A DNA stretch of 64,000 nucleotides from NCBI RefSeq assembly GCF_012849375.1, contig NZ_CP051684.1, positions 372,001-436,000 of the forward strand. The letters run 5' to 3'. This document shows, piece after piece, positions 1 to 64,000 of this stretch; the stretch's first letter is position 1, and each line of letters starts with the position of its first letter. Under the pieces are notes generated by a model. It worked only from the letters and a program-made list of their open reading frames with translations, was not told the origin of the DNA and ran no database searches. This DNA is from Duganella dendranthematis. GTDB lineage: Bacteria > Pseudomonadota > Gammaproteobacteria > Burkholderiales > Burkholderiaceae_D. Both the position numbers and the translations under genes were made by a program.

Positions 1-715
1 AGAGCTCGGCAAACGATATCGGATCGCCCGCCACCACTTCCGGCGCCAGCGCATCCAGATAAGTGGCGCGATCGTCCGGGCTGCGCCATTCGTCGGGATA
101 CAGGTTGATCTTGGCCAGCCCTGATTCGCCCATGGTCGGCGTGACCGACACGTAGGTGAAGCAGCGCTTCTGGTAACCCAGCAGCACCACCCCCACCTGC
201 CCTGCGCCATGCGTCAGCTCCACGCCAAAGCGGCGCATGGCGCGCTTGTGGAACGCCAGATAACGCGCCGCCACCACCGGATGGGACGCAATCACCAGCG
301 GATGGCCGGTGGTGCCAGTGGTGCGGAAGTTGATCATGCGCGTCAGGTCCGCGCTGTCCGGCACAAAGGCCGCGATGTCGTGCGCAAAGTCGGCACGGCT
401 GACGGTAGGCAGCGTCTCGAAATCGCGCGGCACGGAACCCAGTTGGCGGTAATGCGGCACGCTGGCGAAGGTGTCACGCACAAAGTCCATCAGCCACGCT
501 GGCTTGCCGCCTGCCGGCCAGCCGACGCGGGCGGTGACCACCTCGCGCTCGAAGTGGCGTACCTCCTCCACCTCATGCGCCAGCAGTTTGTTGCCGCTTT
601 CGTTCCGGTAGGCCGGCGCCGCCGGATGCTCGCGCAGGAAGGCCAGCATCGCGCTGCCGGCGGCGCTCAGCGTGGGAAAGCGTTCGCGCTCTGCGTCTGC
701 CTGCGCCACACTCAT
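1..715 (-). CDS. PaaK-like adenylate-forming enzyme (AMP-binding), C-terminus beyond the window
   Basis: The frame starts with ATG at 715 and runs off the left edge, leaving about 238 residues. Around residue 110 it carries FRTTGTTGHPL, the Ser/Thr-Gly-rich phosphate-binding loop of adenylate-forming enzymes. The surrounding sequence resembles the phenylacetate-CoA ligase (PaaK) branch, which activates a carboxylate as an acyl-AMP and usually passes it to CoA or a carrier. The start overlaps the stop of the upstream gene in an ATGA, so it is translationally coupled as the last visible member of the five-gene operon starting at 5622. The substrate cannot be told, because the C-terminal domain and much of the acyl pocket lie outside the window. 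Being coupled to a MoxR/VWA pair is unusual for a ligase. Confidence 0.75.
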   Translation of the reverse strand, partial: MSVAQADAERERFPTLSAAGSAMLAFLREHPAAPAYRNESGNKLLAHEVEEVRHFEREVVTARVGWPAGGKPAWLMDFVRDTFASVPHYRQLGSVPRDFETLPTVSRADFAHDIAAFVPDSADLTRMINFRTTGTTGHPLVIASHPVVAARYLAFHKRAMRRFGVELTHGAGQVGVVLLGYQKRCFTYVSVTPTMGESGLAKINLYPDEWRSPDDRATYLDALAPEVVAGDPISFAEL

Positions 716-1305
716 TCGCGCGACCATTTGTCGGCGGATTCCTCGGCCGCCTTGCGTGCCAGCGCGGCACGAATGTCGGCGGCGCGCTGTTCGGCCACGC
801 GGCTGGCCTCCAGCAGTCGCTTGCGCTCAACGCCGCTGATGCGGGACAGGCGGTCGGTAGCTTGCGCCAGGGTTTCGCCATCGGGCCGGTAGTCCAGCCG
901 CGCCAGCGTTACCCGTACCAGTTCTTCGCGGCGGTCCGGGTCTTCGACGAATTGATGGGCGCCGCCGGCTTGCGCCAGCTCAGTCACCACGCTTCCCAAC
1001 AAATGCAGCACCTGGCTCTGTGGCGGCGCGGCGGCGACAAACCAGTCATCGGCCAGCAGCCACAGGGCAATCATCACCAACGCCAGGCGATTGCGGTCGC
1101 GCCGTACGTCTGCATCGGCGGCGCTGAAATGCTCCAGCGCCGCCAGCGAGGCGCGTTGTCCGTGCAGCGCGAGGACATCGTTCACCAGCGCCGCGACATG
1201 CACGGTGCCGGTCTTGCCGATGCGCGGTTCGGCCAGGAATTCGGCCGGCGTTTCGGCCAGCCGGTGCAGCAGGATTTCGAGGGCGGGGCCGGATTTTTCC
1301 ATCAT
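712..1305 (-). CDS. Hypothetical protein (197 aa) in the MoxR-VWA operon
   Basis: I do not recognise the family. The 197-residue protein is helical-looking and soluble, with no signal peptide. It has one moderately hydrophobic stretch near residues 75-95 (LALVMIALWLLADDWFV) and a charged, Ala/Arg/Glu-rich C-terminal 50 residues that could form a coiled coil. The start at 1305 sits in an ATGA overlap with the VWA gene stop, and its own stop overlaps the start of the PaaK-like ligase the same way. Its only functional clue is therefore the operon. It may be an adaptor or scaffold between the ATPase/VWA pair and the ligase; that is inference. Confidence 0.7.
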   Translation of the reverse strand: MMEKSGPALEILLHRLAETPAEFLAEPRIGKTGTVHVAALVNDVLALHGQRASLAALEHFSAADADVRRDRNRLALVMIALWLLADDWFVAAAPPQSQVLHLLGSVVTELAQAGGAHQFVEDPDRREELVRVTLARLDYRPDGETLAQATDRLSRISGVERKRLLEASRVAEQRAADIRAALARKAAEESADKWSRE

Positions 1306-3065
1306 GGGTGCTCTTTCTGCGGCGCGCTGTTTGGGGCGTAGTGGCGCCGGCTGAAGGCGCGCGCGAATTCTACCAAGTCTTCAAACTTCGCAATCGCATG
1401 GATCTGCCAATCCTGCTCGCTGCGTGCGCGCTTCAGATCCTTGTAGGCACGCTGATACCAAGAAGGTTCACCTTGCGCCCAATCGGTGGGGATATTGAGC
1501 GCCATGGTGCCGCCGGCGTCGCCGTTCTTGAGCGCAGTGGCGGCGATGCTCCAGCCGTCGTTGCCGCGTTCATCCTGGTCAAACATGGTAGTGATGCCAT
1601 CGTCCGAAATCATCAGGATGTGCGTGCGGCACGCGCGTTTGCTTTTGAAGGTGTCGCGCAATTTGTGAATCGGGAAGCAGGTGGCGCCGCCGTAAAAGCC
1701 AGTCAGGATGCCCAGCACCTCGTCTTCGTTGCGCGTAAAGCCGTCGGTCGACATGAACTGGTTTTTGCCGCTCCACAGCGTAACCTGCACGCGGGAGCCA
1801 GCACGCAGCGCGGACAAGCCAATGATGGCGCCGGCCAGCGCAAGATACGATGTGCGCTGGCGCGGATCGGGCATCGAGCCGGAGCTGTCGACGTACATGT
1901 CCAGGTCTATCGGCATCGGCTTGGGTGGCCGCACGCCATCCGGTCCATAGCGACGCTGTACGGTGGTGATGCCGGGGATCGGGCGCGGGCTCTGGATCAC
2001 GCTTTGCAGCCAGTCGATCTGTTCCAGCGGGTCGCCGATCTGCCACGCTTCCACACCTTCCAGTTGCAGCCGGTCGGTTGAAGGCGCAGGCATCTTGGGA
2101 AAGGAGATCAGGTGCGGCAAGGCGCGTTCACGATAATAACGGATCGCGATTTGCTCTTCACTCAGTTTGACGCCGCTGGCCTTGAGGATTTCGCCGTACT
2201 CGAATGGCTCGCGGGTCTGGCCGCCCTGCTGGTCGGCGCCGGCTTCCTGCTGTGTCTCATTTTCCAGCCCGGAGATGCGCGGGTCGTGCACCGGATGGAT
2301 GGCCGGCTCCAGTTCTCCCGGCTCGATTTGCTGGCCGCCGGCGGGCTCACAACCTTCGGCCGCATCGCGGGTGTCGAACATGCGGCTGAATTCTTGCGCC
2401 TGGTCCTGCCCTTCCACCAGATACGGCAGCAGCAGCGTGGCAAACCGGCCGGCGCCGTCCATCCAGTCCCTCGCATAGACGCGGATCAGGCGCGCACCGA
2501 GCCAGGCGTCGGTATCGATCGCATCATCGGCGGCGCCGCCGCCCAGGTCTCCCCTGGGCAGCTTCCACAGCTCTTCGTAGATGCGCATATAAAGCAGCCA
2601 TACCTTGCTGTGATTCGTAAGCTGGTGATGCGCTTGCAGCCGCCGGTAGATGTCGGCCATGCGCAGGCCGGCCTGGCGCTGCAAACGGTCATTGATGTAC
2701 AGGTCCGTGTACAGATTGCCGACCATGGGCGCATGCGCTTCCAGCGTGGGCAAGGCGCGGCGCAAGCGCGCCACCAACCGGAACTGGTCGGCAGCGGTGG
2801 CCGGCGCCAGGATGTGGTGGCCAATTTCGTGCGCGAGAATTTCCACCGCATAGTCCTGCAGTCCCAGCTCCCGCACCGATTGAAGGTCGACCACCACACT
2901 CTGATCGCGCAGGCGGATCATGGCAAAGCTGCCTTGCAAGCCTTCTCTGGCCGCTTCCATCGTGGTCTGGCACAGGCGCGCGTCACGCAGGCGCGTGAAT
3001 CGGCTCCACGCGGCAAGCGCTGGCTCCCACGCGGCGCGCCATTGTTCCAGCAGCGGCGTATTCAT
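1302..3065 (-). CDS. VWA-domain protein with N-terminal zincin-like (HEIGHH) domain
   Basis: A 587-residue protein with two recognisable parts. Near the N-terminus, HEIGHH at residues 79-84 and NLYTDLYIND at 117-126 match the putative metallopeptidase domain of the DUF2201 type. The C-terminal third is a von Willebrand factor A domain with a complete metal-ion-dependent adhesion site: DSSGS at 393-397, the Thr in GGATC at 459-463 and the Asp in SDDG at 487-490. VWA proteins of this type work as partners of MoxR AAA+ ATPases, and one is encoded two genes upstream here. The middle (about 235-290) is acidic and Gln-rich and probably a linker. Start and stop both lie in 4-nt ATGA overlaps. Whether the zincin part is catalytically active is unknown. 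Confidence 0.85.
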   Translation of the reverse strand: MNTPLLEQWRAAWEPALAAWSRFTRLRDARLCQTTMEAAREGLQGSFAMIRLRDQSVVVDLQSVRELGLQDYAVEILAHEIGHHILAPATAADQFRLVARLRRALPTLEAHAPMVGNLYTDLYINDRLQRQAGLRMADIYRRLQAHHQLTNHSKVWLLYMRIYEELWKLPRGDLGGGAADDAIDTDAWLGARLIRVYARDWMDGAGRFATLLLPYLVEGQDQAQEFSRMFDTRDAAEGCEPAGGQQIEPGELEPAIHPVHDPRISGLENETQQEAGADQQGGQTREPFEYGEILKASGVKLSEEQIAIRYYRERALPHLISFPKMPAPSTDRLQLEGVEAWQIGDPLEQIDWLQSVIQSPRPIPGITTVQRRYGPDGVRPPKPMPIDLDMYVDSSGSMPDPRQRTSYLALAGAIIGLSALRAGSRVQVTLWSGKNQFMSTDGFTRNEDEVLGILTGFYGGATCFPIHKLRDTFKSKRACRTHILMISDDGITTMFDQDERGNDGWSIAATALKNGDAGGTMALNIPTDWAQGEPSWYQRAYKDLKRARSEQDWQIHAIAKFEDLVEFARAFSRRHYAPNSAPQKEHP

Positions 3066-4042
3066 CGCAGCGGCAGCACGCGAATGGCGTGACTATAAGG
3101 TGAAGTAATCGCGGCGGCATGGGCATTGCACACCACTTTGAGCCCCTCGCCCGGCAAGTCGAGCGGCGTGCTGCGGCCGTTCAGAATGACCTGCTGGCCG
3201 GCGATGCTGATATTGGCATCGGTGGCGGCCTGCGGATGGGCATATTCTTCCGCCGTCGCCGGATGCAGCACGGCGCCGCAAGCGTCAGCCACCAGCAAGG
3301 CGTGGCGTTCGCCGCTGCGCACCCAGAAGCCCTGCTGCGCCGGCCGCACTTCCGGCGGCGCGCTAAATTCGCCGCCGAAACCGGTGAAGCTGCCGATCTC
3401 GATGCCGGCCGCCGCGCGCCGGCGCACCGCAGCCTCCGGCGTCCACCATGGATCACGCAGCAAGGCTTCACGCACGGCCGGCCACTCGCCCTCCGTCGCG
3501 CCAAAGGCGGCCAGCGCCAGCGTCGCCGGCAACTGCTCCGCCGCAGCGATGGCGCCCTGGCGAAAATGCGCCATACCGGCGCGCCAGGCGCAGATCTGCC
3601 CGACAACGCCCACCTGCTGTAGCGTATCGACCTGCGGCGCCAGTTGCGTCATCCAGGCCAGCCATTCCGCCACCCGCGCGCCACGCACCTTTTGCATGTG
3701 CAGCGCGGCGTTGGTCAGCATGCCCAGTGTAGCGGCGGGCTGCTGCGCCAGCAGCGCGGCGTATTGCGGCGCCACCTCACTCCATACCTGACGCGCCAGC
3801 GCGCCACCGTGATTGTGCGCCGTCAGATCCAGGGCCAGGTCGAATACCGCCAGCGCCACCGGGCCAGCACGATCCGGCGCGGACGCCGCAACCGCGCCGA
3901 CCACCGCGTCCGCCGCTGTCGCCAGGAAGCTGCCAAAGGCCTCGGCATCAAAGCCGGGATAGCGGCGCCGCGCCTCGGCCACGCGCCGGTTGAAGCCTGG
4001 GCGGCCAGCGGCCAGCAGGCTGGCGAATGGCGCGGAGATCAT
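3062..4042 (-). CDS. Hypothetical protein (326 aa) between MoxR and VWA genes
   Basis: No known domain is apparent. The protein is Ala-rich and helical with no membrane span or signal peptide. I chose ATG 4042 (protein begins MISAPFASLL) rather than the in-frame start at 4060 because 4042 makes the same ATGA overlap with the MoxR stop that every other junction of this operon shows. Its stop overlaps the VWA start by 4 nt. Position between the ATPase and the VWA gene suggests a third subunit of the same machine. The C-terminal part is beta-rich with several Gly/Pro turns and might be a separate small domain. Function unknown. Confidence 0.75.
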   Translation of the reverse strand: MISAPFASLLAAGRPGFNRRVAEARRRYPGFDAEAFGSFLATAADAVVGAVAASAPDRAGPVALAVFDLALDLTAHNHGGALARQVWSEVAPQYAALLAQQPAATLGMLTNAALHMQKVRGARVAEWLAWMTQLAPQVDTLQQVGVVGQICAWRAGMAHFRQGAIAAAEQLPATLALAAFGATEGEWPAVREALLRDPWWTPEAAVRRRAAAGIEIGSFTGFGGEFSAPPEVRPAQQGFWVRSGERHALLVADACGAVLHPATAEEYAHPQAATDANISIAGQQVILNGRSTPLDLPGEGLKVVCNAHAAAITSPYSHAIRVLPLR

Positions 4043-5622
4043 GATTGCGAGCGTACCCACACCAGGTAGTTGGTGTAGCGCTGGTGCAGATATTTCAGCT
4101 TGAGCAGGTCGTCGTACAGATGCCCATACAGCTTGCGGCCCTTGATCTGCTCACTGACATGGCGCTCGATCTTGTTGAGGCGCGCCAGCACATCGCGTTC
4201 GCTCAGGCCATCCAGGCCCGCTTCGAACTGCGCCGACAGCTCGCCCACCGGATCATGCTGGTCGAGGTCGAGGCGGTCGTAGTCGGCGTTGGACAGATCG
4301 AACAAGCGGCGCAGCCAGCTGATACGGTCGGTGCGATAGGCGGCATTTTCCGGCAGGCCGAAGAACGGCGCGTCGAGGTCCGGCTGCAGCTTATCGTGCA
4401 GGACGAACGGCAGCACCTGACGCACATCATCCAGTTCGATTTCGCCGTTACCGCGGAAGTAAGCCAGCGCCTTCGCGTAGATCAATAAGGTCATCAGATT
4501 GCGCACCGAGATGCCGTTGCGGGTCTGGCAGCCCAGATCCTTGAGGCGGTCACGCCCGCTGTCGGCGGCGATCACCTGGTCCCAATCGAAGCCGGACAGG
4601 CGCGCGGTGTCCTTGGTCATGTATTCAAACTGGCCGCCGGCGGTTTCCAGCAGCTCGAACTGGCTGGTGAAGAATTCGAGCCGGCGACGCAGCGGCGGCG
4701 GCACCACCACGGCGCGGATTTCCTCCACCATGCGGTCCACTTCTTCCGGCGTGAAGATGATCTCCGCCGGCACCAGTTCCTCCGGCTTGAGGTTTTCCTC
4801 GATGCGCATCAGCAGCTCACCGAGGAAGCGCGGATTGAACGCCAGCGCCTGCACGATCACGTCGATACGGTCGCGCAGCGCTTCGATCACCTCATACGTG
4901 CCGCCGCCCTGATCGTCGTTGGCGGTCAGGTACCAGGCCGAATCCGGGCATTCGTAAATGTGGTTCAGCACTTCGGCGTAGTTATCGCCCATCAGCGTCA
5001 GCAGCGCGCTCTGGGTGCGCGGCGGGATGCGGTTGTATTCGTCGATGATCTTGACCCGCATGCCGAGCCACGCACGCCAGGCGATGCGGATGTCGTCCAT
5101 GTTCTGCGCGTTGACCAGGTCCGCCGGCAGCGGATTGCCCAGCAGGTCGGCGATCGTCATCTGCGGATGGCCGTGCTGCATGGCGCGCTTGACCTGCTTG
5201 ACGCTGGCGCCGGACAGTACGCCCATCAAGATCGCGCTGGCGGTCTTGCCGCGTCCCGGCCCGCCGACAAACAGGCATTTGCGGCGGGTGGCGAAGGTCA
5301 GCAGCGGCAGCAGCACAAAGCTGGAATAACTTTGCGCCGACGGCAGATTCAAGCTGCGCTTGCTGTCGCCCACCGCGTACGATTGCGCCGGTCCGCGGTT
5401 GTATTCGATATCGTAATGCGGGCTGATGATGGCGTTGTTGACGATCCAGAAGTACGCCTGCCGCAGCTTTTCGTCCAGCGGCTGCGCTGTTACGCCCTCG
5501 CCTTGCGCGACGTTCAACGGTCCCTGGTACAAGTCGGCAACGTCGAACTGGCGCGGCTTGGGCGGCGCATTGGGATTGGTGGGCGCCTTGGAGACGCGCT
5601 GGAACAGATTGAAAGGCGGCAT
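4039..5622 (-). CDS. MoxR-family AAA+ ATPase
   Basis: A 527-residue AAA+ protein. Walker A is GGPGRGKT at residues 120-127, Walker B is KIIDEYNRIP at 191-200 (MoxR proteins usually have DEINR), sensor 1 is YLTANDD at 231-237, and EALRDRIDV at 247-255 follows. A long C-terminal extension of over 200 residues follows the AAA core. MoxR ATPases act as chaperone-like remodelling or metal-insertion motors with a VWA partner, here encoded two genes downstream. It is the first gene of the operon, and the stop overlaps the next start (ATGA). A weak -10-like TATACT lies on the minus strand at 5659-5664, but I see no convincing -35. The client of the complex is unknown. Confidence 0.9.
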   Translation of the reverse strand: MPPFNLFQRVSKAPTNPNAPPKPRQFDVADLYQGPLNVAQGEGVTAQPLDEKLRQAYFWIVNNAIISPHYDIEYNRGPAQSYAVGDSKRSLNLPSAQSYSSFVLLPLLTFATRRKCLFVGGPGRGKTASAILMGVLSGASVKQVKRAMQHGHPQMTIADLLGNPLPADLVNAQNMDDIRIAWRAWLGMRVKIIDEYNRIPPRTQSALLTLMGDNYAEVLNHIYECPDSAWYLTANDDQGGGTYEVIEALRDRIDVIVQALAFNPRFLGELLMRIEENLKPEELVPAEIIFTPEEVDRMVEEIRAVVVPPPLRRRLEFFTSQFELLETAGGQFEYMTKDTARLSGFDWDQVIAADSGRDRLKDLGCQTRNGISVRNLMTLLIYAKALAYFRGNGEIELDDVRQVLPFVLHDKLQPDLDAPFFGLPENAAYRTDRISWLRRLFDLSNADYDRLDLDQHDPVGELSAQFEAGLDGLSERDVLARLNKIERHVSEQIKGRKLYGHLYDDLLKLKYLHQRYTNYLVWVRSQS

Positions 5623-5708
5623 CGACGCGACCCAGTTAAGGAATTAACAATGGATCGCAGTATAGCTGAGTACACCATAAACCGCCGCCATGCTTGCGCC
5701 GGAAAGCT

Positions 5709-6044
5709 CTAAGCGATGTGGATGGGAGCGATGATTGCATGTCCAGATGAATTGAAGAAGCTGCCGCCGGCGTATCCGCTCGGCTGGCGTTCAATGAATT
5801 CCTTGGCACTGACTGCAGAAACCTGGGCTCTGTTCTCGGGAGCTACTTCGACGCGCCACCAGCGTCCGGCACGGCTACGGTGGGGTTCCTCAATGAGATA
5901 CGTCAGCCACACCACGCCGCAGCGCCGGCATGTGGACAAGGAGACTTCGGCGCCACGCGGGTCGTCGCCACACTCAACGGTGTCGTAGTCGCCAAAATAG
6001 AATGGCGGATGCTGGCATTTACATGAGGCTTGTACAGTGGTCAT
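5709..6044 (-). CDS. Small CxxC zinc-ribbon-like hypothetical protein (111 aa)
   Basis: A 111-residue soluble protein, start at 6044 (begins MTTVQASCKC), chosen because it makes an ATGA overlap with the gene upstream. It has Cys pairs at CKC near residue 9 and CRRCGVVW in the middle, followed by an aromatic/basic stretch (RAGRWWRVEV), suggesting a zinc-ribbon fold. A similar CxxCG-x-x-W arrangement occurs in the protein at 7171-7548. Not recognised beyond this; small proteins of this shape are often immunity proteins or orphan cassettes, but nothing here proves that. Confidence 0.6.
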   Translation of the reverse strand: MTTVQASCKCQHPPFYFGDYDTVECGDDPRGAEVSLSTCRRCGVVWLTYLIEEPHRSRAGRWWRVEVAPENRAQVSAVSAKEFIERQPSGYAGGSFFNSSGHAIIAPIHIA

Positions 6045-6256
6045 GAGAAAGTCAGCAAGCAGGTTGGCGCCTCGGAGACAACAAAGGTGTTGACCTGAAT
6101 CGCGGCAGAGGGCTTCAGGTCGTACTCGTCTGTAAGGTATTCGATCACAGCATCTTGCTCCCAAGGGCCAAGCGACGTTTTGAAGCCGGCATGCTCATCA
6201 AGGCATTCCTTCGATAGAAGCATGTCAGCCTCAGTGTAAATGATATGGAGTTCCAT
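6041..6256 (-). CDS. Small acidic hypothetical protein (71 aa)
   Basis: A 71-residue acidic protein beginning MELHIIYTEADM, without signal peptide or membrane span. It overlaps the following gene in an ATGA, so the two look like a translationally coupled pair. No family recognised. The overlap and the sensible amino-acid composition are the main reasons to believe it is real. Confidence 0.5.
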   Translation of the reverse strand: MELHIIYTEADMLLSKECLDEHAGFKTSLGPWEQDAVIEYLTDEYDLKPSAAIQVNTFVVSEAPTCLLTFS

Positions 6257-6265
6257 CCGCCGAAC

Positions 6266-6778
6266 TTAACACACAGCAGCACGATCAGCACCACGATTCA
6301 AATCGACGCCGAGTGCAGCCTTGCGCAGACGCCGATTGCGTAGCACATACCGCACCGAAGCCGAGGTGTCATACATGAGCTGGTAATGGTAATAGTTAAT
6401 GTGCTCCAGCATGGCGAACAGAAAAATCCCGAGCGGCCATGCCAATTGTGCGCTCCACCCCGCATCCAGTATCTGGACCACGAAGCCAAGCGCCACGCCA
6501 CCAAACAGCACCAGATTCGATGCCTTGAATGCGTTGAACAGCCTGCAGAAATAACTCGGCAATGGCGCCGAGGCCGACAAGGCGCTGTGCTTCAGCTGCC
6601 AATACAAGGCGCCTTGCACCAGCAAATAGCTTACCGAAACCAACGCCCCCAGCCCCAGTGGCCAATGCACATCCGTGGCAGGCCTGCGCCAGTCCAGAAT
6701 AAAAACAATTGGCAGCACGACGGCAGCCAGCGCCTCCATCCTGCGCAGGTAGTTGAAACGATTGTTAAGTTTATGCAT
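6266..6778 (-). CDS. Four-helix inner-membrane hypothetical protein (170 aa)
   Basis: The start at 6778 (MHKLNNRFNY) is chosen because it overlaps the upstream stop in ATGCATAA. The protein has about four hydrophobic segments (roughly residues 14-30, 40-57, 80-100 and 105-125), then a Tyr/His-rich stretch (EHINYYHYQLMYD) and a basic tail. It is predicted to sit in the inner membrane. I recognise no family. It is coupled to the NTF2-like gene upstream, hinting at a shared transcript rather than a shared function. Confidence 0.6.
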   Translation of the reverse strand: MHKLNNRFNYLRRMEALAAVVLPIVFILDWRRPATDVHWPLGLGALVSVSYLLVQGALYWQLKHSALSASAPLPSYFCRLFNAFKASNLVLFGGVALGFVVQILDAGWSAQLAWPLGIFLFAMLEHINYYHYQLMYDTSASVRYVLRNRRLRKAALGVDLNRGADRAAVC

Positions 6779-7151
6779 GCCAAAGCTCGTGCGCCGGCGT
6801 GCCTTGGTGGTAGCGCAACTGCCATAGGTTTTCAACACGAACCCATACGGAAGAACGTAAGGTATGGTCTACCAAGCTGCCATCTTCTTTTCGATGAGCT
6901 GAGCGGTAAGTCAGCAGCGCAGTATTCGGCGCCAGCTGGCTGACGGCAAAATCGTCCGAGACAACCGATGGCGAATTTTCCTGCTCAGATAGATACTTCA
7001 CAATGATGGCGCGGTCATATGTTCTACCCGAGCGGCCGACTTCGTGAAACTCCGCGTGCAACAGCTGCCCCAGTCGATCGCTATCGCAGCGAACACCGGG
7101 ATGATGAAGCTCGACTTCAAGCGCCTGTATTTCTGAGAGTAGTGATTTCAT
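6771..7151 (-). CDS. DUF4440 / NTF2-like protein (126 aa)
   Basis: A 126-residue protein starting at 7151 (MKSLLSEIQALE). It has the order of elements typical of small SnoaL/NTF2-like (DUF4440) proteins: an N-terminal helix, LLHAEFHEVGRSGRTYDR, then alternating strands ending with VWVRVENLWQLRYHQGTP. These proteins fold into a cone with a ligand pocket and serve as small enzymes or binding modules. The stop overlaps the next gene by 8 nt. The specific ligand is unknown. Confidence 0.7.
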   Translation of the reverse strand: MKSLLSEIQALEVELHHPGVRCDSDRLGQLLHAEFHEVGRSGRTYDRAIIVKYLSEQENSPSVVSDDFAVSQLAPNTALLTYRSAHRKEDGSLVDHTLRSSVWVRVENLWQLRYHQGTPAHELWHA

Positions 7152-7170
7152 GGTTAACGACGTCTGGATG

Positions 7171-7548
7171 TTAGAGTTTGGGGACAATTTGAGCACGCAG
7201 ATATGGTTCAAACCAACGGCCAACTGGCTCCTGGGGAAACCGGCCCATATCCTGAAGTGACTCAACATGATGCGGTAAGCAGGTTGCAAGCCCCTGCACG
7301 GCCTTCTGCTTACAACTACCAATTCGGCAATCAGACTCGCCTTCAGCAAAGGAAATCTTCAAGAATTCCGCGATTCTGGCTACATAGATTAGCAACTCAT
7401 CGGGTTGGACAAATACTTCTTTCAACCAGCCGGAGATTTCGATATCCGGTACTCGAAACAGGTATTCATCGTTCCCCCAGTTCCAAGCACGGCTACCTTG
7501 CCACAGCTGACCACAACCTTCACAGGAGTAGAGCTTGTGCTCCCCCAT
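7171..7548 (-). CDS. Small CxxC hypothetical protein (125 aa)
   Basis: A 125-residue soluble protein beginning MGEHKLYSCEGCGQLW. The N-terminal CEGCG is a likely half of a zinc site, and CRIGSCKQKAVQGLATCLPHH near residue 80 supplies further Cys and His ligands. Hydrophobic and acidic stretches in between suggest a compact globular fold. The CxxCG-x-x-W start recalls the protein at 5709-6044. Family not recognised. It ends 19 nt before the DUF4440 gene start, so both are probably cotranscribed. Confidence 0.6.
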   Translation of the reverse strand: MGEHKLYSCEGCGQLWQGSRAWNWGNDEYLFRVPDIEISGWLKEVFVQPDELLIYVARIAEFLKISFAEGESDCRIGSCKQKAVQGLATCLPHHVESLQDMGRFPQEPVGRWFEPYLRAQIVPKL

Positions 7549-7763
7549 CCTTGTGTTTAGCGATGAGAGATAAGGACTTTCGTAGCGAGCGCGACGCCTT
7601 CAGGCGCACACTAACAGCAGAGCGCGTAAACTCAATTGGTACGTATTCGGTACATGTGCACATGCAAGAAACTATAAAGTGATTGTTCAGCGGCGCCGCA
7701 AGGCATACGCGAGGTCTGTAAGTTAGCGTTATTTTTTTTGTCCGAGCGAACTAGAACCCCACG

Positions 7764-8204
7764 TCAGGTCTGTACTGGTTTGTTTTTCGGTTTCCAAATT
7801 GCAACCAACCAGAAAATCGCCATGGCAGCCGACGAAATCCCTCCATGTATCACACTTTCTCTTATTTGAAGCAGGTAGCCAGCAGCAGTAATCGAACCGT
7901 TTTCGACAACCTGAGTGTGAGCATAAAAGTTGGATTCAAAATAGCTGAGCATCGAAACTGACAGAGTGAAATCCAGCAATGCCGCCACCATAAACATAAC
8001 CGTACAGTAGGAGTAAATGCTGGTCTTACTCAACTGTGTAAGCACGATATGAGCGACACCAGATAAAACCAGAAAGACGAGGTAGGCAAAGGATGCGTTG
8101 ATTACAACCCATTTATGAAAAGCTGACTGACCAAGTAAAGGAAGCATCCACACCAAGACATAGAGCCAGGGTGCCAATAAAATTCCGAGAATTATACGAA
8201 CCAT
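7764..8204 (-). CDS. Four-helix membrane hypothetical protein (146 aa)
   Basis: A 146-residue integral membrane protein with four hydrophobic segments at about residues 3-25, 34-55, 65-88 and 122-138, and a Lys-rich C-terminus (WKPKNKPVQT). A good ribosome site (AAGGGG, 4 nt from ATG) precedes the start at 8204. Codon use is AT-richer than in the flanking housekeeping genes. No family recognised. The 215 bases downstream, to 7549, hold no convincing gene. Confidence 0.6.
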   Translation of the reverse strand: MVRIILGILLAPWLYVLVWMLPLLGQSAFHKWVVINASFAYLVFLVLSGVAHIVLTQLSKTSIYSYCTVMFMVAALLDFTLSVSMLSYFESNFYAHTQVVENGSITAAGYLLQIRESVIHGGISSAAMAIFWLVAIWKPKNKPVQT

Positions 8205-8374
8205 TAGTCCCCTTAAGCGTAGCTGGTGGGTTATACGGTTTAGCTCTGAAAAACGCTACACCTAATATAGAAAGAGCCAGCGGTGGCAGACTGCGAACCA
8301 GCGAACAACAAGATTATCACCCGGAACTTCTTTCCATGAAGTTGAAGACTCGCCGGTAAAATGCCATACAGTAG

Positions 8375-8445
8375 CGCCTAACGTTGAAGCTGCGCCACGA
8401 GCGGCGGCTGGCCGACGCGAGCCGATCCGAGCGATTGATAAGGCG
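8375..8445 (-). repeat. attC-like imperfect palindrome after the Sel1 gene
   Basis: On the minus strand this 71-nt stretch begins directly after the TGA of the upstream gene with CGCCTTATC and ends with CTTCAACGTTAGGCG. The ends can pair (CGCCT with AGGCG), the 3' end contains GTTAGGC, a fit to the GTTRRRY integron core, and the centre is GC-rich. The left core (GCCTTAT) deviates from RYYYAAC, so this may be a degenerate cassette recombination site or chance. No integrase gene lies in the window. Confidence 0.35.
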
Positions 8446-8964
8446 TCACTGCACCTCCAGATGCGATATGTATTCGCGAATTTGAGCGACGACCTCGCTA
8501 TCTTCGCTATCGCTGCTCCCACCGTTGTTATAGCGGCGAAGCGCCTCGCGACAGTAGCCCAGCGCAAGCTGATTCCCCGCATCAGCATATGCATGGCATA
8601 GATGATAGGCAGCTTCGTGATGTCCCGCCTTCGCGGCAGGCAACCAGTACTCAATAGCAGTCTTCGAGTTCTGCTCCACGCCCCAGCCCATGTAGTAGAG
8701 AAAGCCGATGTTATTTTGAGCGTTAGCACGGAAATGTCCGAGCTCTACCGGGATGTCGGTTTTGTCCACGATCACGAGCCATTCCTTGAGCGCAGCCGAA
8801 TACTCCTCCGCACGGAAATGCCTCGTCCCTTTGTAGAAGTAGCATTCGGTATGAGTGCTTGGCACCGACTCCAGTTTTGGCTCCTGGCATGGAGCGGCAC
8901 TCGCGATCGCGGTCAATACACTTCCGACAATAGCGATAAAAATGGAGGTGAGGAATTTATGCAC
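8446..8964 (-). CDS. Secreted Sel1-repeat protein (172 aa)
   Basis: Start taken as GTG 8964, giving an N-terminus HKFLTSIFIAIVGSVLTA with a signal peptide ending near ASAAP. A TTG start at 8982 is also possible. The mature part carries Sel1/TPR-type helical repeats: NNIGFLYYMGWGVEQNSKTA around residues 85-105, followed by AAYHLCHAYADAGNQLALGYC. Sel1 proteins are protein-binding scaffolds, here probably periplasmic. Several Cys residues may form disulphides. The lower GC and the attC-like element right after its stop suggest it belongs to an accessory block. Confidence 0.65.
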   Translation of the reverse strand: MHKFLTSIFIAIVGSVLTAIASAAPCQEPKLESVPSTHTECYFYKGTRHFRAEEYSAALKEWLVIVDKTDIPVELGHFRANAQNNIGFLYYMGWGVEQNSKTAIEYWLPAAKAGHHEAAYHLCHAYADAGNQLALGYCREALRRYNNGGSSDSEDSEVVAQIREYISHLEVQ

Positions 8965-9033
8965 TTGATGCCTAAAGTTCAAAATACCAGCGCGCTTTAG
9001 CGCGTTCGCGTTGATGGACTGCGGGGTTAAAAA

Positions 9034-9573
9034 TCATTTACTAAAAGCATCCAGAACATTTTTCCTGTAATCGTGGTCTTTTTCCTTGATCCACAGGGCG
9101 CCTTGGTGCAAGTCGATATTTGTGTAGAGCTCGGCGTATCGTGCTTCCGGTCCATTAGCGAAGAAAAATACCTTGGCATCCAATTGATCTTTGGTCGCTC
9201 GCAGGGGGACTAAGGTGGCGACTACCCTTTTATTAAATTGGGACTTGGTAAGCGGCAAACGATAGAGCGCTGCAATCGCGGTGAGGAGTTGGTCGCTGGC
9301 GGCCCCTACAGACACGTAGGTGACCTTCAGGACCCGATCGGTCGTTTTTTCTTCGTTGACCTGAACCTCCAATCCAACCTGTTTTCCATTGTGAGTACCA
9401 GAAGCCCGCACATTGCACTGAGCCCAACTTGGACAATGGGCCGCCTCAATTTTCAGGCGAAGGTCTACAAACAGTGCGCTTTCCGGCATGCCATCGATCC
9501 GTTCAGGCTGGAAAATTTCTTGGGCTCCTACCGCGTTGTGTAACAGGAGCAGCGTTGCGAGTAATCGGACCAT
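9034..9573 (-). CDS. Secreted hypothetical protein (179 aa)
   Basis: Start at 9573 gives a clean signal peptide (MVRLLATLLLLHNAVGAQ) with cleavage after VGA. An in-frame ATG at 9615 would add 14 residues and has only a poorly spaced AGAGG. The mature part is mixed alpha/beta with two Cys (CPSWAQC) that could form a disulphide, and no recognised domain. It lies just downstream of the pnp terminator on the same strand, so it needs its own promoter. Function unknown. Confidence 0.55.
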   Translation of the reverse strand: MVRLLATLLLLHNAVGAQEIFQPERIDGMPESALFVDLRLKIEAAHCPSWAQCNVRASGTHNGKQVGLEVQVNEEKTTDRVLKVTYVSVGAASDQLLTAIAALYRLPLTKSQFNKRVVATLVPLRATKDQLDAKVFFFANGPEARYAELYTNIDLHQGALWIKEKDHDYRKNVLDAFSK

Positions 9574-9633
9574 TATGCGCGACGACGTTGTCAATAAAGT
9601 ATGCCAATTTAGCATACCTCTATTACTAAAAGC

Positions 9634-9673
9634 CATAAAAAAACCGCCGGGGCTTGCGCACCCGGCGGTTTTG
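9634..9673 (-). terminator. Rho-independent terminator of pnp
   Basis: On the minus strand an 11-bp stem, AAACCGCCGGG pairing with CCCGGCGGTTT (arms at 9661-9672 and 9641-9651), is followed by a run of seven T. It lies 18 nt after the pnp stop and should end the rpsO-pnp transcript. Confidence 0.9.
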
Positions 9674-9690
9674 GCTGAGCTTAGCTCAGA

Positions 9691-11811
9691 TTACTGTGCA
9701 GCAGCGGCAGCTTCTTCAGCAGCAGCTTTCATCGACAGTTTCAGGCGGCCGCGGTCATCGGTTTCCAGAACCTTGACGCGCACTGCCTGGCCTTCTTTCA
9801 GGTAGTCGGCCACGGCGTTCACGCGCTCGTTGGCGATCTGCGAGATGTGCAGCAGACCATCTTTACCTGGCATCACTTGCACGATCGCGCCGAAGTCCAG
9901 CAGCTTCAGGACCACGCCGTCGTAGGTCTTGCCCACTTCGACCGAGGCGGTCAGTTCTTCGATGCGGCGCTTGGCTTCCTGGCCGGCAGCAGCGTCGACG
10001 GAAGCGATGGTGACCACGCCTTCGTCGCTGATGTCGATCTGGGTGCCGGTCTCTTCGGTCAGCGCGCGGATCACGGCGCCGCCCTTGCCGATCACGTCAC
10101 GGATCTTCTCTGGGTTGATCTTGATGGTGATCAGGCGTGGTGCGAAGTCCGACAGTTCGGTCTTCACGCTCGGCACGGCCTTCTGCATTTCGCCCAGGAT
10201 GTGCTCGCGGCCTTCTTTGGCTTGCGCCAGCGCCACTTGCATGATTTCCTTGGTGATGCCCTGGATCTTGATGTCCATCTGCAGTGCGGTGATACCGTTG
10301 CGGGTACCAGCGACTTTGAAGTCCATGTCGCCCAGGTGATCTTCGTCACCCAGAATGTCGGACAGCACGGCGAAACGGCCGCCTTCCTTGATCAGGCCCA
10401 TGGCGATACCGGCCACGTGCTCTTTCATCGGCACGCCGGCATCCATCAGCGCCAGGCAGCCGCCGCACACCGAGGCCATCGACGACGAACCGTTCGATTC
10501 GGTGATTTCCGACACCAGACGCACCGAGTAGCTGAACTCGTCAGCCGACGGCAGCGCGGCGATCAGCGCGCGCTTGGCCAGACGGCCGTGGCCGATCTCG
10601 CGGCGCTTCGGCGTTCCGACGCGGCCGGTTTCGCCGGTGGCGAACGGTGGCATGTTGTAGTGCAGCATGAAGTCATCGGTGTACTCGCCCATCAGCGCGT
10701 CGATCTTCTGCGAATCGCGGGCGGTGCCCAGCGTCGCTACGACCAGGGCCTGGGTTTCGCCACGGGTGAACAGGGCAGAACCGTGGGTACGCGGCAGCAC
10801 CGAGGTGCGGATCGCGATTGGACGCACGGTGCGGGTGTCGCGGCCGTCGATGCGGGGTTCGCCTTCGAGGATCTGCGAACGCACGGTTTTCGATTCCATG
10901 TCGAACAGGATGTTGCCAACTTCGACGTTGTCCGGGGCCGCAGCGCCGGCAGCGGCAGCTTCCGCCGCCAGGTCCGCCACCACTTGCGACGACATCGCGC
11001 GCAGCTTGTCGGTACGGGCTTGCTTGTCGCGGGTCTGGTAGGCTTCGCGGATTTTCGACTCGGCGAAATGGGCCACGCGGCCGATCAGCGCTTCGTTTTT
11101 GGCTGGTGCGGTCCAGACTTGCTCAGGCTTGCCGCCGTCGCGTACCAGGTCGTGAATCGCGTCGATCACGGCCTTCATTTCGGTGTGGCCGAAGACCACG
11201 GCGCCCAGCATGATTTCTTCCGACAGCTGCTGCGCTTCCGATTCCACCATCAGCACGGCGGTTTCGGTACCGGCAACCACCAGGTCCATCTGCGAGGTTT
11301 TCAGTTGTTCGACGGTTGGGTTCAGGATGTACTGGCCGTTGGCGTAACCCACGCGGGCGGCGCCGATTGGGCCGTTGAACGGTACGCCCGACACGCACAG
11401 CGCGGCCGAAGCACCGATCATCGCGGCGATGTCTGGATCGATTTCTGGGTTGACCGACAGCACGTGAATGACGACTTGCACTTCATTCATGTAGCCCTCT
11501 GGGAACAGAGGACGAATCGGACGGTCGATCAGGCGGGATGTCAGCGTTTCTTTTTCCGAAGGACGACCTTCACGCTTGAAGAAACCGCCCGGGATTTTAC
11601 CGGCAGCATAGGTTTTCTCAAGGTAGTCGACGGTCAGCGGGAAGAAGTCCTGGCCTGGTTTCGCGTCTTTGCGCGCCACCACGGTAGCCAGCACTACGGT
11701 GTCTTCAATCGACACCATCACCGCGCCGGAGGCCTGACGAGCGATCTCGCCAGTTTCCAGCGTGACGGTGTGTTGACCGTACTGGAAGGTTTTCGTAACT
11801 TTATTAAACAT
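9691..11811 (-). CDS. pnp: Polyribonucleotide nucleotidyltransferase (PNPase)
   Basis: This 706-residue protein has the full PNPase architecture: two RNase PH-like domains separated by a helical segment, then a KH domain with GKGG in [18 protein letters not shown] (about residue 565) and a C-terminal S1 domain with [10 protein letters not shown]. The enzyme degrades RNA 3' to 5' using phosphate and is a core degradosome component. The start MFNKVTKTF has a good ribosome site (AAGGGA). The gene order rpsO-pnp is the classic one. The C-terminus ends in a short Ala/Glu-rich tail. Regulation by cleavage of its leader is known in enterobacteria but cannot be shown here. Confidence 0.98.
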
Positions 11812-11942
11812 GGGTAATCCCTTTCTATTTGCCGACAGATTTTCAGGGGCTGTCGTTCACCTCACCACAGGCAGCCGCAAGGCCACCTTTACTACATTCA
11901 CTACATGCTACAAATTAGCAATTTTTTAACGTCCAGAAAGAC

Positions 11943-11978
11943 AAAATGCCCGCGACAGCAAACTGGCGCAGGCATTTT
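11943..11978 (-). terminator. Terminator/attenuator between rpsO and pnp
   Basis: On the minus strand, AAAATGCCTGCG pairs with CGCGGGCATTTT (12 bp including one G-U pair) around a 12-nt loop and is followed by GTCTTTCT. It sits 24 nt after the rpsO stop. A partial terminator at this place also exists in the E. coli rpsO-pnp operon, so some read-through into pnp is expected. Confidence 0.75.
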
Positions 11979-12002
11979 GATTTAAGCCGGACGACGCAAG
12001 AA

Positions 12003-12272
12003 TTACTTACGCAGGCCCAGTTTAGCGATCAGATCGCGATAACGGGTGGCGTCCTTGTTTTTCAGGTAGGACAGCAGGCTCTTACGACGGTTAACCATCA
12101 TGATCAGACCACGACGCGAGTGGTGATCTTTGCTGTGGGCTTTGAAGTGGCCGTTCAGCTCGTTGATGCGTGCGGTCAGCAGTGCAACTTGCACTTCTGG
12201 CGAGCCGGTGTCTTTTTGGCCACGGGCGTTGTCAGCGATGATCGCTGCTTTGTTGATGTTTTCTACGGTCAT
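12003..12272 (-). CDS. rpsO: 30S ribosomal protein S15
   Basis: The 89-residue S15 protein is recognisable across its length: [16 protein letters not shown], then [18 protein letters not shown], and the C-terminal [13 protein letters not shown]. It binds the central domain of 16S rRNA early in 30S assembly. The start at 12272 ([10 protein letters not shown]) is preceded by AAAGG at good spacing; upstream in-frame ATGs would give an atypical extension. In enterobacteria S15 represses its own translation. A terminator-like hairpin follows before pnp. Confidence 0.98.
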
Positions 12273-12418
12273 GATATTTACCTTTAACATGCGGTGCGCG
12301 GAGTCATAACCCCACCCACCGTGATTACAATGAAGCCTGGCCGAAAAGACCAGACCCGGAAGTATAACGGAAAAAATCACGCATGCGCTATTTTTGCTGC
12401 TTTTTTCAGGAGATAAAC

Positions 12419-12904
12419 ATGAACAACGCGATTGTTCTGACAATCCTGGCGCTGGCCGTCAGCGCCTGCGCCCACTTCGGCGAGCCGCCGCCCCAGCCGG
12501 GCGCGCCGCTGGCCGCAGTCAAGGAGCGCCTCGGGCAGCCGACCAATGTGTATGTCAACGGCGCCGACACCATGCTGGAATACGCCACCGGCCCGATGGG
12601 CCAATACACCTGGATGGCGCGCATCGGCGCCGACGGCAGGCTGGTGTCGTACGAGCAGGTGCTGACCAGCGCCAAGTTCGGCACCGTCAAACTGGGCCGG
12701 GACGACAAGGCTAGCATCCTGCGCACCTTCGGCCGCCCGACCCAGGTCACGCATTATGCGAGCGTGGACGGCGACGTCTGGCTTTACCGCTATAAAGAGC
12801 AGGATGTGTGGAATTCGATGATGTCGGTGGAATTCAACCGCCAGGGCGTGGTGCAGGCCATGGTCAACGGGCCGGACGAGGAGCGCGAAGTGCGCCGACG
12901 CTAG
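12419..12904 (+). CDS. BamE/SmpA-like outer-membrane lipoprotein
   Basis: A 161-residue lipoprotein: the signal peptide [17 protein letters not shown] ends in a lipobox (VSAC), so Cys17 would be lipidated. The mature part contains [17 protein letters not shown] and a second related stretch [18 protein letters not shown], the pattern of SmpA/OmlA (BamE-fold) domains, apparently in two copies. BamE itself stabilises the outer-membrane barrel assembly machine; duplicated BamE-like lipoproteins of unknown role are also common. The ribosome site AGGAGA is well placed. It is probably not BamE itself, which is usually shorter. Confidence 0.7.
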
Positions 12905-13014
12905 GCGATTTCAAGTAGGAGCATTCCCACGTGCACTAAAGAAGTGCGCCGACGTATTTTTCATCGCTTGGTTGCTATTATCTTCCCATCAATATTGCAA
13001 CCCATGGAGAATTC

Positions 13015-13827
13015 ATGTCCTTCCGTACGCCCCCTGCCCGCCACGCCATCTACGCCGCCACTTTGATGGCTTTGAGCACTGTCAGTGCCATTGCCTGGGC
13101 AGACCCGTCGCCGGCGCTGGACCGCGCCAGCCTGTCGGTCGGTGCGTTTTATACCGAGCCACGCATCAACTACGAAGGCGACACCAATTACGGCCGCATC
13201 GACACCGGCACTTACAAGACCGATCACGTGACGTTGCCACGCGTAAAAGCGTCGATGCTGCTGGGCGATTCGCAAGGCCTGGACTTCGACTACTACCGTT
13301 ACGACAAAACCTACAGCCCGACCTTGAGCGGCACCACCAATTACAACGGCCTGCCACTGACCGGCAATGGCAAGCTGGACGCCAAGCTGAAGCTGGACCT
13401 GGCCAATCTGGCCTATAAATGGTGGATCGGCAGCGGCAATGATGTATTCGGCGTTGGCGTCGGCGCAGCCTATTACCAGGCCAGCCTGAAAGGCACCGCC
13501 AGCGGCGTGCTGAACGGCGTGGCCGGCAGTGGGTCGTATGAAGAGAAAGAAAGCGCCTGGGCGCCGTTGCTGGAACTGGGCTGGCGTCATTCCATTTCGG
13601 AAAACGTCCGCGTCTACGCTGACGCTTCCGGTATCAAGAAAAATGGCGGCAGCATCCAGGGCCACATCTACGGCGGCGCCATCGGCGTTGAATGGTTCCC
13701 GGTCAAATCGGTGGGCGTGGTGGCGGAATACACGGCCAGCAAAATCAGCCTGAACCGTCAGCGCGACAACACCGACCTGAATATCCGCTTGAACGGTCCT
13801 GCGGCTTACGTCAAAGTTCGCTTCTAA
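13015..13827 (+). CDS. Outer-membrane beta-barrel protein (270 aa)
   Basis: Signal peptide with cleavage near AWADP at about residue 30, then alternating polar/hydrophobic strands with many Tyr and Trp, for example LDFDYYRYDKTY and VFGVGVGAAYYQASL. The protein ends in YVKVRF, the terminal-Phe signal recognised by the barrel assembly machine. It looks like an 8-10-stranded barrel. No specific family is recognised; it may be a small porin or adhesion-type barrel. A GGAGA ribosome site precedes ATG 13015. Confidence 0.75.
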   Translation: MSFRTPPARHAIYAATLMALSTVSAIAWADPSPALDRASLSVGAFYTEPRINYEGDTNYGRIDTGTYKTDHVTLPRVKASMLLGDSQGLDFDYYRYDKTYSPTLSGTTNYNGLPLTGNGKLDAKLKLDLANLAYKWWIGSGNDVFGVGVGAAYYQASLKGTASGVLNGVAGSGSYEEKESAWAPLLELGWRHSISENVRVYADASGIKKNGGSIQGHIYGGAIGVEWFPVKSVGVVAEYTASKISLNRQRDNTDLNIRLNGPAAYVKVRF

Positions 13828-13874
13828 TTCGACAATCATGCTAAATTGACACCCACTATCTGGAGGGTGTCAAC

Positions 13875-14918
13875 ATGACGAAATATCCCGCCGCGTTCCT
13901 CGCGGCGTTTTCATTGGTAACCACCGCGCTGGCCCAAACGCCGGCGGCCAACCGCGCCGTGGCGGAGTTCAGTACCTGCGTCAAGCCGGAATGGCCCAAG
14001 GAATCCTTGCGCAAGGAGCAGCAGGGCACGGTGCAACTGGCTTTCCTGATCGGCGCCGATGGCAACGTGCAAGATACCCGCGTGGTCCGCTCCAGCGGCC
14101 ATCCGCTCCTCGACAGCGCGGCCAAAGACTCCCTCTCCAAATGTAAATTCAAACCCGCCATGCATGATGGCCAAGCCGTCGAAAGCTGGACGCAGATGCA
14201 GTACGTCTGGAAGATCGATGGCCCGTCACCACAACAAATGGCTGCGGCATTCGCCAAGGCGCGCGAAGGCGCAGAACGCGGCGAGACGGTCGCGCAGTAC
14301 AAACTTGGCGTGCTTTACTTGAACGGCCAGGGCGTCAAGCAGGATCGCGACGAGGCCAGCAAGTGGTTGCAAAAAGCGGCCGCACAAGGATCGGCCGATG
14401 CGCAGGAGGCGATGGGAGTGCTCATGGCGCCGCGCGCTAACTATCCCGGCGATAGCGCGCTGGCGGCATCATGGTTCCGTCAGGCGGCGGAGCAAGGCAA
14501 GCCACTCAGCCAATATTTCCTCGCCATGCTGCTGCGCACTCAGGGCAAGGATGACGAGGCCGTGGTTTGGCTGCGCAAGGCGGTGGCGCAAAATCAACCC
14601 GCAGCCGAGTCGATGTTGGGCGTGATGCTGCTGAACGGCGGTCAGTCAGGTGACCTGCCGGAGGCGGTCGACTTGCTGGGCAAGGCGGCGCAGCAGAATG
14701 ATCGCATCGCACAAATGGCATTGGGCGAGTGCTACGAAAAAGGTCGTGGCGTGGATCAGGACTACACGCGGGCGGCCAAGCTGTATCAGGGTGCGGCGAC
14801 GGCAAATATCCGTAGTGCGCTCGTTTCGCTGGCGCGGCTGTACGACAACGGCCAGGGCGTGCCGAAAGACACGGCCAAGGCGGAGCAGTTGCGTAACCAG
14901 GCGATTTCGGTGCAATAA
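13875..14918 (+). CDS. TonB C-terminal domain fused to Sel1 repeats
   Basis: A 347-residue protein with a signal peptide (cleavage near ALAQT). Residues about 30-115 are a TonB C-terminal-like domain (GTVQLAFLIGADGNVQDTRV, then HPLLDSAAKDSLSKCKFKP). Residues about 130-345 are a run of Sel1 repeats such as YKLGVLYLNGQGVKQDRDEA and LGECYEKGRGVDQDYTRAA. No N-terminal TonB membrane anchor or Pro-rich linker is seen, so this is not a canonical TonB energy transducer but a periplasmic binding protein. The ribosome site GGAGGGT is strong. It stands alone on the plus strand. Confidence 0.8.
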   Translation: MTKYPAAFLAAFSLVTTALAQTPAANRAVAEFSTCVKPEWPKESLRKEQQGTVQLAFLIGADGNVQDTRVVRSSGHPLLDSAAKDSLSKCKFKPAMHDGQAVESWTQMQYVWKIDGPSPQQMAAAFAKAREGAERGETVAQYKLGVLYLNGQGVKQDRDEASKWLQKAAAQGSADAQEAMGVLMAPRANYPGDSALAASWFRQAAEQGKPLSQYFLAMLLRTQGKDDEAVVWLRKAVAQNQPAAESMLGVMLLNGGQSGDLPEAVDLLGKAAQQNDRIAQMALGECYEKGRGVDQDYTRAAKLYQGAATANIRSALVSLARLYDNGQGVPKDTAKAEQLRNQAISVQ

Positions 14919-14929
14919 GCGCCGCTGGT

Positions 14930-15604
14930 TCAGCGCTTCAGCCAATCATCCAGTGACTGCTGACCGCTGGCGGTGACCGTCAGCGCGCGGCTGTCGGCGC
15001 TGCGGCGCAGCCAGCCGCGTTCTATGAAGTTATCCAGCAGCGCCACTGCCAGCGGTCCGGCGAAGTGGTCGCGCCGTTCGGACCAGTCGACGCAGCCATA
15101 TAGCTGGCGCGGCGCTTCTTGCAGCACGATGCCCTGTTCCCGCAGGTGCACTGCCCCTTCCTCGGTCACAGCATAGTCGTGGGCGTCGCCACTTACCCAG
15201 CCGTTTTGAACGAAACATTGGCACAGGTCCACGCCCAGCACGCCCGCCAGGTGGCCGTAGCAGCTGCGAGCGTGGCGCAGGCCGTGCATGGACGGCGCCT
15301 TCCAGCGGGTGGATTCCGGCAGCGCGCCATCGGCCACCCGCAGCAGCGCTTCCAGTGCGTGCGCCACATTGCCGTCGGCAAGCATGTAATAGCGATGGCG
15401 TCCCTGCGCGCGCACGCGGGCCAGACCTTCGTCGACCAGCAGCCGCAGATGCTGCGAGGCGGTTGGCGCAGCTACGCCAGCATGCTGCGCCAGCTCTGTG
15501 GCCGTATAGAAGCGGCCATCCAGCAGGCGCGATAGCATCAGCGCCCTCGTCGGATCGCCGATGGCGGCGGCGACGCGTGCAAAGCGCGGCTGCGCCAGCG
15601 TCAT
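14930..15604 (-). CDS. ArsR-type winged-helix regulator with C-terminal extension
   Basis: A 224-residue protein. Residues 8-85 form an ArsR-type winged helix: GDPTRALMLSRLLDGRFYTA, ELAQHAGVAAPTASQHLRLL and RVRAQGRHRYYML (the wing). A C-terminal domain of about 120 residues follows, containing CYGHLAGVLGVDLCQCF, typical of the longer ArsR-like repressors. Start 15604 (MTLAQPRF) overlaps the preceding stop in ATGA. It is the last gene of a four-gene coupled operon and probably controls it. The inducer is unknown; Cys residues are present but no metal-site motif is clear. Confidence 0.8.
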   Translation of the reverse strand: MTLAQPRFARVAAAIGDPTRALMLSRLLDGRFYTATELAQHAGVAAPTASQHLRLLVDEGLARVRAQGRHRYYMLADGNVAHALEALLRVADGALPESTRWKAPSMHGLRHARSCYGHLAGVLGVDLCQCFVQNGWVSGDAHDYAVTEEGAVHLREQGIVLQEAPRQLYGCVDWSERRDHFAGPLAVALLDNFIERGWLRRSADSRALTVTASGQQSLDDWLKR

Positions 15605-15933
15605 GGCGCGCCAGCCGGCGCTTGCGCGCGGTCGTGCATGCCGTAGTCGCGTATCACCGAGGCGACGCGCAAGCGATAGCTGTCGAACACACCGCCACGC
15701 CCTGCTTGCTGCGCGGCGCGATGCTCTTCCTGCCTGCACCATGCCCGTACCGCCGCCTCGTCGCGCCAGAAGGATAGCGACAACAGCTTGCCCGGCTGCG
15801 TCAAACTGCTGAATCGCTCGACAGATATGAAGCCGTCCACGCCAGCCAGCAAAGGCGCCAGTTGGCCCGCACGCTGCAAATACTCGGCGTGGCCATCGGC
15901 ACTAGGCGTCACTTCAAAAATCACGGCGATCAC
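15601..15933 (-). CDS. Antibiotic biosynthesis monooxygenase (ABM) domain protein
   Basis: A 110-residue dimeric alpha/beta-barrel-type protein: [19 protein letters not shown] at the N-terminus and FISVERFSSLTQPGKLLSLS in the middle match the ABM fold. These small cofactor-free proteins oxidise quinone-like compounds or degrade haem, or just bind ligands. GTG 15933 overlaps the hydrolase stop (GTGA) and the stop overlaps the ArsR start (ATGA). Confidence 0.8.
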   Translation of the reverse strand: MIAVIFEVTPSADGHAEYLQRAGQLAPLLAGVDGFISVERFSSLTQPGKLLSLSFWRDEAAVRAWCRQEEHRAAQQAGRGGVFDSYRLRVASVIRDYGMHDRAQAPAGAP

Positions 15934-16826
15934 GTGACAGCTCCGGATAAGAAATCGTTGACGGCATTGTAAAGCAGGCCACGGGACGACTCCAGGTGCA
16001 TCAAGTGGGTCGCGCCGGGAATGGTGACGTTGACTTTGGCGGTGCCGATGATCGCATCCAACAAGCGATCCGCATCGACGGCGCTACAAGCACGATCCCA
16101 TTCGCCGCGCACCAACAAGGTCGGGACATTGATGGCGGCGGCATCGTAGAGCATCTGGCCGCCGCGCAGCGCACGCATATCCCGCTGCGGTCCTACCGGC
16201 GACAGCACGGCAGGTGGCGTGCGCTGGCCGGCGTCTGGATCGGTCGCCAGAAAAGCCTTGCTCCACAATTGGAAGTGTTTCTCCGACAGCAGTTGCGCCT
16301 CACCGGCCGGAACATCTTCAATGAAGCGACGGTACTGCGCCCACGCGCTCACCAGGAAGTGCGACGATGTTGGTGCTGGCGGCATTGCGATGGCATCGCG
16401 CGCCAGAATCGGGGCGAATAATGCCAGCGACGCCAGATCCTCCGAGTGGCTGGAAGCATAGCTCAGCGCCACTGTGGCTCCCCAGGAATGCGCCAACAGG
16501 TTCACACAGCGACCGTGATTGCGGGAACGGATGGCGGCGATCACGCGCTGTAATTGCGGCAGCACTTGCGCGATGTCGCCGACAGGATGCGCAGCGTCCA
16601 CCGGATAACGATCCGACGCGCCATAACCGGCGAAGTCAAACGACCAGACATTGAAGCCGGCATCACACAGCGCATCGGCCCATGAACGCCCATCCAGCTG
16701 GTAACGCACCGACAGATCGGCGCCGAAAGTCGAGCCATGGACGTAGAGCACATCGCCTTTGTCCGCCGGCGAAGGCTGGTGATACAACGCCAGTGCAGGC
16801 TCACCGGCGGCCTCCAGGCGGATCAC
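15930..16826 (-). CDS. Alpha/beta hydrolase
   Basis: This 298-residue hydrolase has the oxyanion-hole region [17 protein letters not shown], a nucleophile elbow AHSWGA with Ser114 (Ala replaces the first Gly of GxSxG), a candidate Asp in GEWDRA near residue 241 and a His in GATHLMHLE near 277. It probably hydrolyses an ester or lactone in the cytoplasm. GTG 16826 overlaps the NIPSNAP stop and its own stop overlaps the ABM gene start. Its substrate is probably related to what the neighbouring ABM and NIPSNAP proteins bind. Confidence 0.85.
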
Positions 16827-17131
16827 GACGCTACCTTTGAAAGAAAGGTGCGCTCCTCGCGCAGGATGAAGCGCTGCTGCTGAGCGAAGGCGAAATTATC
16901 TTTAGCCTCGGTGTCCTCGCGCAAGCGGGCGCGGTACGCTTCGTACTCCGCCAGCGAGTCAAAGCCGACCAGCCCCCACGCCTCGTAATTGGTGCCTTCC
17001 AGCGGCAGGAAGTAGCCCAGCAGCCGACCGCCCAGGCGCGGAATGATGCGGTTCCAGTTTTCGGCATACTGGCGAAACGCATCGCGCTGGAAGGGATCGA
17101 TCTCGTAACGGATGAAGCAAGTGACAGCCAT
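16823..17131 (-). CDS. NIPSNAP family protein
   Basis: A 102-residue NIPSNAP/ferredoxin-like dimeric protein: [20 protein letters not shown] at the start and [20 protein letters not shown] in the middle. ATG 17131 has a strong AGGAGGT ribosome site. It is the first gene of the four-gene coupled operon with hydrolase, ABM and regulator. NIPSNAP proteins are structurally close to ABM proteins, so this operon encodes two small ligand-binding barrels together. Confidence 0.85.
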
Positions 17132-17200
17132 GTGAACCTCCTGTAGAAAACATCAGGATAGTCACCTGGCCGCGCAAATGCTTCGGCGTGGAGCGAAGTA

Positions 17201-18124
17201 TCAGCCCAATGCGGCGCGGACTTGCGCGGCAGTCGGAATCGGCGCCACTGCGCCGTGACCCAGCGTGGACAGGCCGGCGGCGGCATTCGCATAGCGCACC
17301 GCGTCGGCCAGCGTGTCGCCGTTGGCGAGACGCGCCAGCAGGCTGCCGTCAAAGCAGTCGCCGGCGCCGGTGGCGTCCACCGCCTGCACTGCGCGGGCTG
17401 CGGCCAGTTGCGGCTCCCCGCCCTGCTCCGCGTACCACGCTCCCGATGGCCCGGCCTTCAGCACCACCGTATGAGCGCCGTGCGCGCGGGCCCACGCGAA
17501 GATCGCCGGCACGTCGTCGGTGCCTGCCAGCGCCACCGCTTCGTCCAGACTGGGCAGGAACAGATCGGTCATCGCAATCGTCGCGCAGATGGTCGCGCGG
17601 GCGCGCGCTAATGGCCACAAGGACAGGCGCAGGTTGGGATCGAAACTCACTTTGCCGTTCGCCGCGCGCGCGGTTTCGATGGCGGCAAACACGGTGTCGC
17701 AAGCGCTGGCCGATATCGCCTGGGAGATGCCGGAGACGTGCAGCCAGCGCGTGCGCCCCGCCGCACTCAGGTCCATGGTTTGCGGCTGCATACGGCTGGC
17801 CGCCGATCCTGCGCGCAGATAACTGAAGCTGTGCCCTTGAGGTCCATGATTGACGAAATACAGCCCGGTCGGCGCCTGCGCATCACGTGCCACCGCGCTG
17901 ACGTCCACACCTTCGGCCTGCCACAGGTCCAGCAGCATGCGGCCGAAATGGTCTTCGCCAACACGGCTCAGGTAGGCCACGCGCGCACCCTGGCGGCTGG
18001 CGGCGATGACTGCGTTGGAGGTATCGCCGCCAAAGCCCTGGCGGTACAACGGCTCGCTGGCGTTGGCCTGGTTGAATTCCACCATGGCCTCGCCCAGCGC
18101 CACCACGTCAAATTGCTCACTCAT
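17201..18124 (-). CDS. PfkB-family sugar kinase, probably 2-dehydro-3-deoxygluconokinase
   Basis: A 307-residue ribokinase-fold enzyme: GEAMVEFNQ near the N-terminus, substrate-site [15 protein letters not shown], and the C-terminal signature [17 protein letters not shown] with catalytic Asp. These features fit KDG kinase of the Entner-Doudoroff-type pathways, which phosphorylates 2-keto-3-deoxygluconate with ATP. The start overlaps the leuA stop in ATGA, so its translation is coupled to leucine biosynthesis, an unexpected pairing. Exact sugar not certain. Confidence 0.8.
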
Positions 18125-19668
18125 GGTTGCGGATTGACTCGTTCAATTTTCGAATGCAGTTTGTTCAGCGCCGACAGGTAGGCCTTGGCCGAGGCCACGA
18201 TGATGTCCGGGTCGGCGCCGACGCCGTTGACGATGCGGCCGTCCTTCGACAAGCGCATCGTCACCTCGCCCTGCGACTGGGTGCCGGTGCTGATGGCGTT
18301 CACCGAGAACAGCACCAGCTCAGCACCGCTGCCCACTTCTCCCTCAATGGCGTTGACGGTGGCGTCGACCGGGCCATCGCCACGGCCTTCGCTGGCGTGT
18401 TCCTCGCCGTCGATAACGAACACGATTTTGGCAGTCGGCGTCTCGCCGCTAATCGAGCGCTGCTCCAGCGAGACGAAGCGATAGAACTCGCTCTCCTGCG
18501 ACTGCTGTTCGTCCGACACCAGCGCCAGGATGTCCTCGTCAAAAATCTCGGCCTTGCGGTCGGCCAGTTCCTTGAAGCGCGCGAACGCCGCATTGACTTC
18601 AGCCTCCGACTCCAGATCGATACCCAGTTCCTGCAAGCGCTGCTTGAAGGCGTTGCGGCCGGAGAGCTTGCCCAGCACGATCTTGGTCGCAGCCCAGCCG
18701 ACGTCTTCGGCGCGCATGATCTCGTAGGTCTCGCGCGACTTCAGCATGCCGTCCTGGTGGATGCCGGAAGCGTGCGCAAACGCGTTCGCGCCCACCACCG
18801 CCTTGTTGGGCTGCACCGCAAAGCCGGTAATCTGCGACACCATTTTGGACGCCGCCACAATCTGCGTGGTGTCGATGCCGCATTCCAGGTTGTAGTAGCC
18901 GCCGCGTGTGCGTAGCGCCATCACCACTTCTTCCAGCGCGGTGTTGCCGGCGCGTTCGCCGAGGCCATTGATGGTGCACTCGACCTGGCGCGCGCCGCCG
19001 ATCATCACGCCGGCCAGCGAATTGGCCACCGCCAGCCCAAGGTCGTTATGGCAGTGCACCGACCACACGGCCTTGTCGGAATTGGGGATGCGCTCGCGCA
19101 GGCGGCGGATGGTCTCGCCGAAAATCTCCGGAACCGCATAGCCCACCGTGTCCGGGAAGTTGATGGTGGTCGCGCCTTCGGCGATCACGCCTTCCAGCAC
19201 GCGGCACAGGAAGTCCTCGTCCGAGCGGCTGCCGTCTTCCGGGCTGAATTCGATATCGTCGGTGAACTGGCGGGCGAAGCGCACCGCGTCGCAGGCCTGC
19301 GCCAGCACCTGCTCCGGCAGCATGCGCAGCTTGGCCTCCATGTGCAGCTTGGAGGTGGCGATAAAAGTGTGAATGCGTTTGCGCTCGGCCGGCGCCAGCG
19401 CTTCGGCAGCGCGGGCGATGTCGCGGTCATTGGCGCGCGACAGCGAGCAGATGGTCGATTCGCGCACCACCGTGGCAATCGCCTTGATGGATTCGAAGTC
19501 GCCCGGCGAGGCGGCCGCGAAGCCGGCTTCGATGACGTCCACGCGCAGGCGCTCCAGCTGCTTGGCGATGCGGACTTTTTCGTCCTTCGTCATCGAGGCG
19601 CCGGGCGATTGTTCACCGTCGCGCAGCGTGGTGTCGAAGATGATGAGGCGGTTGGATGAGTTGTTCAT
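18121..19668 (-). CDS. leuA: 2-isopropylmalate synthase
   Basis: A 515-residue enzyme catalysing the first committed step of leucine synthesis, joining acetyl-CoA and 2-oxoisovalerate. It shows [18 protein letters not shown] at the start, the metal-binding [13 protein letters not shown], and [15 protein letters not shown]. The C-terminal 120 residues form the LeuA allosteric domain that binds leucine. A GGAG ribosome site precedes ATG 19668. It follows pssA on the same strand, an arrangement known in Burkholderiales, and is coupled to the sugar-kinase gene downstream. Confidence 0.97.
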
Positions 19669-19726
19669 GATCGCTCCGTGGCTAATGCTTCGTTGCTTAA
19701 TCTTCTCAGGGCCTACCGCCCGGTGT

Positions 19727-20596
19727 TTAGCGCCGTTCGCTCGGATCGTCGCTGTGCATGTCGGTCTGAATCAGGCTGACCTTCTTGCCCTTGGCCGCGC
19801 GCCAGGCGGCGACCACATAGCCCGAGATGCCATAGATCGCAAACAGAGGCCACAAGGTGGCCGCCGGCTTGATGGCAATCAGCGCCAGTCCCAGCGCGAT
19901 CAGGAACACGCCGATAAACGGCACCGGCTTGCGGAAGTTGACGTCCTTGAAGCTGTAGAACGGCACGTTGCTGACCATCGTCAGGCCGGCAAACAAGGCG
20001 ATGCCCCACGAGACCCAGGCCATTTCCAGCCCGGAGACTTCCAGGTCCAGCATCATCAGGATAAAGCCGGCAATCAGCGCGGCGGCCGATGGCGACGGCA
20101 TGCCCTGGAAGTAGCGCTTGTCCACCACTTCGATATTGGTGTTGAAGCGCGCCAGGCGCAAGGCGGCGCCGGCGCAGTAGACAAACGCCGCGATCCAGCC
20201 AAGCTTGCCCAGGCCGCGCAGCGACCACTCGTACATCACCAGCGCCGGCGCGGCGCCGAACGACACCATGTCCGACAGCGAATCGTACTGCGCGCCGAAT
20301 TCGCTTTGTGTATTGGTCAGGCGGGCGACGCGGCCATCCAGACCGTCCAGCACCATGGCGATGAAGATGGCCCAGGCGGCGTGCTCGAATTTCTGGTTCA
20401 TCGCCATGACGATGGCGTAGAAGCCGCAGAACAGCGCCGCCGTGGTGAAGGCGTTCGGTAGCAGATAAATGCCGCGATGGCGCGGCCGGTCAAGATCCTC
20501 TCCGCGGGCGCGACGCGCAAAACGGCTGAAACGGGACGTTTTGGGCAGTTTGGCGATGGCCGCGTTCTTGGCGCGGCGGCGGGGAAAATTGGGCAT
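19727..20596 (-). CDS. pssA: CDP-diacylglycerol-serine O-phosphatidyltransferase
   Basis: A 289-residue membrane enzyme making phosphatidylserine from CDP-diacylglycerol and serine. The CDP-alcohol phosphotransferase motif is complete: DGLDGRVAR, then eight residues, then GAQYDSLSD. It has a basic N-terminal tail (about 40 residues) and several membrane helices. Phosphatidylserine decarboxylase (psd), often next to pssA in this group, is absent here. A terminator of the upstream SIMPL gene at 20651-20675 separates it from the accessory block. Confidence 0.96.
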
Positions 20597-20650
20597 GGTG
20601 ATCCATTCTGGTTATCGTGTGTGCGCCATCATTATAGAGGAGCCGCCTAT

Positions 20651-20675
20651 AAAAAAGGGATGGCGCGCCATCCCC
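20651..20675 (-). terminator. Rho-independent terminator after SIMPL gene 1
   Basis: On the minus strand GGGATGGC/GCCATCCC (8-bp arms at 20667-20674 and 20657-20664) is followed by six T. It lies about 20 nt after the stop of the SIMPL gene and isolates pssA-leuA from it. Confidence 0.9.
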
Positions 20676-20693
20676 TATTGTGCCCAAGTTCGC

Positions 20694-21434
20694 TTATTTG
20701 AAGCGCACTTTGCCCACCAGCCGCATCGTCAGCGTGGTTTCGCCCGGTTCGAAGCTTGGCTCCGTCACCGGCTCGGCAGCGGCGCGGGCATACGCCGCCA
20801 CACTCGAGCCGGTCACCTGGACCCGCTCGGCATAGTTGCCGGTGCCTTCAAAATCCACCGTATCGAGCACGGCATCGCCGACCTTGCGGCCCATGGCGGC
20901 GGCGATGGAAGTGATGCGCTCATTCAAGTTGAGATAGGTGGCGGCAATCCGCCGGTCGTCCAGCTTCTTGCTGGTGGCCGGCGCAAGGCCGAAGCGCAGC
21001 TGGTTCAGGCTCAACGCGATTTGCGCGGCAGCCACGGTCTTCGGCAGGCTGTCGAGGTTGGTTGTAACCAGCTGCACCGACTGGCCCACGCGCCAGGAAG
21101 TCGGCACGCGCGGCTTGCGCGGCTGGCCGGGCGGCGCCTGCACTTCTTCCGGGTAAACCGGATAGGTGTAGTAGTTCTGGGTTTTCAGGATGGCTTGCGG
21201 ATCGGCCTTCTTCAGCAACTCCACGCCCTGCTTCATCTTCTGGTTGACGCGTGAGGCGGCGGCGGCTTTGTCCTTGTCGATCTCCTCAACCGACAGCGTG
21301 GCGGTGGCCTGGTCATTGACGTGGGTGACTTCGCCAATGGCCGGCACCACCACCAGCGTGCCGGTGGTCGGCAAGGATTGCGCCTGGGCGGCAACAACAA
21401 ACGTCGTCAGGACGGCAACAGCGAGGTGTTTCAT
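20694..21434 (-). CDS. SIMPL (DUF541) domain periplasmic protein, copy 1
   Basis: A 246-residue protein starting at 21434 (MKHLAVAVLTTF), with signal peptide cleavage near AQAQS. The mature part is a SIMPL domain: VVVPAIGEVTHVNDQATATL, later a DKAAAASRVNQKMKQGVELL helix, and SWRVGQSVQLVTTNLDSL. SIMPL proteins (YggE type) are periplasmic oligomers linked to oxidative stress or antibiotic signalling, with unknown biochemistry. A close paralogue lies at 22222-22983; both end in LVGKVRFK. An 8-bp inverted repeat sits in its 5' leader. Confidence 0.88.
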   Translation of the reverse strand: MKHLAVAVLTTFVVAAQAQSLPTTGTLVVVPAIGEVTHVNDQATATLSVEEIDKDKAAAASRVNQKMKQGVELLKKADPQAILKTQNYYTYPVYPEEVQAPPGQPRKPRVPTSWRVGQSVQLVTTNLDSLPKTVAAAQIALSLNQLRFGLAPATSKKLDDRRIAATYLNLNERITSIAAAMGRKVGDAVLDTVDFEGTGNYAERVQVTGSSVAAYARAAAEPVTEPSFEPGETTLTMRLVGKVRFK

Positions 21435-21444
21435 TGCGGACTCC

Positions 21445-21465
21445 AGTGAGGGATAAACCCTCACT
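21445..21465 (-). promoter_or_regulatory. Perfect inverted repeat in the SIMPL-1 leader
   Basis: AGTGAGGG-TTTAT-CCCTCACT on the minus strand (8-bp arms, 5-nt loop) lies between the PEP-CTERM stop and the SIMPL start, immediately before the GGAG ribosome site. With no T-run after it, it is better read as an mRNA hairpin or operator than as a terminator. Confidence 0.5.
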
Positions 21466-21476
21466 CTACCGCACTG

Positions 21477-22103
21477 TCAGCCCCGCGCACGACGGCGACG
21501 CGCCATTGTGCCCAACAGACTTAGGCCGCTCAGCAGCATGGCATAGGTTTCCGCTTCCGGCACCTCCGACACGATGAAGGCGTGGTTGTCCGTTTCAAAC
21601 GAATCGCTCGTCGAACGCAGTTCGATCCAGTCGAATGTGGTGCCGCCGGTGGCAAACACATTGAAATAGTAGGATGCGCGCGAACCCGGCACCAGATCTT
21701 GTATCTGCTGGCCGGTGATGGTGGTCAGGCTACCGTCCGAGCCGTGAAACGTGACCGAATTGTAGTCATCTATCGTGCTGAAATAAAAACCGAAATACGT
21801 CGTGCCCTGGTGGTAGCCAAAGGTAATGCGCGAGGTTGGCTCGTTCGCGCCGACGATCAGATATTGGGTGTGGTCATAATCCGGCGCGGTGTAGTGCTGG
21901 TCCGGGGCCGTGCCGGTGACGAGTTCGCCACCGGTGTAATACACGTCGGCTGGCGGTGCGCTGTCGAAGGTGGCGGTTTGCGCCACTTGCCATGGCGTGA
22001 ACTGCCCCGAAGTGAGCTTCAGTGTGGAAAAGTCCACCGCCGCGCTGGCAAGGGTGGATGCGGCCGCCAAAGAAATGGCGAGCAGAAGTTGAATGGATCG
22101 CAT
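21477..22103 (-). CDS. PEP-CTERM-type exported protein (variant PEA motif)
   Basis: A 208-residue exported protein: signal peptide with cleavage near LASAA, a beta-rich middle with Tyr-rich stretches (GYHQGTTYFGFYF), and a C-terminal sorting signal VPEAETYAMLLSGLSLLG followed by RRRRARG. This is the PEP-CTERM layout (motif, hydrophobic helix, basic tail) recognised by exosortase, but the second Pro of the PEP triplet is Ala. PEP-CTERM proteins are linked to extracellular polysaccharide and biofilm. It sits between two SIMPL paralogues, with AT-rich repeats upstream. Confidence 0.85.
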   Translation of the reverse strand: MRSIQLLLAISLAAASTLASAAVDFSTLKLTSGQFTPWQVAQTATFDSAPPADVYYTGGELVTGTAPDQHYTAPDYDHTQYLIVGANEPTSRITFGYHQGTTYFGFYFSTIDDYNSVTFHGSDGSLTTITGQQIQDLVPGSRASYYFNVFATGGTTFDWIELRSTSDSFETDNHAFIVSEVPEAETYAMLLSGLSLLGTMARRRRARG

Positions 22104-22122
22104 AAATCTCCCGGGGTGGAAT

Positions 22123-22159
22123 GAAAACAGATTGTTTTCAAAATAATAATATATTATTT
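22123..22159 (-). promoter_or_regulatory. AT-rich operator-like inverted repeats upstream of the PEP-CTERM gene
   Basis: Two perfect inverted repeats lie side by side: GAAAACA-GAT-TGTTTTC (22123-22139) and AAATAATA-ATA-TATTATTT (22141-22148 and 22152-22159). They are 20-56 bases before ATG 22103 in a strikingly AT-rich 60-base patch, so they probably form the promoter and an operator. Confidence 0.45.
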
Positions 22160-22221
22160 GACGTGATTATCAAATGAATATTATTGATTGCAAACTGCAA
22201 GCCATCCCGGGGCGATCATTC

Positions 22222-22983
22222 TTATTTGAAGCGGACCTTGCCCACCAGTTGCATCTGCAAGGTGGTTTCGCCCGGCTCGAAGCTTGGTTCGGCCACGTCG
22301 GCCGTGTCGGCAGTCTTCATGCGCATCATCATCGGCGCCGCCGCCGGCCGGGATTCCGTGTAATTGCCCGAGCCTTCAAAGTCGACCGTATCGAGCACGG
22401 CGTCGCCAACCTTGCGGCCCATTGCATTGGCGATCGAGGCGATGCGCTCGTTCAGGTTTTTATAGGTGGCGGCGATGCGCTGGTCGTCCAGCTGCTTGGT
22501 GGTTTCCGGTTTCAGGCCGAAGTTGATGCTGTTGAGCGTCATGATCTTCTGCGCGGCGGCCACGGTTTTGGGCAGCTTGTCCAGGCTGGTGGTGGTGACT
22601 TCCAAGTATTGGCCGACGCGCCACGAGGTCGGCACGCGCGGTTGCTTGGCCGGACGGCCGTTGGCCAGCACGATCTCTTCCGGGTAGACAGGATAGGTGT
22701 AATAACCCTGGGTTTTCAGGCTGGCTTGCGGATCTTCCTTCTTGACGATCTCCAGGCCCTGCTTCATCTTGCTGTTGACGCGCGAGGCAGCGGCGGCCTT
22801 GTCCTTGTCGGTTTCCTCAATCGCCAGCATTACGACGGCCTGGTCGTTGGCGTGTTTGACTTCGCCATAAGCCGGCACCACCACCAGCGTGCCAGTGGTT
22901 GGCAGTGCATCAGTCGGAGCGGCGTGCGCGCCCAGCGCGAAGGACACAGCAGCAGCGGCGGCAAGTTTTTTCATCAGGTTCAT
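22222..22983 (-). CDS. SIMPL (DUF541) domain periplasmic protein, copy 2
   Basis: A 253-residue paralogue of the protein at 20694-21434. The start at 22983 (MNLMKKLAAAAAVSFALG) gives a signal peptide cut near GAHAAP. It shares TGTLVVVPAYGEVKHANDQA, the DKAAAASRVNSKMKQGLEI helix, VPTSWRVGQ and the LVGKVRFK end with copy 1. Differences are concentrated near residues 215-235, where copy 2 has a Met-rich insert (PMMMRMK). Tandem copies suggest duplication, then divergence, with the PEP-CTERM gene between them. Confidence 0.88.
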   Translation of the reverse strand: MNLMKKLAAAAAVSFALGAHAAPTDALPTTGTLVVVPAYGEVKHANDQAVVMLAIEETDKDKAAAASRVNSKMKQGLEIVKKEDPQASLKTQGYYTYPVYPEEIVLANGRPAKQPRVPTSWRVGQYLEVTTTSLDKLPKTVAAAQKIMTLNSINFGLKPETTKQLDDQRIAATYKNLNERIASIANAMGRKVGDAVLDTVDFEGSGNYTESRPAAAPMMMRMKTADTADVAEPSFEPGETTLQMQLVGKVRFK

Positions 22984-23159
22984 TACGGCTCCAAAGTTGA
23001 GATTACGACAAGCCGCACTGTACATGAATTTACAAAGCACACCTGTAAGACATGGTGAGTGTTTGTAACAAGACGCCTGGCGTCGGTGCAGCCCGGCAAT
23101 TAAGCATTTTTTAATACTCTGCTTACTATGATGGGGAATTAGCGACGGAGGACAGCGCC

Positions 23160-23411
23160 ATGGCGATTGTGATTGAGTTTGCGTTCTACCTGTTGATGGA
23201 AGTCATCTTGTACACCATCGGGCGCGTGGTTATCCCTATCATCTCGTTTGGCCGCGCGCGGGCAATTTATGCCAAGGAGTTCTTTCGAGGCAAGCTAGCG
23301 ACCTATGATGAGGAAACCGGCAAGATGCTGATCTCCACCTGGGGCGCTTCACTGATCGGCGGATTGACGCTGTGGGGTGTGCTGCTGCTGTCGTTTACTT
23401 TGGCGCGCTGA
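23160..23411 (+). CDS. Small inner-membrane protein (83 aa)
   Basis: An 83-residue protein with two hydrophobic segments (about residues 3-28 and 60-80) around a basic/polar loop (FGRARAIYAKEFFRGK). A GGAGG ribosome site lies 8 nt before ATG 23160. No family recognised. It is isolated on the plus strand, convergent with the gene at 23419. Confidence 0.6.
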   Translation: MAIVIEFAFYLLMEVILYTIGRVVIPIISFGRARAIYAKEFFRGKLATYDEETGKMLISTWGASLIGGLTLWGVLLLSFTLAR

Positions 23412-23418
23412 CGGCGAC

Positions 23419-23625
23419 TCAGCTGCGCCGGCGCTGCCATTCGTCGGCGATGTCACCGATGGTTTGGGCAGCGCCGCTGCGTATCCACGCCATCAGGTCG
23501 CGGTCGAACTTGAAGTCGGGGCCGCATTGCGCGGTCAGGAAACGGCGCACGTTCTGGGTGTTTTTGTAGGTGGCGTCCACCACCGTCGCGCGCGAGATGG
23601 CGCCGCCGTGCCAGTCAAATGTCAT
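23419..23625 (-). CDS. DUF6434-like small protein (68 aa)
   Basis: A 68-residue protein with KNTQNVRRFLTAQCGPDFKF followed by DRDLMAWIRSGAAQTIGDIA, which I recognise with moderate confidence as the DUF6434 pattern. The role is unknown; related modules often bind nucleic acid or accompany SAP domains. The start overlaps the stop of the upstream gene (ATGA). Confidence 0.6.
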   Translation of the reverse strand: MTFDWHGGAISRATVVDATYKNTQNVRRFLTAQCGPDFKFDRDLMAWIRSGAAQTIGDIADEWQRRRS

Positions 23626-24314
23626 TGATTGCCTGTCGTGAGTTGAATCAGCTTTCTGGTGGTCTTCTGGCTGTGCTGCATCAGTCCGTCCAATTGCTGC
23701 TTTACCCAGCCGTCAGTCGTCGTGCTGCCGTTGTAGCAATGCATGCCTGCGAAAACGGTTGAACACAGCAGCTCCTCCACAGGGCTTTGAATGTGCAGGG
23801 TCAGCAGATCGTCCGTCGCCAGCAGGTAGGTTCGCGCTTCACCATCCTTATCGAGAGTCACAATCCCCGAGTAGCCTGGCGTCCACGGATCGCGGCGCAT
23901 GCGGGCACCTACAGGCAGCGGCGCTGCGGGCCTTTTTTGCCGGGCCACAAAAAAGGTATTAAACGCCTGATCCCAGACTGCCGGTTCGACTTCCACCAAG
24001 GCCCGCAACCGGACGCGCGCGTTCTCCACGGTGAACTCGGTAACAAACGCCTTCTCCTCGTTACGGTACAGCACCCAGATCTCCTCCCGGTATGCCCACG
24101 GGGCAAAGCGAATCATGGCGAATTGGGTGACGCCTTTGGCGCGCAGTTGCTGCTCGATGTCAGCTGCGGTGTTGCGCGTCAGGTCAAGTGTCTTATTCAG
24201 CTGCACCACGTCGTCCGGCGCCTGCGCTGCAATCAACTCGGCCTCCGTGCCGGCAAACGCAATGCGCGCCAGAAGCATGCAGGTCAATCCAATGACTAAT
24301 TTTGAGCGCAGCAT
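23622..24314 (-). CDS. Secreted hypothetical protein (230 aa)
   Basis: Start 24314 (MLRSKLVIGLTCMLLARIAF) gives a signal peptide with cleavage near AFAGT. A GTG at 24374 with a GGTGGG ribosome site would add 20 residues in front. The mature protein is mixed alpha/beta, with one Cys pair (LLCSTVFAGMHC) in the C-terminal third. No family recognised. The stop is coupled to the small gene downstream, and it lies just upstream of the ilvC terminator. Confidence 0.6.
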   Translation of the reverse strand: MLRSKLVIGLTCMLLARIAFAGTEAELIAAQAPDDVVQLNKTLDLTRNTAADIEQQLRAKGVTQFAMIRFAPWAYREEIWVLYRNEEKAFVTEFTVENARVRLRALVEVEPAVWDQAFNTFFVARQKRPAAPLPVGARMRRDPWTPGYSGIVTLDKDGEARTYLLATDDLLTLHIQSPVEELLCSTVFAGMHCYNGSTTTDGWVKQQLDGLMQHSQKTTRKLIQLTTGNQ

Positions 24315-24390
24315 ACAGTTGGCATGAACGGTTGGGCCACTAGCATAACCGTAGGGAATGGCCGCAATATTCACACATTCCCACCAAATG

Positions 24391-24416
24391 AAAAAAGCCG
24401 GCGTGAGCCGGCTTTT
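24391..24416 (-). terminator. Bidirectional Rho-independent terminator after ilvC
   Basis: AAAAGCCGGC-GTGA-GCCGGCTTTT is self-complementary: a 6-bp GC stem with A/T runs on both sides. It ends the ilvB-ilvN-ilvC transcript 18 nt after the ilvC stop. It could also work in the other direction. Confidence 0.9.
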
Positions 24417-24434
24417 CGTTGGAGCGGAGGTCGA

Positions 24435-25493
<1,059 letters not shown>

Positions 25494-25985
25494 TTAAACT
25501 TTGAGGATGCGTTCGCCGCGTCCAATGCCGGAACCGCCGGTGCGGACTGTTTCAAGAATCGAGGCGCGGTCGATCGAATCGATAAACGCGTCGAGCTTGC
25601 TCTTGGCGCCGGTCAGTTCAATCGTGTAGCTCTTTTCGGTAACGTCGATGATGCGGCCGCGGAAGATGTCCGCCGTGCGCTTCATCTCTTCCCGTTCCTT
25701 GCCCACCGCCCGCACCTTGATCAGCATCAGTTCGCGTTCGATGTGATGGCCTTCGGTCAGGTCCACCACCTTCACCACCTCGATCAGGCGGTTCAGGTGC
25801 TTGGTGATCTGCTCGATGATGTCATCCGAACCGGAGGTGACGATGGTCATCCGCGACAAGGTCGGGTCTTCGGTCGGCGCCACGGTCAGCGTCTCGATGT
25901 TGTAGCCGCGGGCCGAGAATAGGCCCACCACGCGGGACAGCGCGCCGGCTTCGTTTTCCAGCAATACAGAGATAATGTGTCGCAT
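25494..25985 (-). CDS. ilvN: Acetolactate synthase small (regulatory) subunit
   Basis: A 163-residue regulatory subunit with an N-terminal ACT domain (RHIISVLLENEAGALSRVVG) that binds valine for feedback control, and a C-terminal ACT-like domain. It follows the large subunit gene with 1 nt between and precedes ilvC. Orthologues are named ilvN or ilvH; the paralogue type cannot be told from this segment alone. Confidence 0.96.
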   Translation of the reverse strand: MRHIISVLLENEAGALSRVVGLFSARGYNIETLTVAPTEDPTLSRMTIVTSGSDDIIEQITKHLNRLIEVVKVVDLTEGHHIERELMLIKVRAVGKEREEMKRTADIFRGRIIDVTEKSYTIELTGAKSKLDAFIDSIDRASILETVRTGGSGIGRGERILKV

Positions 25986-25986
25986 G

Positions 25987-27726
25987 TTAGAGATCCTCCG
26001 AACCCAGCAGCATTTCGGACAGACCCTTGCCTGCTTTAACCATCGGCCAGACGTTTTCCGATTGATCGGTGATGAAGTTCATGAACACCAGCTTGTCCTT
26101 CATCGCAAACGCGTCGCGCAGTGCGCCGTCGACGTCGCCCGGTTTCTCGATGCGCATGCCGACGTGGCCATAAGCCTCGGCCAGCTTCTCGAAATTCGGC
26201 AGCGAATCCATGTAGGACTCGGAGTAGCGCGAACCGTAGTCGATCTGCTGCCACTGGCGGACCATGCCCAGGAAGCGGTTGTTCAGCATGATGATCTTCG
26301 GCGTCAGGTGGTACTGCTTGCAGGTCGCCAGCTCCTGGATGCACATCTGGATCGAACCTTCGCCGGTGATGCAGGCAACGGTGGCGTCCGGATTGGCCAT
26401 CTGCACGCCCATGGCGTACGGCAGGCCGACCCCCATGGTGCCCAGGCCACCCGAGTTGACCCAGCGCTTAGGCTTGTCGAACGGGTAGTACTGCGCGGCC
26501 CACATCTGGTGCTGGCCGACGTCGGAGGTGATGAAGGCGTCGCCCTTGGTCACTTCCCACAGCTTTTGCACCACCGATTGCGGCTTGATTACCAGGTCGG
26601 ACGAGGCGAACTTCAGGCAATCCTTGCCGCGCCATTCGCCGATCTGCTTCCACCAGTCCTTGAGCGCAGGCTGATTCGGCTTGGCGTCCGACGCGTCCAG
26701 CTGCGCCAGGAACTCGATCAGCACGTCCTTGACGTTGCCGACGATAGGAATATCGACTTTCACACGCTTGGAAATCGACGAAGGATCGATGTCCACGTGG
26801 ATGATTTTGCGCGGATGGGAGGCGAAGTGTTTCGGGTTGCCGATCACGCGGTCGTCAAAACGGGCGCCGATGGCGATCAGCACGTCGCAGTGCTGCATGG
26901 CCATATTGGCTTCATAGGTGCCGTGCATGCCGGGCATGCCGACGAAGTTTTCGCTCGACGCTTTATATGCGCCCAGGCCCATCAGCGTGTTGGTGACCGG
27001 GAAGCCAAGCTTGTCCACCAGCTTGTTCAGTTCCGGCGCCGCGCTGGCCAGGATCACGCCGCCGCCGGTGTAGATCATCGGACGTTCGGCTTGCAGCAGC
27101 AGTTGCACCGCCTTGCGGATCTGGCCGGAGTGACCTTTGTCGACCGGTTTGTACGAACGCATCTCGACCTCTTTCGGGTACGAGAAGGTCGTTTTGTGCA
27201 TCGAGATATCCTTCGGAATATCGACCAGCACGGGGCCGGGACGGCCGGTGCGGGCGATGAAGAAGGCTTTCTTGACGGTTTCCGCCAAGTCCTTGACGTC
27301 CTTGACGAGGAAATTGTGCTTGACCACCGGACGGGTAATGCCGACCGTGTCGCATTCCTGGAACGCATCCTGGCCGATCGCGTGGCTCGGCACCTGGCCG
27401 GAGATCACCACCATCGGGATGGAATCCATGTACGCAGTGGACAGACCGGTCACCGCATTGGTGACACCCGGACCGGACGTGACCAGCGCAACACCGACCT
27501 TGTTCGACGAGCGCGAATAGGCATCGGCGGCATGCACCGCAGCTTGCTCGTGGCGTACCAGAACGTGTTGGAATTTGTCTTGCTTGAAGATGGCGTCGTA
27601 GATGTACAGGACGGCTCCGCCCGGATAGCCGAAGACGTGTTCCACGCCCTCTTCCGCCAGGCAGCGCACCAGTATTTCTGCGCCAGTCAATTGATTGCTG
27701 CTAAATGAAGATGCTTCGGTATTCAT
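25987..27726 (-). CDS. ilvB: Acetolactate synthase large (catalytic) subunit
   Basis: A 579-residue ThDP-dependent enzyme making acetolactate from pyruvate. It has VEHVFGYPGGAVLYIYDA with the catalytic-Glu region nearby, the FAD-binding middle domain, and the ThDP motif ITGEGSIQMCIQELAT, where Glu replaces the Asp of the usual GDGS; I believe this variant is common in related bacteria. The ribosome site GAAAGGA precedes ATG 27726. It starts the ilvB-ilvN-ilvC operon after a leader of up to about 460 bases. Also called ilvI in some genomes. Confidence 0.97.
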   Translation of the reverse strand: MNTEASSFSSNQLTGAEILVRCLAEEGVEHVFGYPGGAVLYIYDAIFKQDKFQHVLVRHEQAAVHAADAYSRSSNKVGVALVTSGPGVTNAVTGLSTAYMDSIPMVVISGQVPSHAIGQDAFQECDTVGITRPVVKHNFLVKDVKDLAETVKKAFFIARTGRPGPVLVDIPKDISMHKTTFSYPKEVEMRSYKPVDKGHSGQIRKAVQLLLQAERPMIYTGGGVILASAAPELNKLVDKLGFPVTNTLMGLGAYKASSENFVGMPGMHGTYEANMAMQHCDVLIAIGARFDDRVIGNPKHFASHPRKIIHVDIDPSSISKRVKVDIPIVGNVKDVLIEFLAQLDASDAKPNQPALKDWWKQIGEWRGKDCLKFASSDLVIKPQSVVQKLWEVTKGDAFITSDVGQHQMWAAQYYPFDKPKRWVNSGGLGTMGVGLPYAMGVQMANPDATVACITGEGSIQMCIQELATCKQYHLTPKIIMLNNRFLGMVRQWQQIDYGSRYSESYMDSLPNFEKLAEAYGHVGMRIEKPGDVDGALRDAFAMKDKLVFMNFITDQSENVWPMVKAGKGLSEMLLGSEDL

Positions 27727-28184
27727 GAAACATTCCTTTCAAGGTCCATAGGAGATTGATCGGATGCTCTGTCCTGACGAAGTACAAATACCGCTACAGC
27801 TCTGCCCAGCGTCCCTTTATTTATGCGGTCGCACTGCCTCTTCCGCCAACCGTAGTGACGTGCAAAGCGATGCTAGCGCAAACTCTCGTTTGGCCGGGTT
27901 TTCCGTAGTGGTTATGCGTACCTCTCGTACTTGTGGTACGGGCGAGAGCAAACTGCCTACATATGAAAGCGCGTCGTGTCGTTGCGGCGTTGTGTGCCTG
28001 CTGCGACCAGACCATAGAGCTTCGGGGTTGTTCAAAGCGTCCCATAACTTACACCCGCCGCCCCCGTTTGGGCAAGGGATAATTCGGAAATTGATCAGTT
28101 TTGACGTAAAACCATGCAAAACACGACGTTTTTTGCTAGCATGCGCCTCAGTTCAAAAAACCCGGCAGCCCCCTTTCCCGACGC
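27727..28184 (-). promoter_or_regulatory. Divergent ilvB / ECF-sigma intergenic region with probable ilvB leader
   Basis: This 458-base gap separates two divergent transcripts. On the ilvB side there is an extended leader with a hairpin at 27926-27952 (CTCTC and GTAC arms around TTGTG, closing with GTAC and GAGAG). Open frames of 74 and 100 codons occur on the minus strand, but I see no clear Ile/Leu/Val-rich leader peptide nor a T-rich attenuator. On the sigma-factor side I see no convincing -35/-10 pair. Attenuation control is possible but not shown. Confidence 0.4.
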
Positions 28185-28754
28185 ATGGCCACAGACAAAG
28201 AATTATCCGACTTCCTCGAAAACGTCGAACGCCGGGCCTTCAAGCAAGCCGTCTACGCAGTACGCAAGGACGAATCCGCCCTGGACATCGTGCAGGACGC
28301 GATGATCAAGCTCGCCGAAAAATACGGCGACAAGCCGGCCGCCGAGCTGCCGATGCTGTTCCAGCGCATTCTGCAGACCACTATCCTCGACTACTTCCGC
28401 CGCGAAAAAGTACGCAACACCTGGGTCAGCCTGTTCTCCGGCATGGGCCCGGCGGGAGAGGACCATGAGGACTTTGATATACTCGAATCCTATGCTGCAG
28501 AGGCCGGTAGCGAAGCGGCCGAGTCCGGCGCCGACAAGCTCGAACGCCAGCAAACCCTGGCGCTCATCGATGCCGAAGTACAAAAGCTTCCGGCACGTCA
28601 ACGCGAAGCCTTCCTGATGCGTTATTGGCAGGATATGGATGTAGCTGAAACTGCGGCGGCCATGGGCTGCTCAGAAGGCAGCGTCAAAACGCATTGCTCT
28701 CGTGCAACACATGCGCTGGCCGAGGCGCTGGCAGCCAAGGGACTTAAATTATGA
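28185..28754 (+). CDS. ECF-type RNA polymerase sigma factor
   Basis: A 189-residue sigma factor with region 2 (ALDIVQDAMIKLAEKYGDK, then TILDYFRREKVRNTW) and region 4 (LPARQREAFLMRYWQDMDV, AETAAAMGCSEGSVKTHCSR). The middle is acidic. It starts at ATG 28185 without an obvious ribosome site, possibly reflecting weak or leader-dependent translation. The stop overlaps the DUF3619 gene (ATGA). Downstream DUF3619, DUF3106 and RDD genes look like its own operon, with the DUF3619 protein a plausible membrane anti-sigma factor. Confidence 0.92.
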   Translation: MATDKELSDFLENVERRAFKQAVYAVRKDESALDIVQDAMIKLAEKYGDKPAAELPMLFQRILQTTILDYFRREKVRNTWVSLFSGMGPAGEDHEDFDILESYAAEAGSEAAESGADKLERQQTLALIDAEVQKLPARQREAFLMRYWQDMDVAETAAAMGCSEGSVKTHCSRATHALAEALAAKGLKL

Positions 28755-29155
28755 ACACCGACGATCTGAATTTCGCTTACAAAGTGCGCCACGCGCTCAA
28801 TGAACGGCTGGACGAGCTGCCGGCCTCGACGACCGACCGCCTGGCGCAAGCGCGCAAGATGGCGCTCGCCCGCAAGAAAGCCCACGTGGAAGTACCACTG
28901 GCGGTACGCGTGGCCAAGACCGAACTGGCTGCGGCCGGCGGCGGCTTCATGTCGCAATTCAACTGGCTGGGCCGCTGGAGCATGGTGGTGCCGGCGCTGG
29001 CGCTGGTGATCGGCATGGTTGGCATTTATCAGTACGAACAGCAGGAACGCATCGCCGATCTGGCGGAAATCGACGCTGCCGTGCTGTCGGATGAATTGCC
29101 GCTGAACGCCTATCTGGATCACGGCTTCAACGCCTATCTGTCGCAAAGCGAGTAA
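28751..29155 (+). CDS. DUF3619 family membrane protein, possible anti-sigma factor
   Basis: A 134-residue protein: a charged N-terminal cytoplasmic part (YKVRHALNERLDELPASTTD) and one membrane helix (WSMVVPALALVIGMVGIYQY, about residues 76-95), then a short acidic periplasmic tail. It is coupled to the sigma-factor gene by an ATGA overlap. That layout matches single-pass anti-sigma factors, but no zinc motif (HxxxCxxC) is present, so the role is inferred from context. Confidence 0.8.
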   Translation: MNTDDLNFAYKVRHALNERLDELPASTTDRLAQARKMALARKKAHVEVPLAVRVAKTELAAAGGGFMSQFNWLGRWSMVVPALALVIGMVGIYQYEQQERIADLAEIDAAVLSDELPLNAYLDHGFNAYLSQSE

Positions 29156-29159
29156 GCCG

Positions 29160-29867
29160 ATGGCATGGAGCGGTCGCGCCAAGCTGGGCGCAGGGGTAGC
29201 AGTGGCGGTGGTCGCACTGGGCGGCGCGGCCTGGCTGGGTAGCCAGCCGGATGCGCCGGAGCTGGTCAAGGCGCCGGTAGCGGCGGTGGCCGGCGGCAAG
29301 CTGGCCGGCAAGCCCCCTGAAAAAGTATTGTGGAAAGATCTGTCGCCTGCCCAGCAGCAGGCGCTGGAGCCGCTCGCCGGTGAGTGGGACCAGATGGAGC
29401 CGATTCGCCGGCAAAAATGGCTGGGCATCGCCAAGCGCTACGCACAGATGAAGGCGGATGAGCAGATCCGCGTGCAGGAACGCATGCGCGAGTGGGTGCG
29501 CATGACGCCGGAAGAACGCCGTCAGGTACGCCAGAACTATGCCCGCGCGCAGAAGCTGAATCCGTCGCAGAAGGCGGTCTCGTGGGAAGAGTATCAAACG
29601 CTGTCGGACGAGCAGAAGAAAGAGCTGGCCGCGCGCGCGTCCACCCGCAAGCAGGTGGTCAATCTGCCGACGCCGGCACAGGCCAAGATGCACTCGCCGG
29701 CGCCGGTCAAGCCGGCCGCGCCGCCAGCCGCACCGGTGATCTTGCCGGCGACGCCAGCCGCCGCCCCGGCCGATCCGAATGCGCCGCTGCCGAACGCGTC
29801 CAACGTGACGCCGATTCCGCCGACCTCCACGCCGCCAACCCAGGGCACGCCAGCCGATGTCAAATAA
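29160..29867 (+). CDS. DUF3106 family protein
   Basis: A 235-residue protein with a hydrophobic N-terminal segment (LGAGVAVAVVALGGAAWLG), then the DUF3106 core of charged amphipathic helices: WKDLSPAQQQALEPLAGEWD, RRQKWLGIAKRYAQM and MTPEERRQVRQNYARAQKLN. The last 70 residues are Pro/Ala-rich and probably disordered. The repeated Gln/Arg helices recall periplasmic CpxP/Spy-like proteins, suggesting envelope-stress sensing with the sigma factor. That link is inference. Confidence 0.82.
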   Translation: MAWSGRAKLGAGVAVAVVALGGAAWLGSQPDAPELVKAPVAAVAGGKLAGKPPEKVLWKDLSPAQQQALEPLAGEWDQMEPIRRQKWLGIAKRYAQMKADEQIRVQERMREWVRMTPEERRQVRQNYARAQKLNPSQKAVSWEEYQTLSDEQKKELAARASTRKQVVNLPTPAQAKMHSPAPVKPAAPPAAPVILPATPAAAPADPNAPLPNASNVTPIPPTSTPPTQGTPADVK

Positions 29868-30384
29868 CTTGGTCACCACATTCCCGACCGTCAAGCGCCG
29901 CCTGATTTCGATGGTGTACGAATCGCTGCTCGGCTTTGCCGTGCTGTTCCTGCCGTTTTTGATCTTCGAGATCGCCACCCACGCCAGCCATGCGCCGCTG
30001 ATCGAACACATGCGGCAAGCGCTGGCATTCGTGGTGCTGGGCTTCTACTTCATCCATCAATGGACCCGCGACGGCCAGACGCTGGCCATGAAAACCTGGC
30101 GCATGAAGCTGGTGGGCGCGAACGGCGGCACTGTGACGCCGCGCGCCGCCGCCGTGCGCTACCTGCTGAGCTGGATGTGGATCTTGCCGGCGCTGCTGGT
30201 GGCGCTGGCGCTGGACCTGCATCGCTGGCCGGCGCTGGGCGCGATCCTGGCCGGCATCCTGCTGTGGTCGCTGACCGCCTTCCTCGACAAAGACCGCCAG
30301 TTCCTGCACGACAAACTGGCCGGCACGCGACTGGTGCAACTGCCGCCGCTGCCAAAGAAAAAGAAAGCCGCAGCGCCGGTGTAA
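29857..30384 (+). CDS. RDD family membrane protein
   Basis: A 175-residue membrane protein of the RDD family: an N-terminal basic/Arg pair (VKRRLISMVYESLLGF), MAMKTWRMKLVGANGGTVTP in the middle loop, and three to four membrane helices. The tail is Lys-rich (PKKKKAAAPV). The start overlaps the DUF3106 stop by 11 nt. RDD proteins are small membrane proteins of mostly unknown function, some proposed as transporters. Part of the ECF-sigma operon. Confidence 0.85.
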   Translation: MSNNLVTTFPTVKRRLISMVYESLLGFAVLFLPFLIFEIATHASHAPLIEHMRQALAFVVLGFYFIHQWTRDGQTLAMKTWRMKLVGANGGTVTPRAAAVRYLLSWMWILPALLVALALDLHRWPALGAILAGILLWSLTAFLDKDRQFLHDKLAGTRLVQLPPLPKKKKAAAPV

Positions 30385-30387
30385 CCA

Positions 30388-30424
30388 CCCGTCGTCATTC
30401 CCGTGAAAGCGGGAACGGGGATTT
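30388..30424. repeat. REP-like palindrome (CGTCATTCCCG type)
   Basis: GTCATTCCCG-TGAAAG-CGGGAACGGGG contains the inverted arms TTCCCG/CGGGAA. It resembles the short intergenic palindromes common in betaproteobacteria and sits just after the RDD stop, so it may act as an mRNA 3' end or terminator. Other copies in the genome would confirm it. Confidence 0.55.
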
Positions 30425-30491
30425 GTGGCGCAGCTGTATTTTTTTCAACCTTCCGTGGCAGAATAGGTTTTTCTGCCATGAGGGACTGAAA

Positions 30492-32624
30492 ATGAAACCT
30501 GTCGCCTACGGCGTCGCGCTAGCTTTCGCCGCTTCCACTGCCTTTGCCGCCGACATCCCGCCGGCCCCAGTCGCCCGCGTCGCTCCCGTCACCGACACCT
30601 ACTTCGGCGAAACCATCACCGACCGCTATCGCTGGATGGAGAACGACAAGGACCCGGACTGGCTGCCCTTCCTCAAGCAACAGAACGCCCACACCCGCGC
30701 GATCCTCGACACGCTGCCCAAGCGCGACGAACTGCTGAAACGCATCCAGCAACTGTCCGGCGACATCGCCGCGCCAGCGCGCGTGGAGAAAAGCGGCACA
30801 CGCCTGTTCTATCAACAGCGCCCGGCCGGCTCCAACAACTTCAAACTGTTCGTGCGCGAGGGCGGCAAGGACCGCGTGCTGGTCGATCCCACCAAGCTCG
30901 ATACCAAAACCAGCCACGTCTCGCTGGACTGGTGGCATCCGTCGCCCGATGGCAGCAAATTGGTATATGGCCTGTCGAAAGACGGCAGCGAGGATTCGGT
31001 CTTGTACATCATGGAGGTGCGCAGCGGCGAAATACTGAAAGAGCGCATCCCCAATACCGAAGGCGCGGAACCCAGCTGGCTGGCCGACAGTTCCGGCTTT
31101 TTCTACACCCAGTTGACCGGCAAGGTGAACACGCCTGAGCGCTATCTCAACGCGCAGGCGCGCTTCCACAAGGTCGGCACGGACGCCGGCAAAGACCCGG
31201 TGCTGATGAAACGTGGCCTCGATGCTGCGGTCCAGTACGAAAAGATCCAGTCGCCATATATCGAAGTCTTCCCGCATGCCGACAGCGCCGTGCTGCTGTT
31301 GTCCGACGTGCGCCAGGAAAAGCGCGTCTACACGGCGCCGCTGAAGGACGTCCTGACAGGCAAGGCCAAGTGGCAGCTGGTCGCCGACTTTGCCGATGAA
31401 GTGACCGCCATCGACCTGCACGGCGACGACCTGTATCTGCTGTCGACGCGCGGCCACCCGCGTGGACGCCTGTTGAAAACCTCGGCCAAGGCGCCGTCAC
31501 CGGCCAGCGCACAGGAAGTGGCGCCGGAATCCGAGCTGGTACTGCAAGGCCTGGCGCGCGCCAAGGACGGCTTGTACATCCGCGCCATGGATGGCGGCAT
31601 CGGCAAGCTACAACGCCTCGGTACGGACGGCAAGGTAACCAGCATTGCCCTGCCCTTTGACGGCACCCTTGGCTCCATCGACGCCGACGCCGATGCGCCG
31701 GGAGCACTGGTGATCCTGTCCGGCTGGTTGCAGCCCACCGGCATCTGGTCGGTAAGCGCCGACGGCAAGCTGGCCGACACCGGCATCACGCCGAAGCCGG
31801 CGATCGACGTCAGCGCCTACACCACCGAGCGCCGCTTCGCCACCGCCAAGGATGGCACCAAGATACCGTATTCGCTGATTTACAAAAAAGGCCTGAAGCT
31901 GGATGGTAAAAACCCCGCCTTCATCTCGGCCTACGGCAGCTATGGCGCCGCTGCCTACACCCCGTCATTTGCGGGACGCACGCTGGCGCTGGTGGACCAA
32001 GGCGCGGTGGTCGGCTACGCGAATGTGCGCGGCGGCGGCGAGTTTGGCCGCGAGTGGCATCGTGCCGGCCAGCTTGAAAACAAGCCGAATACCTGGCGCG
32101 ATTTGATCGCCGTGTGTGAAGAGATCCAGGCCAAGGGCTACACCTCGCCGGCGTACCAGACCATCGGTGGGCGTTCGGCCGGCGGCATCACCATGGGCCG
32201 CGCACTGGAAGAACGTCCGGACCTGTTTGCGGCGGTGATCTCCGGCGTGGGCTGGCACAATCCGCTGCGCTACGTGGCCGAGCAGAATGGCTACGGTGAG
32301 GAACCTGAGTGGGGGGCGATTACCGACCCGGCAGGCTTCAAGGCGTTGAAGAGCATCGATAGCTATCAGCAGGTGGTGGACGGGACCAAGTATCCGGCGG
32401 TGTTGCTGACTACCGGCGTAACCGACCCGCGCGTGGCGCCGTTCCATCCGGCGAAGATGGCGGCGCGCTTGCAGGCCGCCACCGTGAGCGGCAAGCCGGT
32501 ACTGCTGCGGGTGGACTTTGATGCAGGCCACGGCATGGGTTCAACCCGCGCGCAGCAGGACGCGGAAGCAGCCGATACCTACGCCTTCATCCTGTCGCAA
32601 ACGGCGGGCGCCGCCGCGAAGTAA
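30492..32624 (+). CDS. Prolyl oligopeptidase (S9A), exported
   Basis: A 710-residue serine peptidase starting at 30492 (MKPVAYGVALAFAAS), with signal peptide cut near AFAAD. An N-terminal beta-propeller is followed by the catalytic domain, with nucleophile Ser in GGRSAGGITMG (about residue 562), Asp in GVTDPRVAP (about 643) and His in DAGHGMGS (about 680). It cleaves peptides after Pro, probably in the periplasm. It is separated from the RDD gene by a REP-like palindrome and is probably its own transcription unit. Confidence 0.93.
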   Translation: MKPVAYGVALAFAASTAFAADIPPAPVARVAPVTDTYFGETITDRYRWMENDKDPDWLPFLKQQNAHTRAILDTLPKRDELLKRIQQLSGDIAAPARVEKSGTRLFYQQRPAGSNNFKLFVREGGKDRVLVDPTKLDTKTSHVSLDWWHPSPDGSKLVYGLSKDGSEDSVLYIMEVRSGEILKERIPNTEGAEPSWLADSSGFFYTQLTGKVNTPERYLNAQARFHKVGTDAGKDPVLMKRGLDAAVQYEKIQSPYIEVFPHADSAVLLLSDVRQEKRVYTAPLKDVLTGKAKWQLVADFADEVTAIDLHGDDLYLLSTRGHPRGRLLKTSAKAPSPASAQEVAPESELVLQGLARAKDGLYIRAMDGGIGKLQRLGTDGKVTSIALPFDGTLGSIDADADAPGALVILSGWLQPTGIWSVSADGKLADTGITPKPAIDVSAYTTERRFATAKDGTKIPYSLIYKKGLKLDGKNPAFISAYGSYGAAAYTPSFAGRTLALVDQGAVVGYANVRGGGEFGREWHRAGQLENKPNTWRDLIAVCEEIQAKGYTSPAYQTIGGRSAGGITMGRALEERPDLFAAVISGVGWHNPLRYVAEQNGYGEEPEWGAITDPAGFKALKSIDSYQQVVDGTKYPAVLLTTGVTDPRVAPFHPAKMAARLQAATVSGKPVLLRVDFDAGHGMGSTRAQQDAEAADTYAFILSQTAGAAAK

Positions 32625-33317
32625 TCAGAAGCGCTCGTAGCCTTGCAGGTAGCGCCATTCGCCTGACGGCAGGCTGGCCATGGAGATGCGTCCGACGCGG
32701 ATGCGCTTCATGGACACCACCGTCAGGCCGACTTCCTTGCACAGCTTCTCAATCAATCCCAGCTTGGCGTTCTTCATGGCGAAGCGCAGACGCGTTTCGT
32801 TTTGCCAGCTTACCTTGCCGTTGATTTGGTTCAGCTGCTGCAGGCCGCCTTCGATGATGGCGCCGGAGACTTCAACAATAATCTCCTGCTCCAGCGATTC
32901 TTCGGACAGCTTGCGGTTGACCCGGAAGTCCTGCGTGAAGACCACCAGGCCACTGGCCTTGGCATCCAGCGGCACCATCTGCTCCTGACCGGTGATGTGG
33001 CGCTTGAGGAAGCGCTGCCCCGGCGAGGAACGAGTCAGCGTCTCTTCCTTCAGCAGATGCAGCGGCTGCGCCGTACCGGCTGGCTTGTGCAGCAGGATGG
33101 TGACCGGCACGATTTCCATCAGCGTCGCATCTTTCGCAATGCTGATCTGCTGCTCCGGTGCGACGCGCGCGCCGGCTTCCTCCACCAGCTTGCCATCGAC
33201 GCTGACATAGCCGCCTTCGATGTACAGCTCCGCTTCGCGGCGCGAGCACTGGCGTTCTTCCATCACGCGCTTGGACAAGCGGACGGTATTGTCATCATTA
33301 TCCAAAGAAGTCTCCAA
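32625..33317 (-). CDS. RsuA/RluF-family RNA pseudouridine synthase
   Basis: A 230-residue protein with an N-terminal S4 RNA-binding domain (RLSKRVMEERQCSRREAELY, EGGYVSVDGKLVEEAG) and a catalytic domain with the Asp-containing motif PLDAKASGLVVFTQD, which keeps the catalytic Asp although the usual Arg before Leu is Pro. It isomerises a uridine in rRNA or tRNA. The start at 33317 lies inside the 3' end of ltaE (20-nt overlap), suggesting cotranscription. Confidence 0.85.
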   Translation of the reverse strand: METSLDNDDNTVRLSKRVMEERQCSRREAELYIEGGYVSVDGKLVEEAGARVAPEQQISIAKDATLMEIVPVTILLHKPAGTAQPLHLLKEETLTRSSPGQRFLKRHITGQEQMVPLDAKASGLVVFTQDFRVNRKLSEESLEQEIIVEVSGAIIEGGLQQLNQINGKVSWQNETRLRFAMKNAKLGLIEKLCKEVGLTVVSMKRIRVGRISMASLPSGEWRYLQGYERF

Positions 33318-34308
33318 ACACGGTGATGGCGCGGTCGATGTCGTCGCGCGGCGCGTCCATGTGGGTGACGATGCGCAGGCGCGGCGCCATCGACACGCGG
33401 ATGCGCGTCAGTTCCAGCACGTCGCTCAAGCCTTGCTGAACAAATTGCGGAATGTCGACATAGAAGATATTGGTCTGCGGCGTGCTGACCTTGAGGCCGC
33501 GCATCTTCGCCAGCTCACCGGCGAAGTAGGCAGCGTTGTCATGATCTTCGGCCAGGCGTGGGATGTTGTGCTCCAGCGCGTACAGGCCTGCGGCCGCGAT
33601 GACGCCGGCCTGGCGCATGCCGCCGCCCAGCATCTTGCGCCAACGCTTGGCTTCCTTGATCAGCGGCTTGGTGCCCAGCAGAACCGAGCCGACCGGCGCG
33701 CCGAGACCTTTGGACAGGCATACGGACACCGAGTCAAAGCCTTTGACGATCTCGCGCGGGCTCACCCCCAGCTTGACCGCCGCATTGCAGACGCGCGCGC
33801 CGTCGAGGTGCGTGGCCAGTCCGCGATCGTGCGCCAGCTTGGTCGCCTGCTGCACGTAGTCCATTGGCAGCACGCGGCCGTTGATGGTGTTTTCCAGCGC
33901 CAGCAGCTTGGTGCGCGCAAAGTGGAAATCATCTGGCTTGATGTACGACGCGATGTCATCCAGCGCGATGCTGCCGTCAGCCTGATTGATGATCGGCTGC
34001 GGCTGGATGCTGCCCAGCACCGCAGCGCCGCCGCCTTCGTAGCGGTAGGTATGCGCTTCCTGGCCGACCAGGTATTCGTCGCCACGGCCGCAGTGCGCCA
34101 GCAACGCGAGCAGATTGCTCTGTGTGCCGGATGGCGCGAACACCGCATCTTCAAAACCGAACAAATCGGCCGCATATTCCTGCAGGCGGTTGACGGTAGG
34201 ATCGTCGCCGTAGACGTCGTCGCCCACTTCTGCGAGATTCATGGCAGCGCGCATGGCGGCGCTGGGACGCGTGACAGTGTCACTGCGCAGGTCGAGCCAA
34301 TTCTCCAT
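33298..34308 (-). CDS. ltaE: Low-specificity L-threonine aldolase
   Basis: A 336-residue PLP enzyme splitting threonine or allo-threonine to glycine and acetaldehyde. It begins LDLRSDTVTRPSAAMR and has the PLP lysine in SVCLSKGLGAPVG (Lys200); THLDGARVCNAA provides the Asp/Arg cofactor contacts. The start shares 1 nt with the stop of the upstream methyltransferase gene. It lies at the tail of the isc gene block. Confidence 0.94.
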   Translation of the reverse strand: MENWLDLRSDTVTRPSAAMRAAMNLAEVGDDVYGDDPTVNRLQEYAADLFGFEDAVFAPSGTQSNLLALLAHCGRGDEYLVGQEAHTYRYEGGGAAVLGSIQPQPIINQADGSIALDDIASYIKPDDFHFARTKLLALENTINGRVLPMDYVQQATKLAHDRGLATHLDGARVCNAAVKLGVSPREIVKGFDSVSVCLSKGLGAPVGSVLLGTKPLIKEAKRWRKMLGGGMRQAGVIAAAGLYALEHNIPRLAEDHDNAAYFAGELAKMRGLKVSTPQTNIFYVDIPQFVQQGLSDVLELTRIRVSMAPRLRIVTHMDAPRDDIDRAITVFGDFFG

Positions 34309-35198
34309 TACGCTACCTCTTCTTCAGCGAAGAAACGGGTGTTCATCTCTTGTAGGCCAACCGTCTCCAACACCTCTTTCAGGCGCTCGGACGGACGCTT
34401 GCGCGGCAGGTTTTTGTAGGTGGCGATAATCAGCTCATTCTTCATCGAGTGTTCCCAGCCTACCAGCTCGGTCACGGTGACGTCGTAGCCATGCGCTTCC
34501 AGTTGCAGGCAGCGCAGCACGTTGGTGATCTGGCTGCCGAATTCGCGGGTATGAATCGGGTGGCGCCAGATTTCGGTCAGCGCGGATTTGCCCAGCGACT
34601 GGCCCTTGTTCTTCTTCAGGACCGAAGCCACTTCGGCCTGACAGCACGGCACCAGCACGATGTGCTTCGCCTTTTTCTTCAGCGCGAACTGGATGGCGTC
34701 ATCGGTCGCCGTGTTGCAGGCGTGGAGCGCGGTCACGACGTCGATCTGCTCCGGCAGCAGCTTCGATTCGGTGGACTCGGCCACTGACAGCGGCAGGAAG
34801 GACATGCCGGGGAATTCAAATTGTTTGGCCAGTTCCTGCGAACGCGCCACCAGCTCTTCGCGCGTCTCGATGCCGTAGATATGCGAACCGTTTTTCAGCG
34901 CCTTGAAGAACAAGTCGTAGATGATGAAACCGAGGTAGGACTTGCCGGCGCCGTGATCGACCAGCGACACATTGTCCTTCTTGGCCAGCACTTCCTTCAG
35001 CAGCGGCTCGATGAACTGGTACAGGTGGTAGACCTGTTTCAGTTTGCGGCGGCTGTCCTGGTTCATCTTGCCGTCACGCGTCAGGATGTGCAGTTCCTGT
35101 AGCAGGGCTACGGTCTGGCCTTCGCGGATCTCGGGCATGTTGTCGGCGCTGGTGACGGTGGCGCCGATCTTCTGGACGGGTTTCTTGGGCTGCTTCAT
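34308..35198 (-). CDS. SAM-dependent methyltransferase (Methyltransf_32/GSTCD-like)
   Basis: Start 35198 (MKQPKKPVQKIG) is chosen because it lies just after the fdx stop. The 296-residue protein has a SAM motif I-like VSLVDHGAGKSYLGFI, LHACNTATDDAIQFAL and IVLVPCCQAEVAS, the pattern of the methyltransferase family including human GSTCD. The target is unknown. Position right after fdx hints at a link with iron-sulphur biology or tRNA modification, but this is context only. Confidence 0.85.
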   Translation of the reverse strand: MKQPKKPVQKIGATVTSADNMPEIREGQTVALLQELHILTRDGKMNQDSRRKLKQVYHLYQFIEPLLKEVLAKKDNVSLVDHGAGKSYLGFIIYDLFFKALKNGSHIYGIETREELVARSQELAKQFEFPGMSFLPLSVAESTESKLLPEQIDVVTALHACNTATDDAIQFALKKKAKHIVLVPCCQAEVASVLKKNKGQSLGKSALTEIWRHPIHTREFGSQITNVLRCLQLEAHGYDVTVTELVGWEHSMKNELIIATYKNLPRKRPSERLKEVLETVGLQEMNTRFFAEEEVA

Positions 35199-35208
35199 CG
35201 CTTTGGTC

Positions 35209-35550
35209 TCAGTGACCGCCTTCGCTCGCGTGATTGATGGTGTACTTCGGAATTTCGACGACCAGGTCTTCGTCCGCCACCACGGCCTGGCACGACAGGC
35301 GCGACACGGCTTCCAGGCCCCAGGCTTTATCCAGCAGGTCTTCTTCGGTTTCGCTGGCTTCGTTGAGCGAGTTGAAACCTTCGCGCACCAGCACGTGGCA
35401 GGTGGTGCAGGCGCAGGATTTTTCGCACGCGTGCTCGATGTGGATGTCATTCTCCAGCATGATGTCGCACAGCGTCTTGCCGGCTGGGGCGTCGATCACG
35501 GCGCCGTCCGGGCACAATTTTGCGTGGGGCAGGAATACGATTTGTGGCAT
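35209..35550 (-). CDS. fdx: ISC-type [2Fe-2S] ferredoxin
   Basis: A 113-residue ferredoxin with cluster ligands in HACEKSCACTTCHVL and a distal RLSCQAVV. It supplies electrons to IscS-IscU cluster assembly. Length and acid-rich surface fit the ISC adrenodoxin-like type. It is the last of the isc genes on the minus strand; iscX, often next, is absent. Confidence 0.97.
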   Translation of the reverse strand: MPQIVFLPHAKLCPDGAVIDAPAGKTLCDIMLENDIHIEHACEKSCACTTCHVLVREGFNSLNEASETEEDLLDKAWGLEAVSRLSCQAVVADEDLVVEIPKYTINHASEGGH

Positions 35551-35572
35551 GGTTAAACTCTTTATCTATTTT

Positions 35573-37453
35573 TTAAACTACTTGGTCCAGCGCTTTGCCG
35601 GCCAGCGCGCTGCGCACGCTGCGGTCCATGCGACGCGACGCAAATTCTTCGGTGCCGTGGGCCAGTGCCTCCACCGCCGCTTTCACGGCCAGATGATCGA
35701 CAGCGCCAGTCTGCGATTGCGCGACGATGTCGCGGGTGTTCGCCATCACGGCATCGACGGCGGCGCGCTCTTCATCCGACAGCAGCGCCGCGTCTTCGTC
35801 CAGCGCCGCCTGGGTCGCCAGCAGGATGCGTTCCGCTTCCACTTGCTCTTCACGTAGCGCGCGCGCCTTCATATCGACATCGGCCGAAGCGTGCGACTCC
35901 ATCAGCATGCGCGCCACATCGTCGTCGCCCAGACCATACGATGGCTTGACGGTGATCGATGCTTCAACACCTGAGCGCAGCTCGCGCGCGGACACCGACA
36001 GCAAGCCGTCCGCATCCACCTGGTAGGTGATGCGAATGCGCGCCGCGCCGGCCGACATCGGCGGAATGCCGCGCAGCTCGAAGCGCGCCAGCGAACGGCA
36101 ATCGGCCACCAGTTCACGTTCGCCTTGCAGAACGTGCACCGCCAGCGCGGTCTGACCGTCTTTGAAAGTGGTGAATTCCTGCGCGCGGGCGCAAGGAATG
36201 GTGGAATTGCGCGGAATGATTTTCTCCACTAGGCCGCCCATGGTCTCGATGCCCAGCGACAGCGGTATCACATCCAGCAGCAGCCAGTCGTCGCCGGCGG
36301 CGCGGTTGCCGGCCAGCAGATTGGCCTGCACGGCGGCGCCCAGCGCCACTACCTTGTCCGGATCGATGTTGGCGTGCGGCGTGGTGTGGAAATGCTCGCT
36401 CACCGCGCGGTGCACGTGTGGCATGCGCGTGGCGCCGCCGACCATGACCACACCATCGACGTCGTCCGCATCGACATTGGCGTCGCGCAGCGCTTTCTTG
36501 ATGGCCTTCATGGTCTTGTCGATCAGGTGTTTTGTGATCTCCTGGAAGGTCTCGGCGGTGATGGTGATGTGCACCTGCTCGCCCGATTTGAGCGCGGCGT
36601 CCACCGTCACTTCGGATTTAGTCGACAGCAGTTCCTTGGCTTCACGCGCTTTCACCATCAGCACAGCGGTGTCTTCGTCCGACAGCGGCGCCAGTTTTTC
36701 TTGCTGGTGAATATGGCAGAACAGGCGGTGATCGAAATCATCGCCGCCCAGCGCGGAATCGCCGCCGGTGGCCAGCACTTCAAACACGCCTTTGCTCAAC
36801 TTGAGGATCGAGATATCGAAGGTGCCGCCACCCAGATCGTAGACGGCGTAGATGCCTTCCGAACCGTTATCCAGGCCATAGGCGATAGCGGCCGCAGTCG
36901 GCTCGCTCAGCAGGCGCAGCACATTCAGGCCGGCCAGTTGGGCCGCATCCTTGGTGGCCTGACGCTGCGCGTCGTCAAAGTAAGCCGGCACGGTAATCAC
37001 CGCACCGACCAGATCATCGCCCAGCGAATCTTCTGCGCGCTGGCGCAGCGTGGCCAGGATCTGCGCCGACACTTCCACCGGGCTCTTGACGCCAGCGACG
37101 GTCTTCAGCTGCACCATGCCAGGCGTGTCCTGGAAGTCGTATGGCAGGTTTTCCGCGTAGGCGATATCGGCCAGGCCGCGGCCCATGAAGCGCTTCACCG
37201 AGACGATGGTGTTTTTTGGATCGGTGGTCTGCGCCGCCTGCGCCTTGTAGCCGATGTTGGCGTGACCGTTAGGCAAATAGCGCACCACCGACGGCAGCAG
37301 CGCGCGGCCATCTTCGTCGTTCAGCACTTCTGGAATGCTGTTGCGCACAGTCGCCACCAGCGAATTGGTGGTACCCAGATCGATGCCCACCGCCAGCCGG
37401 TGCTGGTGCGGTGCGGTCGACATGCCTGGTTCGGAAATTTGCAGAAGTGCCAT
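35573..37453 (-). CDS. hscA: Fe-S assembly Hsp70 chaperone HscA
   Basis: A 626-residue specialised Hsp70 that, with HscB, releases the cluster from IscU. It has ATPase motifs [16 protein letters not shown] near the start, [13 protein letters not shown] and [13 protein letters not shown], plus a substrate-binding domain (about residues 390-510) and C-terminal helical lid. It lies between hscB and fdx in the isc operon. A self-complementary hairpin occurs in the hscB-hscA spacer. Confidence 0.97.
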
Positions 37454-37486
37454 GGGTGAGACCTGTATTTTTATGTAATCAGCTGA

Positions 37487-37511
37487 GGCGGCGCCGGCAT
37501 GCGGCGCCGGG
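37487..37511. repeat. GC-rich hairpin in the hscB-hscA spacer
   Basis: CGGCGCCG arms at 37489-37496 and 37502-37509 can pair as a hairpin around GCATG. There is no T-run, so it may protect or process the isc mRNA rather than terminate it. Function not shown. Confidence 0.4.
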
Positions 37512-37513
37512 CT

Positions 37514-38029
37514 TCAGGCTTCGATTGCTTCAAAGGCGAAGCGGACTTCTTCGCCGAATTTTTCGAGGAACATCAGCGCGCGCACGCCTTGTGCGGCGGC
37601 GGCGTAGTCGGCGGCGTTGATCTGCTGCTCGATCTGCGCCAGCTGGTCCTTGCGGGCGTTGCGCAGCTGTCTGTCGAGCGACTCCAGTGCGTCGCTGTCC
37701 TTGCCGGCGCGGGCGTCGCCCAGTTCTTCGCGCCACTCCATCTGCTGCATCAGGAAAGCCATCGGCATTGAAGTATTCGACTCGGTCTGCAAATCGACGC
37801 CAGCCAGCTCGCACATGTACTGCGCACGCTTCTGCGGATTTTTCAGGGTCTGATAGGCTTCGTTGGCGCGGGTGGCCCACTGCATGGCGACGCGCTTTTC
37901 GGCGTCGGTGGCATTGACGAATTTGTCGGGATGGACGCGGCCTTGCACGTCGCGGTAGGCGCTGTCCAGCGCCACCGCGTCTACGGCAAACTGCAAAGGC
38001 AGGTTGAAGAGCTCAAAGTGATTCTGCAT
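37514..38029 (-). CDS. hscB: Fe-S co-chaperone HscB
   Basis: A 171-residue J-type co-chaperone. The J domain contains the hallmark HPDKF (VHPDKFVNATDAEKR), and a C-terminal three-helix bundle binds IscU. It starts at 38029 (MQNHFELFNLPLQF), 6 nt after the iscA stop. It stimulates HscA ATPase, encoded next. Confidence 0.96.
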   Translation of the reverse strand: MQNHFELFNLPLQFAVDAVALDSAYRDVQGRVHPDKFVNATDAEKRVAMQWATRANEAYQTLKNPQKRAQYMCELAGVDLQTESNTSMPMAFLMQQMEWREELGDARAGKDSDALESLDRQLRNARKDQLAQIEQQINAADYAAAAQGVRALMFLEKFGEEVRFAFEAIEA

Positions 38030-38035
38030 GACGGC

Positions 38036-38359
38036 TTAGACGCGGAAACTTTCACCGCAACCGCAAGCGTCTTTTTCGTTCGGGTTGTTGAACTTGAAGC
38101 CTTCGTTCAGGCCTTCGCGGGCGAAGTCCAGTTCCGTGCCGTCGATGTACGGCAGGCTTTTCGGATCGACGAATACCTTCACGCCGTGCGATTCGAAGAC
38201 GCTGTCTTCGTCGGTCACGTCGTCCACGTATTCCAGCTTGTAGGCCATGCCCGAGCAACCGGTGGTGCGCACGCCGAAGCGCAGACCGATGCCCTTGCCG
38301 CGGCGTTCGATGTAGCGGTTGATGTGTTTCGCTGCTTTTTCGGTCAGGGTGACTGCCAT
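38036..38359 (-). CDS. iscA: Iron-sulphur assembly protein IscA
   Basis: A 107-residue A-type carrier with the three conserved cysteines: [16 protein letters not shown] and the C-terminal DACGCGESF. It receives clusters or iron and passes them to target proteins. Part of the isc operon between iscU and hscB. Confidence 0.97.
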
Positions 38360-38370
38360 TTGATTCTCCC

Positions 38371-38391
38371 GCGCCCCGGCGTCAAGCCGGA
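38371..38391. repeat. Hairpin in the iscU-iscA spacer
   Basis: CCGGC-GTCAA-GCCGG (arms 38376-38380 and 38386-38390) lies in the 49-base gap between iscU and iscA. The motif looks like a short dispersed palindrome. It might set the relative mRNA stability of the two genes. Confidence 0.4.
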
Positions 38392-38408
38392 GCGACGTGT
38401 CGTAATGA

Positions 38409-38801
38409 TTACGCTGCTACGGTGGCGTGCTTGTTCTGGTAGTCCAGGACTGCAGCCTTGATGGCGTCTTCCGCCAGGATCGAGCAGTGGATTTTCACTG
38501 GCGGCAGCGCCAGTTCTTCGGCGATCTGGGTGTTCTTGATGGCCAGTGCCTGGTCCAGGGTTTTGCCCTTGACCCATTCGGTCACCAGCGAGCTCGATGC
38601 GATCGCCGAGCCGCAGCCGTAGGTTTTGAATTTGGCATCTTCGATCAGGCCATCGGCGCCGACCTTGATTTGCAGTTTCATGACGTCGCCGCAGGCTGGC
38701 GCGCCAACCATGCCGGTCCCGACGCTGTCGTCGCCTTTTTCGAAAGCGCCAACGTTACGTGGGTTTTCGTAGTGATCCAGTACTTGTTCCGAGTAAGCCA
38801 T
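38409..38801 (-). CDS. iscU: Iron-sulphur cluster scaffold IscU
   Basis: A 130-residue scaffold starting at 38801 ([18 protein letters not shown]). Cluster ligands appear in [31 protein letters not shown] and [24 protein letters not shown] is the HscA-binding motif. It accepts sulphur from IscS and is unloaded by HscA/HscB. The gene lies 25 nt after iscS. Confidence 0.97.
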
Positions 38802-38826
38802 TTTGATGCTCCTGTATCTTGAAAAA

Positions 38827-40083
38827 TTAGTGGGCTGCCCATTGGATCGAGCTGATGTCGATACCTTCTTTGAACATATCCCACAGCGGCGACAGTTCAC
38901 GCAGTTTGTGTACCTTGGACTTCATCAGTTCAATCGCGAAATCGATGTCGGCTTCGGTGGTGAAGCGGCCGATGGTGAAACGGATCGAGCTGTGCGCCAG
39001 TTCGTCGCTACGACCAAGCGCGCGCAATACATAAGATGGTTCCAGCGAGGCCGAAGTACAAGCGGAGCCCGACGATACCGCCAGGTCTTTCACCGCCATG
39101 ATCAGCGACTCGCCCTCAACGTAGTTGAAGCTGACGTTCAGGTTGTGCGGCACACGGTGGTCCATGTCGCCGTTGATGTAGGTTTCTTCGATCTCTTGCA
39201 GGCCCTTGGCCAGACGGTCGCGCAGCGCTTTGACGCGGGCGATTTCGCTGTCCATTTCCACTTTCGCCAAGCGGAAGGCTTCGCCCATGCCGACGATCTG
39301 GTGGGTCGGCAGCGTGCCCGAACGCAGGCCGCGCTCGTGGCCACCGCCGTGCATTTGCGCTTCGATGCGCACGCGCGGCTTGCGGCAGACGTACAGCGCG
39401 CCGATGCCTTTCGGGCCGTAGGTTTTGTGCGCGGTGAAGGTCATCAGGTCAACCTTGGTTTTTTGCAGGTCGATCACCACTTTGCCGGTCGCTTGCGCGG
39501 CGTCGCAGTGGAAGATGATGCCTTTCGAACGGCACAGTTCGCCGATCTGGTCGATCGGCTGGATCACGCCGATTTCGTTGTTGACCAGCATGACCGAGAT
39601 CAGGATGGTGTCCGGACGAATCACGGCGGTCAGCTGCTCGATGGTGATCAGGCCGTTGTCTTGCGGTTCCAGGTAGGTCGCTTCAAAACCCTGGCGCTCC
39701 AGTTCACGCACGGTGTCCAGCACGGCTTTGTGCTCGGTTTTCACGGTGATGATGTGCTTGCCCTTGGTCTTGTAGAACTGCGCCGCGCCTTTGATGGCCA
39801 GGTTGTTCGATTCGGTGGCGCCGGAGGTCCAGATGATTTCGCGCGGGTCGGCATTGACCAGGGCAGCGACGTTGGCGCGCGCCTCTTCCACCGCTTTCTC
39901 AGCGGTCCAGCCGTACATGTGGCTGCGCGAGGCCGGATTGCCGAACTGCTCGCGCAGGTACGGAATCATCGCATCGGCGACGCGCGGATCGATCGGCGTG
40001 GTGGCCGAATAGTCCATGTAGATCGGGAAATGCGGCGCGGTCTGGAATTTCACGTCAGCGATGTTTTTTTCTGGGGCGTTCAT
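38827..40083 (-). CDS. iscS: Cysteine desulfurase IscS
   Basis: A 418-residue PLP enzyme. The N-terminus reads [22 protein letters not shown] Lys is in [18 protein letters not shown], and the catalytic-Cys loop is [16 protein letters not shown]. It gives sulphur to IscU and tRNA-modifying enzymes. It follows iscR by 37 nt in the same operon. Confidence 0.98.
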
Positions 40084-40120
40084 CTGGTTACTCCGTTATC
40101 TATCCGTATGGCACAGGGGC

Positions 40121-40600
40121 TTACACTGCGGCGTGGTTGCCGTTGCGGTGCATATGCACCACGTTCTGTGCCGCGTCCTTCTGCTTTTGTTGATCGACCA
40201 GATCCTGCAGTGAGACGGAATCCAGATAATCAACCATTTTTTCGTTCAGCGTGGCCCACAACTCGTGGGTCATGCAGCGCACGCCGCTGGCGGCATCGGC
40301 GCCGTGACAATTTTCCTTGCCGCCGCACTGCGTGGCGTCCAGCGGCTCGTCGACGGCGATGATGATGTCGGCGACGGTGACTTTATCGGCGCGGCGCGCC
40401 AGGCTGTAGCCGCCGCCGGGGCCGCGGATCGATTCGACGATTTCGTGGCGGCGCAGCTTGCCGAACAATTGCTCCAGGTAAGACAGTGAAATTGCCTGAC
40501 GCTGGCTGATGCCGGACAGCGTAACCGGGCCCTTGCCTTGGCGCAACGCCAAGTCAATCATCGCAGTCACAGCAAAACGGCCTTTGGTGGTCAGACGCAT
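40121..40600 (-). CDS. iscR: Fe-S cluster-sensing repressor IscR
   Basis: A 159-residue Rrf2 regulator beginning MRLTTKGRFAVTAMIDLALR, with winged helix LSGISQRQAISLSYLEQLFG. Cluster ligands Cys92, Cys98, Cys109 and His112 are present; the second and third Cys are 10 residues apart, five more than in E. coli IscR (as I recall it). ATG 40600 is preferred over GTG 40603. It should repress this operon when it carries a cluster, using the site at 40654-40678. Confidence 0.96.
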   Translation of the reverse strand: MRLTTKGRFAVTAMIDLALRQGKGPVTLSGISQRQAISLSYLEQLFGKLRRHEIVESIRGPGGGYSLARRADKVTVADIIIAVDEPLDATQCGGKENCHGADAASGVRCMTHELWATLNEKMVDYLDSVSLQDLVDQQKQKDAAQNVVHMHRNGNHAAV

Positions 40601-40653
40601 CACTACCTCGGTTGGATTAAAATATCGACCTCATCGCCAATCACAAAGCCTGA

Positions 40654-40678
40654 TTAGTTGATCGAATTAGTCAAGTAT
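40654..40678 (-). promoter_or_regulatory. IscR type 1 operator upstream of iscR
   Basis: Read on the minus strand the site runs ATACTTGACTAA...TCAACTAA, and 22 of its 25 positions agree with the type 1 IscR consensus as I remember it. It is centred about 66 bases before ATG 40600 and includes a -35-like TTGACT, which fits autorepression. Confidence 0.75.
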
Positions 40679-40716
40679 ACCAAACTTTAATAAAGCTTGC
40701 TGGTCGGCCCTCGGTT

Positions 40717-41493
40717 TTAGCCCTGGAGCAGGCGCATCGGCCGGAACAGCTCGTGCATGGCCTGATTACCTATGAAGCTGAGGTTATACGGATGCTCGGC
40801 GACAATCTGCGGGAAATCTTTCATTACCGGCAACTTACTCAGCAATTCAGCGATTTTCCCCCACAGCACCATGGTCGGCACGGTGGCAGCTTGCCCGGCC
40901 AGCCCCGCCATCACTGTCTCAAAGAACGGCAGCCAGGCCTTGGCATCCTTGACCGGCGCCACGTGGCTGCGGAACACCAGCGAGGCATTCAGCAGCAGGA
41001 AACCCTGTTCGGTCAGCTTGCGCTGCATATCGGCCAGCGTGAGGATGTGGCTGCCCGCGCCACTGCGCGCCCGGGCCGATACGGCCGCCATGGCTTCGCC
41101 GGCGGTATTGCTCAGCTGGAGCTGGCCATCGGCCACCAGCAGCATCTTCATGAAGTTGCGCAGCGAGGTGGCCTTGTTGACCGGCTTAGACAAGCCGCCA
41201 CCGCTTTCCTCCGACCACAGACCGCCAACCGCGCCATCCATGAAACAGACGCCGGTGGCGCTCTCTGCTCGCGGATATGGTCCTTCGCCGACTAGTACAT
41301 ACTTCACCTTATTGAGCGGTAATGCGAACGCGGCAAACAGGCGTTGCTCGGTCGGCAGGTACTGATCCTGCGCCAGTTGCGGCAGGTAGTCGGGCGTGGC
41401 CGCCATCATGGCTTCCAGCCCCTCGATCAGCAGCGGGCGCCAGGAAACATCGGCGCGCTGCAGCGCCTCCAGGATAGTGCTTGGAATCGTCAT
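40717..41493 (-). CDS. Uracil-DNA-glycosylase-like protein with altered catalytic motif
   Basis: A 258-residue protein starting at 41493 (MTIPSTILEALQRA). The UDG-fold pattern is visible: VLVGEGPYPRAESATGVCF (residues 67-85) in place of the family-1 GQDPYH motif, VLWGKIAELL, and EHPYNLSFIG in place of the HPSPLS motif. The catalytic Asp of family 1 UNG is Gly here and the His after Tyr is Pro. Thus glycosylase activity is doubtful; it might be a binding protein or use other residues. It is the only gene between iscR and the plus-strand S41 gene. Confidence 0.75.
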   Translation of the reverse strand: MTIPSTILEALQRADVSWRPLLIEGLEAMMAATPDYLPQLAQDQYLPTEQRLFAAFALPLNKVKYVLVGEGPYPRAESATGVCFMDGAVGGLWSEESGGGLSKPVNKATSLRNFMKMLLVADGQLQLSNTAGEAMAAVSARARSGAGSHILTLADMQRKLTEQGFLLLNASLVFRSHVAPVKDAKAWLPFFETVMAGLAGQAATVPTMVLWGKIAELLSKLPVMKDFPQIVAEHPYNLSFIGNQAMHELFRPMRLLQG

Positions 41494-41610
41494 GAAGAAA
41501 GATGCTTTCGGGGAAAGGCGAGATTGTAACGCGACCAGCCCTCCAACGGCACTTTCTGATGGGAAAGTGTTAAGATAATTTTCGAATAAATAGCTTACTT
41601 TGAGGAATAC

Positions 41611-42663
41611 ATGGGTCGTCAACGCTGGATTGCCGGTGCGCTGCTGTTCTTGATGACAAGCGCCGGCGCGCAGACCGCTTCCGCCCCGGCGCTGGACGAG
41701 GCGCTGGACGCGCCGACGCGCGCGCACATCATCAACGAATATGCGCGCAGGCTGACCGAACAGCACGTCGACGGTCCGCGCGCCAAGGCGGCGGCCGACG
41801 ATTTGCGCAAGCGCCTGGCGCGCGGCGAGTACGACGATCAGCTGACCGCGCGGTCGCTGGCGGCGCGCGTCACCCGCGACCTGGCGGCGGTGGCGCCCGA
41901 CCGGCATACCTATCTGGAATGGGTGCCCTACGACTTGGGCGACGAGCGCCAGCGTCCTGTGCCGCCAGCACCGTCGGCCGACAACTTCGGCCTGCGCCGC
42001 TTTGAATTGATGGCCAACAATATCGGCTACCTGAAAATCACTCGTTTTGCCCCGCTGGACCGGGCATCCATCGAGGCGGCCGGCCGCTTCATGGCGCAGG
42101 CGGCCGACTGCCCTGCCCTGATCATCGACGTGCGCGACGCCGGCGGCGATGGGCAGCAAATGGCGGCGCTGCTGTCGAGCTATCTACTGGTCGACCGGCG
42201 CAGCTATATTTTCCCGGACAAGCAACTGCATCTGCACGACCAGATCGATCGCGAGGGCCACGTCACGGCCGAGTATTGGACGACATGGGATGTGGCCGGC
42301 AAGCGCTTTGGCGGCTACAAGCCCCTGTACGTGCTGGTCAACGACAAGACCAACGGCGCGGCCGAGGGCTTTGCCTACGATTTGCAGCAGTATGTGAAGC
42401 GCGCGGTGGTGGTCGGCGCGCCTACCATGGGCGATGCGCGGGTCGGCAGCAAGCAACGCATTTCGCGCCAGTTGCAGACCTCGATTGCCGTCACGCGGGC
42501 CAGCAACGCGATGACCCGCGCCAACTGGGAAAGCATGGGCGTGCAACCGGACCGCATGACCACGTCAGGCGCCGCGCTCGACACCGCGCTGCAACTAGCC
42601 CGCGACGCCATCCTCGTCCAGCCAGCCACCGGCAAAGCCCGCGCGGCGCAGTCCGCTCCGTAA
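41611..42663 (+). CDS. S41-type (IRBP-like) peptidase relative lacking the serine
   Basis: A 350-residue exported protein with signal peptide (cleavage near AGAQT). It has the tail-specific/IRBP protease core: NNIGYLKITRFAPLDRA, CPALIIDVRDAGGDGQQMA and VLVNDKTNGAAEGFAYDLQQ. The last segment should hold the nucleophile in SAAE, but residue 249 is Gly, so this looks like an inactive member or a binding protein. The last 69 bases overlap the 3' end of the convergent glucoamylase gene. Confidence 0.75.
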   Translation: MGRQRWIAGALLFLMTSAGAQTASAPALDEALDAPTRAHIINEYARRLTEQHVDGPRAKAAADDLRKRLARGEYDDQLTARSLAARVTRDLAAVAPDRHTYLEWVPYDLGDERQRPVPPAPSADNFGLRRFELMANNIGYLKITRFAPLDRASIEAAGRFMAQAADCPALIIDVRDAGGDGQQMAALLSSYLLVDRRSYIFPDKQLHLHDQIDREGHVTAEYWTTWDVAGKRFGGYKPLYVLVNDKTNGAAEGFAYDLQQYVKRAVVVGAPTMGDARVGSKQRISRQLQTSIAVTRASNAMTRANWESMGVQPDRMTTSGAALDTALQLARDAILVQPATGKARAAQSAP

Positions 42664-43902
42664 CGCGGCGTTCTCGCGCATCAGGCTCCACGGAAAATCA
42701 TGCAGGTGGTTTTCCACCATGATGACGGTCGGCCCCTCGTTGATGCCGAAGTGATACGGCGATACCCAGCGCCGCCCGCCCCTGCCATGGTGAAACACGG
42801 TAGAGAACGAGGCCTTGAAGCCGTACGGGTTCTGCTCGCACAAATGCAGGCTTTGGTAGTGCTCGATGCTGGGCAGGACGATCTCCGGCGCGAACGGCAG
42901 CGAGGCCGCCACCGCCCAGGGCGCCAGCGTGCCGTCGTCCGGGCCGTATGGCGCGCCACGTCCGACATAGTCGTAAAACTTGCGCTGGATGCCGTCGATC
43001 TTGCGGGTGGCCGGGCCGGGTCCGTCGCTGGCCGTGATGCCCCAACACAGTTCGCCGTAGTCGGGAAAGCCGAGCGGGTTGTCGATGGCGTAACGTTGCT
43101 GCACGTGGGTGGCGCGGCGGCTGTTCTCAAAATAATCCAGGTCGTGCGCGCGCATGAAATCGTCGCGGATGCCGCGCAGGTCCAGCCAGATGTGCGACAT
43201 CTGGTGGATGAACAGCGGCCCGGCATACAGGTAATCGATGCCGTAGACCGACTTCCATTCATAGGTGCTGGACCAGGCGTCGTAGCTGTCACGCTCGATC
43301 GGAAAGGTTGGCGAGCCCAGCGCCAGGATGTACAGGATCAGGGCTTCGTCGTAGCCTTCCCAATGCCAGCGCAAAAAACCTTTGCCCGGTTTCCAGCCGT
43401 GACACATCAAACGCTTGCGGCGGCACATCCAGCGCCAGTCGACGCGGCGGTACAGCATGTGGGCCAGTTCGCGGATCTCGCGCTCCTCGGGCGTGTCGGC
43501 GCTGAAGTAGCCGGCGGCGGTCAGCATGCCGGCGATCAGCAAGGCGGTGTCGATGCTGGACAGTTCGCAATCCAGCACGCGCTGGCCGCTGTCCATGTCG
43601 AGAAAATGATAGTAGAAGCCCTTGTAGCCGGTGGCGGTCGGCGAATCGCTCTGTTCGCTGGCGGCGAAGAAACGCAGGGTGGTCAGCGTGCGCGCAACGG
43701 CATCCTCACGCGGCATGCAGCCACGCTCGACGCCGATCGGATAGACCGTCAACGCCATGCCGACGGCTGCGATGCTGGCCGGCCAGTCATCGGCGGTCTT
43801 GTCGCGCACCAGGCCGTTGAGCGGATTAAACTCGCTCAAGAAATAATTAAACGAGTCTTTTTGCATTGAATGCAACAGAGCCTGCGAGTCGCCGGAAGTC
43901 AT
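42595..43902 (-). CDS. Glucoamylase-like (GH144/PF10091) glycoside hydrolase
   Basis: A 435-residue cytoplasmic-looking protein, start 43902 (MTSGDSQALLHSMQKDSF). It fits the glycoamylase-like family related to GH144: NPLNGLVRDKTADDWPASIA near the N-terminus, SSIDTALLIAGMLTAAGYF, YDEALILYILALGSPT, and GLHFGINEGP-like HFGINEGPTVIMVENH near the end. The (alpha/alpha)6 barrel acts on beta-1,2-glucans or similar. No signal peptide is evident. Its tail overlaps the opposite S41-like gene. Confidence 0.85.
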   Translation of the reverse strand: MTSGDSQALLHSMQKDSFNYFLSEFNPLNGLVRDKTADDWPASIAAVGMALTVYPIGVERGCMPREDAVARTLTTLRFFAASEQSDSPTATGYKGFYYHFLDMDSGQRVLDCELSSIDTALLIAGMLTAAGYFSADTPEEREIRELAHMLYRRVDWRWMCRRKRLMCHGWKPGKGFLRWHWEGYDEALILYILALGSPTFPIERDSYDAWSSTYEWKSVYGIDYLYAGPLFIHQMSHIWLDLRGIRDDFMRAHDLDYFENSRRATHVQQRYAIDNPLGFPDYGELCWGITASDGPGPATRKIDGIQRKFYDYVGRGAPYGPDDGTLAPWAVAASLPFAPEIVLPSIEHYQSLHLCEQNPYGFKASFSTVFHHGRGGRRWVSPYHFGINEGPTVIMVENHLHDFPWSLMRENAALRSGLRRAGFAGGWLDEDGVAG

Positions 43903-43989
43903 GGGATAGCCTGGGTGATACCGAAGCCTGCATACTCGCACACCACGCGACGCTGATATGTTCCTCAGCGCACGTAGCGGTACATGGCG

Positions 43990-44634
43990 CTATTCGGCGT
44001 CCGGCTGCTGGGCGGGGTGTGCCTGCTGGAAAGCGGGCAGTTCGTTGCAGGCGGCGTGGATGCGGGCGATGGTGGGGTACGGCGCCAGATCGACGCCGAA
44101 GCGCTGGGCGCTAAACACTTGCGGCACCAGGCAGCAGTCAGCCAGGGTCGGCGTGTCGCCATGGCAGTAGCGGCCAGTGCGCGGGTCGTTGGCCAGCAAG
44201 GATTCCAGCGACGACATGCCTGTGCGCAGCCAGTACTGCTGCCATGCGAGTTTGACCTCGTCCGGCACCGCGAGTTCCCCGGTCAGGTATTTCAGCACGC
44301 GCAGGTTACCGAGCGGGTGGGTATCGGCCGCCACGGTCAGCGCCAACGCACGCACCCGGGCGCGGCCGGCCGGATCGGATGGCAGCAGCGGCATTTGCGG
44401 CTGCGTTTCTTCCAGGTATTCGATGATGGCCAGCGATTGGCCGATGACGTTGCCGTCGTCTTCCAGCGCTGGCAGCAACATGGCCGGGTTGATGGCACGG
44501 TAGGCGTCGCTCAGTTGTTCGCCGCCATTGCGCAGCAGGTGCACCGGCGCCGCATCATAGGCGATGCCCTTGAGGTTGAGCGCAATGCGCACGCGGTAGG
44601 CGGCCGAGCTGCGGAAATAGGTGTAGAGCTTCAT
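43990..44634 (-). CDS. maiA: Zeta-class GST, maleylacetoacetate/maleylpyruvate isomerase
   Basis: A 214-residue glutathione-dependent isomerase. The zeta-class signature SSAAYRVRIALNLKG near the N-terminus is intact, with IGQSLAIIEYLEETQP and DTPTLADCCLVPQVF further on. It isomerises maleylacetoacetate (or maleylpyruvate) to the fumaryl form, the substrate of the hydrolase encoded just upstream. Start and preceding stop share one base (TGATG). No ring-cleaving dioxygenase is next to it. Confidence 0.9.
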   Translation of the reverse strand: MKLYTYFRSSAAYRVRIALNLKGIAYDAAPVHLLRNGGEQLSDAYRAINPAMLLPALEDDGNVIGQSLAIIEYLEETQPQMPLLPSDPAGRARVRALALTVAADTHPLGNLRVLKYLTGELAVPDEVKLAWQQYWLRTGMSSLESLLANDPRTGRYCHGDTPTLADCCLVPQVFSAQRFGVDLAPYPTIARIHAACNELPAFQQAHPAQQPDAE

Positions 44635-45656
44635 CAGCCGCGCTCCTGGTACGGGGTGACGGTTTGTTCGATGGCGCCGAAGATGCTGGCGCCCTGCTCG
44701 TCCTTCATTTCGATGCGCACGCTGTCGCCGAATTTGAGGAAGGCGGTCTGCGGCTTGCCGGTCTCGATGGTTTCGTACATGCGCACTTCCGCCAGGCAGC
44801 AGTAGCCGACGCCGCCGTTGGCGATGCTCGATCCGTGCAGACCGCCCTGCTTGTTGGATACCGTGCCGGAGCCGATGATGGTGCCGGCTGCCAGTTCGCG
44901 GGTGGCGGCCGCATGCGCCACCAGTTGGCCGAAGCTGAAAGTCATGTCTTCACCGGCGTTGGGCTTGCCGAATGGCTGGCTGTTCAAGTCCACTAGCAGC
45001 GGCAGGTGCAACTTGCTGTCGGCCCAGTGCGCGCCGAGCTCGTCCGGCGTAACAGCCACCGGCGAGAAGGCGCTGGCCGGCTTGGACTGGAAGAAGCCGA
45101 AGCCTTTCGCCAGTTCGTTCGGAATCAGGTTGCGCAGCGAGACGTCGTTGACCAGCATCACCAAGCGGATGGCTTGCGCGGCCTCCGCCGGCGTGGCGCC
45201 CATGCGGACGTCGCCGGTGATGACCGCGACTTCGGCTTCCAGGTCGATGCCCCACTCTTCTGACAATGCGTAAATCGGATCGCGCGGGCCAACGAAACTG
45301 TCCGAGCCGCCCTGGTACATGAGTGGATCGGTGTAGAACGAGGCCGGCACGTCGGCGTTGCGCGCCTTACGCACCAGCTCGACGTGGTTGATGTAGGCTG
45401 AGCCATCCGCCCATTGGTAGGCGCGCGGCAGCGGCGAGTGGCATTGCTGCTGCTCGAACGGCTTGGCATCGACTGCCTCGCCGCTGTTCAGCGTGGCGTA
45501 GACCTGCAGCAGACGCGGCGCGACCAGCTCCCAGTTGTCGAGCGCATGTTGCAGCGTGGCGGCGATCTTCGGCACATGCTGGTAATGCGACAGGTCGCGG
45601 CTGACCACCACCAGGCGGCCATCGCGGCTGCCGTCTTTTAGCGTGGCCAGCTTCAT
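44634..45656 (-). CDS. Fumarylacetoacetase family hydrolase
   Basis: A 340-residue FAH-fold protein starting at 45656 (MKLATLKDGSRDGRLVVV). Metal-site motifs include WGIDLEAEVAVITGDVRMG, DVSLRNLIPNELAKGFGF and GTIIGSGTVSNKQGG. It is the larger FAH type rather than the shorter fumarylpyruvate hydrolase, and should cleave fumarylacetoacetate-like beta-diketones. The start overlaps the VOC gene stop (ATGA). The gene order VOC-FAH-maiA with a divergent LysR regulator defines an aromatic-acid catabolic unit. Confidence 0.88.
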   Translation of the reverse strand: MKLATLKDGSRDGRLVVVSRDLSHYQHVPKIAATLQHALDNWELVAPRLLQVYATLNSGEAVDAKPFEQQQCHSPLPRAYQWADGSAYINHVELVRKARNADVPASFYTDPLMYQGGSDSFVGPRDPIYALSEEWGIDLEAEVAVITGDVRMGATPAEAAQAIRLVMLVNDVSLRNLIPNELAKGFGFFQSKPASAFSPVAVTPDELGAHWADSKLHLPLLVDLNSQPFGKPNAGEDMTFSFGQLVAHAAATRELAAGTIIGSGTVSNKQGGLHGSSIANGGVGYCCLAEVRMYETIETGKPQTAFLKFGDSVRIEMKDEQGASIFGAIEQTVTPYQERG

Positions 45657-46192
45657 GCGTGGTCTCCGGCCGGCGCGTGCATCCAGGCCGCGTGGGCCGG
45701 CGCTTTCCTTGTTTGCGACCACTCTTCCAGCATCGCCCATTTGACGTCGTCCAGCTTCTGCATCATTTCCGGCGTGGCAGTGTTGCAGGCCAATTCCAGG
45801 CGGTGGCCGTTCGGATCGAAGAAGTAGATCGATTTGAAGATGGTGTGGTTGACCGGGCCAATGACGTCGATGCCGGCGGCGACCAGGCGTTCCTTGGCGG
45901 CCAGCAACGCTTCCATGCTGTCGACTTCCATCGCCAGATGCTGCACCCAGGCCGGCGTGTTCTGGTCGCGCCCCATGTCGGGCTGGGTCGGCAGTTCGAA
46001 GAAGGCCAGCACGTTGCCATGGCCGGCGTCCAAGAACACGTGCATATACGGGTCCGGCGCCTTGGTGGATGGCACTTCGTTTTCTGCAATCGCCAGCACG
46101 AAGTCCATATTCAGGTGTTTGACGTACCACTCGACGGTTTCCTTGGCGTCTTTGCAGCGGTAAGCGACGTGGTGTATCTGTTTGATTTTCAT
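45653..46192 (-). CDS. VOC-family (glyoxalase/dioxygenase fold) protein
   Basis: A 179-residue protein of the vicinal-oxygen-chelate fold, start at 46192 (MKIKQIHHVAYRCKDAKE) with a GGAGAC ribosome site. Metal-site candidates are His in IHHVAY, His in VQHLAMEV and Glu in PNGHRLELACNT. It may be an extradiol-type dioxygenase or a lyase acting upstream of the fumarylacetoacetase encoded next. It is the first gene of the operon and divergent from LysR. Confidence 0.85.
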   Translation of the reverse strand: MKIKQIHHVAYRCKDAKETVEWYVKHLNMDFVLAIAENEVPSTKAPDPYMHVFLDAGHGNVLAFFELPTQPDMGRDQNTPAWVQHLAMEVDSMEALLAAKERLVAAGIDVIGPVNHTIFKSIYFFDPNGHRLELACNTATPEMMQKLDDVKWAMLEEWSQTRKAPAHAAWMHAPAGDHA

Positions 46193-46279
46193 AGCTGTCT
46201 CCATCTTGATGTCCGCATTAGATGCCAGATTCAGATATCATACAAATCGTATTTATCTCATCATTTATCAGAATTTCCC
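46193..46279. promoter_or_regulatory. Divergent LysR / VOC promoter region
   Basis: The 87-base gap is AT-rich (for example TCATACAAATCGTATTTATCTCATC) and contains a palindromic GATATC at 46230-46235 and a short ATAC...GTAT dyad (46238-46250) that could be a LysR T-N11-A-type site. No exact -35/-10 pair stands out. Confidence 0.4.
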
Positions 46280-47194
46280 ATGAATCCCAGCCTGCGACAA
46301 ATGCGCGCTTTGGTGGCGCTGGCCAAGACCGGCAGCTTCACCCTGGCCGCCGACCATTTGAGTGTGACGCAATCGGCGTTGAGCGGCCAGATCAAGGAAT
46401 TGGAGCAGCTGCTGGGCATGCGCGTGGTCGAGCGTACCACGCGCAAGACCCAGCTTTCCGAGCTTGGCCGCGAACTGTATCCGCTGTTCGACAAGATGCT
46501 GCACGACCTCGATCGCGCCATGGCCGACATCGCCAGCCGCAAGGCGCTCAAGCAGGGCTCGGTGCGCGTGGCCGCGCCGCAGATGCTGTCCTGCACCATG
46601 ATGCCGGAAGTGATCGCTGCCTACCGCGCCCGTCATCCCGAGGTGCAGGTACGGCTGACCGACTGCCCGCTGGAACAGGTGTCGGCGCGCGTATTCAGCG
46701 GCGAAGTCGACTTCGGCATCGGCCCCGAGCGCGACGCCACCGCCGAGATCGAAGCGCAGGCGCTGTTTGAAATGCCCTTCGTCGTGGTCTACCCGGACGG
46801 CCACGAGTTGGACCAGCGCAAGCGCATCAGCTGGAGCGACGTCAACCGCTACCCTTTCATATCATTGCAAGGCCAGTTCACCGAGCGGCTGTTGCGCGAT
46901 GTTCACGTTTCCTTCAGGGAACTTTCGCTCAGTCCGCACAATGAGGTGACCTTCATGACCACCGCGTTGGCGATGGTGCATGCGCGCCAGGGCATCACCG
47001 TCTGCCTGCCCTACGCCGAGAAAATGGTGCAGCTGTATGGCCTGAAAATGCGGCCGCTGGCGGCACCGGCGCTCACCCGGCGCTTCTTCATCTACCGCCG
47101 TGGCGCCCGCGCGCTGTCGCCAGCAGCCGAGAGTTTTGCCGCTTTTTTGCACGAATTTGTCGCTGCGCATGAATGGAACCGGCCCTTGTCTTAA
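46280..47194 (+). CDS. LysR-family regulator of the VOC-FAH-maiA operon
   Basis: A 304-residue LysR regulator starting at 46280 (MNPSLRQMRALVALAKTG). The winged helix is FTLAADHLSVTQSALSGQIK; a periplasmic-binding-type effector domain follows (from about residue 95). It is divergent from the VOC gene with an 87-base gap, the usual layout for a regulator of the neighbouring operon. The effector is probably an aromatic intermediate. Confidence 0.9.
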   Translation: MNPSLRQMRALVALAKTGSFTLAADHLSVTQSALSGQIKELEQLLGMRVVERTTRKTQLSELGRELYPLFDKMLHDLDRAMADIASRKALKQGSVRVAAPQMLSCTMMPEVIAAYRARHPEVQVRLTDCPLEQVSARVFSGEVDFGIGPERDATAEIEAQALFEMPFVVVYPDGHELDQRKRISWSDVNRYPFISLQGQFTERLLRDVHVSFRELSLSPHNEVTFMTTALAMVHARQGITVCLPYAEKMVQLYGLKMRPLAAPALTRRFFIYRRGARALSPAAESFAAFLHEFVAAHEWNRPLS

Positions 47195-47293
47195 TCACCA
47201 AAAATTACGACACTTACAATTCCTTTCAATTAGGAAAGGCTAATTGCCACAAATCTATTGTGGAAGCGGTTTCTCTCTGTGTATGCTTCATTG

Positions 47294-47845
47294 ATGAATA
47301 TTTTGCACATTGACTCCTGCGCCTTGGGCGACAATTCCACGTCCCGCCAGATCACGCTGGCGGCCATCACCGCATTGACTGCGGCTAACGAACAGGCCAC
47401 CGTCCTGTACCGCGACCTCGCTGCCTCGCCGCTGTCACACGCCAGCGGCCCGCTGTTGCAAGTGATCAGCCAGCGCTGGGACGCCGAGATTCCGATGAAC
47501 GCCGAACTGCGCGCCGAAGCCCTGCAAAGCGCCTCGCTGCTGCGGGAATTCCAGGAAGCCGACGTGGTGGTGCTGGGCGCCCCCATGCACAACTTCTCCG
47601 TCCCGTCGACGCTCAAGGCGTGGCTGGACCGCCTGCTGGAACTGCATACTGCCACCGGCCAGGGCCGCGCCGATCCGCACCTGATCCTGGTCACTTCCGG
47701 CTGCGCCGTGATGGGCCTGGAGTCCGAAGCGAAACTGGTCGGTCAACACGAAGTGCTGCTCAAAGCCGCCTTCGATTTCATGGGCGTCCGCCGCCTGCAC
47801 GTGGTACGCCAGCTGGCCGATCTGCCAGCAGCACTGGCGCTTTAA
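47294..47845 (+). CDS. azoR: FMN-dependent NADH-azoreductase/quinone reductase
   Basis: A 183-residue flavodoxin-like protein starting at 47294 (MNILHIDSCALGDNSTSR). It has VVVLGAPMHNFSVPSTLKAW with the FMN contact, DRLLELHTATGQG and a Gly-rich LVTSGCAVMG. AzoR-type enzymes reduce quinones and azo compounds with NADH. It is slightly shorter than E. coli AzoR. Ribosome site is weak. It lies between LysR and the ChaC gene. Confidence 0.88.
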   Translation: MNILHIDSCALGDNSTSRQITLAAITALTAANEQATVLYRDLAASPLSHASGPLLQVISQRWDAEIPMNAELRAEALQSASLLREFQEADVVVLGAPMHNFSVPSTLKAWLDRLLELHTATGQGRADPHLILVTSGCAVMGLESEAKLVGQHEVLLKAAFDFMGVRRLHVVRQLADLPAALAL

Positions 47846-47866
47846 CACGCGCGCTGATGTTAGCGC

Positions 47867-47890
47867 TACCGCTGTTTTATAATAGCGGTA
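47867..47890 (+). promoter_or_regulatory. Leaderless-type promoter within an inverted repeat
   Basis: A perfect consensus -10 box, TATAAT (47878-47883), lies 6 nt before ATG 47890, so transcription would start at or next to the A of the start codon. It is framed by the 7-bp inverted repeat TACCGCT (47867-47873) and AGCGGTA (47884-47890). No good -35 or Shine-Dalgarno is visible. Confidence 0.5.
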
Positions 47891-48459
47891 TGACTGCGGA
47901 CACCATCGCCATCAATCAATTGATGGACAAGTTTGACGGCCATCACAGCGTTTGGCTGTTTGGCTACGGCTCCTTGATCTACAAGGCTGACTTCCCCTAC
48001 CTGCAACGCCGGCCGGCCAGCATTGCCGGTTGGACGCGGCGCTTCTGGCAAGGCTCGCACGACCATCGCGGCACGCCGGAAGCACCAGGCCGCGTGGTTA
48101 CGCTGATCGAAGAGCCAGGCGCCATCTGCCACGGCATGGCCTACCTGATCACGCCGGAGGTGTTCGTTCACCTGGACCACCGCGAAAAAAACGGCTATCT
48201 GCGGCTGCCTCTGTCCATCACCTTTGAAGACGAGGGTGAAGTCGAAGGCCTGGTCTACATCGCCACGCCGGACAACACCGCCTTCCTCGGTGCCGCCTCC
48301 GAGCAGGAGATAGCCGCCCACATCGCCCGCGCCGCCGGCCCAAGCGGCCCCAATAGCGACTACCTCAACCACCTGGCCAGCGCCCTGCGCGAACTGGGCC
48401 GCCACGACCAGCACGTGTTCGAGATCGAACGCCATCTCGCTGCATTACGATTAAAATAA
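47890..48459 (+). CDS. Gamma-glutamylcyclotransferase (ChaC-like)
   Basis: A 189-residue protein with the ChaC substrate loop VWLFGYGSLIYKADFPY near residues 20-36 and catalytic Glu in LDHREKNGYLRLPL. It degrades glutathione to 5-oxoproline and Cys-Gly. It starts at ATG 47890 (MTADTIAINQLMDKFDGH), probably from a leaderless transcript. The last 9 bases overlap the end of the convergent radical SAM gene. Confidence 0.88.
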   Translation: MTADTIAINQLMDKFDGHHSVWLFGYGSLIYKADFPYLQRRPASIAGWTRRFWQGSHDHRGTPEAPGRVVTLIEEPGAICHGMAYLITPEVFVHLDHREKNGYLRLPLSITFEDEGEVEGLVYIATPDNTAFLGAASEQEIAAHIARAAGPSGPNSDYLNHLASALRELGRHDQHVFEIERHLAALRLK

Positions 48460-49608
48460 ATCCAGCTGCCCCGCATCGGCCGCCGCCTTGGCGCGCGCGC
48501 CCAGCGGTGGCACCACCAGTGGCCGGGTGAACTGCGACGCATCCATGTGGTGGAAGCGGCTGCCGTGGCCCGTCAGCCCCAGCCGCTCCGAGGCGATCTT
48601 GACGCGCTGCCGTATCAGCTCTGCCCACACGCCCTCGCCCTTCATGCGGGTGTCGAAGTTGCTGTCGTAGTCTTTACCGCCGCGCATTTCACGCACGCGA
48701 TTCATCACCCGCTGCGCCCGCTCGGGGAAATGCGCTTGCAGCCATTCCTTGAACAGCGGCGCCACTTCCCACGGCAGCCGCAGCACCGTGTAGTGCGCGC
48801 TGATGGCGCCAGCCTCCTTGACCGCCTCCAGTATCCGCTCGATGTCCGGCTCCGTAATGAAGGGGATGATGGGCGCGATACTGACTGCCACGGGAATACC
48901 GGCGTCGGTCAGTGTGCGGATGGTGCGCAGGCGACGCGCCGGGGCTGCCGCGCGCGGCTCCAGCGTACGGGCGATGGCCGGGTCCAGCGTGGTGAGCGTG
49001 ATGGCAACGCCAGCCTGCTGCCTGGCCGCCATCGCCGACAGGATGTCGATGTCGCGTTCGATTAGCGAATTCTTGGTGATCAGGCCTACCGGATGCTGGC
49101 ATTCCTGTAACACTTCCAGCACGCGGCGCGTGAGCTTGTACTGGCGTTCGCAGGGCTGGTAGGCGTCGGTGTTGACGCCCAGTGCGATCGACTGCGGCTC
49201 GTAGCCCGGCTTGGCCAGTTCGCGCCGCAGCATTTCCGGCGCGTTGATCTTGGCGAAGATCTTGCTCTCGAAGTCCATCCCTGGAGACAGTCCCAGATAG
49301 CTGTGCGTAGGCCGCGCAAAGCAGTAAATACAGCCATGCTCGCAACCACGATACGGATTGAGCGACACGCTGAACGGCAAATCCGGCGATGCATTGCGAC
49401 TGAGGATGGACTTGCAGATTTCCTCGGTGACGTGGGTTTTCCATGGACGCTCCTCTTCTTCCTCGCGTTCCCAGCCGTCGTCATAGGCTTCGCGCGCGTT
49501 GAGTTCGTAACGGCCCTGCATATTGGACACCGCCCCCCGCCCTTTTTGCGCCTTGAGCGAAGGCGGTGGCAGCATTACCTGCTGCTGGTTGTTTTCATCG
49601 TGGGACAT
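48451..49608 (-). CDS. PA0069-family radical SAM protein (SOS-regulated)
   Basis: A 385-residue radical SAM enzyme. The cluster motif is CEHGCIYC with Cys89, Cys93 and Cys96. Downstream motifs such as ALGVNTDAYQPCERQYKLTR and VAITLTTLDPAIARTLEPR agree with the PA0069/SplB-related family. The substrate is unknown, though relatives act on DNA photoproducts. A perfect LexA box lies 16 bases before the start, so DNA damage should induce it. Confidence 0.88.
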   Translation of the reverse strand: MSHDENNQQQVMLPPPSLKAQKGRGAVSNMQGRYELNAREAYDDGWEREEEEERPWKTHVTEEICKSILSRNASPDLPFSVSLNPYRGCEHGCIYCFARPTHSYLGLSPGMDFESKIFAKINAPEMLRRELAKPGYEPQSIALGVNTDAYQPCERQYKLTRRVLEVLQECQHPVGLITKNSLIERDIDILSAMAARQQAGVAITLTTLDPAIARTLEPRAAAPARRLRTIRTLTDAGIPVAVSIAPIIPFITEPDIERILEAVKEAGAISAHYTVLRLPWEVAPLFKEWLQAHFPERAQRVMNRVREMRGGKDYDSNFDTRMKGEGVWAELIRQRVKIASERLGLTGHGSRFHHMDASQFTRPLVVPPLGARAKAAADAGQLDLF

Positions 49609-49624
49609 GGCATCGCTCGAAATA

Positions 49625-49640
49625 CTGTATACATATACAG
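49625..49640 (-). promoter_or_regulatory. LexA (SOS) box
   Basis: CTGTATACATATACAG is a CTG-N10-CAG palindrome identical in form to the proteobacterial LexA consensus. It is 16 bases upstream of ATG 49608 of the radical SAM gene, so it overlaps the probable promoter. Confidence 0.85.
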
Positions 49641-49689
49641 TATATTAGACCTTCGCCGCCGCCATATCAAGTGAAATCCGCTTGCATCC

Positions 49690-49719
49690 TTGGGGAGCGC
49701 CGGGGCAAGCTGGTATCAT
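49690..49719 (+). promoter_or_regulatory. Putative promoter of the DUF2760-Hsp70 operon
   Basis: A -10-like TATCAT (49714-49719) with an extended TGG before it is preceded by TTGGGG (49690-49695) at 18-base spacing. It is about 60 bases before ATG 49782. Moderate resemblance only. Confidence 0.4.
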
Positions 49720-49781
49720 GCCGGGCTTCGCCCCAGCGCGCGCTCAGCGCAGCGCTCGGCAACCTTACAGTGAGCCATAAC

Positions 49782-50363
49782 ATGAATAATTCGAGCCAAC
49801 CTCTGCCGTCTTTCTTCAGCCGGATTTCCATCGCCATCGGCGCTTTCTTCCGCGCGCTGTCCGATGCCGACTATGCAGCACGCCTGGCGCGCATTGACGA
49901 TGCACCGCAACCGGCGGCCGCACCGGTCGCGCCGCCTGCACCTGCACCCGTACCGGCACCGGCACCGGTCACGCTGCGCGTCGCCACGCCGGACGCCGCG
50001 CTGCAACTGCTGTCGCTGTTCCAGCGCGAAGCGCGCCTGATCGACTTCACCCAGGAAAACCTCAGCGCTTATTCCGACGCCGACATCGGCGCCGCCGCGC
50101 GCGTGGTGCACGAAGGCTGCGCCAAGGTGCTGAAAGAGCACTTCACGATCCAGCCGATCCGCAGCGAAGCGGAAGGCAGCCGGGTCGAACTGGCGGAAGG
50201 CTTCGACGCCGCCGCAGTGCGCCTGACTGGCAACGTGGTCGGCAAAGCACCGTTCCGCGGCACGCTGAGTCACCGCGGCTGGCGCTCGGCCGAAGTACGC
50301 CTGCCGAAACTGGCGGAAGCCCATGACGCGGCCATCCTGGCGCCGGCGGAGGTGGAACTATGA
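49782..50363 (+). CDS. DUF2760 family protein
   Basis: A 193-residue protein starting at 49782 (MNNSSQPLPSFFSRISIAIG). After a Pro/Ala-rich linker (about residues 45-70) comes the DUF2760 core: LQLLSLFQREARLIDFTQE, SAYSDADIGAAARVVHEG and GTLSHRGWRSAEVRLPKL. No membrane span. It is coupled to the first Hsp70 gene by a 4-nt overlap. As I recall, DUF2760 genes occur next to divergent Hsp70 genes in other proteobacteria, so it is probably a dedicated partner of them. Confidence 0.88.
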   Translation: MNNSSQPLPSFFSRISIAIGAFFRALSDADYAARLARIDDAPQPAAAPVAPPAPAPVPAPAPVTLRVATPDAALQLLSLFQREARLIDFTQENLSAYSDADIGAAARVVHEGCAKVLKEHFTIQPIRSEAEGSRVELAEGFDAAAVRLTGNVVGKAPFRGTLSHRGWRSAEVRLPKLAEAHDAAILAPAEVEL

Positions 50364-52207
50364 GCGATCCACGTTACGCCATCGGCATCGACCTAGGCAC
50401 CACGCACAGCGCGCTGTCGTATGTCAACCTGCAAGCCAGCGAAGGCGAAAAGACCGAGCATGGCGTGCTGGCGATTCCACAGCTGACAGCACCGGGCACC
50501 ATCGAAGAACTGCCGCTGCTGCCGTCCTTCCTGTACCTGCCGCACGCCGACGAACTGGCGCCAGGCGAGAACAATCTGCCGTGGCAGCAAAGCGCCGAAG
50601 AACTTACCGGCGTGGCCGGCGAAATGGCGCGTAGCCGTGGCGCCACCACGCCGATCCGCCTGGTGTCGAGCGCCAAGAGCTGGTTGAGCCATCCCGGCGT
50701 CGACCGCCGCTCCGCGCTGCTGCCGAACGACGCGCCGGAAGAAGTCACGCGCGTGTCGCCGCTGGAAGCCTCGACCCGTTATCTGAGCCACCTGCGCAAG
50801 GCTTGGGAGCAGGCCTACCCTGATGCGCCGTTCGGCGAACAGGCGGTGACGGTGACGATTCCTGCCTCCTTCGATCCGGGCGCGCGCGAACTGACCGCCG
50901 ACGCGGCACGCGCCGCCGGCTACACCAACCTCACGCTGCTGGAAGAACCGCAGGCCGCGCTGTATAGCTGGATTCAAGGCAGCGAAGGCCGCTGGCGCAA
51001 GGAAGTCAAACCGGGCGACGTCATTCTGGTGGTGGACGTAGGCGGCGGCACCAGCGACTTTTCGCTGATCGCCGTGCTGGAACGCGACGGCGTGCTGGAA
51101 CCGCACCGCATCGCGGTCGGCGATCACATTCTGCTCGGCGGCGACAATATGGACCTGGCGCTGGCACACCTGGTGGCGCGCAAACTGGCCGCCGCCGGCA
51201 CGCAGCTGGACGCGTGGCAGATGCGCGCGCTGACCTACGGCTGCCGCACCGCCAAGGAAAAGCTGCTGGCTGACGCCACCATCGCTACCTGGCCAATCGT
51301 GGTGCCAAGCCGTGGCTCCAAGCTGATTGGCGGTTCGATCCGCACCGAGTTGACGCGCGATGAAGTGACGACCTTTATTCTCGATGGCTTCTTCCCGCAA
51401 GTGGAAGCTGCTGCGCGTCCGGCTGTGCGTACCCGCGCGGGCCTGACGCAGCTTGGCCTGCCGTACGCGCAGGACGCCGGCATCACGCGCCATCTGGCCG
51501 CGTTCCTGGCACGCCAGCTGGGCGCTACGGCGGAACTGGAAGGCTACGCCGGCAAGCAAAGCGCCGACGCGACGTTCTTGCACCCAACCGCAGTGCTGTT
51601 CAACGGCGGCGTGTTCAAGTCGGACCTGCTGGCGCAGCGCATCATGGGTACCCTCAACGACTGGCTGTATCTGGAAGGCGCGGAGCCAGCACGCATGCTG
51701 GGTGGCGCCGATCTGGATCTGGCGGTGGCGCGTGGTGCGGCTTACTACAGCTACGTGCGTCGCGGGAGTGGCGTCCGGATTCGCGGCGGCACGGCGCGCT
51801 CGTATTACGTGGCGATTGAGTCGGCGATGCCGGCGATTCCCGGCATGGAGCCGCCGATTCAGGCGCTGTGCGTGGCGCCATTTGGAATGGAAGAAGGCAG
51901 CGAGATCGAATTGCCGAATCAGGAGTTTGGCCTGGTCGTCGGTGAGCCGGTGCAGTTCCGTTTCTTCGGTTCCTCGGTACGACGCCAGGACCAGATTGGC
52001 GATCTGCTGGACTTCTGGGGACCGGATGAGCTGATCGAGATGAACGAGATCGAAGCGAACCTGTCGCCGGAAGGCCGTCAGTCCGGCGATGTAGTGCAGG
52101 TGCGTCTGCATGCGATGGCGACGGAGTCGGGCACGCTGGAACTGGCCGCCGTGGCCACCGATGGCCAGCGCTGGAAGGTGGAGTTCGACGTTCGTTCCGC
52201 CGCCTGA
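50360..52207 (+). CDS. Divergent Hsp70-family protein A (615 aa)
   Basis: A 615-residue Hsp70 relative. The ATPase motifs are intact: YAIGIDLGTTHSALSYVNL (phosphate 1), ILVVDVGGGTSDFSLIAV (phosphate 2), LLGGDNMDLALAHLVARK (connect) and LFNGGVFKSDLLAQRI (adenosine). The C-terminal part is a short beta-rich substrate domain (about residues 470-610) without the long DnaK helical lid or EEVD-like tail. It starts in an ATGA overlap with DUF2760 and is followed after 2 nt by the second Hsp70. No J-domain or GrpE gene is beside it. Confidence 0.9.
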   Translation: MSDPRYAIGIDLGTTHSALSYVNLQASEGEKTEHGVLAIPQLTAPGTIEELPLLPSFLYLPHADELAPGENNLPWQQSAEELTGVAGEMARSRGATTPIRLVSSAKSWLSHPGVDRRSALLPNDAPEEVTRVSPLEASTRYLSHLRKAWEQAYPDAPFGEQAVTVTIPASFDPGARELTADAARAAGYTNLTLLEEPQAALYSWIQGSEGRWRKEVKPGDVILVVDVGGGTSDFSLIAVLERDGVLEPHRIAVGDHILLGGDNMDLALAHLVARKLAAAGTQLDAWQMRALTYGCRTAKEKLLADATIATWPIVVPSRGSKLIGGSIRTELTRDEVTTFILDGFFPQVEAAARPAVRTRAGLTQLGLPYAQDAGITRHLAAFLARQLGATAELEGYAGKQSADATFLHPTAVLFNGGVFKSDLLAQRIMGTLNDWLYLEGAEPARMLGGADLDLAVARGAAYYSYVRRGSGVRIRGGTARSYYVAIESAMPAIPGMEPPIQALCVAPFGMEEGSEIELPNQEFGLVVGEPVQFRFFGSSVRRQDQIGDLLDFWGPDELIEMNEIEANLSPEGRQSGDVVQVRLHAMATESGTLELAAVATDGQRWKVEFDVRSAA

Positions 52208-52209
52208 GC

Positions 52210-55062
52210 ATGAGTAAATACGTCGTCAGCATCGACCTGGGCACCACCAATACGGTGATGGCCTTCGCGGAAGCCGGCAGCGCGCAGATCCAGTTGTTCG
52301 AGATCGAACAGCTGATCGCGCCCGGAGAGGTTGGTGCGGCGGCGTTGCTGCCGTCCTTGCGCTATCACCCGGCGGCGGGTGAGCTGGCGGATGGCGAGTT
52401 GCAGCTGCCATGGCGTGCCGACGACGTGGCCGGATTGTCGCAGGTGGTTATCGGCCGTCTGGCGCGCAAGCTGGGATCGCAGGTGCCGGGGCGCCTGGTG
52501 GCTAGCGCCAAGAGCTGGTTGTCACATCCCCAGGTCGATCGCATGGCGCCGATTCTGCCGTGGGGCGCGGAGGCCGATGTGGCCAAGGTGTCGCCGGTGG
52601 CGGCCAGCGCTTCGTATCTGGCCCATCTGCGCAGCGCCTGGAATGCGCGCTTTCCCGCGTATCCTTTGGAATCGCAGCAGATTGTCTTAACCATTCCGGC
52701 ATCGTTTGACGAAGGCGCGCGGGCGCTGACGCTGGAGGCGGCGCGCATGGCCAGCTTACCGTCCTTGCGCTTGCTGGAAGAACCGCAGGCGGCGTTCTAT
52801 GATTGGCTGTTCCGCCAACGCGCCACGCTGGCCGATGAGCTGGCGGAGACACGTCTGGTGCTGGTGTGTGACGTCGGCGGCGGCACCACGGACTTCAGCC
52901 TGATGAAGGTCGATCTCGGCGACGGCCAGCCGGCCATCAGCCGCATCGGCGTCGGCAATCACCTGATCCTCGGCGGTGACAATATGGATCTCGCCCTCGC
53001 CCACCTGGTCGAAGCACGCATGGCCGGTGAAGCGCAGCCGCAGGCCAAGCTGTCCGCCAGCCGTCTGTCGCAACTGGCGGAGCGCTGCCGCGCTGCCAAG
53101 GAGCTGCTGCTGGCGGCCGACGCGCCGGAGCGCACCACCGTCACGCTACTGGGCGCCGGGTCGAAGCTGATCGGCGGCTCCCGTTCCGCCGACCTGACGC
53201 GCGAGGAAGTCTCCACACTGGTGGTGGACGGCTTCTTCCCCCTCAACGAACAACAAGAACCGGCCAAGCGTGGACGCGGTGCCATCGTGGAATTCGGCCT
53301 GCCTTACGCCAGCGATGCCGCCATCACGCGCCACCTGGCGGACTTCCTGCGCCAGCACGCCTTCGCCATGCGCGAAGCCCTCGGCGTGCCCGCCGACAGC
53401 ACCGCCGTGCCGATCCCGGACACGCTGCTGCTCAACGGCGGCGTCTTCCGCGCCGACGCACTGGCGCGCCGGCTGGAAGCCACACTGGCCGGCTGGCGCC
53501 AACAGCCGCTGCGCATCCTGCACAACGATAATCCCGACGTCGCCGTCGCCCGTGGTGGCGTAGCCTACGCGCTAGGCCAATCCGGCCAGGCGCCGGTGAT
53601 TGGCGGCGGCTCCGCGCGCAGCTATTTCCTGCTGCTGGACGACGCCGCGCATCCGGACCAGCCGCGCCGCGCCGTCTGCATCCTGCCGCGCGGCGCTGCC
53701 GAAAACCGCGAAATCCTGCTAGCCGACCGCACCTTCGCACTGCGCCTCGGTCGGCCGGTACGCTTCCACCTCGCGTCCTCCACTGCCGATGCGCCACAAG
53801 CCGGCGACGTAGTCACACTACAGCCGGACGACTACGTCCAACTGCCGCCCATCGCCACCGTGCTGCGCGACAGCAGCAGCGCCGACGCCCGCAAGGAGAT
53901 CCCGGTGCAGCTGGCAACCTCGCTCAGCGAAGTCGGCACGCTGGAAGTCCACTGCGTCGCCAGGGACGACGCACAGCGTTGGCTGCTGGAGTTTCAGTTG
54001 CGCGGCGAAGCCGCCACTGAAACCGCACCAGACGAAGCGCCGATGCCGGCCGGCCTGTCCGCAGCCATCGACAGGATCGACCGCATCTTTGGCAGCCGTG
54101 CACTGCAAGTCGACATCAAGGAAGTGAAGCAGCTGCGCGCGCAACTGGAACAGCTGCTCGGCAGCCGCGAAAGCTGGCCGACACCTCTGCTGCGCCGCCT
54201 GTTCGACGCGCTGCTGGAACGCGCCAAAGGCCGCCGCCGCTCCTCCGAACACGAACGCGCATGGCTCAATCTCAGCGGCTACTGCCTGCGTCCCGGCTTT
54301 GGCTACACGCTGGACGAATGGCGCATCGAAAAACTGTGGGCGATGTTCGACACCGGCATTCAACATCACAAGGACAGCCAGGTCTGCGCCGAATGGTGGA
54401 CGCTGTGGCGCCGCGTCTCCGGCGGCTTGAGCGTGGAAGCGCAACTGCGCGTGCTGGACGATTTCGCCTTCAATGTGCAGGCCGATGCAGCGGAACGCGG
54501 CCGCCGTCCCGTCACGCTGGTCAACGGCAGCGAGGAAGACATGCTGCGTCTCGGCGCCTCGCTGGAACGCATCCCCGGCAACTACAAGGCCGAAATCGGC
54601 GCGTGGATGCTGGACCAGTTACACAAAACCGCCAAGGCCGCCGGCAAAGCCGCCGCCAATAAAACCCGCAGCGGCGCAGCCGATCTGGCCAAGGCCGAAG
54701 CCACGCAAGGCCGCTTCCTTTGGGGCCTTAGCCGCGTCGGCGCGCGCCAGCCTTTCCACGGCAGCGCACACGATGTAGTGGAAACGCCGGTGGTCGAGCG
54801 ATGGCTGGACGCGGTACTGTCGCTGGATTGGAAGAAGGTGGAACCGGCCGGCTTTGCCGCCGCTCATCTGGCGCGCATGACCGGCGACCGTTCGCGCGAC
54901 ATCAACGACACGCTGCGCGCCGAGGTGCTGCGCCGCCTGCAAGGCGTCGGCGCGCCGGCCAACTGGAGCGCGATGGTGCGCGAGGTAGTGCAGCTGGACC
55001 AGGCCGACGAGAAGCGCATGCTGGGCGACGCGCTGCCACCTGGCCTCAAGCTGATCGCGTGA
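52210..55062 (+). CDS. Divergent Hsp70-family protein B (950 aa, DUF3731-like C-terminus)
   Basis: A 950-residue Hsp70 relative with motifs YVVSIDLGTTNTVMAFAEAG, LVLVCDVGGGTTDFSLMKV, LILGGDNMDLALAHLVEAR and LLLNGGVFRADALARRLE. It parallels protein A over the first about 600 residues, indicating duplication. An extra C-terminal 330 residues (helical, rich in Arg/Leu; begins near LSAAIDRIDRIFGSRALQ) fit the DUF3731-type extension. The last 17 bases overlap the convergent DTW gene. The two proteins probably act as a pair. Confidence 0.88.
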   Translation: MSKYVVSIDLGTTNTVMAFAEAGSAQIQLFEIEQLIAPGEVGAAALLPSLRYHPAAGELADGELQLPWRADDVAGLSQVVIGRLARKLGSQVPGRLVASAKSWLSHPQVDRMAPILPWGAEADVAKVSPVAASASYLAHLRSAWNARFPAYPLESQQIVLTIPASFDEGARALTLEAARMASLPSLRLLEEPQAAFYDWLFRQRATLADELAETRLVLVCDVGGGTTDFSLMKVDLGDGQPAISRIGVGNHLILGGDNMDLALAHLVEARMAGEAQPQAKLSASRLSQLAERCRAAKELLLAADAPERTTVTLLGAGSKLIGGSRSADLTREEVSTLVVDGFFPLNEQQEPAKRGRGAIVEFGLPYASDAAITRHLADFLRQHAFAMREALGVPADSTAVPIPDTLLLNGGVFRADALARRLEATLAGWRQQPLRILHNDNPDVAVARGGVAYALGQSGQAPVIGGGSARSYFLLLDDAAHPDQPRRAVCILPRGAAENREILLADRTFALRLGRPVRFHLASSTADAPQAGDVVTLQPDDYVQLPPIATVLRDSSSADARKEIPVQLATSLSEVGTLEVHCVARDDAQRWLLEFQLRGEAATETAPDEAPMPAGLSAAIDRIDRIFGSRALQVDIKEVKQLRAQLEQLLGSRESWPTPLLRRLFDALLERAKGRRRSSEHERAWLNLSGYCLRPGFGYTLDEWRIEKLWAMFDTGIQHHKDSQVCAEWWTLWRRVSGGLSVEAQLRVLDDFAFNVQADAAERGRRPVTLVNGSEEDMLRLGASLERIPGNYKAEIGAWMLDQLHKTAKAAGKAAANKTRSGAADLAKAEATQGRFLWGLSRVGARQPFHGSAHDVVETPVVERWLDAVLSLDWKKVEPAGFAAAHLARMTGDRSRDINDTLRAEVLRRLQGVGAPANWSAMVREVVQLDQADEKRMLGDALPPGLKLIA

Positions 55063-55681
55063 CGTAACTGGCCTGCTGCGCGACGAAACCATCGAAGGCG
55101 TCGATCAGCGGGTTGTATTTGTTTATATCGTTTTCCAGTTGCGCCAGCGCGTAAACGGTGGCTTCCAGCGTCGAAAGCTGGTCTGGCAAATGTGCCTTGC
55201 GGATCAAGTAATGCGATGGCGGCGCGTCGCGCAGCGGCAGGCGTGGCAAGGCTTGCAGCAGCGGATTCAGATACAGCATCTTGCGGCTCTTGCGCCAGGT
55301 GCCGTCCAACACCACCAACCGCAAAGGTTCGCGCAGCCATGCGTCGTCAAACGGCTGCGGCATGGCCAGTCCGAGCGACGCGTCTTCCGTGTCGGGATAG
55401 AGCAGCACGTTGCGGCGCTCCGGCGAGAGCAGCGCTTGTAGTTGCGCCGGATCGAAGGTCTCCCCCACTTCCAGCCGGCTGTTGGCCAAACATAGATGCA
55501 GCAGCCGCGCGCTGCCCTTGGCGTTGCTGACTTCCATTGGGTGTTGAAGGATCAACACCTCCACATGATTGGGTAGCGCTGTGACCCAGCGGCAGATGCA
55601 GGTCTGCTGTGGGCGCAGGCACGCGGCGCATAAGGCACGCCGCGTGGCTGGTAAGGAACTGGCGGTATTCATAACCGCCAT
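55046..55681 (-). CDS. DTW-domain tRNA-uridine aminocarboxypropyltransferase
   Basis: A 211-residue protein with Cys cluster RALCAACLRPQQTCICRW near the N-terminus and the DTW motif LVVLDGTWRKSRKM. Related enzymes (TapT/TuaA) add an aminocarboxypropyl group from SAM to a tRNA uridine. I use ATG 55681; an alternative ATG at 55672 would remove three residues. It follows the chemoreceptor gene by 11 bases. Confidence 0.85.
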   Translation of the reverse strand: MAVMNTASSLPATRRALCAACLRPQQTCICRWVTALPNHVEVLILQHPMEVSNAKGSARLLHLCLANSRLEVGETFDPAQLQALLSPERRNVLLYPDTEDASLGLAMPQPFDDAWLREPLRLVVLDGTWRKSRKMLYLNPLLQALPRLPLRDAPPSHYLIRKAHLPDQLSTLEATVYALAQLENDINKYNPLIDAFDGFVAQQASYVTRSA

Positions 55682-55692
55682 TGTATCGCGGC

Positions 55693-57420
55693 TTAGAACT
55701 CTTCCCAGTCCGACTCGCCGGTGGTGACGGCTTTGCGCGGAGCGGCCCGCGCAGGCGCGGGTGCAGCATCCACCGCAGGCGCGGCACGTTTCACCGGCGC
55801 CGCCACGGCCGGCGTGCGGCGAGGCAGCGCAGCAGCACGCGCCGGTGCACGCGACAAGGCCGGCGCTGACGAAGCGTACGACGTATCCAGCTTGAATACG
55901 CTGACCACATCCGCCAGCTTGGCCGACTGCTCCTGCATCGATTCCGCCGCCGCTGCGGCCTCCTCCACCAGCGCCGCATTCTGCTGCGTTACCTGATCCA
56001 TCTGCGTGATCGCATCGTTCACCTGCGCGATGCCGATGCTCTGCTCTTCGCTGGCATTGCTAATCTGCGTCATGATCTGCGTGACGCGGCTGATGCTCTG
56101 GACGATTTCTTCCATCGTCTGGCCGGCCTTATCCACCAGCTCGGAGCCGATCTGCACCTTCTGAACCGAATCGTCGATCAATCCTTTGATGTCCTTGGCG
56201 GCCGACGCGGATCGCTGCGCCAGATTGCGCACTTCCGACGCCACCACCGCAAAACCACGTCCCTGCTCACCCGCGCGCGCCGCCTCCACCGCAGCATTCA
56301 GCGCCAGGATATTGGTCTGAAACGCGATGCCGTCGATGACCGAAATGATATCAACAATCTTGCGCGACGAATCGTTGATCGATCCCATGGTGCTCACCAC
56401 CTCGCCCACCACCGAGCCGCCACGGCTGGCGATTTCCGACGCATTGATCGCCAGCGCATTGGCCTGGCGTGCGTTCTCCGCGTTGAAGCGCACGGTGGAC
56501 GTCAGCTCCTCCATCGACGATGCGGTTTCCTCCAGCGAGCTGGCTTGCTCCTCGGTGCGTGAAGACAGATCCTGATTGCCAGCGGCGATCTGCGTGGACG
56601 CCGTCGCAATCAAATCCGTGCCATTGGGCACCTGGCCGACGATGTTCACCAGATTGGTGTTCATGGTTTTCAGCGCGTACATCAACTGGCCGGTTTCATC
56701 GTTGCTGTTTACCTGGATATCGCTGGTCAGATCGCCCGACGATACCGTCTCCGCGACCTTCAGCGCTTCATTGATCGGCTGCGTGATGGTGCGCGTGATC
56801 CACCATGCGGCGAATACACCCATCACAATCGCGGCCAGACCGAGCATGATCAGCAGCGTGCGTCCGCTGCGGTATTGCTGTTGAATTTCTGCGGCCGAAG
56901 CATCCAGTAAAGCGGCCTGCTTGTCGACGAAGTTCTTCAGCGCAGCCAAGTACTGGATGCGGCTCTGCGTCATGTCGCCTTCGTAGATTTTGGTGGCCTT
57001 TTCCAGATCGCCGGCGTTCTTGGCGGCGAAGACCGCTTTGCGGAAATCGGTATAGGCCTTGCGCGTGTCGAGCACTTGCTTGAACAGCGGTTTGAGTTGA
57101 TCGTCGTCGATGGTCGATCCAATCTGATCTTGGATCTGCGTGGCGCGGCCCGACGATTCGGCCATCAGCGTTTCCAGCTTTTTCTGATCGGCGGACTCGC
57201 GCACCATGAAAGCGCCGGTGGTGCGGGCGGCATTGACTTCAATGATCTTGCCCCATTCGGCAGTCAGACGCTCATCGCGGATCTTCACGTTGATCATCTC
57301 ATCGGTTTTGTCGCTGGCGCTGCTCAAGCGTAGTATGCCTATCGAAGTCATCGCAACCAGCAGTAACAAAATGAGCGAAAAACCGAAGCCCAGGCGCGTA
57401 CCGATCTTGAGATTGTTCAT
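55693..57420 (-). CDS. Methyl-accepting chemotaxis protein with C-terminal WEEF tail
   Basis: A 575-residue Tar-like receptor starting at 57420 (MNNLKIGTRLGFGFSLIL; GGGAG ribosome site). Helix 1 is at about residues 10-30, a four-helix-bundle sensor follows, helix 2 is at about 190-210, then HAMP, then the long coiled-coil signalling domain with the hairpin region VVASEVRNLAQRSASAAKDI. A Pro/Ala-rich linker ends in SDWEEF, a pentapeptide resembling the NWETF CheR/CheB tether. The ligand is unknown. Confidence 0.95.
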   Translation of the reverse strand: MNNLKIGTRLGFGFSLILLLLVAMTSIGILRLSSASDKTDEMINVKIRDERLTAEWGKIIEVNAARTTGAFMVRESADQKKLETLMAESSGRATQIQDQIGSTIDDDQLKPLFKQVLDTRKAYTDFRKAVFAAKNAGDLEKATKIYEGDMTQSRIQYLAALKNFVDKQAALLDASAAEIQQQYRSGRTLLIMLGLAAIVMGVFAAWWITRTITQPINEALKVAETVSSGDLTSDIQVNSNDETGQLMYALKTMNTNLVNIVGQVPNGTDLIATASTQIAAGNQDLSSRTEEQASSLEETASSMEELTSTVRFNAENARQANALAINASEIASRGGSVVGEVVSTMGSINDSSRKIVDIISVIDGIAFQTNILALNAAVEAARAGEQGRGFAVVASEVRNLAQRSASAAKDIKGLIDDSVQKVQIGSELVDKAGQTMEEIVQSISRVTQIMTQISNASEEQSIGIAQVNDAITQMDQVTQQNAALVEEAAAAAESMQEQSAKLADVVSVFKLDTSYASSAPALSRAPARAAALPRRTPAVAAPVKRAAPAVDAAPAPARAAPRKAVTTGESDWEEF

Positions 57421-57521
57421 AGCCAACTCCCTCGCTAAAAGTCTGGATTGTTCAATTCATGCTAGCACTAATCCTCCCCAATATGTAGCATAAAAGAAAT
57501 ATTCAACATTGCGGCGCAGCA

Positions 57522-58382
57522 TTATTCGACGGCCTTCGGCACCGCCAGCAACTCATCCATTCCGGCCAGGATGGCGGGATCCCTGATAACGCTTCTCAAC
57601 CAGACATGCAGCGGCATGTCGCCCCAGCTCGCCGCGCGTTCCGCCAGATAGGCGACAGGACTATGCGGCTCGGTACGGCGGAAGAAATCCGCTACGAGAC
57701 GCAGCTGTTGCAGGGCTTGCGTTCGGTTTTGCAGGCCGGCGCCGGTTGGTATGACAGCGTTACCAAGAGTGGCCGGACCAGCATCGGCAACCATGACAAC
57801 ATTGCCAAACGGCGTCAGGCTGCCAATCACCGCCTGCACAGCATCCTTGGCCGCCGCAAAGCCGGGACCGTCTGCGCCTAGTTGCGTATCTACCACGCGC
57901 TCCAGCGCGATCAGGCTGGCAAGGCAGTATTCCGCATCGCTTAACTGGGGTGTTTCGACGGCGCATTCCAGCACCAGAGGCGGGGTTCGGGCAAGCAGCC
58001 AGAACAGGTTGCCGATACGCTGATCGTAGTCGCCGTCATCGACTAACGGATACAAATCGGTCCAGTACATTTCGCATAAGCCCGCCAGCACGGCGAAGCC
58101 GTCACCGAGGCCGCGCAGGCCGCGCGTCTTGGCCAGGGCTTCGGCCAGCCAGGCGGCCAGGCGCAAATCCTTGCTGCGGGTGGCGATCATGTCGGCGCAG
58201 CGCGCCGCCACCAGCGGCCAGTCGGCTTCTTTCAGCGTAGTGGCCCATTCGCCCTGGTCCAGCGAGGGATCGTCGTACTGGCGCGCTTGCGCGATCTCGT
58301 CGACCTCCTTGCTGAAGGACAGATCCTGGCCGCAGCGTTGCTCGGCGCTGACCGGTTGCAGCAGTTGCGCTACGTTGAACAT
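57522..58382 (-). CDS. tssA: Type VI secretion protein TssA
   Basis: A 286-residue TssA with the ImpA N-terminal pattern: CGQDLSFSKEVDEIAQARQY and, further on, LRLAAWLAEALAKTRGLRGL. Start 58382 has GGAGG 5 nt upstream; GTG 58388 is less likely. TssA organises assembly of the baseplate and sheath. It is the last T6SS gene seen before the unrelated chemoreceptor gene. Confidence 0.88.
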   Translation of the reverse strand: MFNVAQLLQPVSAEQRCGQDLSFSKEVDEIAQARQYDDPSLDQGEWATTLKEADWPLVAARCADMIATRSKDLRLAAWLAEALAKTRGLRGLGDGFAVLAGLCEMYWTDLYPLVDDGDYDQRIGNLFWLLARTPPLVLECAVETPQLSDAEYCLASLIALERVVDTQLGADGPGFAAAKDAVQAVIGSLTPFGNVVMVADAGPATLGNAVIPTGAGLQNRTQALQQLRLVADFFRRTEPHSPVAYLAERAASWGDMPLHVWLRSVIRDPAILAGMDELLAVPKAVE

Positions 58383-58391
58383 GTTCACCTC

Positions 58392-61001
58392 CTATTTGAC
58401 GGTGTATTTGAACTGGCCCTTGCTGTTGGCGCCAACCTTGATCTGCGTGATCGGCTCTTCCTGGGCCATCTTCTCCAACACCGCCTGCGCGATCTCCGGC
58501 AGCAGCGTGCCGTTGAGGATGTGATCCACATTGCGCGCGCCAGAATCGACTTCGGTGCAGCGCGCCAGCACGGCGTTCACCAGCGAAGCGTCGTAGGTAA
58601 ATTCGGCATGATGATGCGCGCGGATGCGCTGGGCGATGCGCGCCAGCTTGAGGGTGATGATCCCGCTCAGCACCGCATCCGGAATCGGGTAATACGGCAC
58701 CACCTTCACGCGCCCGAGGAAGGCCGGCTTGAAGTGCTTGACCAGTTGTGGGCGCAGCAGCGCTTCCAGCTCCTCGGGCTGCGGCAGTGTCTCCTGGTTC
58801 AGGCAGGCCTGCATGATGGTGGCCGATCCGGCATTGGCGGTGGCGATGATGATGGTGTTGCGGAAATCGATCTCGCGGCCCTCGGCATCGTCCATGACAC
58901 CTTTATCAAACACCTGGAAGAATAGTTCGAGAATGTCTGGATGCGCTTTTTCGATTTCATCCAGCAGCACCACGCTATAGGGATTGCGGCGCACTGCTTC
59001 GGTCAGCACGCCGCCCTGGCCATAGCCCACGTAACCGGGCGGGGAACCTTTCAGGCCGGAGACGCTGTGCGCTTCCTGGTACTCGCTCATGTTGATAGTA
59101 AGGAGTTTGCGTTCGCCGCCGTACAGCAGGTCGGCCAGCGCCAGTGCGGTCTCGGTCTTGCCTACGCCGGATGGGCCAACGAACAGGAACACCCCTTTCG
59201 GCTTGTTGGGATCATCCAGATTGGCGCGCGCGGTACGCACGCGCTGCGCCACGGCGGCCATGGCATGCGATTGGCCGAGGATGCGGGATTGCAGCGCGTC
59301 CTGTAGCCGCAGCACAGTGTTAATTTCGTCCTTGACCATTTTGCCCAGCGGGATGCCGGTCCAGCCGGAGACAATCGCCGCCACCGTGACACCATCCACT
59401 TCCAGCGGCACCATCGGCGTTTCGCCTTGCAGCGCAAGCAGTTCCTCTTTCAAGGCGCGAACTTCCGCCGCGCTGCCGTCCGCCGTCCGCTGACGGGTGA
59501 TAGCTGCGACGATGGATTGTTCGCGCTGCCAGCGTTCGGCGTGACGTGCATGCTCCTCCGCCAGCGCTGCGTGCTCCGCCTGTAGCTGCTGCAAACGTTG
59601 CTGCGCGCGCTGCTGCGGCGCCTTGCCGTCTTCCTCGCGCTGTAAGGCCGAGATTTCGGAGGCGATGCGCTCCATCTGGCGCGCGGCGTCTTCCAGCAAT
59701 GCCGGCGTGCCGCTCTGCGCCAACGCCACGCGCGCGCAGGCCGTATCCAGAAGGCTGACCGCTTTGTCGGGCAACTGGCGGCCGCTGATGTAGCGGTGCG
59801 ACAGGCGCACCGCCTCAGTCACTGCTTCGTCGCGGATGCGGATACCGAAGTGCTGCTCCATCAACGGCGCCATGGCCCGCAGCATGGCGCTGGCGATGTC
59901 CTCGTCCGGCTCATCCACCTTCACCACCTGAAAGCGGCGTGCCAGCGCAGCGTCCTTCTCGAAGTACTTCTTGTATTCACTCCATGTGGTGGCGGCGATG
60001 GTCCGCAATTCGCCACGCGCCAGCGCGGGCTTGAGCAGGTTGGCGGCGTCGTTCTGGCCGGCCGTGCCGCCGGCGCCGATCATCGTGTGGGCTTCGTCGA
60101 TGAACAGGATGATGGCATGCGGGCTTTGCTTCACTTCGTCGATGACGTTTTTGAGGCGGTTCTCAAACTCGCCTTTGACGCTGGCGCCGGCCTGCAACAA
60201 GCCCATATCCAGCAGGCGGATCTCAACGTCCTTCAGCGACACGGGTACATCGCCGGCGGCCACGCGCAACGCCAGGCCTTCCACCACGGCAGTTTTTCCG
60301 ACGCCGGCTTCGCCGGTCAGGATGGGATTGTTCTGGCGGCGGCGCAGCAGGATGTCCACCACCTGGCGGATTTCCTTTTCTCGTCCGATCACCGGATCGA
60401 GCTTGCCGTCGCGCGCCTGGCGCGTCAGGCTGGTGGTGTACTGGTCCAGCGCCGGCGTGCGCGGGCTACCGGCTTGCGGTATACCGGTAAGCGGTTCGGC
60501 GGCGGTGTCGGGGGCTGCGGTTGTCTCTTCCTGCGAGCCATGCGTGTACTTCTGCAGTTGATGTTTGACTTCGTCGATTGGGATTTTGGCAAACTGCTGC
60601 GAGGCGCGCTGCGCCAGTTGCTCCAGTTCCGGCTCGGTCAACAGCGCCACCAGCAGATGCGCGCTGCGGATCGGTGCCGGCGGCGTCGCCAGCGATGCGA
60701 TCAACCATGCGTTTTCCAGCAGCAGCGGAAGATGGCGAGAAAATACCGGCGTGCGCGTGCTGCCAGTCTTAAACTGGCTGATTTCCTGATGCAGGTCCGC
60801 TTCCAGCGCCTCGATGTTGGCGCCGCACTGGCGCGCGATCAGCACGACGTCGCTGCGCTCCTGTTCCAGCAGCGCCAGCAACAGATGTTCCACTTCCACC
60901 TCGTACTGCCCGAGTGCCACGCAGATGCTGGCGGCGCGGGTGGCGGCCAGGCGCGTGGTGTCATTCAATTTGCCGATCAGCGTTTTGAGATTGAGATTCA
61001 T
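58392..61001 (-). CDS. tssH: Type VI secretion AAA+ ATPase ClpV/TssH
   Basis: An 869-residue double AAA+ ClpB-type ATPase. The N-terminal Clp-N domain (about residues 1-150) binds contracted sheath; then come Walker A GEAGVGKTAVVEG, Walker B ILFIDEAHTMIGAG, a coiled-coil middle domain, and second Walker A GPSGVGKTETALALADL and Walker B VVLLDEIEKAHPDIL. It recycles the TssB/TssC sheath. ATG 61001 overlaps the tssE stop. Confidence 0.96.
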   Translation of the reverse strand: MNLNLKTLIGKLNDTTRLAATRAASICVALGQYEVEVEHLLLALLEQERSDVVLIARQCGANIEALEADLHQEISQFKTGSTRTPVFSRHLPLLLENAWLIASLATPPAPIRSAHLLVALLTEPELEQLAQRASQQFAKIPIDEVKHQLQKYTHGSQEETTAAPDTAAEPLTGIPQAGSPRTPALDQYTTSLTRQARDGKLDPVIGREKEIRQVVDILLRRRQNNPILTGEAGVGKTAVVEGLALRVAAGDVPVSLKDVEIRLLDMGLLQAGASVKGEFENRLKNVIDEVKQSPHAIILFIDEAHTMIGAGGTAGQNDAANLLKPALARGELRTIAATTWSEYKKYFEKDAALARRFQVVKVDEPDEDIASAMLRAMAPLMEQHFGIRIRDEAVTEAVRLSHRYISGRQLPDKAVSLLDTACARVALAQSGTPALLEDAARQMERIASEISALQREEDGKAPQQRAQQRLQQLQAEHAALAEEHARHAERWQREQSIVAAITRQRTADGSAAEVRALKEELLALQGETPMVPLEVDGVTVAAIVSGWTGIPLGKMVKDEINTVLRLQDALQSRILGQSHAMAAVAQRVRTARANLDDPNKPKGVFLFVGPSGVGKTETALALADLLYGGERKLLTINMSEYQEAHSVSGLKGSPPGYVGYGQGGVLTEAVRRNPYSVVLLDEIEKAHPDILELFFQVFDKGVMDDAEGREIDFRNTIIIATANAGSATIMQACLNQETLPQPEELEALLRPQLVKHFKPAFLGRVKVVPYYPIPDAVLSGIITLKLARIAQRIRAHHHAEFTYDASLVNAVLARCTEVDSGARNVDHILNGTLLPEIAQAVLEKMAQEEPITQIKVGANSKGQFKYTVK

Positions 61002-61459
61002 GTCCGGCCTCCGCGTGCGCTGCGATTGATGGAGTAATGCAGCGATGACGGTTGCAGCACCGCGTCAAAGCTGACTGCCTCGGTGGTGGGCAAGCCGGTC
61101 AGCGTGCCGAAGATGGCAAAGCTGACGCGGTTGATGGCGCCGGATTCACGCTCCAGGCGCGCCTGTACATTGCGCAGCCGTGGTTCGTGCCGCTCGATCG
61201 CGGCCTTCAGAGCGGCGCAGATGCGGGCGCGGTCCTCGGCGCTGTTCAGGCACATACCGGCAAAGTCCACCAGGCCGTAGTTGGCGATGGAGCGTGTGCA
61301 TTCGGGATAGGCGCGCATCAGTTCATCCGGCAGCGCGCAGCGGGTATTCAGCAGATCTTCCAGATCGCGCGCCACGCTATCCTTGTACTGCTCCAGCGTC
61401 ATCGGGCGGTCATGATCGCCAAGAAGACGGTCAAGCAGGCCGGGAGCAAAGCCTTTCAT
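60998..61459 (-). CDS. tssE: Type VI secretion baseplate protein TssE
   Basis: A 153-residue gp25-like baseplate protein, start at 61459 (MKGFAPGLLDRLLGDHDR). It contains SVARDLEDLLNTRCALPDEL, SIANYGLVDFAGMCLNS and IERHEPRLRNVQARLE, typical of TssE. The stop overlaps the tssH start (ATGA). A GC-rich hairpin lies between it and hcp. Confidence 0.9.
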   Translation of the reverse strand: MKGFAPGLLDRLLGDHDRPMTLEQYKDSVARDLEDLLNTRCALPDELMRAYPECTRSIANYGLVDFAGMCLNSAEDRARICAALKAAIERHEPRLRNVQARLERESGAINRVSFAIFGTLTGLPTTEAVSFDAVLQPSSLHYSINRSARGGRT

Positions 61460-61478
61460 CGGATGCTTTCGAAAAGAA

Positions 61479-61498
61479 GCCAGGCCGGTAGGCCTGGC
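61479..61498 (-). terminator. Hairpin between hcp and tssE (attenuator-like)
   Basis: GCCAGGCC-GGTA-GGCCTGGC is a perfect 8-bp stem. On the minus strand it is followed by TTCTTTTC. It sits 57 nt after the hcp stop and 20 nt before the tssE start, so it may reduce read-through into tssE-tssH-tssA and keep hcp expression high. Confidence 0.6.
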
Positions 61499-61554
61499 CG
61501 AAAAAGCGCGCCGCAGCGAGTCGCCATTTTGCCCACCACAGGCGCGGGGGAGCT

Positions 61555-62046
61555 TTAGACGATGCGGTTGGCGGAGAGATCCCAGCCGCCGGAGGTGTTG
61601 CCACCGGCGCCACCACTGATTTTCTGCTGCGTGTACTTCCACTTGATCTTGGAGAATTTGAGCGCCACGTCTTCGGTCAGGATGTCGCCCTCTTCCACCG
61701 ACGGCGCCACCGCGCCGATCAGCACATTCTCGATTTCGATCTCGAAGTATTTAACCCGTTCGCCCTGGGCATCGGCACGCATGAATTCAAACCGCGCCTT
61801 GGGAATGGTGCGGCCCGCCGAGCAGGTTTGCAGCAGGATGGGCGAGGACAAATCGGCCAGCTTGGAGAGGACGATGTCGCGATGCTCGCAACGTTCCGCC
61901 GTGTGGCCGCCGCCGGTGGAGGCGGTAGCGGACTTAGGCTGCTCCACGCCGAAGCTGACCGATTTGCACTCGATCCAGTCCTTGTGGCGATCGTCATTCG
62001 ATTCGCCCTTGATGCCATCAATGTACAGATAAACGTCGATTGCCAT
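61555..62046 (-). CDS. hcp: Type VI secretion tube protein Hcp
   Basis: A 163-residue Hcp protein beginning MAIDVYLYIDGIKGES with SVSFGVEQPKSA and the C-terminal FSKIKWKYTQQKI. Hcp hexamers form the T6SS inner tube and are secreted in large amounts. A GAGGAG ribosome site lies before ATG 62046. It is between tssC and tssE. Confidence 0.96.
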   Translation of the reverse strand: MAIDVYLYIDGIKGESNDDRHKDWIECKSVSFGVEQPKSATASTGGGHTAERCEHRDIVLSKLADLSSPILLQTCSAGRTIPKARFEFMRADAQGERVKYFEIEIENVLIGAVAPSVEEGDILTEDVALKFSKIKWKYTQQKISGGAGGNTSGGWDLSANRIV

Positions 62047-62070
62047 TGCATGCTCCTCTAGGTTGTTGGG

Positions 62071-63558
62071 TTAGTGGTTGGTCGATTGCGGCAGCTCCGC
62101 GACCAGACGGAGGGAAACGGAGATCTCGTCGAGCTGGAAGTGCGGCCGCAGGAAGGACACCGCGCGGTACACGCCCGGCCGCCCGACCACTTCGTGCACC
62201 TGCACCGATGCTTCGCGCAGCGGGAACTGCGCCTTCTGTTCCTGGCTGGCGTTATCGTCCAGCAGCACATACTTCATCAGCCAGCGATTGAGAAAGTCCT
62301 CGACATTGGAGGCGGCGGCAAAGCTGCCGACCTTGTCGCGCATCATGGCCTTCATGTAGTGCGCGATGCGCGAAACGGCAAAGATGTATTGCAGCTGCGA
62401 CGACAGCACGGCGTTGGCGTTGGCCGCCTCGCTGCTGTACTTCTTGGCCTTCTGCGCCGACTGCGCACCGAAGAAGGCGGCGTACGAGGTGTTCTTGCAG
62501 TGAACCAGCGAGATGAAGCCGAGGTCACTCAGTTCCTTCTCGCGGCGGTCGGTGATGGCGACTTCGGTCGGGCACTTGAGCGCCACTTCGCCTTCGTCGG
62601 TCTTGAAGGTGTGCGTGGGCAGGTCGTCCACCAGGCCACCGCCCTCCACGCCACGAATCGCCGCACACCAGCCGAAATCGCCGAAAGCCTTGGTCAACTT
62701 GGCGCCGAATGCGTAGGCAGCGTTGCACCACAAATATTTGTGGTGATCGGTGCCGTCCACTTCTTCCACAAAGTTGAAGCCTTCCACCGTGGTGCCGTCG
62801 ACGGGATTGAAAGGCAGGCGGCCGAGGAAGCGCGGCAACGTCAGGCCGACATAGCGCGAGTCTTCGGATTCGCGGAAGGCCTTCCACTTGGCGTATTCCA
62901 CGGTGTCGAACACTTTCGACAGATCGCGCGGCCGCGCCAGGTCGCCGTAGCTTTCCAGCCCAAACAGTTCGGGTGAGGCAGCGCTGATGAACGGCGCATG
63001 CGAGGCCGCCGCCACGTGCGACATCTGCTCGATGAAGTACATATCCTCCGGCTGGCGCGAGATTTCAAAATCGCCCAGCAGCGCGGCATACGGCGCGCCG
63101 CCGAAGGTACCGAATTCTTCCTCGTAAACTTTCTTGAACATGCAGCTCTGGTCAAATTCCAGCGCGGACTGGAAGTCCTTCACCAACTCACGCTTGGTGG
63201 CGTTGAGCATGCGGATTTTCAGGCCCGAGCTGCTGGCGGAGTTCTTCACCAGATAATGCAGACCGGTCCAGCTTTGCTCCAGCTTCTGGAACGCCGGCGC
63301 ATGCATGATGGCGCTCAGTTGCGTGGAGATCAGGCGGTCCAGTTCCGCGACACGTGCGTCCAGCGTCGCCGACAGGTTGTTGGAAACCACCACCGCGCCC
63401 TCCAGCACCTGATCGACCAGCTCTGTGATGATGTCCTTGGCGCGGTCGTGTTCCACGCTGGACTTGGCGACCTTGCTTTTTTCGACTATCTGGTCCAGCA
63501 GGCTATCGCCTTCGGCCAGCGGCGCGGCCTGCGCTTCCTGGTTAAGTTGAGCGGACAT
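62071..63558 (-). CDS. tssC: Type VI secretion sheath large subunit TssC
   Basis: A 495-residue sheath protein with QLSAIMHAPAFQKLEQSWTG, LYKKVYEEEFGTFGG-like FKKVYEEEFGTFGGAPYAAL, and YTKEYWAAR-like RFLGRLPFNPVDGTTV, typical of TssC. With TssB it makes the contractile sheath. The start at 63558 lies 1 base after the tssB stop. Confidence 0.95.
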   Translation of the reverse strand: MSAQLNQEAQAAPLAEGDSLLDQIVEKSKVAKSSVEHDRAKDIITELVDQVLEGAVVVSNNLSATLDARVAELDRLISTQLSAIMHAPAFQKLEQSWTGLHYLVKNSASSSGLKIRMLNATKRELVKDFQSALEFDQSCMFKKVYEEEFGTFGGAPYAALLGDFEISRQPEDMYFIEQMSHVAAASHAPFISAASPELFGLESYGDLARPRDLSKVFDTVEYAKWKAFRESEDSRYVGLTLPRFLGRLPFNPVDGTTVEGFNFVEEVDGTDHHKYLWCNAAYAFGAKLTKAFGDFGWCAAIRGVEGGGLVDDLPTHTFKTDEGEVALKCPTEVAITDRREKELSDLGFISLVHCKNTSYAAFFGAQSAQKAKKYSSEAANANAVLSSQLQYIFAVSRIAHYMKAMMRDKVGSFAAASNVEDFLNRWLMKYVLLDDNASQEQKAQFPLREASVQVHEVVGRPGVYRAVSFLRPHFQLDEISVSLRLVAELPQSTNH

Positions 63559-63559
63559 G

Positions 63560-64000
63560 TCAGCCTCCCTTGTTCGATTTGAGGCTGGCCAGCTTGCCGG
63601 TGTTATTCAGCACCTCGCTCAGGATGTCTTCCAGCTTGTCGTTGCCGGCCAACTTGTTGCGCAAATCGGCCAGCTTGGTGCGTGCCTCCAGCAGCTTGGC
63701 CAGCGGTTCCACCTGCCGCACCACGGCTTCCGGACGGAAGTCGTCCATCGCCTTGAAGCGCAGTTCGACATTCAGACTGGTGTCGTCGCCCTTCAGCTGA
63801 TTAGGCACCTGGAAGCGCGCCACCGGCGCCACACCGCCCAGCACTTCATCGAAGTTGTCGGTGTCGATGCTGACAAACTTGCGGTCCTTGAGGCGCTTCT
63901 TCTCTACCTCCGAATTGCCGCCAAAGTCGCCGACCACGCCAACCACGAATGGCAGCTCCTTGTTTTCCATGGCGTCGCCGATTTCCACGTCGTAGGTCAT
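63560..64000 (-). CDS. tssB: Type VI secretion sheath small subunit TssB, N-terminus beyond the window
   Basis: The visible part (about 146 residues) matches TssB: TYDVEIGDAMENKELPFVVG, KFVSIDTDNFDEVLGGVAP and VEPLAKLLEARTKLADL. Family members have about 20 more residues before this point (usually a basic start ending near VQMTYDVE), so the gene continues past 64000. It pairs with TssC to form the sheath. Confidence 0.93.
   Translation of the reverse strand: MTYDVEIGDAMENKELPFVVGVVGDFGGNSEVEKKRLKDRKFVSIDTDNFDEVLGGVAPVARFQVPNQLKGDDTSLNVELRFKAMDDFRPEAVVRQVEPLAKLLEARTKLADLRNKLAGNDKLEDILSEVLNNTGKLASLKSNKGG

Follow-up and report, generated by a model that had tools for sequence, protein, structure and literature searches.

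A conserved MoxR/VWA gene system with a link to NAD salvage in Duganella dendranthematis and other bacteria

Introduction

The window studied here, a stretch of 64,000 nucleotides of Duganella dendranthematis DNA, begins with five minus-strand genes, A to E, that are joined by four ATGA overlaps. They encode a MoxR-class AAA+ ATPase, a VWA protein with a zincin-like part, a PaaK-like adenylate-forming enzyme and two proteins without a recognised relative in the family libraries searched. Do these genes belong together, and if so, on what would their products act? The original prediction proposed that the ligase and the two family-less proteins are linked to the MoxR-VWA pair. We followed this proposal through the sequence to the left of the window and through related loci.

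Results

Layout of the operon

The genes and their junctions are as follows; positions without a prefix are those of the window.

4039..5622, minus strand: gene A, MoxR-class AAA+ ATPase, 527 aa, AAA_3 and AAA_lid_2 above cut-off
4039..4042, minus strand: A/B overlap, ATGA
3062..4042, minus strand: gene B, 326 aa, without a family at E<=1 in Pfam, NCBIfam or PADLOC
3062..3065, minus strand: B/C overlap, ATGA
1302..3065, minus strand: gene C, 587 aa, zincin-like part with HExxHH at the N-terminus, VWA domain at the C-terminus
1302..1305, minus strand: C/D overlap, ATGA
712..1305, minus strand: gene D, 197 aa, without a family at E<=1 in Pfam, NCBIfam or PADLOC
712..715, minus strand: D/E overlap, ATGA
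1..715, minus strand: first part of gene E, PaaK-like adenylate-forming enzyme, running off the window on the left
L003:11357-12715: gene E at full length, 452 aa
L003:11357-11360: E/F overlap, ATGA, the fifth junction
L003:10314-11360 (G000:C1:370314-371360): gene F, NadR-like, 348 aa, directly after E and left of the window

The junction sequences were read by script, and the four ATGA junctions from A to E were confirmed in both coordinates and letters. Extending the sequence leftwards to the rest of the operon completed E and revealed the NadR-type gene F behind another ATGA overlap. The overlaps suggest co-transcription and translational coupling of the A-F genes. The stoichiometric production that had been read from them does not follow. 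ATGA-type overlaps are a frequent feature of operons, and they differ from relative to relative. A start in a 4-nt overlap is possible at the E/F junction in 31 of 32 loci, at B/C in 72 of 80 and at D/E in 53 of 77, and at C/D and A/B in 19 of 52 and 18 of 63 loci, respectively. At locus L066, a 2-nt gap precedes gene A.

Domains of A to E

Gene A matched AAA_3 with 31 bits (cut-off 27) and AAA_lid_2 with 26.8 bits (cut-off 22.7) in Pfam, and Walker A and Walker B were present in 74 of 74 relatives. The VWA_2 score of C was 16.9, below the cut-off of 27; nonetheless the MIDAS motif (DxSGSM) is intact and is kept in 77 of 79 relatives, and HExxHH is kept in all 79. DUF2201_N was absent from the Pfam matches of C at E<=1, and hhalign against four DUF2201_N sequences gave a probability of 0.6. 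Full-length E exceeded the cut-off for AMP-binding (PF00501, 35.7 bits vs 29.9) but lay far below those of the NCBIfam equivalogs, with 85.9 vs 300 for DVU_1553 and 40.6 vs 646.3 for PaaK TIGR02155. Its top NCBIfam and PDB matches are PaaK-like adenylate-forming enzymes (the DVU_1553 family and phenylacetate-CoA ligase). The domain calls made earlier for A, C and E therefore hold in outline, and so does the statement that B and D lack a recognised domain. The predicted model of B (pLDDT 96) consists of a helical part (1-211) and a beta part (212-326), and that of D (pLDDT 93) is all-helical, its last helix being a long one (158-196).

Conservation of the gene set

Within the family, 145 genomes were compared: B, C and D occurred in exactly the same 14, and full-length F (E<1e-120) was found in all of these and in 5 of the 131 others. 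For the comparison of GTDB loci, the best 80 of 217 relatives were used, which represent at least six phyla according to the record titles; 67 of the 80 had enough flank. The order A-B-C-(R)-D-E, where R is an optional gene described below, was observed in 65 of the 67, and F was nearby in 59. Because B, C and D share the same genomes, all with F, and the order is kept, the set is not accidental. The proposed linkage of the ligase, B and D to the MoxR-VWA pair is thus strongly supported by the co-occurrence of the 326-aa and 197-aa homologues with the ATPase, VWA and ligase genes across genomes. A to F are one conserved gene system, with A-B-C-D-E as its core, in several bacterial phyla. We found no further gene that travels with the set across genera and no small ORF common to three genera within 1.2 kb on either side, and a literature search returned no paper describing the gene set.

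Gene F and NAD salvage

Profile matches along both domains predict F to be a NadR-type nicotinamide-riboside kinase/NMN adenylyltransferase. PF13521 scored 112.7 bits, above its cut-off of 27, and TIGR01526 (NadR) scored 157.9, below the equivalog cut-off of 341.15; on account of the latter score we assign F to a related subfamily of NadR. The nucleotide-binding motifs GKFxPLHxGH and GxESSGK-type were found in 63 and 62 of 67 sequences, respectively. Many relatives also carry gene T, the nicotinamide riboside (NR) importer PnuC, which is present in 32 of the 67 loci and missing in 35 (for T of locus L020, TIGR01528 80.2 vs cut-off 42.45 and PF04973 156.3 vs 27.3). Through F, and often through T, the gene system is tied in evolution to the salvage of nicotinamide riboside to NAD.

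F is not nearby in 8 of the 67 loci. All 15 system genomes that were tested gave a NadR-type match, among them the 8 whose locus has no F. The NadRs of loci L079/L108, L111 and L112 share only 31-35% identity with F and do not group with the main F clade in the tree, and distant NadR/PnuC pairs adjoin the core in four further arrangements. F is close to NadRs of plain NAD-salvage loci (L131-L133), and locus L129 is a relic in which an F relative stands with PnuC and without A-D. The D. dendranthematis genome holds a second NR-salvage locus, and its T-like PnuC is located elsewhere, away from the operon.

Further NAD genes, whose names were checked with Pfam, surround a few loci. ADP-ribosylglycohydrolase genes lie near L050, L066 and L084, one of those at L084 with a fused cREC domain, and NrtR and NAD-salvage genes accompany L050 and L066. 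Only 3 of the 80 loci have such NAD-island genes in their vicinity; in the remaining 77, ADP-ribosylglycohydrolase does not belong to the set. The single ADP-ribosylglycohydrolase of D. dendranthematis itself is encoded at 1.6 Mb, a long way from the operon. The NrtR-type palindrome of L050 and L066 was found before A in none of 73 other loci at p<0.05. The strongest functional clue lies outside the window: F, the T of relatives, and the NAD and ADP-ribose genes that neighbour a few loci.

The optional radical-SAM gene R

In about four of ten loci (26 of 67, missing in 41), the system is tied to R, a SPASM-like radical-SAM enzyme (PF04055, 54.2 vs cut-off 29.5). CxxxCxxC and CxDC were present in 28 of 28 sequences, and C250, C268, C307 and C310 were invariant across 24 alignment rows. 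The top PDB match, covering 5-312 of 322 positions, is the radical-SAM protein 5wgg, which we take to be the peptide maturase CteB; other matches include the peptide maturases SkfB and PqqE. Assignment of R as a prokaryotic viperin (pVip) was rejected, as NCBIfam viperin scored 49.9 vs 180 over residues 3-124 only and the PADLOC pVip match spans residues 3-123. R had no match in the D. dendranthematis genome and was absent from 37 of the 39 genomes in which it was sought.

Comparison with known systems

As in the MoxR/VWA pairs NorQ/NorD and CbbQ/CbbO, the MoxR AAA+ gene A and the VWA gene C are neighbours, and their Walker and MIDAS motifs are intact; CoxD/CoxE and RavA/ViaA are further remodelling pairs of this kind. 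Unlike them, C has a zincin-like N-terminal part, the pair is constantly accompanied by B, D, an adenylate-forming enzyme and a NadR, and the operon contains no gene for a target enzyme. E resembles the PaaK-like enzymes in its AMP-binding fold and differs from them in staying far under every equivalog cut-off. T and F match the families of PnuC-NadR salvage, and F has relatives in plain salvage loci, but here they belong to an operon with an AAA+/VWA machine.

The build of C beside A is similar to that in group 2.2 jumbo phages, where a MoxR ATPase lies beside a VWA protein that carries a metallopeptidase domain at its N-terminus; the lines on this pair in PMC7824862 mention no ligase, which is present here as E. 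Within the limits set for the search, neither A nor C had a match among 50,697 phage records. The vWA-MoxR ternary conflict systems likewise combine MoxR and VWA with further partners and include a radical-SAM gene in one subsystem, whereas the portion of PMC7159879 on them does not mention NAD salvage, and B and D had no PADLOC or Pfam match to the ternary partners. Third-component or effector domains of ternary systems were found in none of A-E by Pfam or PADLOC; TCAD9 occurs only in a neighbour of L043, which has TCAD9 and a DSP phosphatase upstream. Systems centred on ADP-ribosylglycohydrolase (ARG) comprise NrtR/WYL regulators, phosphatases and vWA chaperones, and their ARG and NrtR genes recall those adjoining the operon in three loci; section 31 of PMC9503650 does not name MoxR, NadR, a ligase or radical-SAM.

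Discussion

Then, what might such a machine act upon? Our best explanation, held tentatively and at somewhat less than even confidence, is a MoxR-VWA maturation or repair machine coupled to NAD supply. A would be the AAA+ motor and C the VWA adaptor with a zincin-like part; together with the putative adaptors B and D they would act on a protein target by pulling on it or opening it, in the manner supposed for NorQ/NorD. E would provide an adenylated intermediate and R an optional radical modification. It is possible, as the original prediction had it, that the complex modifies or matures its target through a putative acyl-AMP intermediate. The target or product may be an enzyme or cofactor that contains NAD, consumes it or is damaged together with it; we propose that the operon therefore brings its own NAD source. 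MoxR/VWA proteins in metal insertion offer a precedent (PMC13036017).

Several results count in favour: the identical distribution of B, C and D in 14 of 145 genomes, with F in those 14 and 5 of 131; the order (65/67), the presence of F (59/67) and the E/F overlap start (31/32); the retention of the Walker, MIDAS, HExxHH and R cysteine motifs; NadR-type matches in 15 of 15 genomes and the divergent NadRs at L079/L108, L111 and L112; and the NAD/ADP-ribose neighbours of L050, L066 and L084. Against it count the scarcity of NAD-island genes (3/80), the loci without T (35/67) or R (41/67), a D. dendranthematis genome with no R match, a T-like PnuC elsewhere and a second NR-salvage locus, the closeness of F to NadRs of plain salvage loci, the palindrome's absence before A in all 73 other loci, and the lack of any further gene shared across genera.

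A less probable reading, which we still regard as a serious competitor, is that the system responds, under stress or in conflict, to the loss of NAD or to ADP-ribosylation. A and C with B and D would chaperone ADP-ribosylated or damaged proteins, F and T refill NAD, and E and R make or undo the modification, making the system functional kin of the ARG-centred systems proposed in PMC9503650, which are described with Nudix regulators, phosphatases and vWA chaperones. The ADP-ribosylglycohydrolases and NrtR genes, the cREC fusion at L084, TCAD9 and the phosphatase at L043, and the match of the N-terminal part of R to pVip models agree with it. Yet such neighbours occur at only 4 of 80 loci, PADLOC has no model for A-F, A and C have no phage match and C no plasmid match, no effector or ADP-ribosyltransferase was seen, and the lone ADP-ribosylglycohydrolase of D. 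dendranthematis is remote from the operon.

F and T could instead be co-regulated passengers that share a promoter with A-E because both are needed under the same condition, the function of A-E being unrelated to NAD. The plain salvage loci, the relic L129 and the 8 loci without F nearby are what it would lead one to expect, but the distant NadR/PnuC pairs at L079/L108, L111 and L112, the E/F overlap start and NAD genes at three far-apart loci are hard to explain by hitch-hiking, and we consider it rather unlikely. We give slightly less credence still to an undescribed pathway in which A-F, with R and T, build or install an NAD-derived group: NadR would deliver the pyridine nucleotide, E adenylate the nucleotide or its acyl partner and, in some lineages, R alter the group by a radical reaction; the acceptor protein would be opened and loaded by the MoxR/VWA-zincin machine together with B and D. 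Least probable is a peptide- or protein-modifying pathway, in which R and the zincin-like part of C would process a precursor activated by E, as in ribosomal-peptide or quinone-cofactor pathways, with NAD as redox partner only; the matches of R to 5wgg, SkfB and PqqE and the HExxHH kept in all 79 relatives of C speak for it, and the frequent absence of R from loci and genomes and the lack of a small ORF common to three genera speak against it.

MoxR/VWA machines are widespread, and few have a known target. A set conserved across phyla that joins such a machine to an adenylating enzyme, to NAD salvage and to an optional radical-SAM enzyme makes the question of the target directly testable. The B and D families, which are modelled with confidence and have no recognised relatives in the libraries searched, gain a defined gene context. 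If the pathway for an NAD-derived group were true, it would represent NAD-dependent protein maturation of a new type, spread across at least six bacterial phyla.

Results

The genome of Duganella dendranthematis is a single contig of 6.53 Mb, on which the window occupies G000:C1:372001-436000. Re-reading of the coordinates agreed with the original prediction of five tightly packed minus-strand genes with ATGA overlaps at their junctions. The count of five holds inside the window only. In L003, the region to the left, E is complete and a fifth ATGA overlap joins it to F; the operon thus has six genes. Beyond F, the nearest large ORF lies on the opposite strand.

Genes of the operon
A: within 1-5622, minus strand; MoxR-class AAA+ ATPase, 527 aa
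B: within 1-5622, minus strand; 326 aa
C: within 1-5622, minus strand; HExxH and VWA protein, 587 aa
D: within 1-5622, minus strand; 197 aa
E: within 1-5622, minus strand; PaaK-like adenylate-forming enzyme, start only inside the window, full length 452 aa in L003
F: L003, left of the window, directly after E; NadR-like, 348 aa

The ligase E and the two unknown genes had been predicted to be linked to the MoxR-VWA pair, and they were conserved together with it in sister loci and GTDB loci; the loss of conservation that would make the linkage accidental was not observed. C was present in 14 of 145 family genomes, our own included, and B and D occurred in the identical 14. A draw of 398 genomes from the phylum contained C in 3, again including our own. 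Among 15 sister loci (13 from the family and 2 from another family of the class), 14 carried all six genes and the remaining one ended at a contig end. The window's C shares 95% identity with its counterpart in Duganella margarita. A GTDB scan with the C alignment gave 217 relatives, the best 80 of which were kept with flanks of up to 10 kb per side, and genes were counted in the 67 loci having at least 3 kb before C and at least 5.5 kb after it. A was found in 66, B in 67, D in 66, E in 66 and F in 59, and the order A-B-C-(R)-D-E was kept in 65/67. The multi-gene system is real and conserved.

As titled, the 79 long C rows comprised 67 Pseudomonadota, 6 Verrucomicrobiota, 2 Acidobacteriota and 1 each of Gemmatimonadota, Thermodesulfobacteriota, Chloroflexota and KSB1, many relatives being metagenome bins with wrong binning possible. 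The Acidobacteriota pair is nested in a 39-row fork whose other rows are Pseudomonadota (98*, quick tree of C), which speaks for transfer. An extra gene of 155-163 aa, with no Pfam or NCBIfam family, lies between A and B at L046:8535-9002 and in 12 other loci (13/80), all titled Janthinobacterium. A Verrucomicrobiaceae bin has an ATPase-like gene between C and a partial R (L095:11819-13144); neither D nor E was found there. In a Chloroflexi locus (L112:14705-16631, genes named by eye from their translations) R is followed by second copies of D and E and then by PnuC and NadR.

A exceeded the Pfam cut-offs for a MoxR-class AAA+ protein. The VWA domain of C scored under its cut-off; DxSGSM is kept in 77/79 relatives and HExxHH, the motif from which C is labelled zincin-like, in 79/79. 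E exceeded the cut-off for the AMP-binding fold and was PaaK-like in NCBIfam and PDB comparisons, yet fell far under all equivalog cut-offs. B and D matched no family in Pfam, NCBIfam or PADLOC at E<=1, and their confidently predicted structures (pLDDT 96 and 93) had no Foldseek match in the PDB at E<=0.001. Of 7,995 candidates scored, 163 were homologues of B at E<=0.001; no Pfam domain was present in the 120 listed, and genera among the matches listed included Duganella, Rugamonas, Collimonas and Janthinobacterium.

In relatives the operon gains two genes: T, the NR importer PnuC (in 32/67 loci), usually between E and F, and R, a radical-SAM enzyme (in 26/67), usually between C and D. R keeps CxxxCxxC and CxDC in 28/28, and its best PDB match was 5wgg, a radical-SAM domain protein (positions 5-312 of 322). 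At E<=1e-20 its profile matched 3/3 positive-control genomes and just 2/39 others, namely L095, whose locus already holds the partial R, and L068, borderline at 5.6e-21; R therefore looks truly optional in these profile searches. Our own genome had no R match at E<=0.001. Mapped on the C tree, the pattern requires a minimum of 9 changes for R, 10 for T and 7 for F.

F is NadR-like along both domains, scoring under the TIGR01526 cut-off. At E<1e-120 it was found full-length in 14/14 system genomes and 5/131 other family genomes, plus one at 1.5e-81; any F match occurred in 63/145 family genomes, mostly to the kinase half. We inspected these six loci outside the system (L129-L134). L131 is a NAD-salvage locus with NAPRTase, NAD synthase and PnuC, as is L132 by similarity, and L133 is another, with a NAMPT-type enzyme, NMNAT-Nudix, a TonB receptor and PnuC. 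In L130 and L134, F stands with no PnuC. L129:2504-4445, a relic of the operon, keeps PnuC, F and the C-terminal piece of E but lacks A-D. Since its relatives stand in plain NAD-salvage loci, F is by sequence close to an ordinary salvage NadR, and it may be a passenger. A NadR-type match was present in all system genomes searched for one (15/15). These include the eight with an F-less locus, where the match lies elsewhere in the genome and spans two domains in seven cases and the kinase alone in L094. The NadRs adjoining the core in L079, L108, L111 and L112 are only 31-35% identical to F and branch apart from the main F clade of 56 rows (99*), apparently in three places, long branches making the placement unsure; the coupling of core and NadR probably arose more than once.

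Our own genome has a PnuC at 3.04 Mb (57% identity to T) with no recognised NAD genes beside it. At 0.24 Mb, apart from the operon, an NR-salvage-like locus (L118:5288-9286) contains a TonB-type receptor (named by eye), a single-domain NadR-type kinase and another PnuC.

NAD or ADP-ribose neighbours were present in 3/80 loci. In L050 the operon follows NrtR, divergent from a cluster of NAPRTase, NAD synthase, NMNAT-Nudix, ADP-ribosylglycohydrolase and an isochorismatase-like gene (under the Pfam cut-off). In L066, NAPRTase, an NMNAT-Nudix-like gene and ADP-ribosylglycohydrolase lead into A with a gap of 2 nt, and in L084 three ADP-ribosylglycohydrolases lie upstream of A, the nearest about 25 nt away. 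Five of the 31 ADP-ribosylglycohydrolases of 36 system genomes, a set chosen to include these three genomes, lie in operon flanks, all five in the three; about 0.1 would be expected by our own arithmetic (~20 kb out of 5-6 Mb per genome). The gene set may act in stress or in ADP-ribosylation. In L050 the divergent region at NrtR contains a palindrome (L050:6471-6495) that shares a 15-base stretch with L066 (about L066:3321-3334) and is perhaps the NrtR operator; it was not seen upstream of A in other loci. Separately, L043:4736-7066 encodes, 317 bp before A, a 776-aa protein with TCAD9 and dual-specificity phosphatase domains and an isochorismatase-like start (under cut-off).

Discussion

NorQ is reported to twist and stretch its VWA partner NorD at the expense of ATP, allowing metal uptake by the target (PMC13036017). 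A and C possess the components for work of this kind. We tentatively propose a NAD-coupled maturation or repair machine, a reading we hold to be quite possible if on balance a little doubtful. A and C would remodel a target in NorQ/NorD style; B and D, which are nearly always present, would most likely be adaptors; E would adenylate a substrate, and F, with T, would be a dedicated NAD source. NAD may serve there as substrate or cofactor, or may itself be what is damaged. Counting against this machine, few loci have NAD genes next to them, many have no T or R, F is an ordinary NadR, no target gene was found travelling with the set, and our own genome could salvage NR through L118.

Our searches of the open-access literature gave no description of the gene set, and within that scope the system appears undescribed so far. 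Among the closest are the MoxR/metallopeptidase-vWA pair of jumbo phages (PMC7824862), ternary conflict systems (PMC7159879) and ARG-centred systems (PMC9503650). The system is of the same kind as the known MoxR/VWA machines but a new form of it; its surprise is the partner, NAD salvage.
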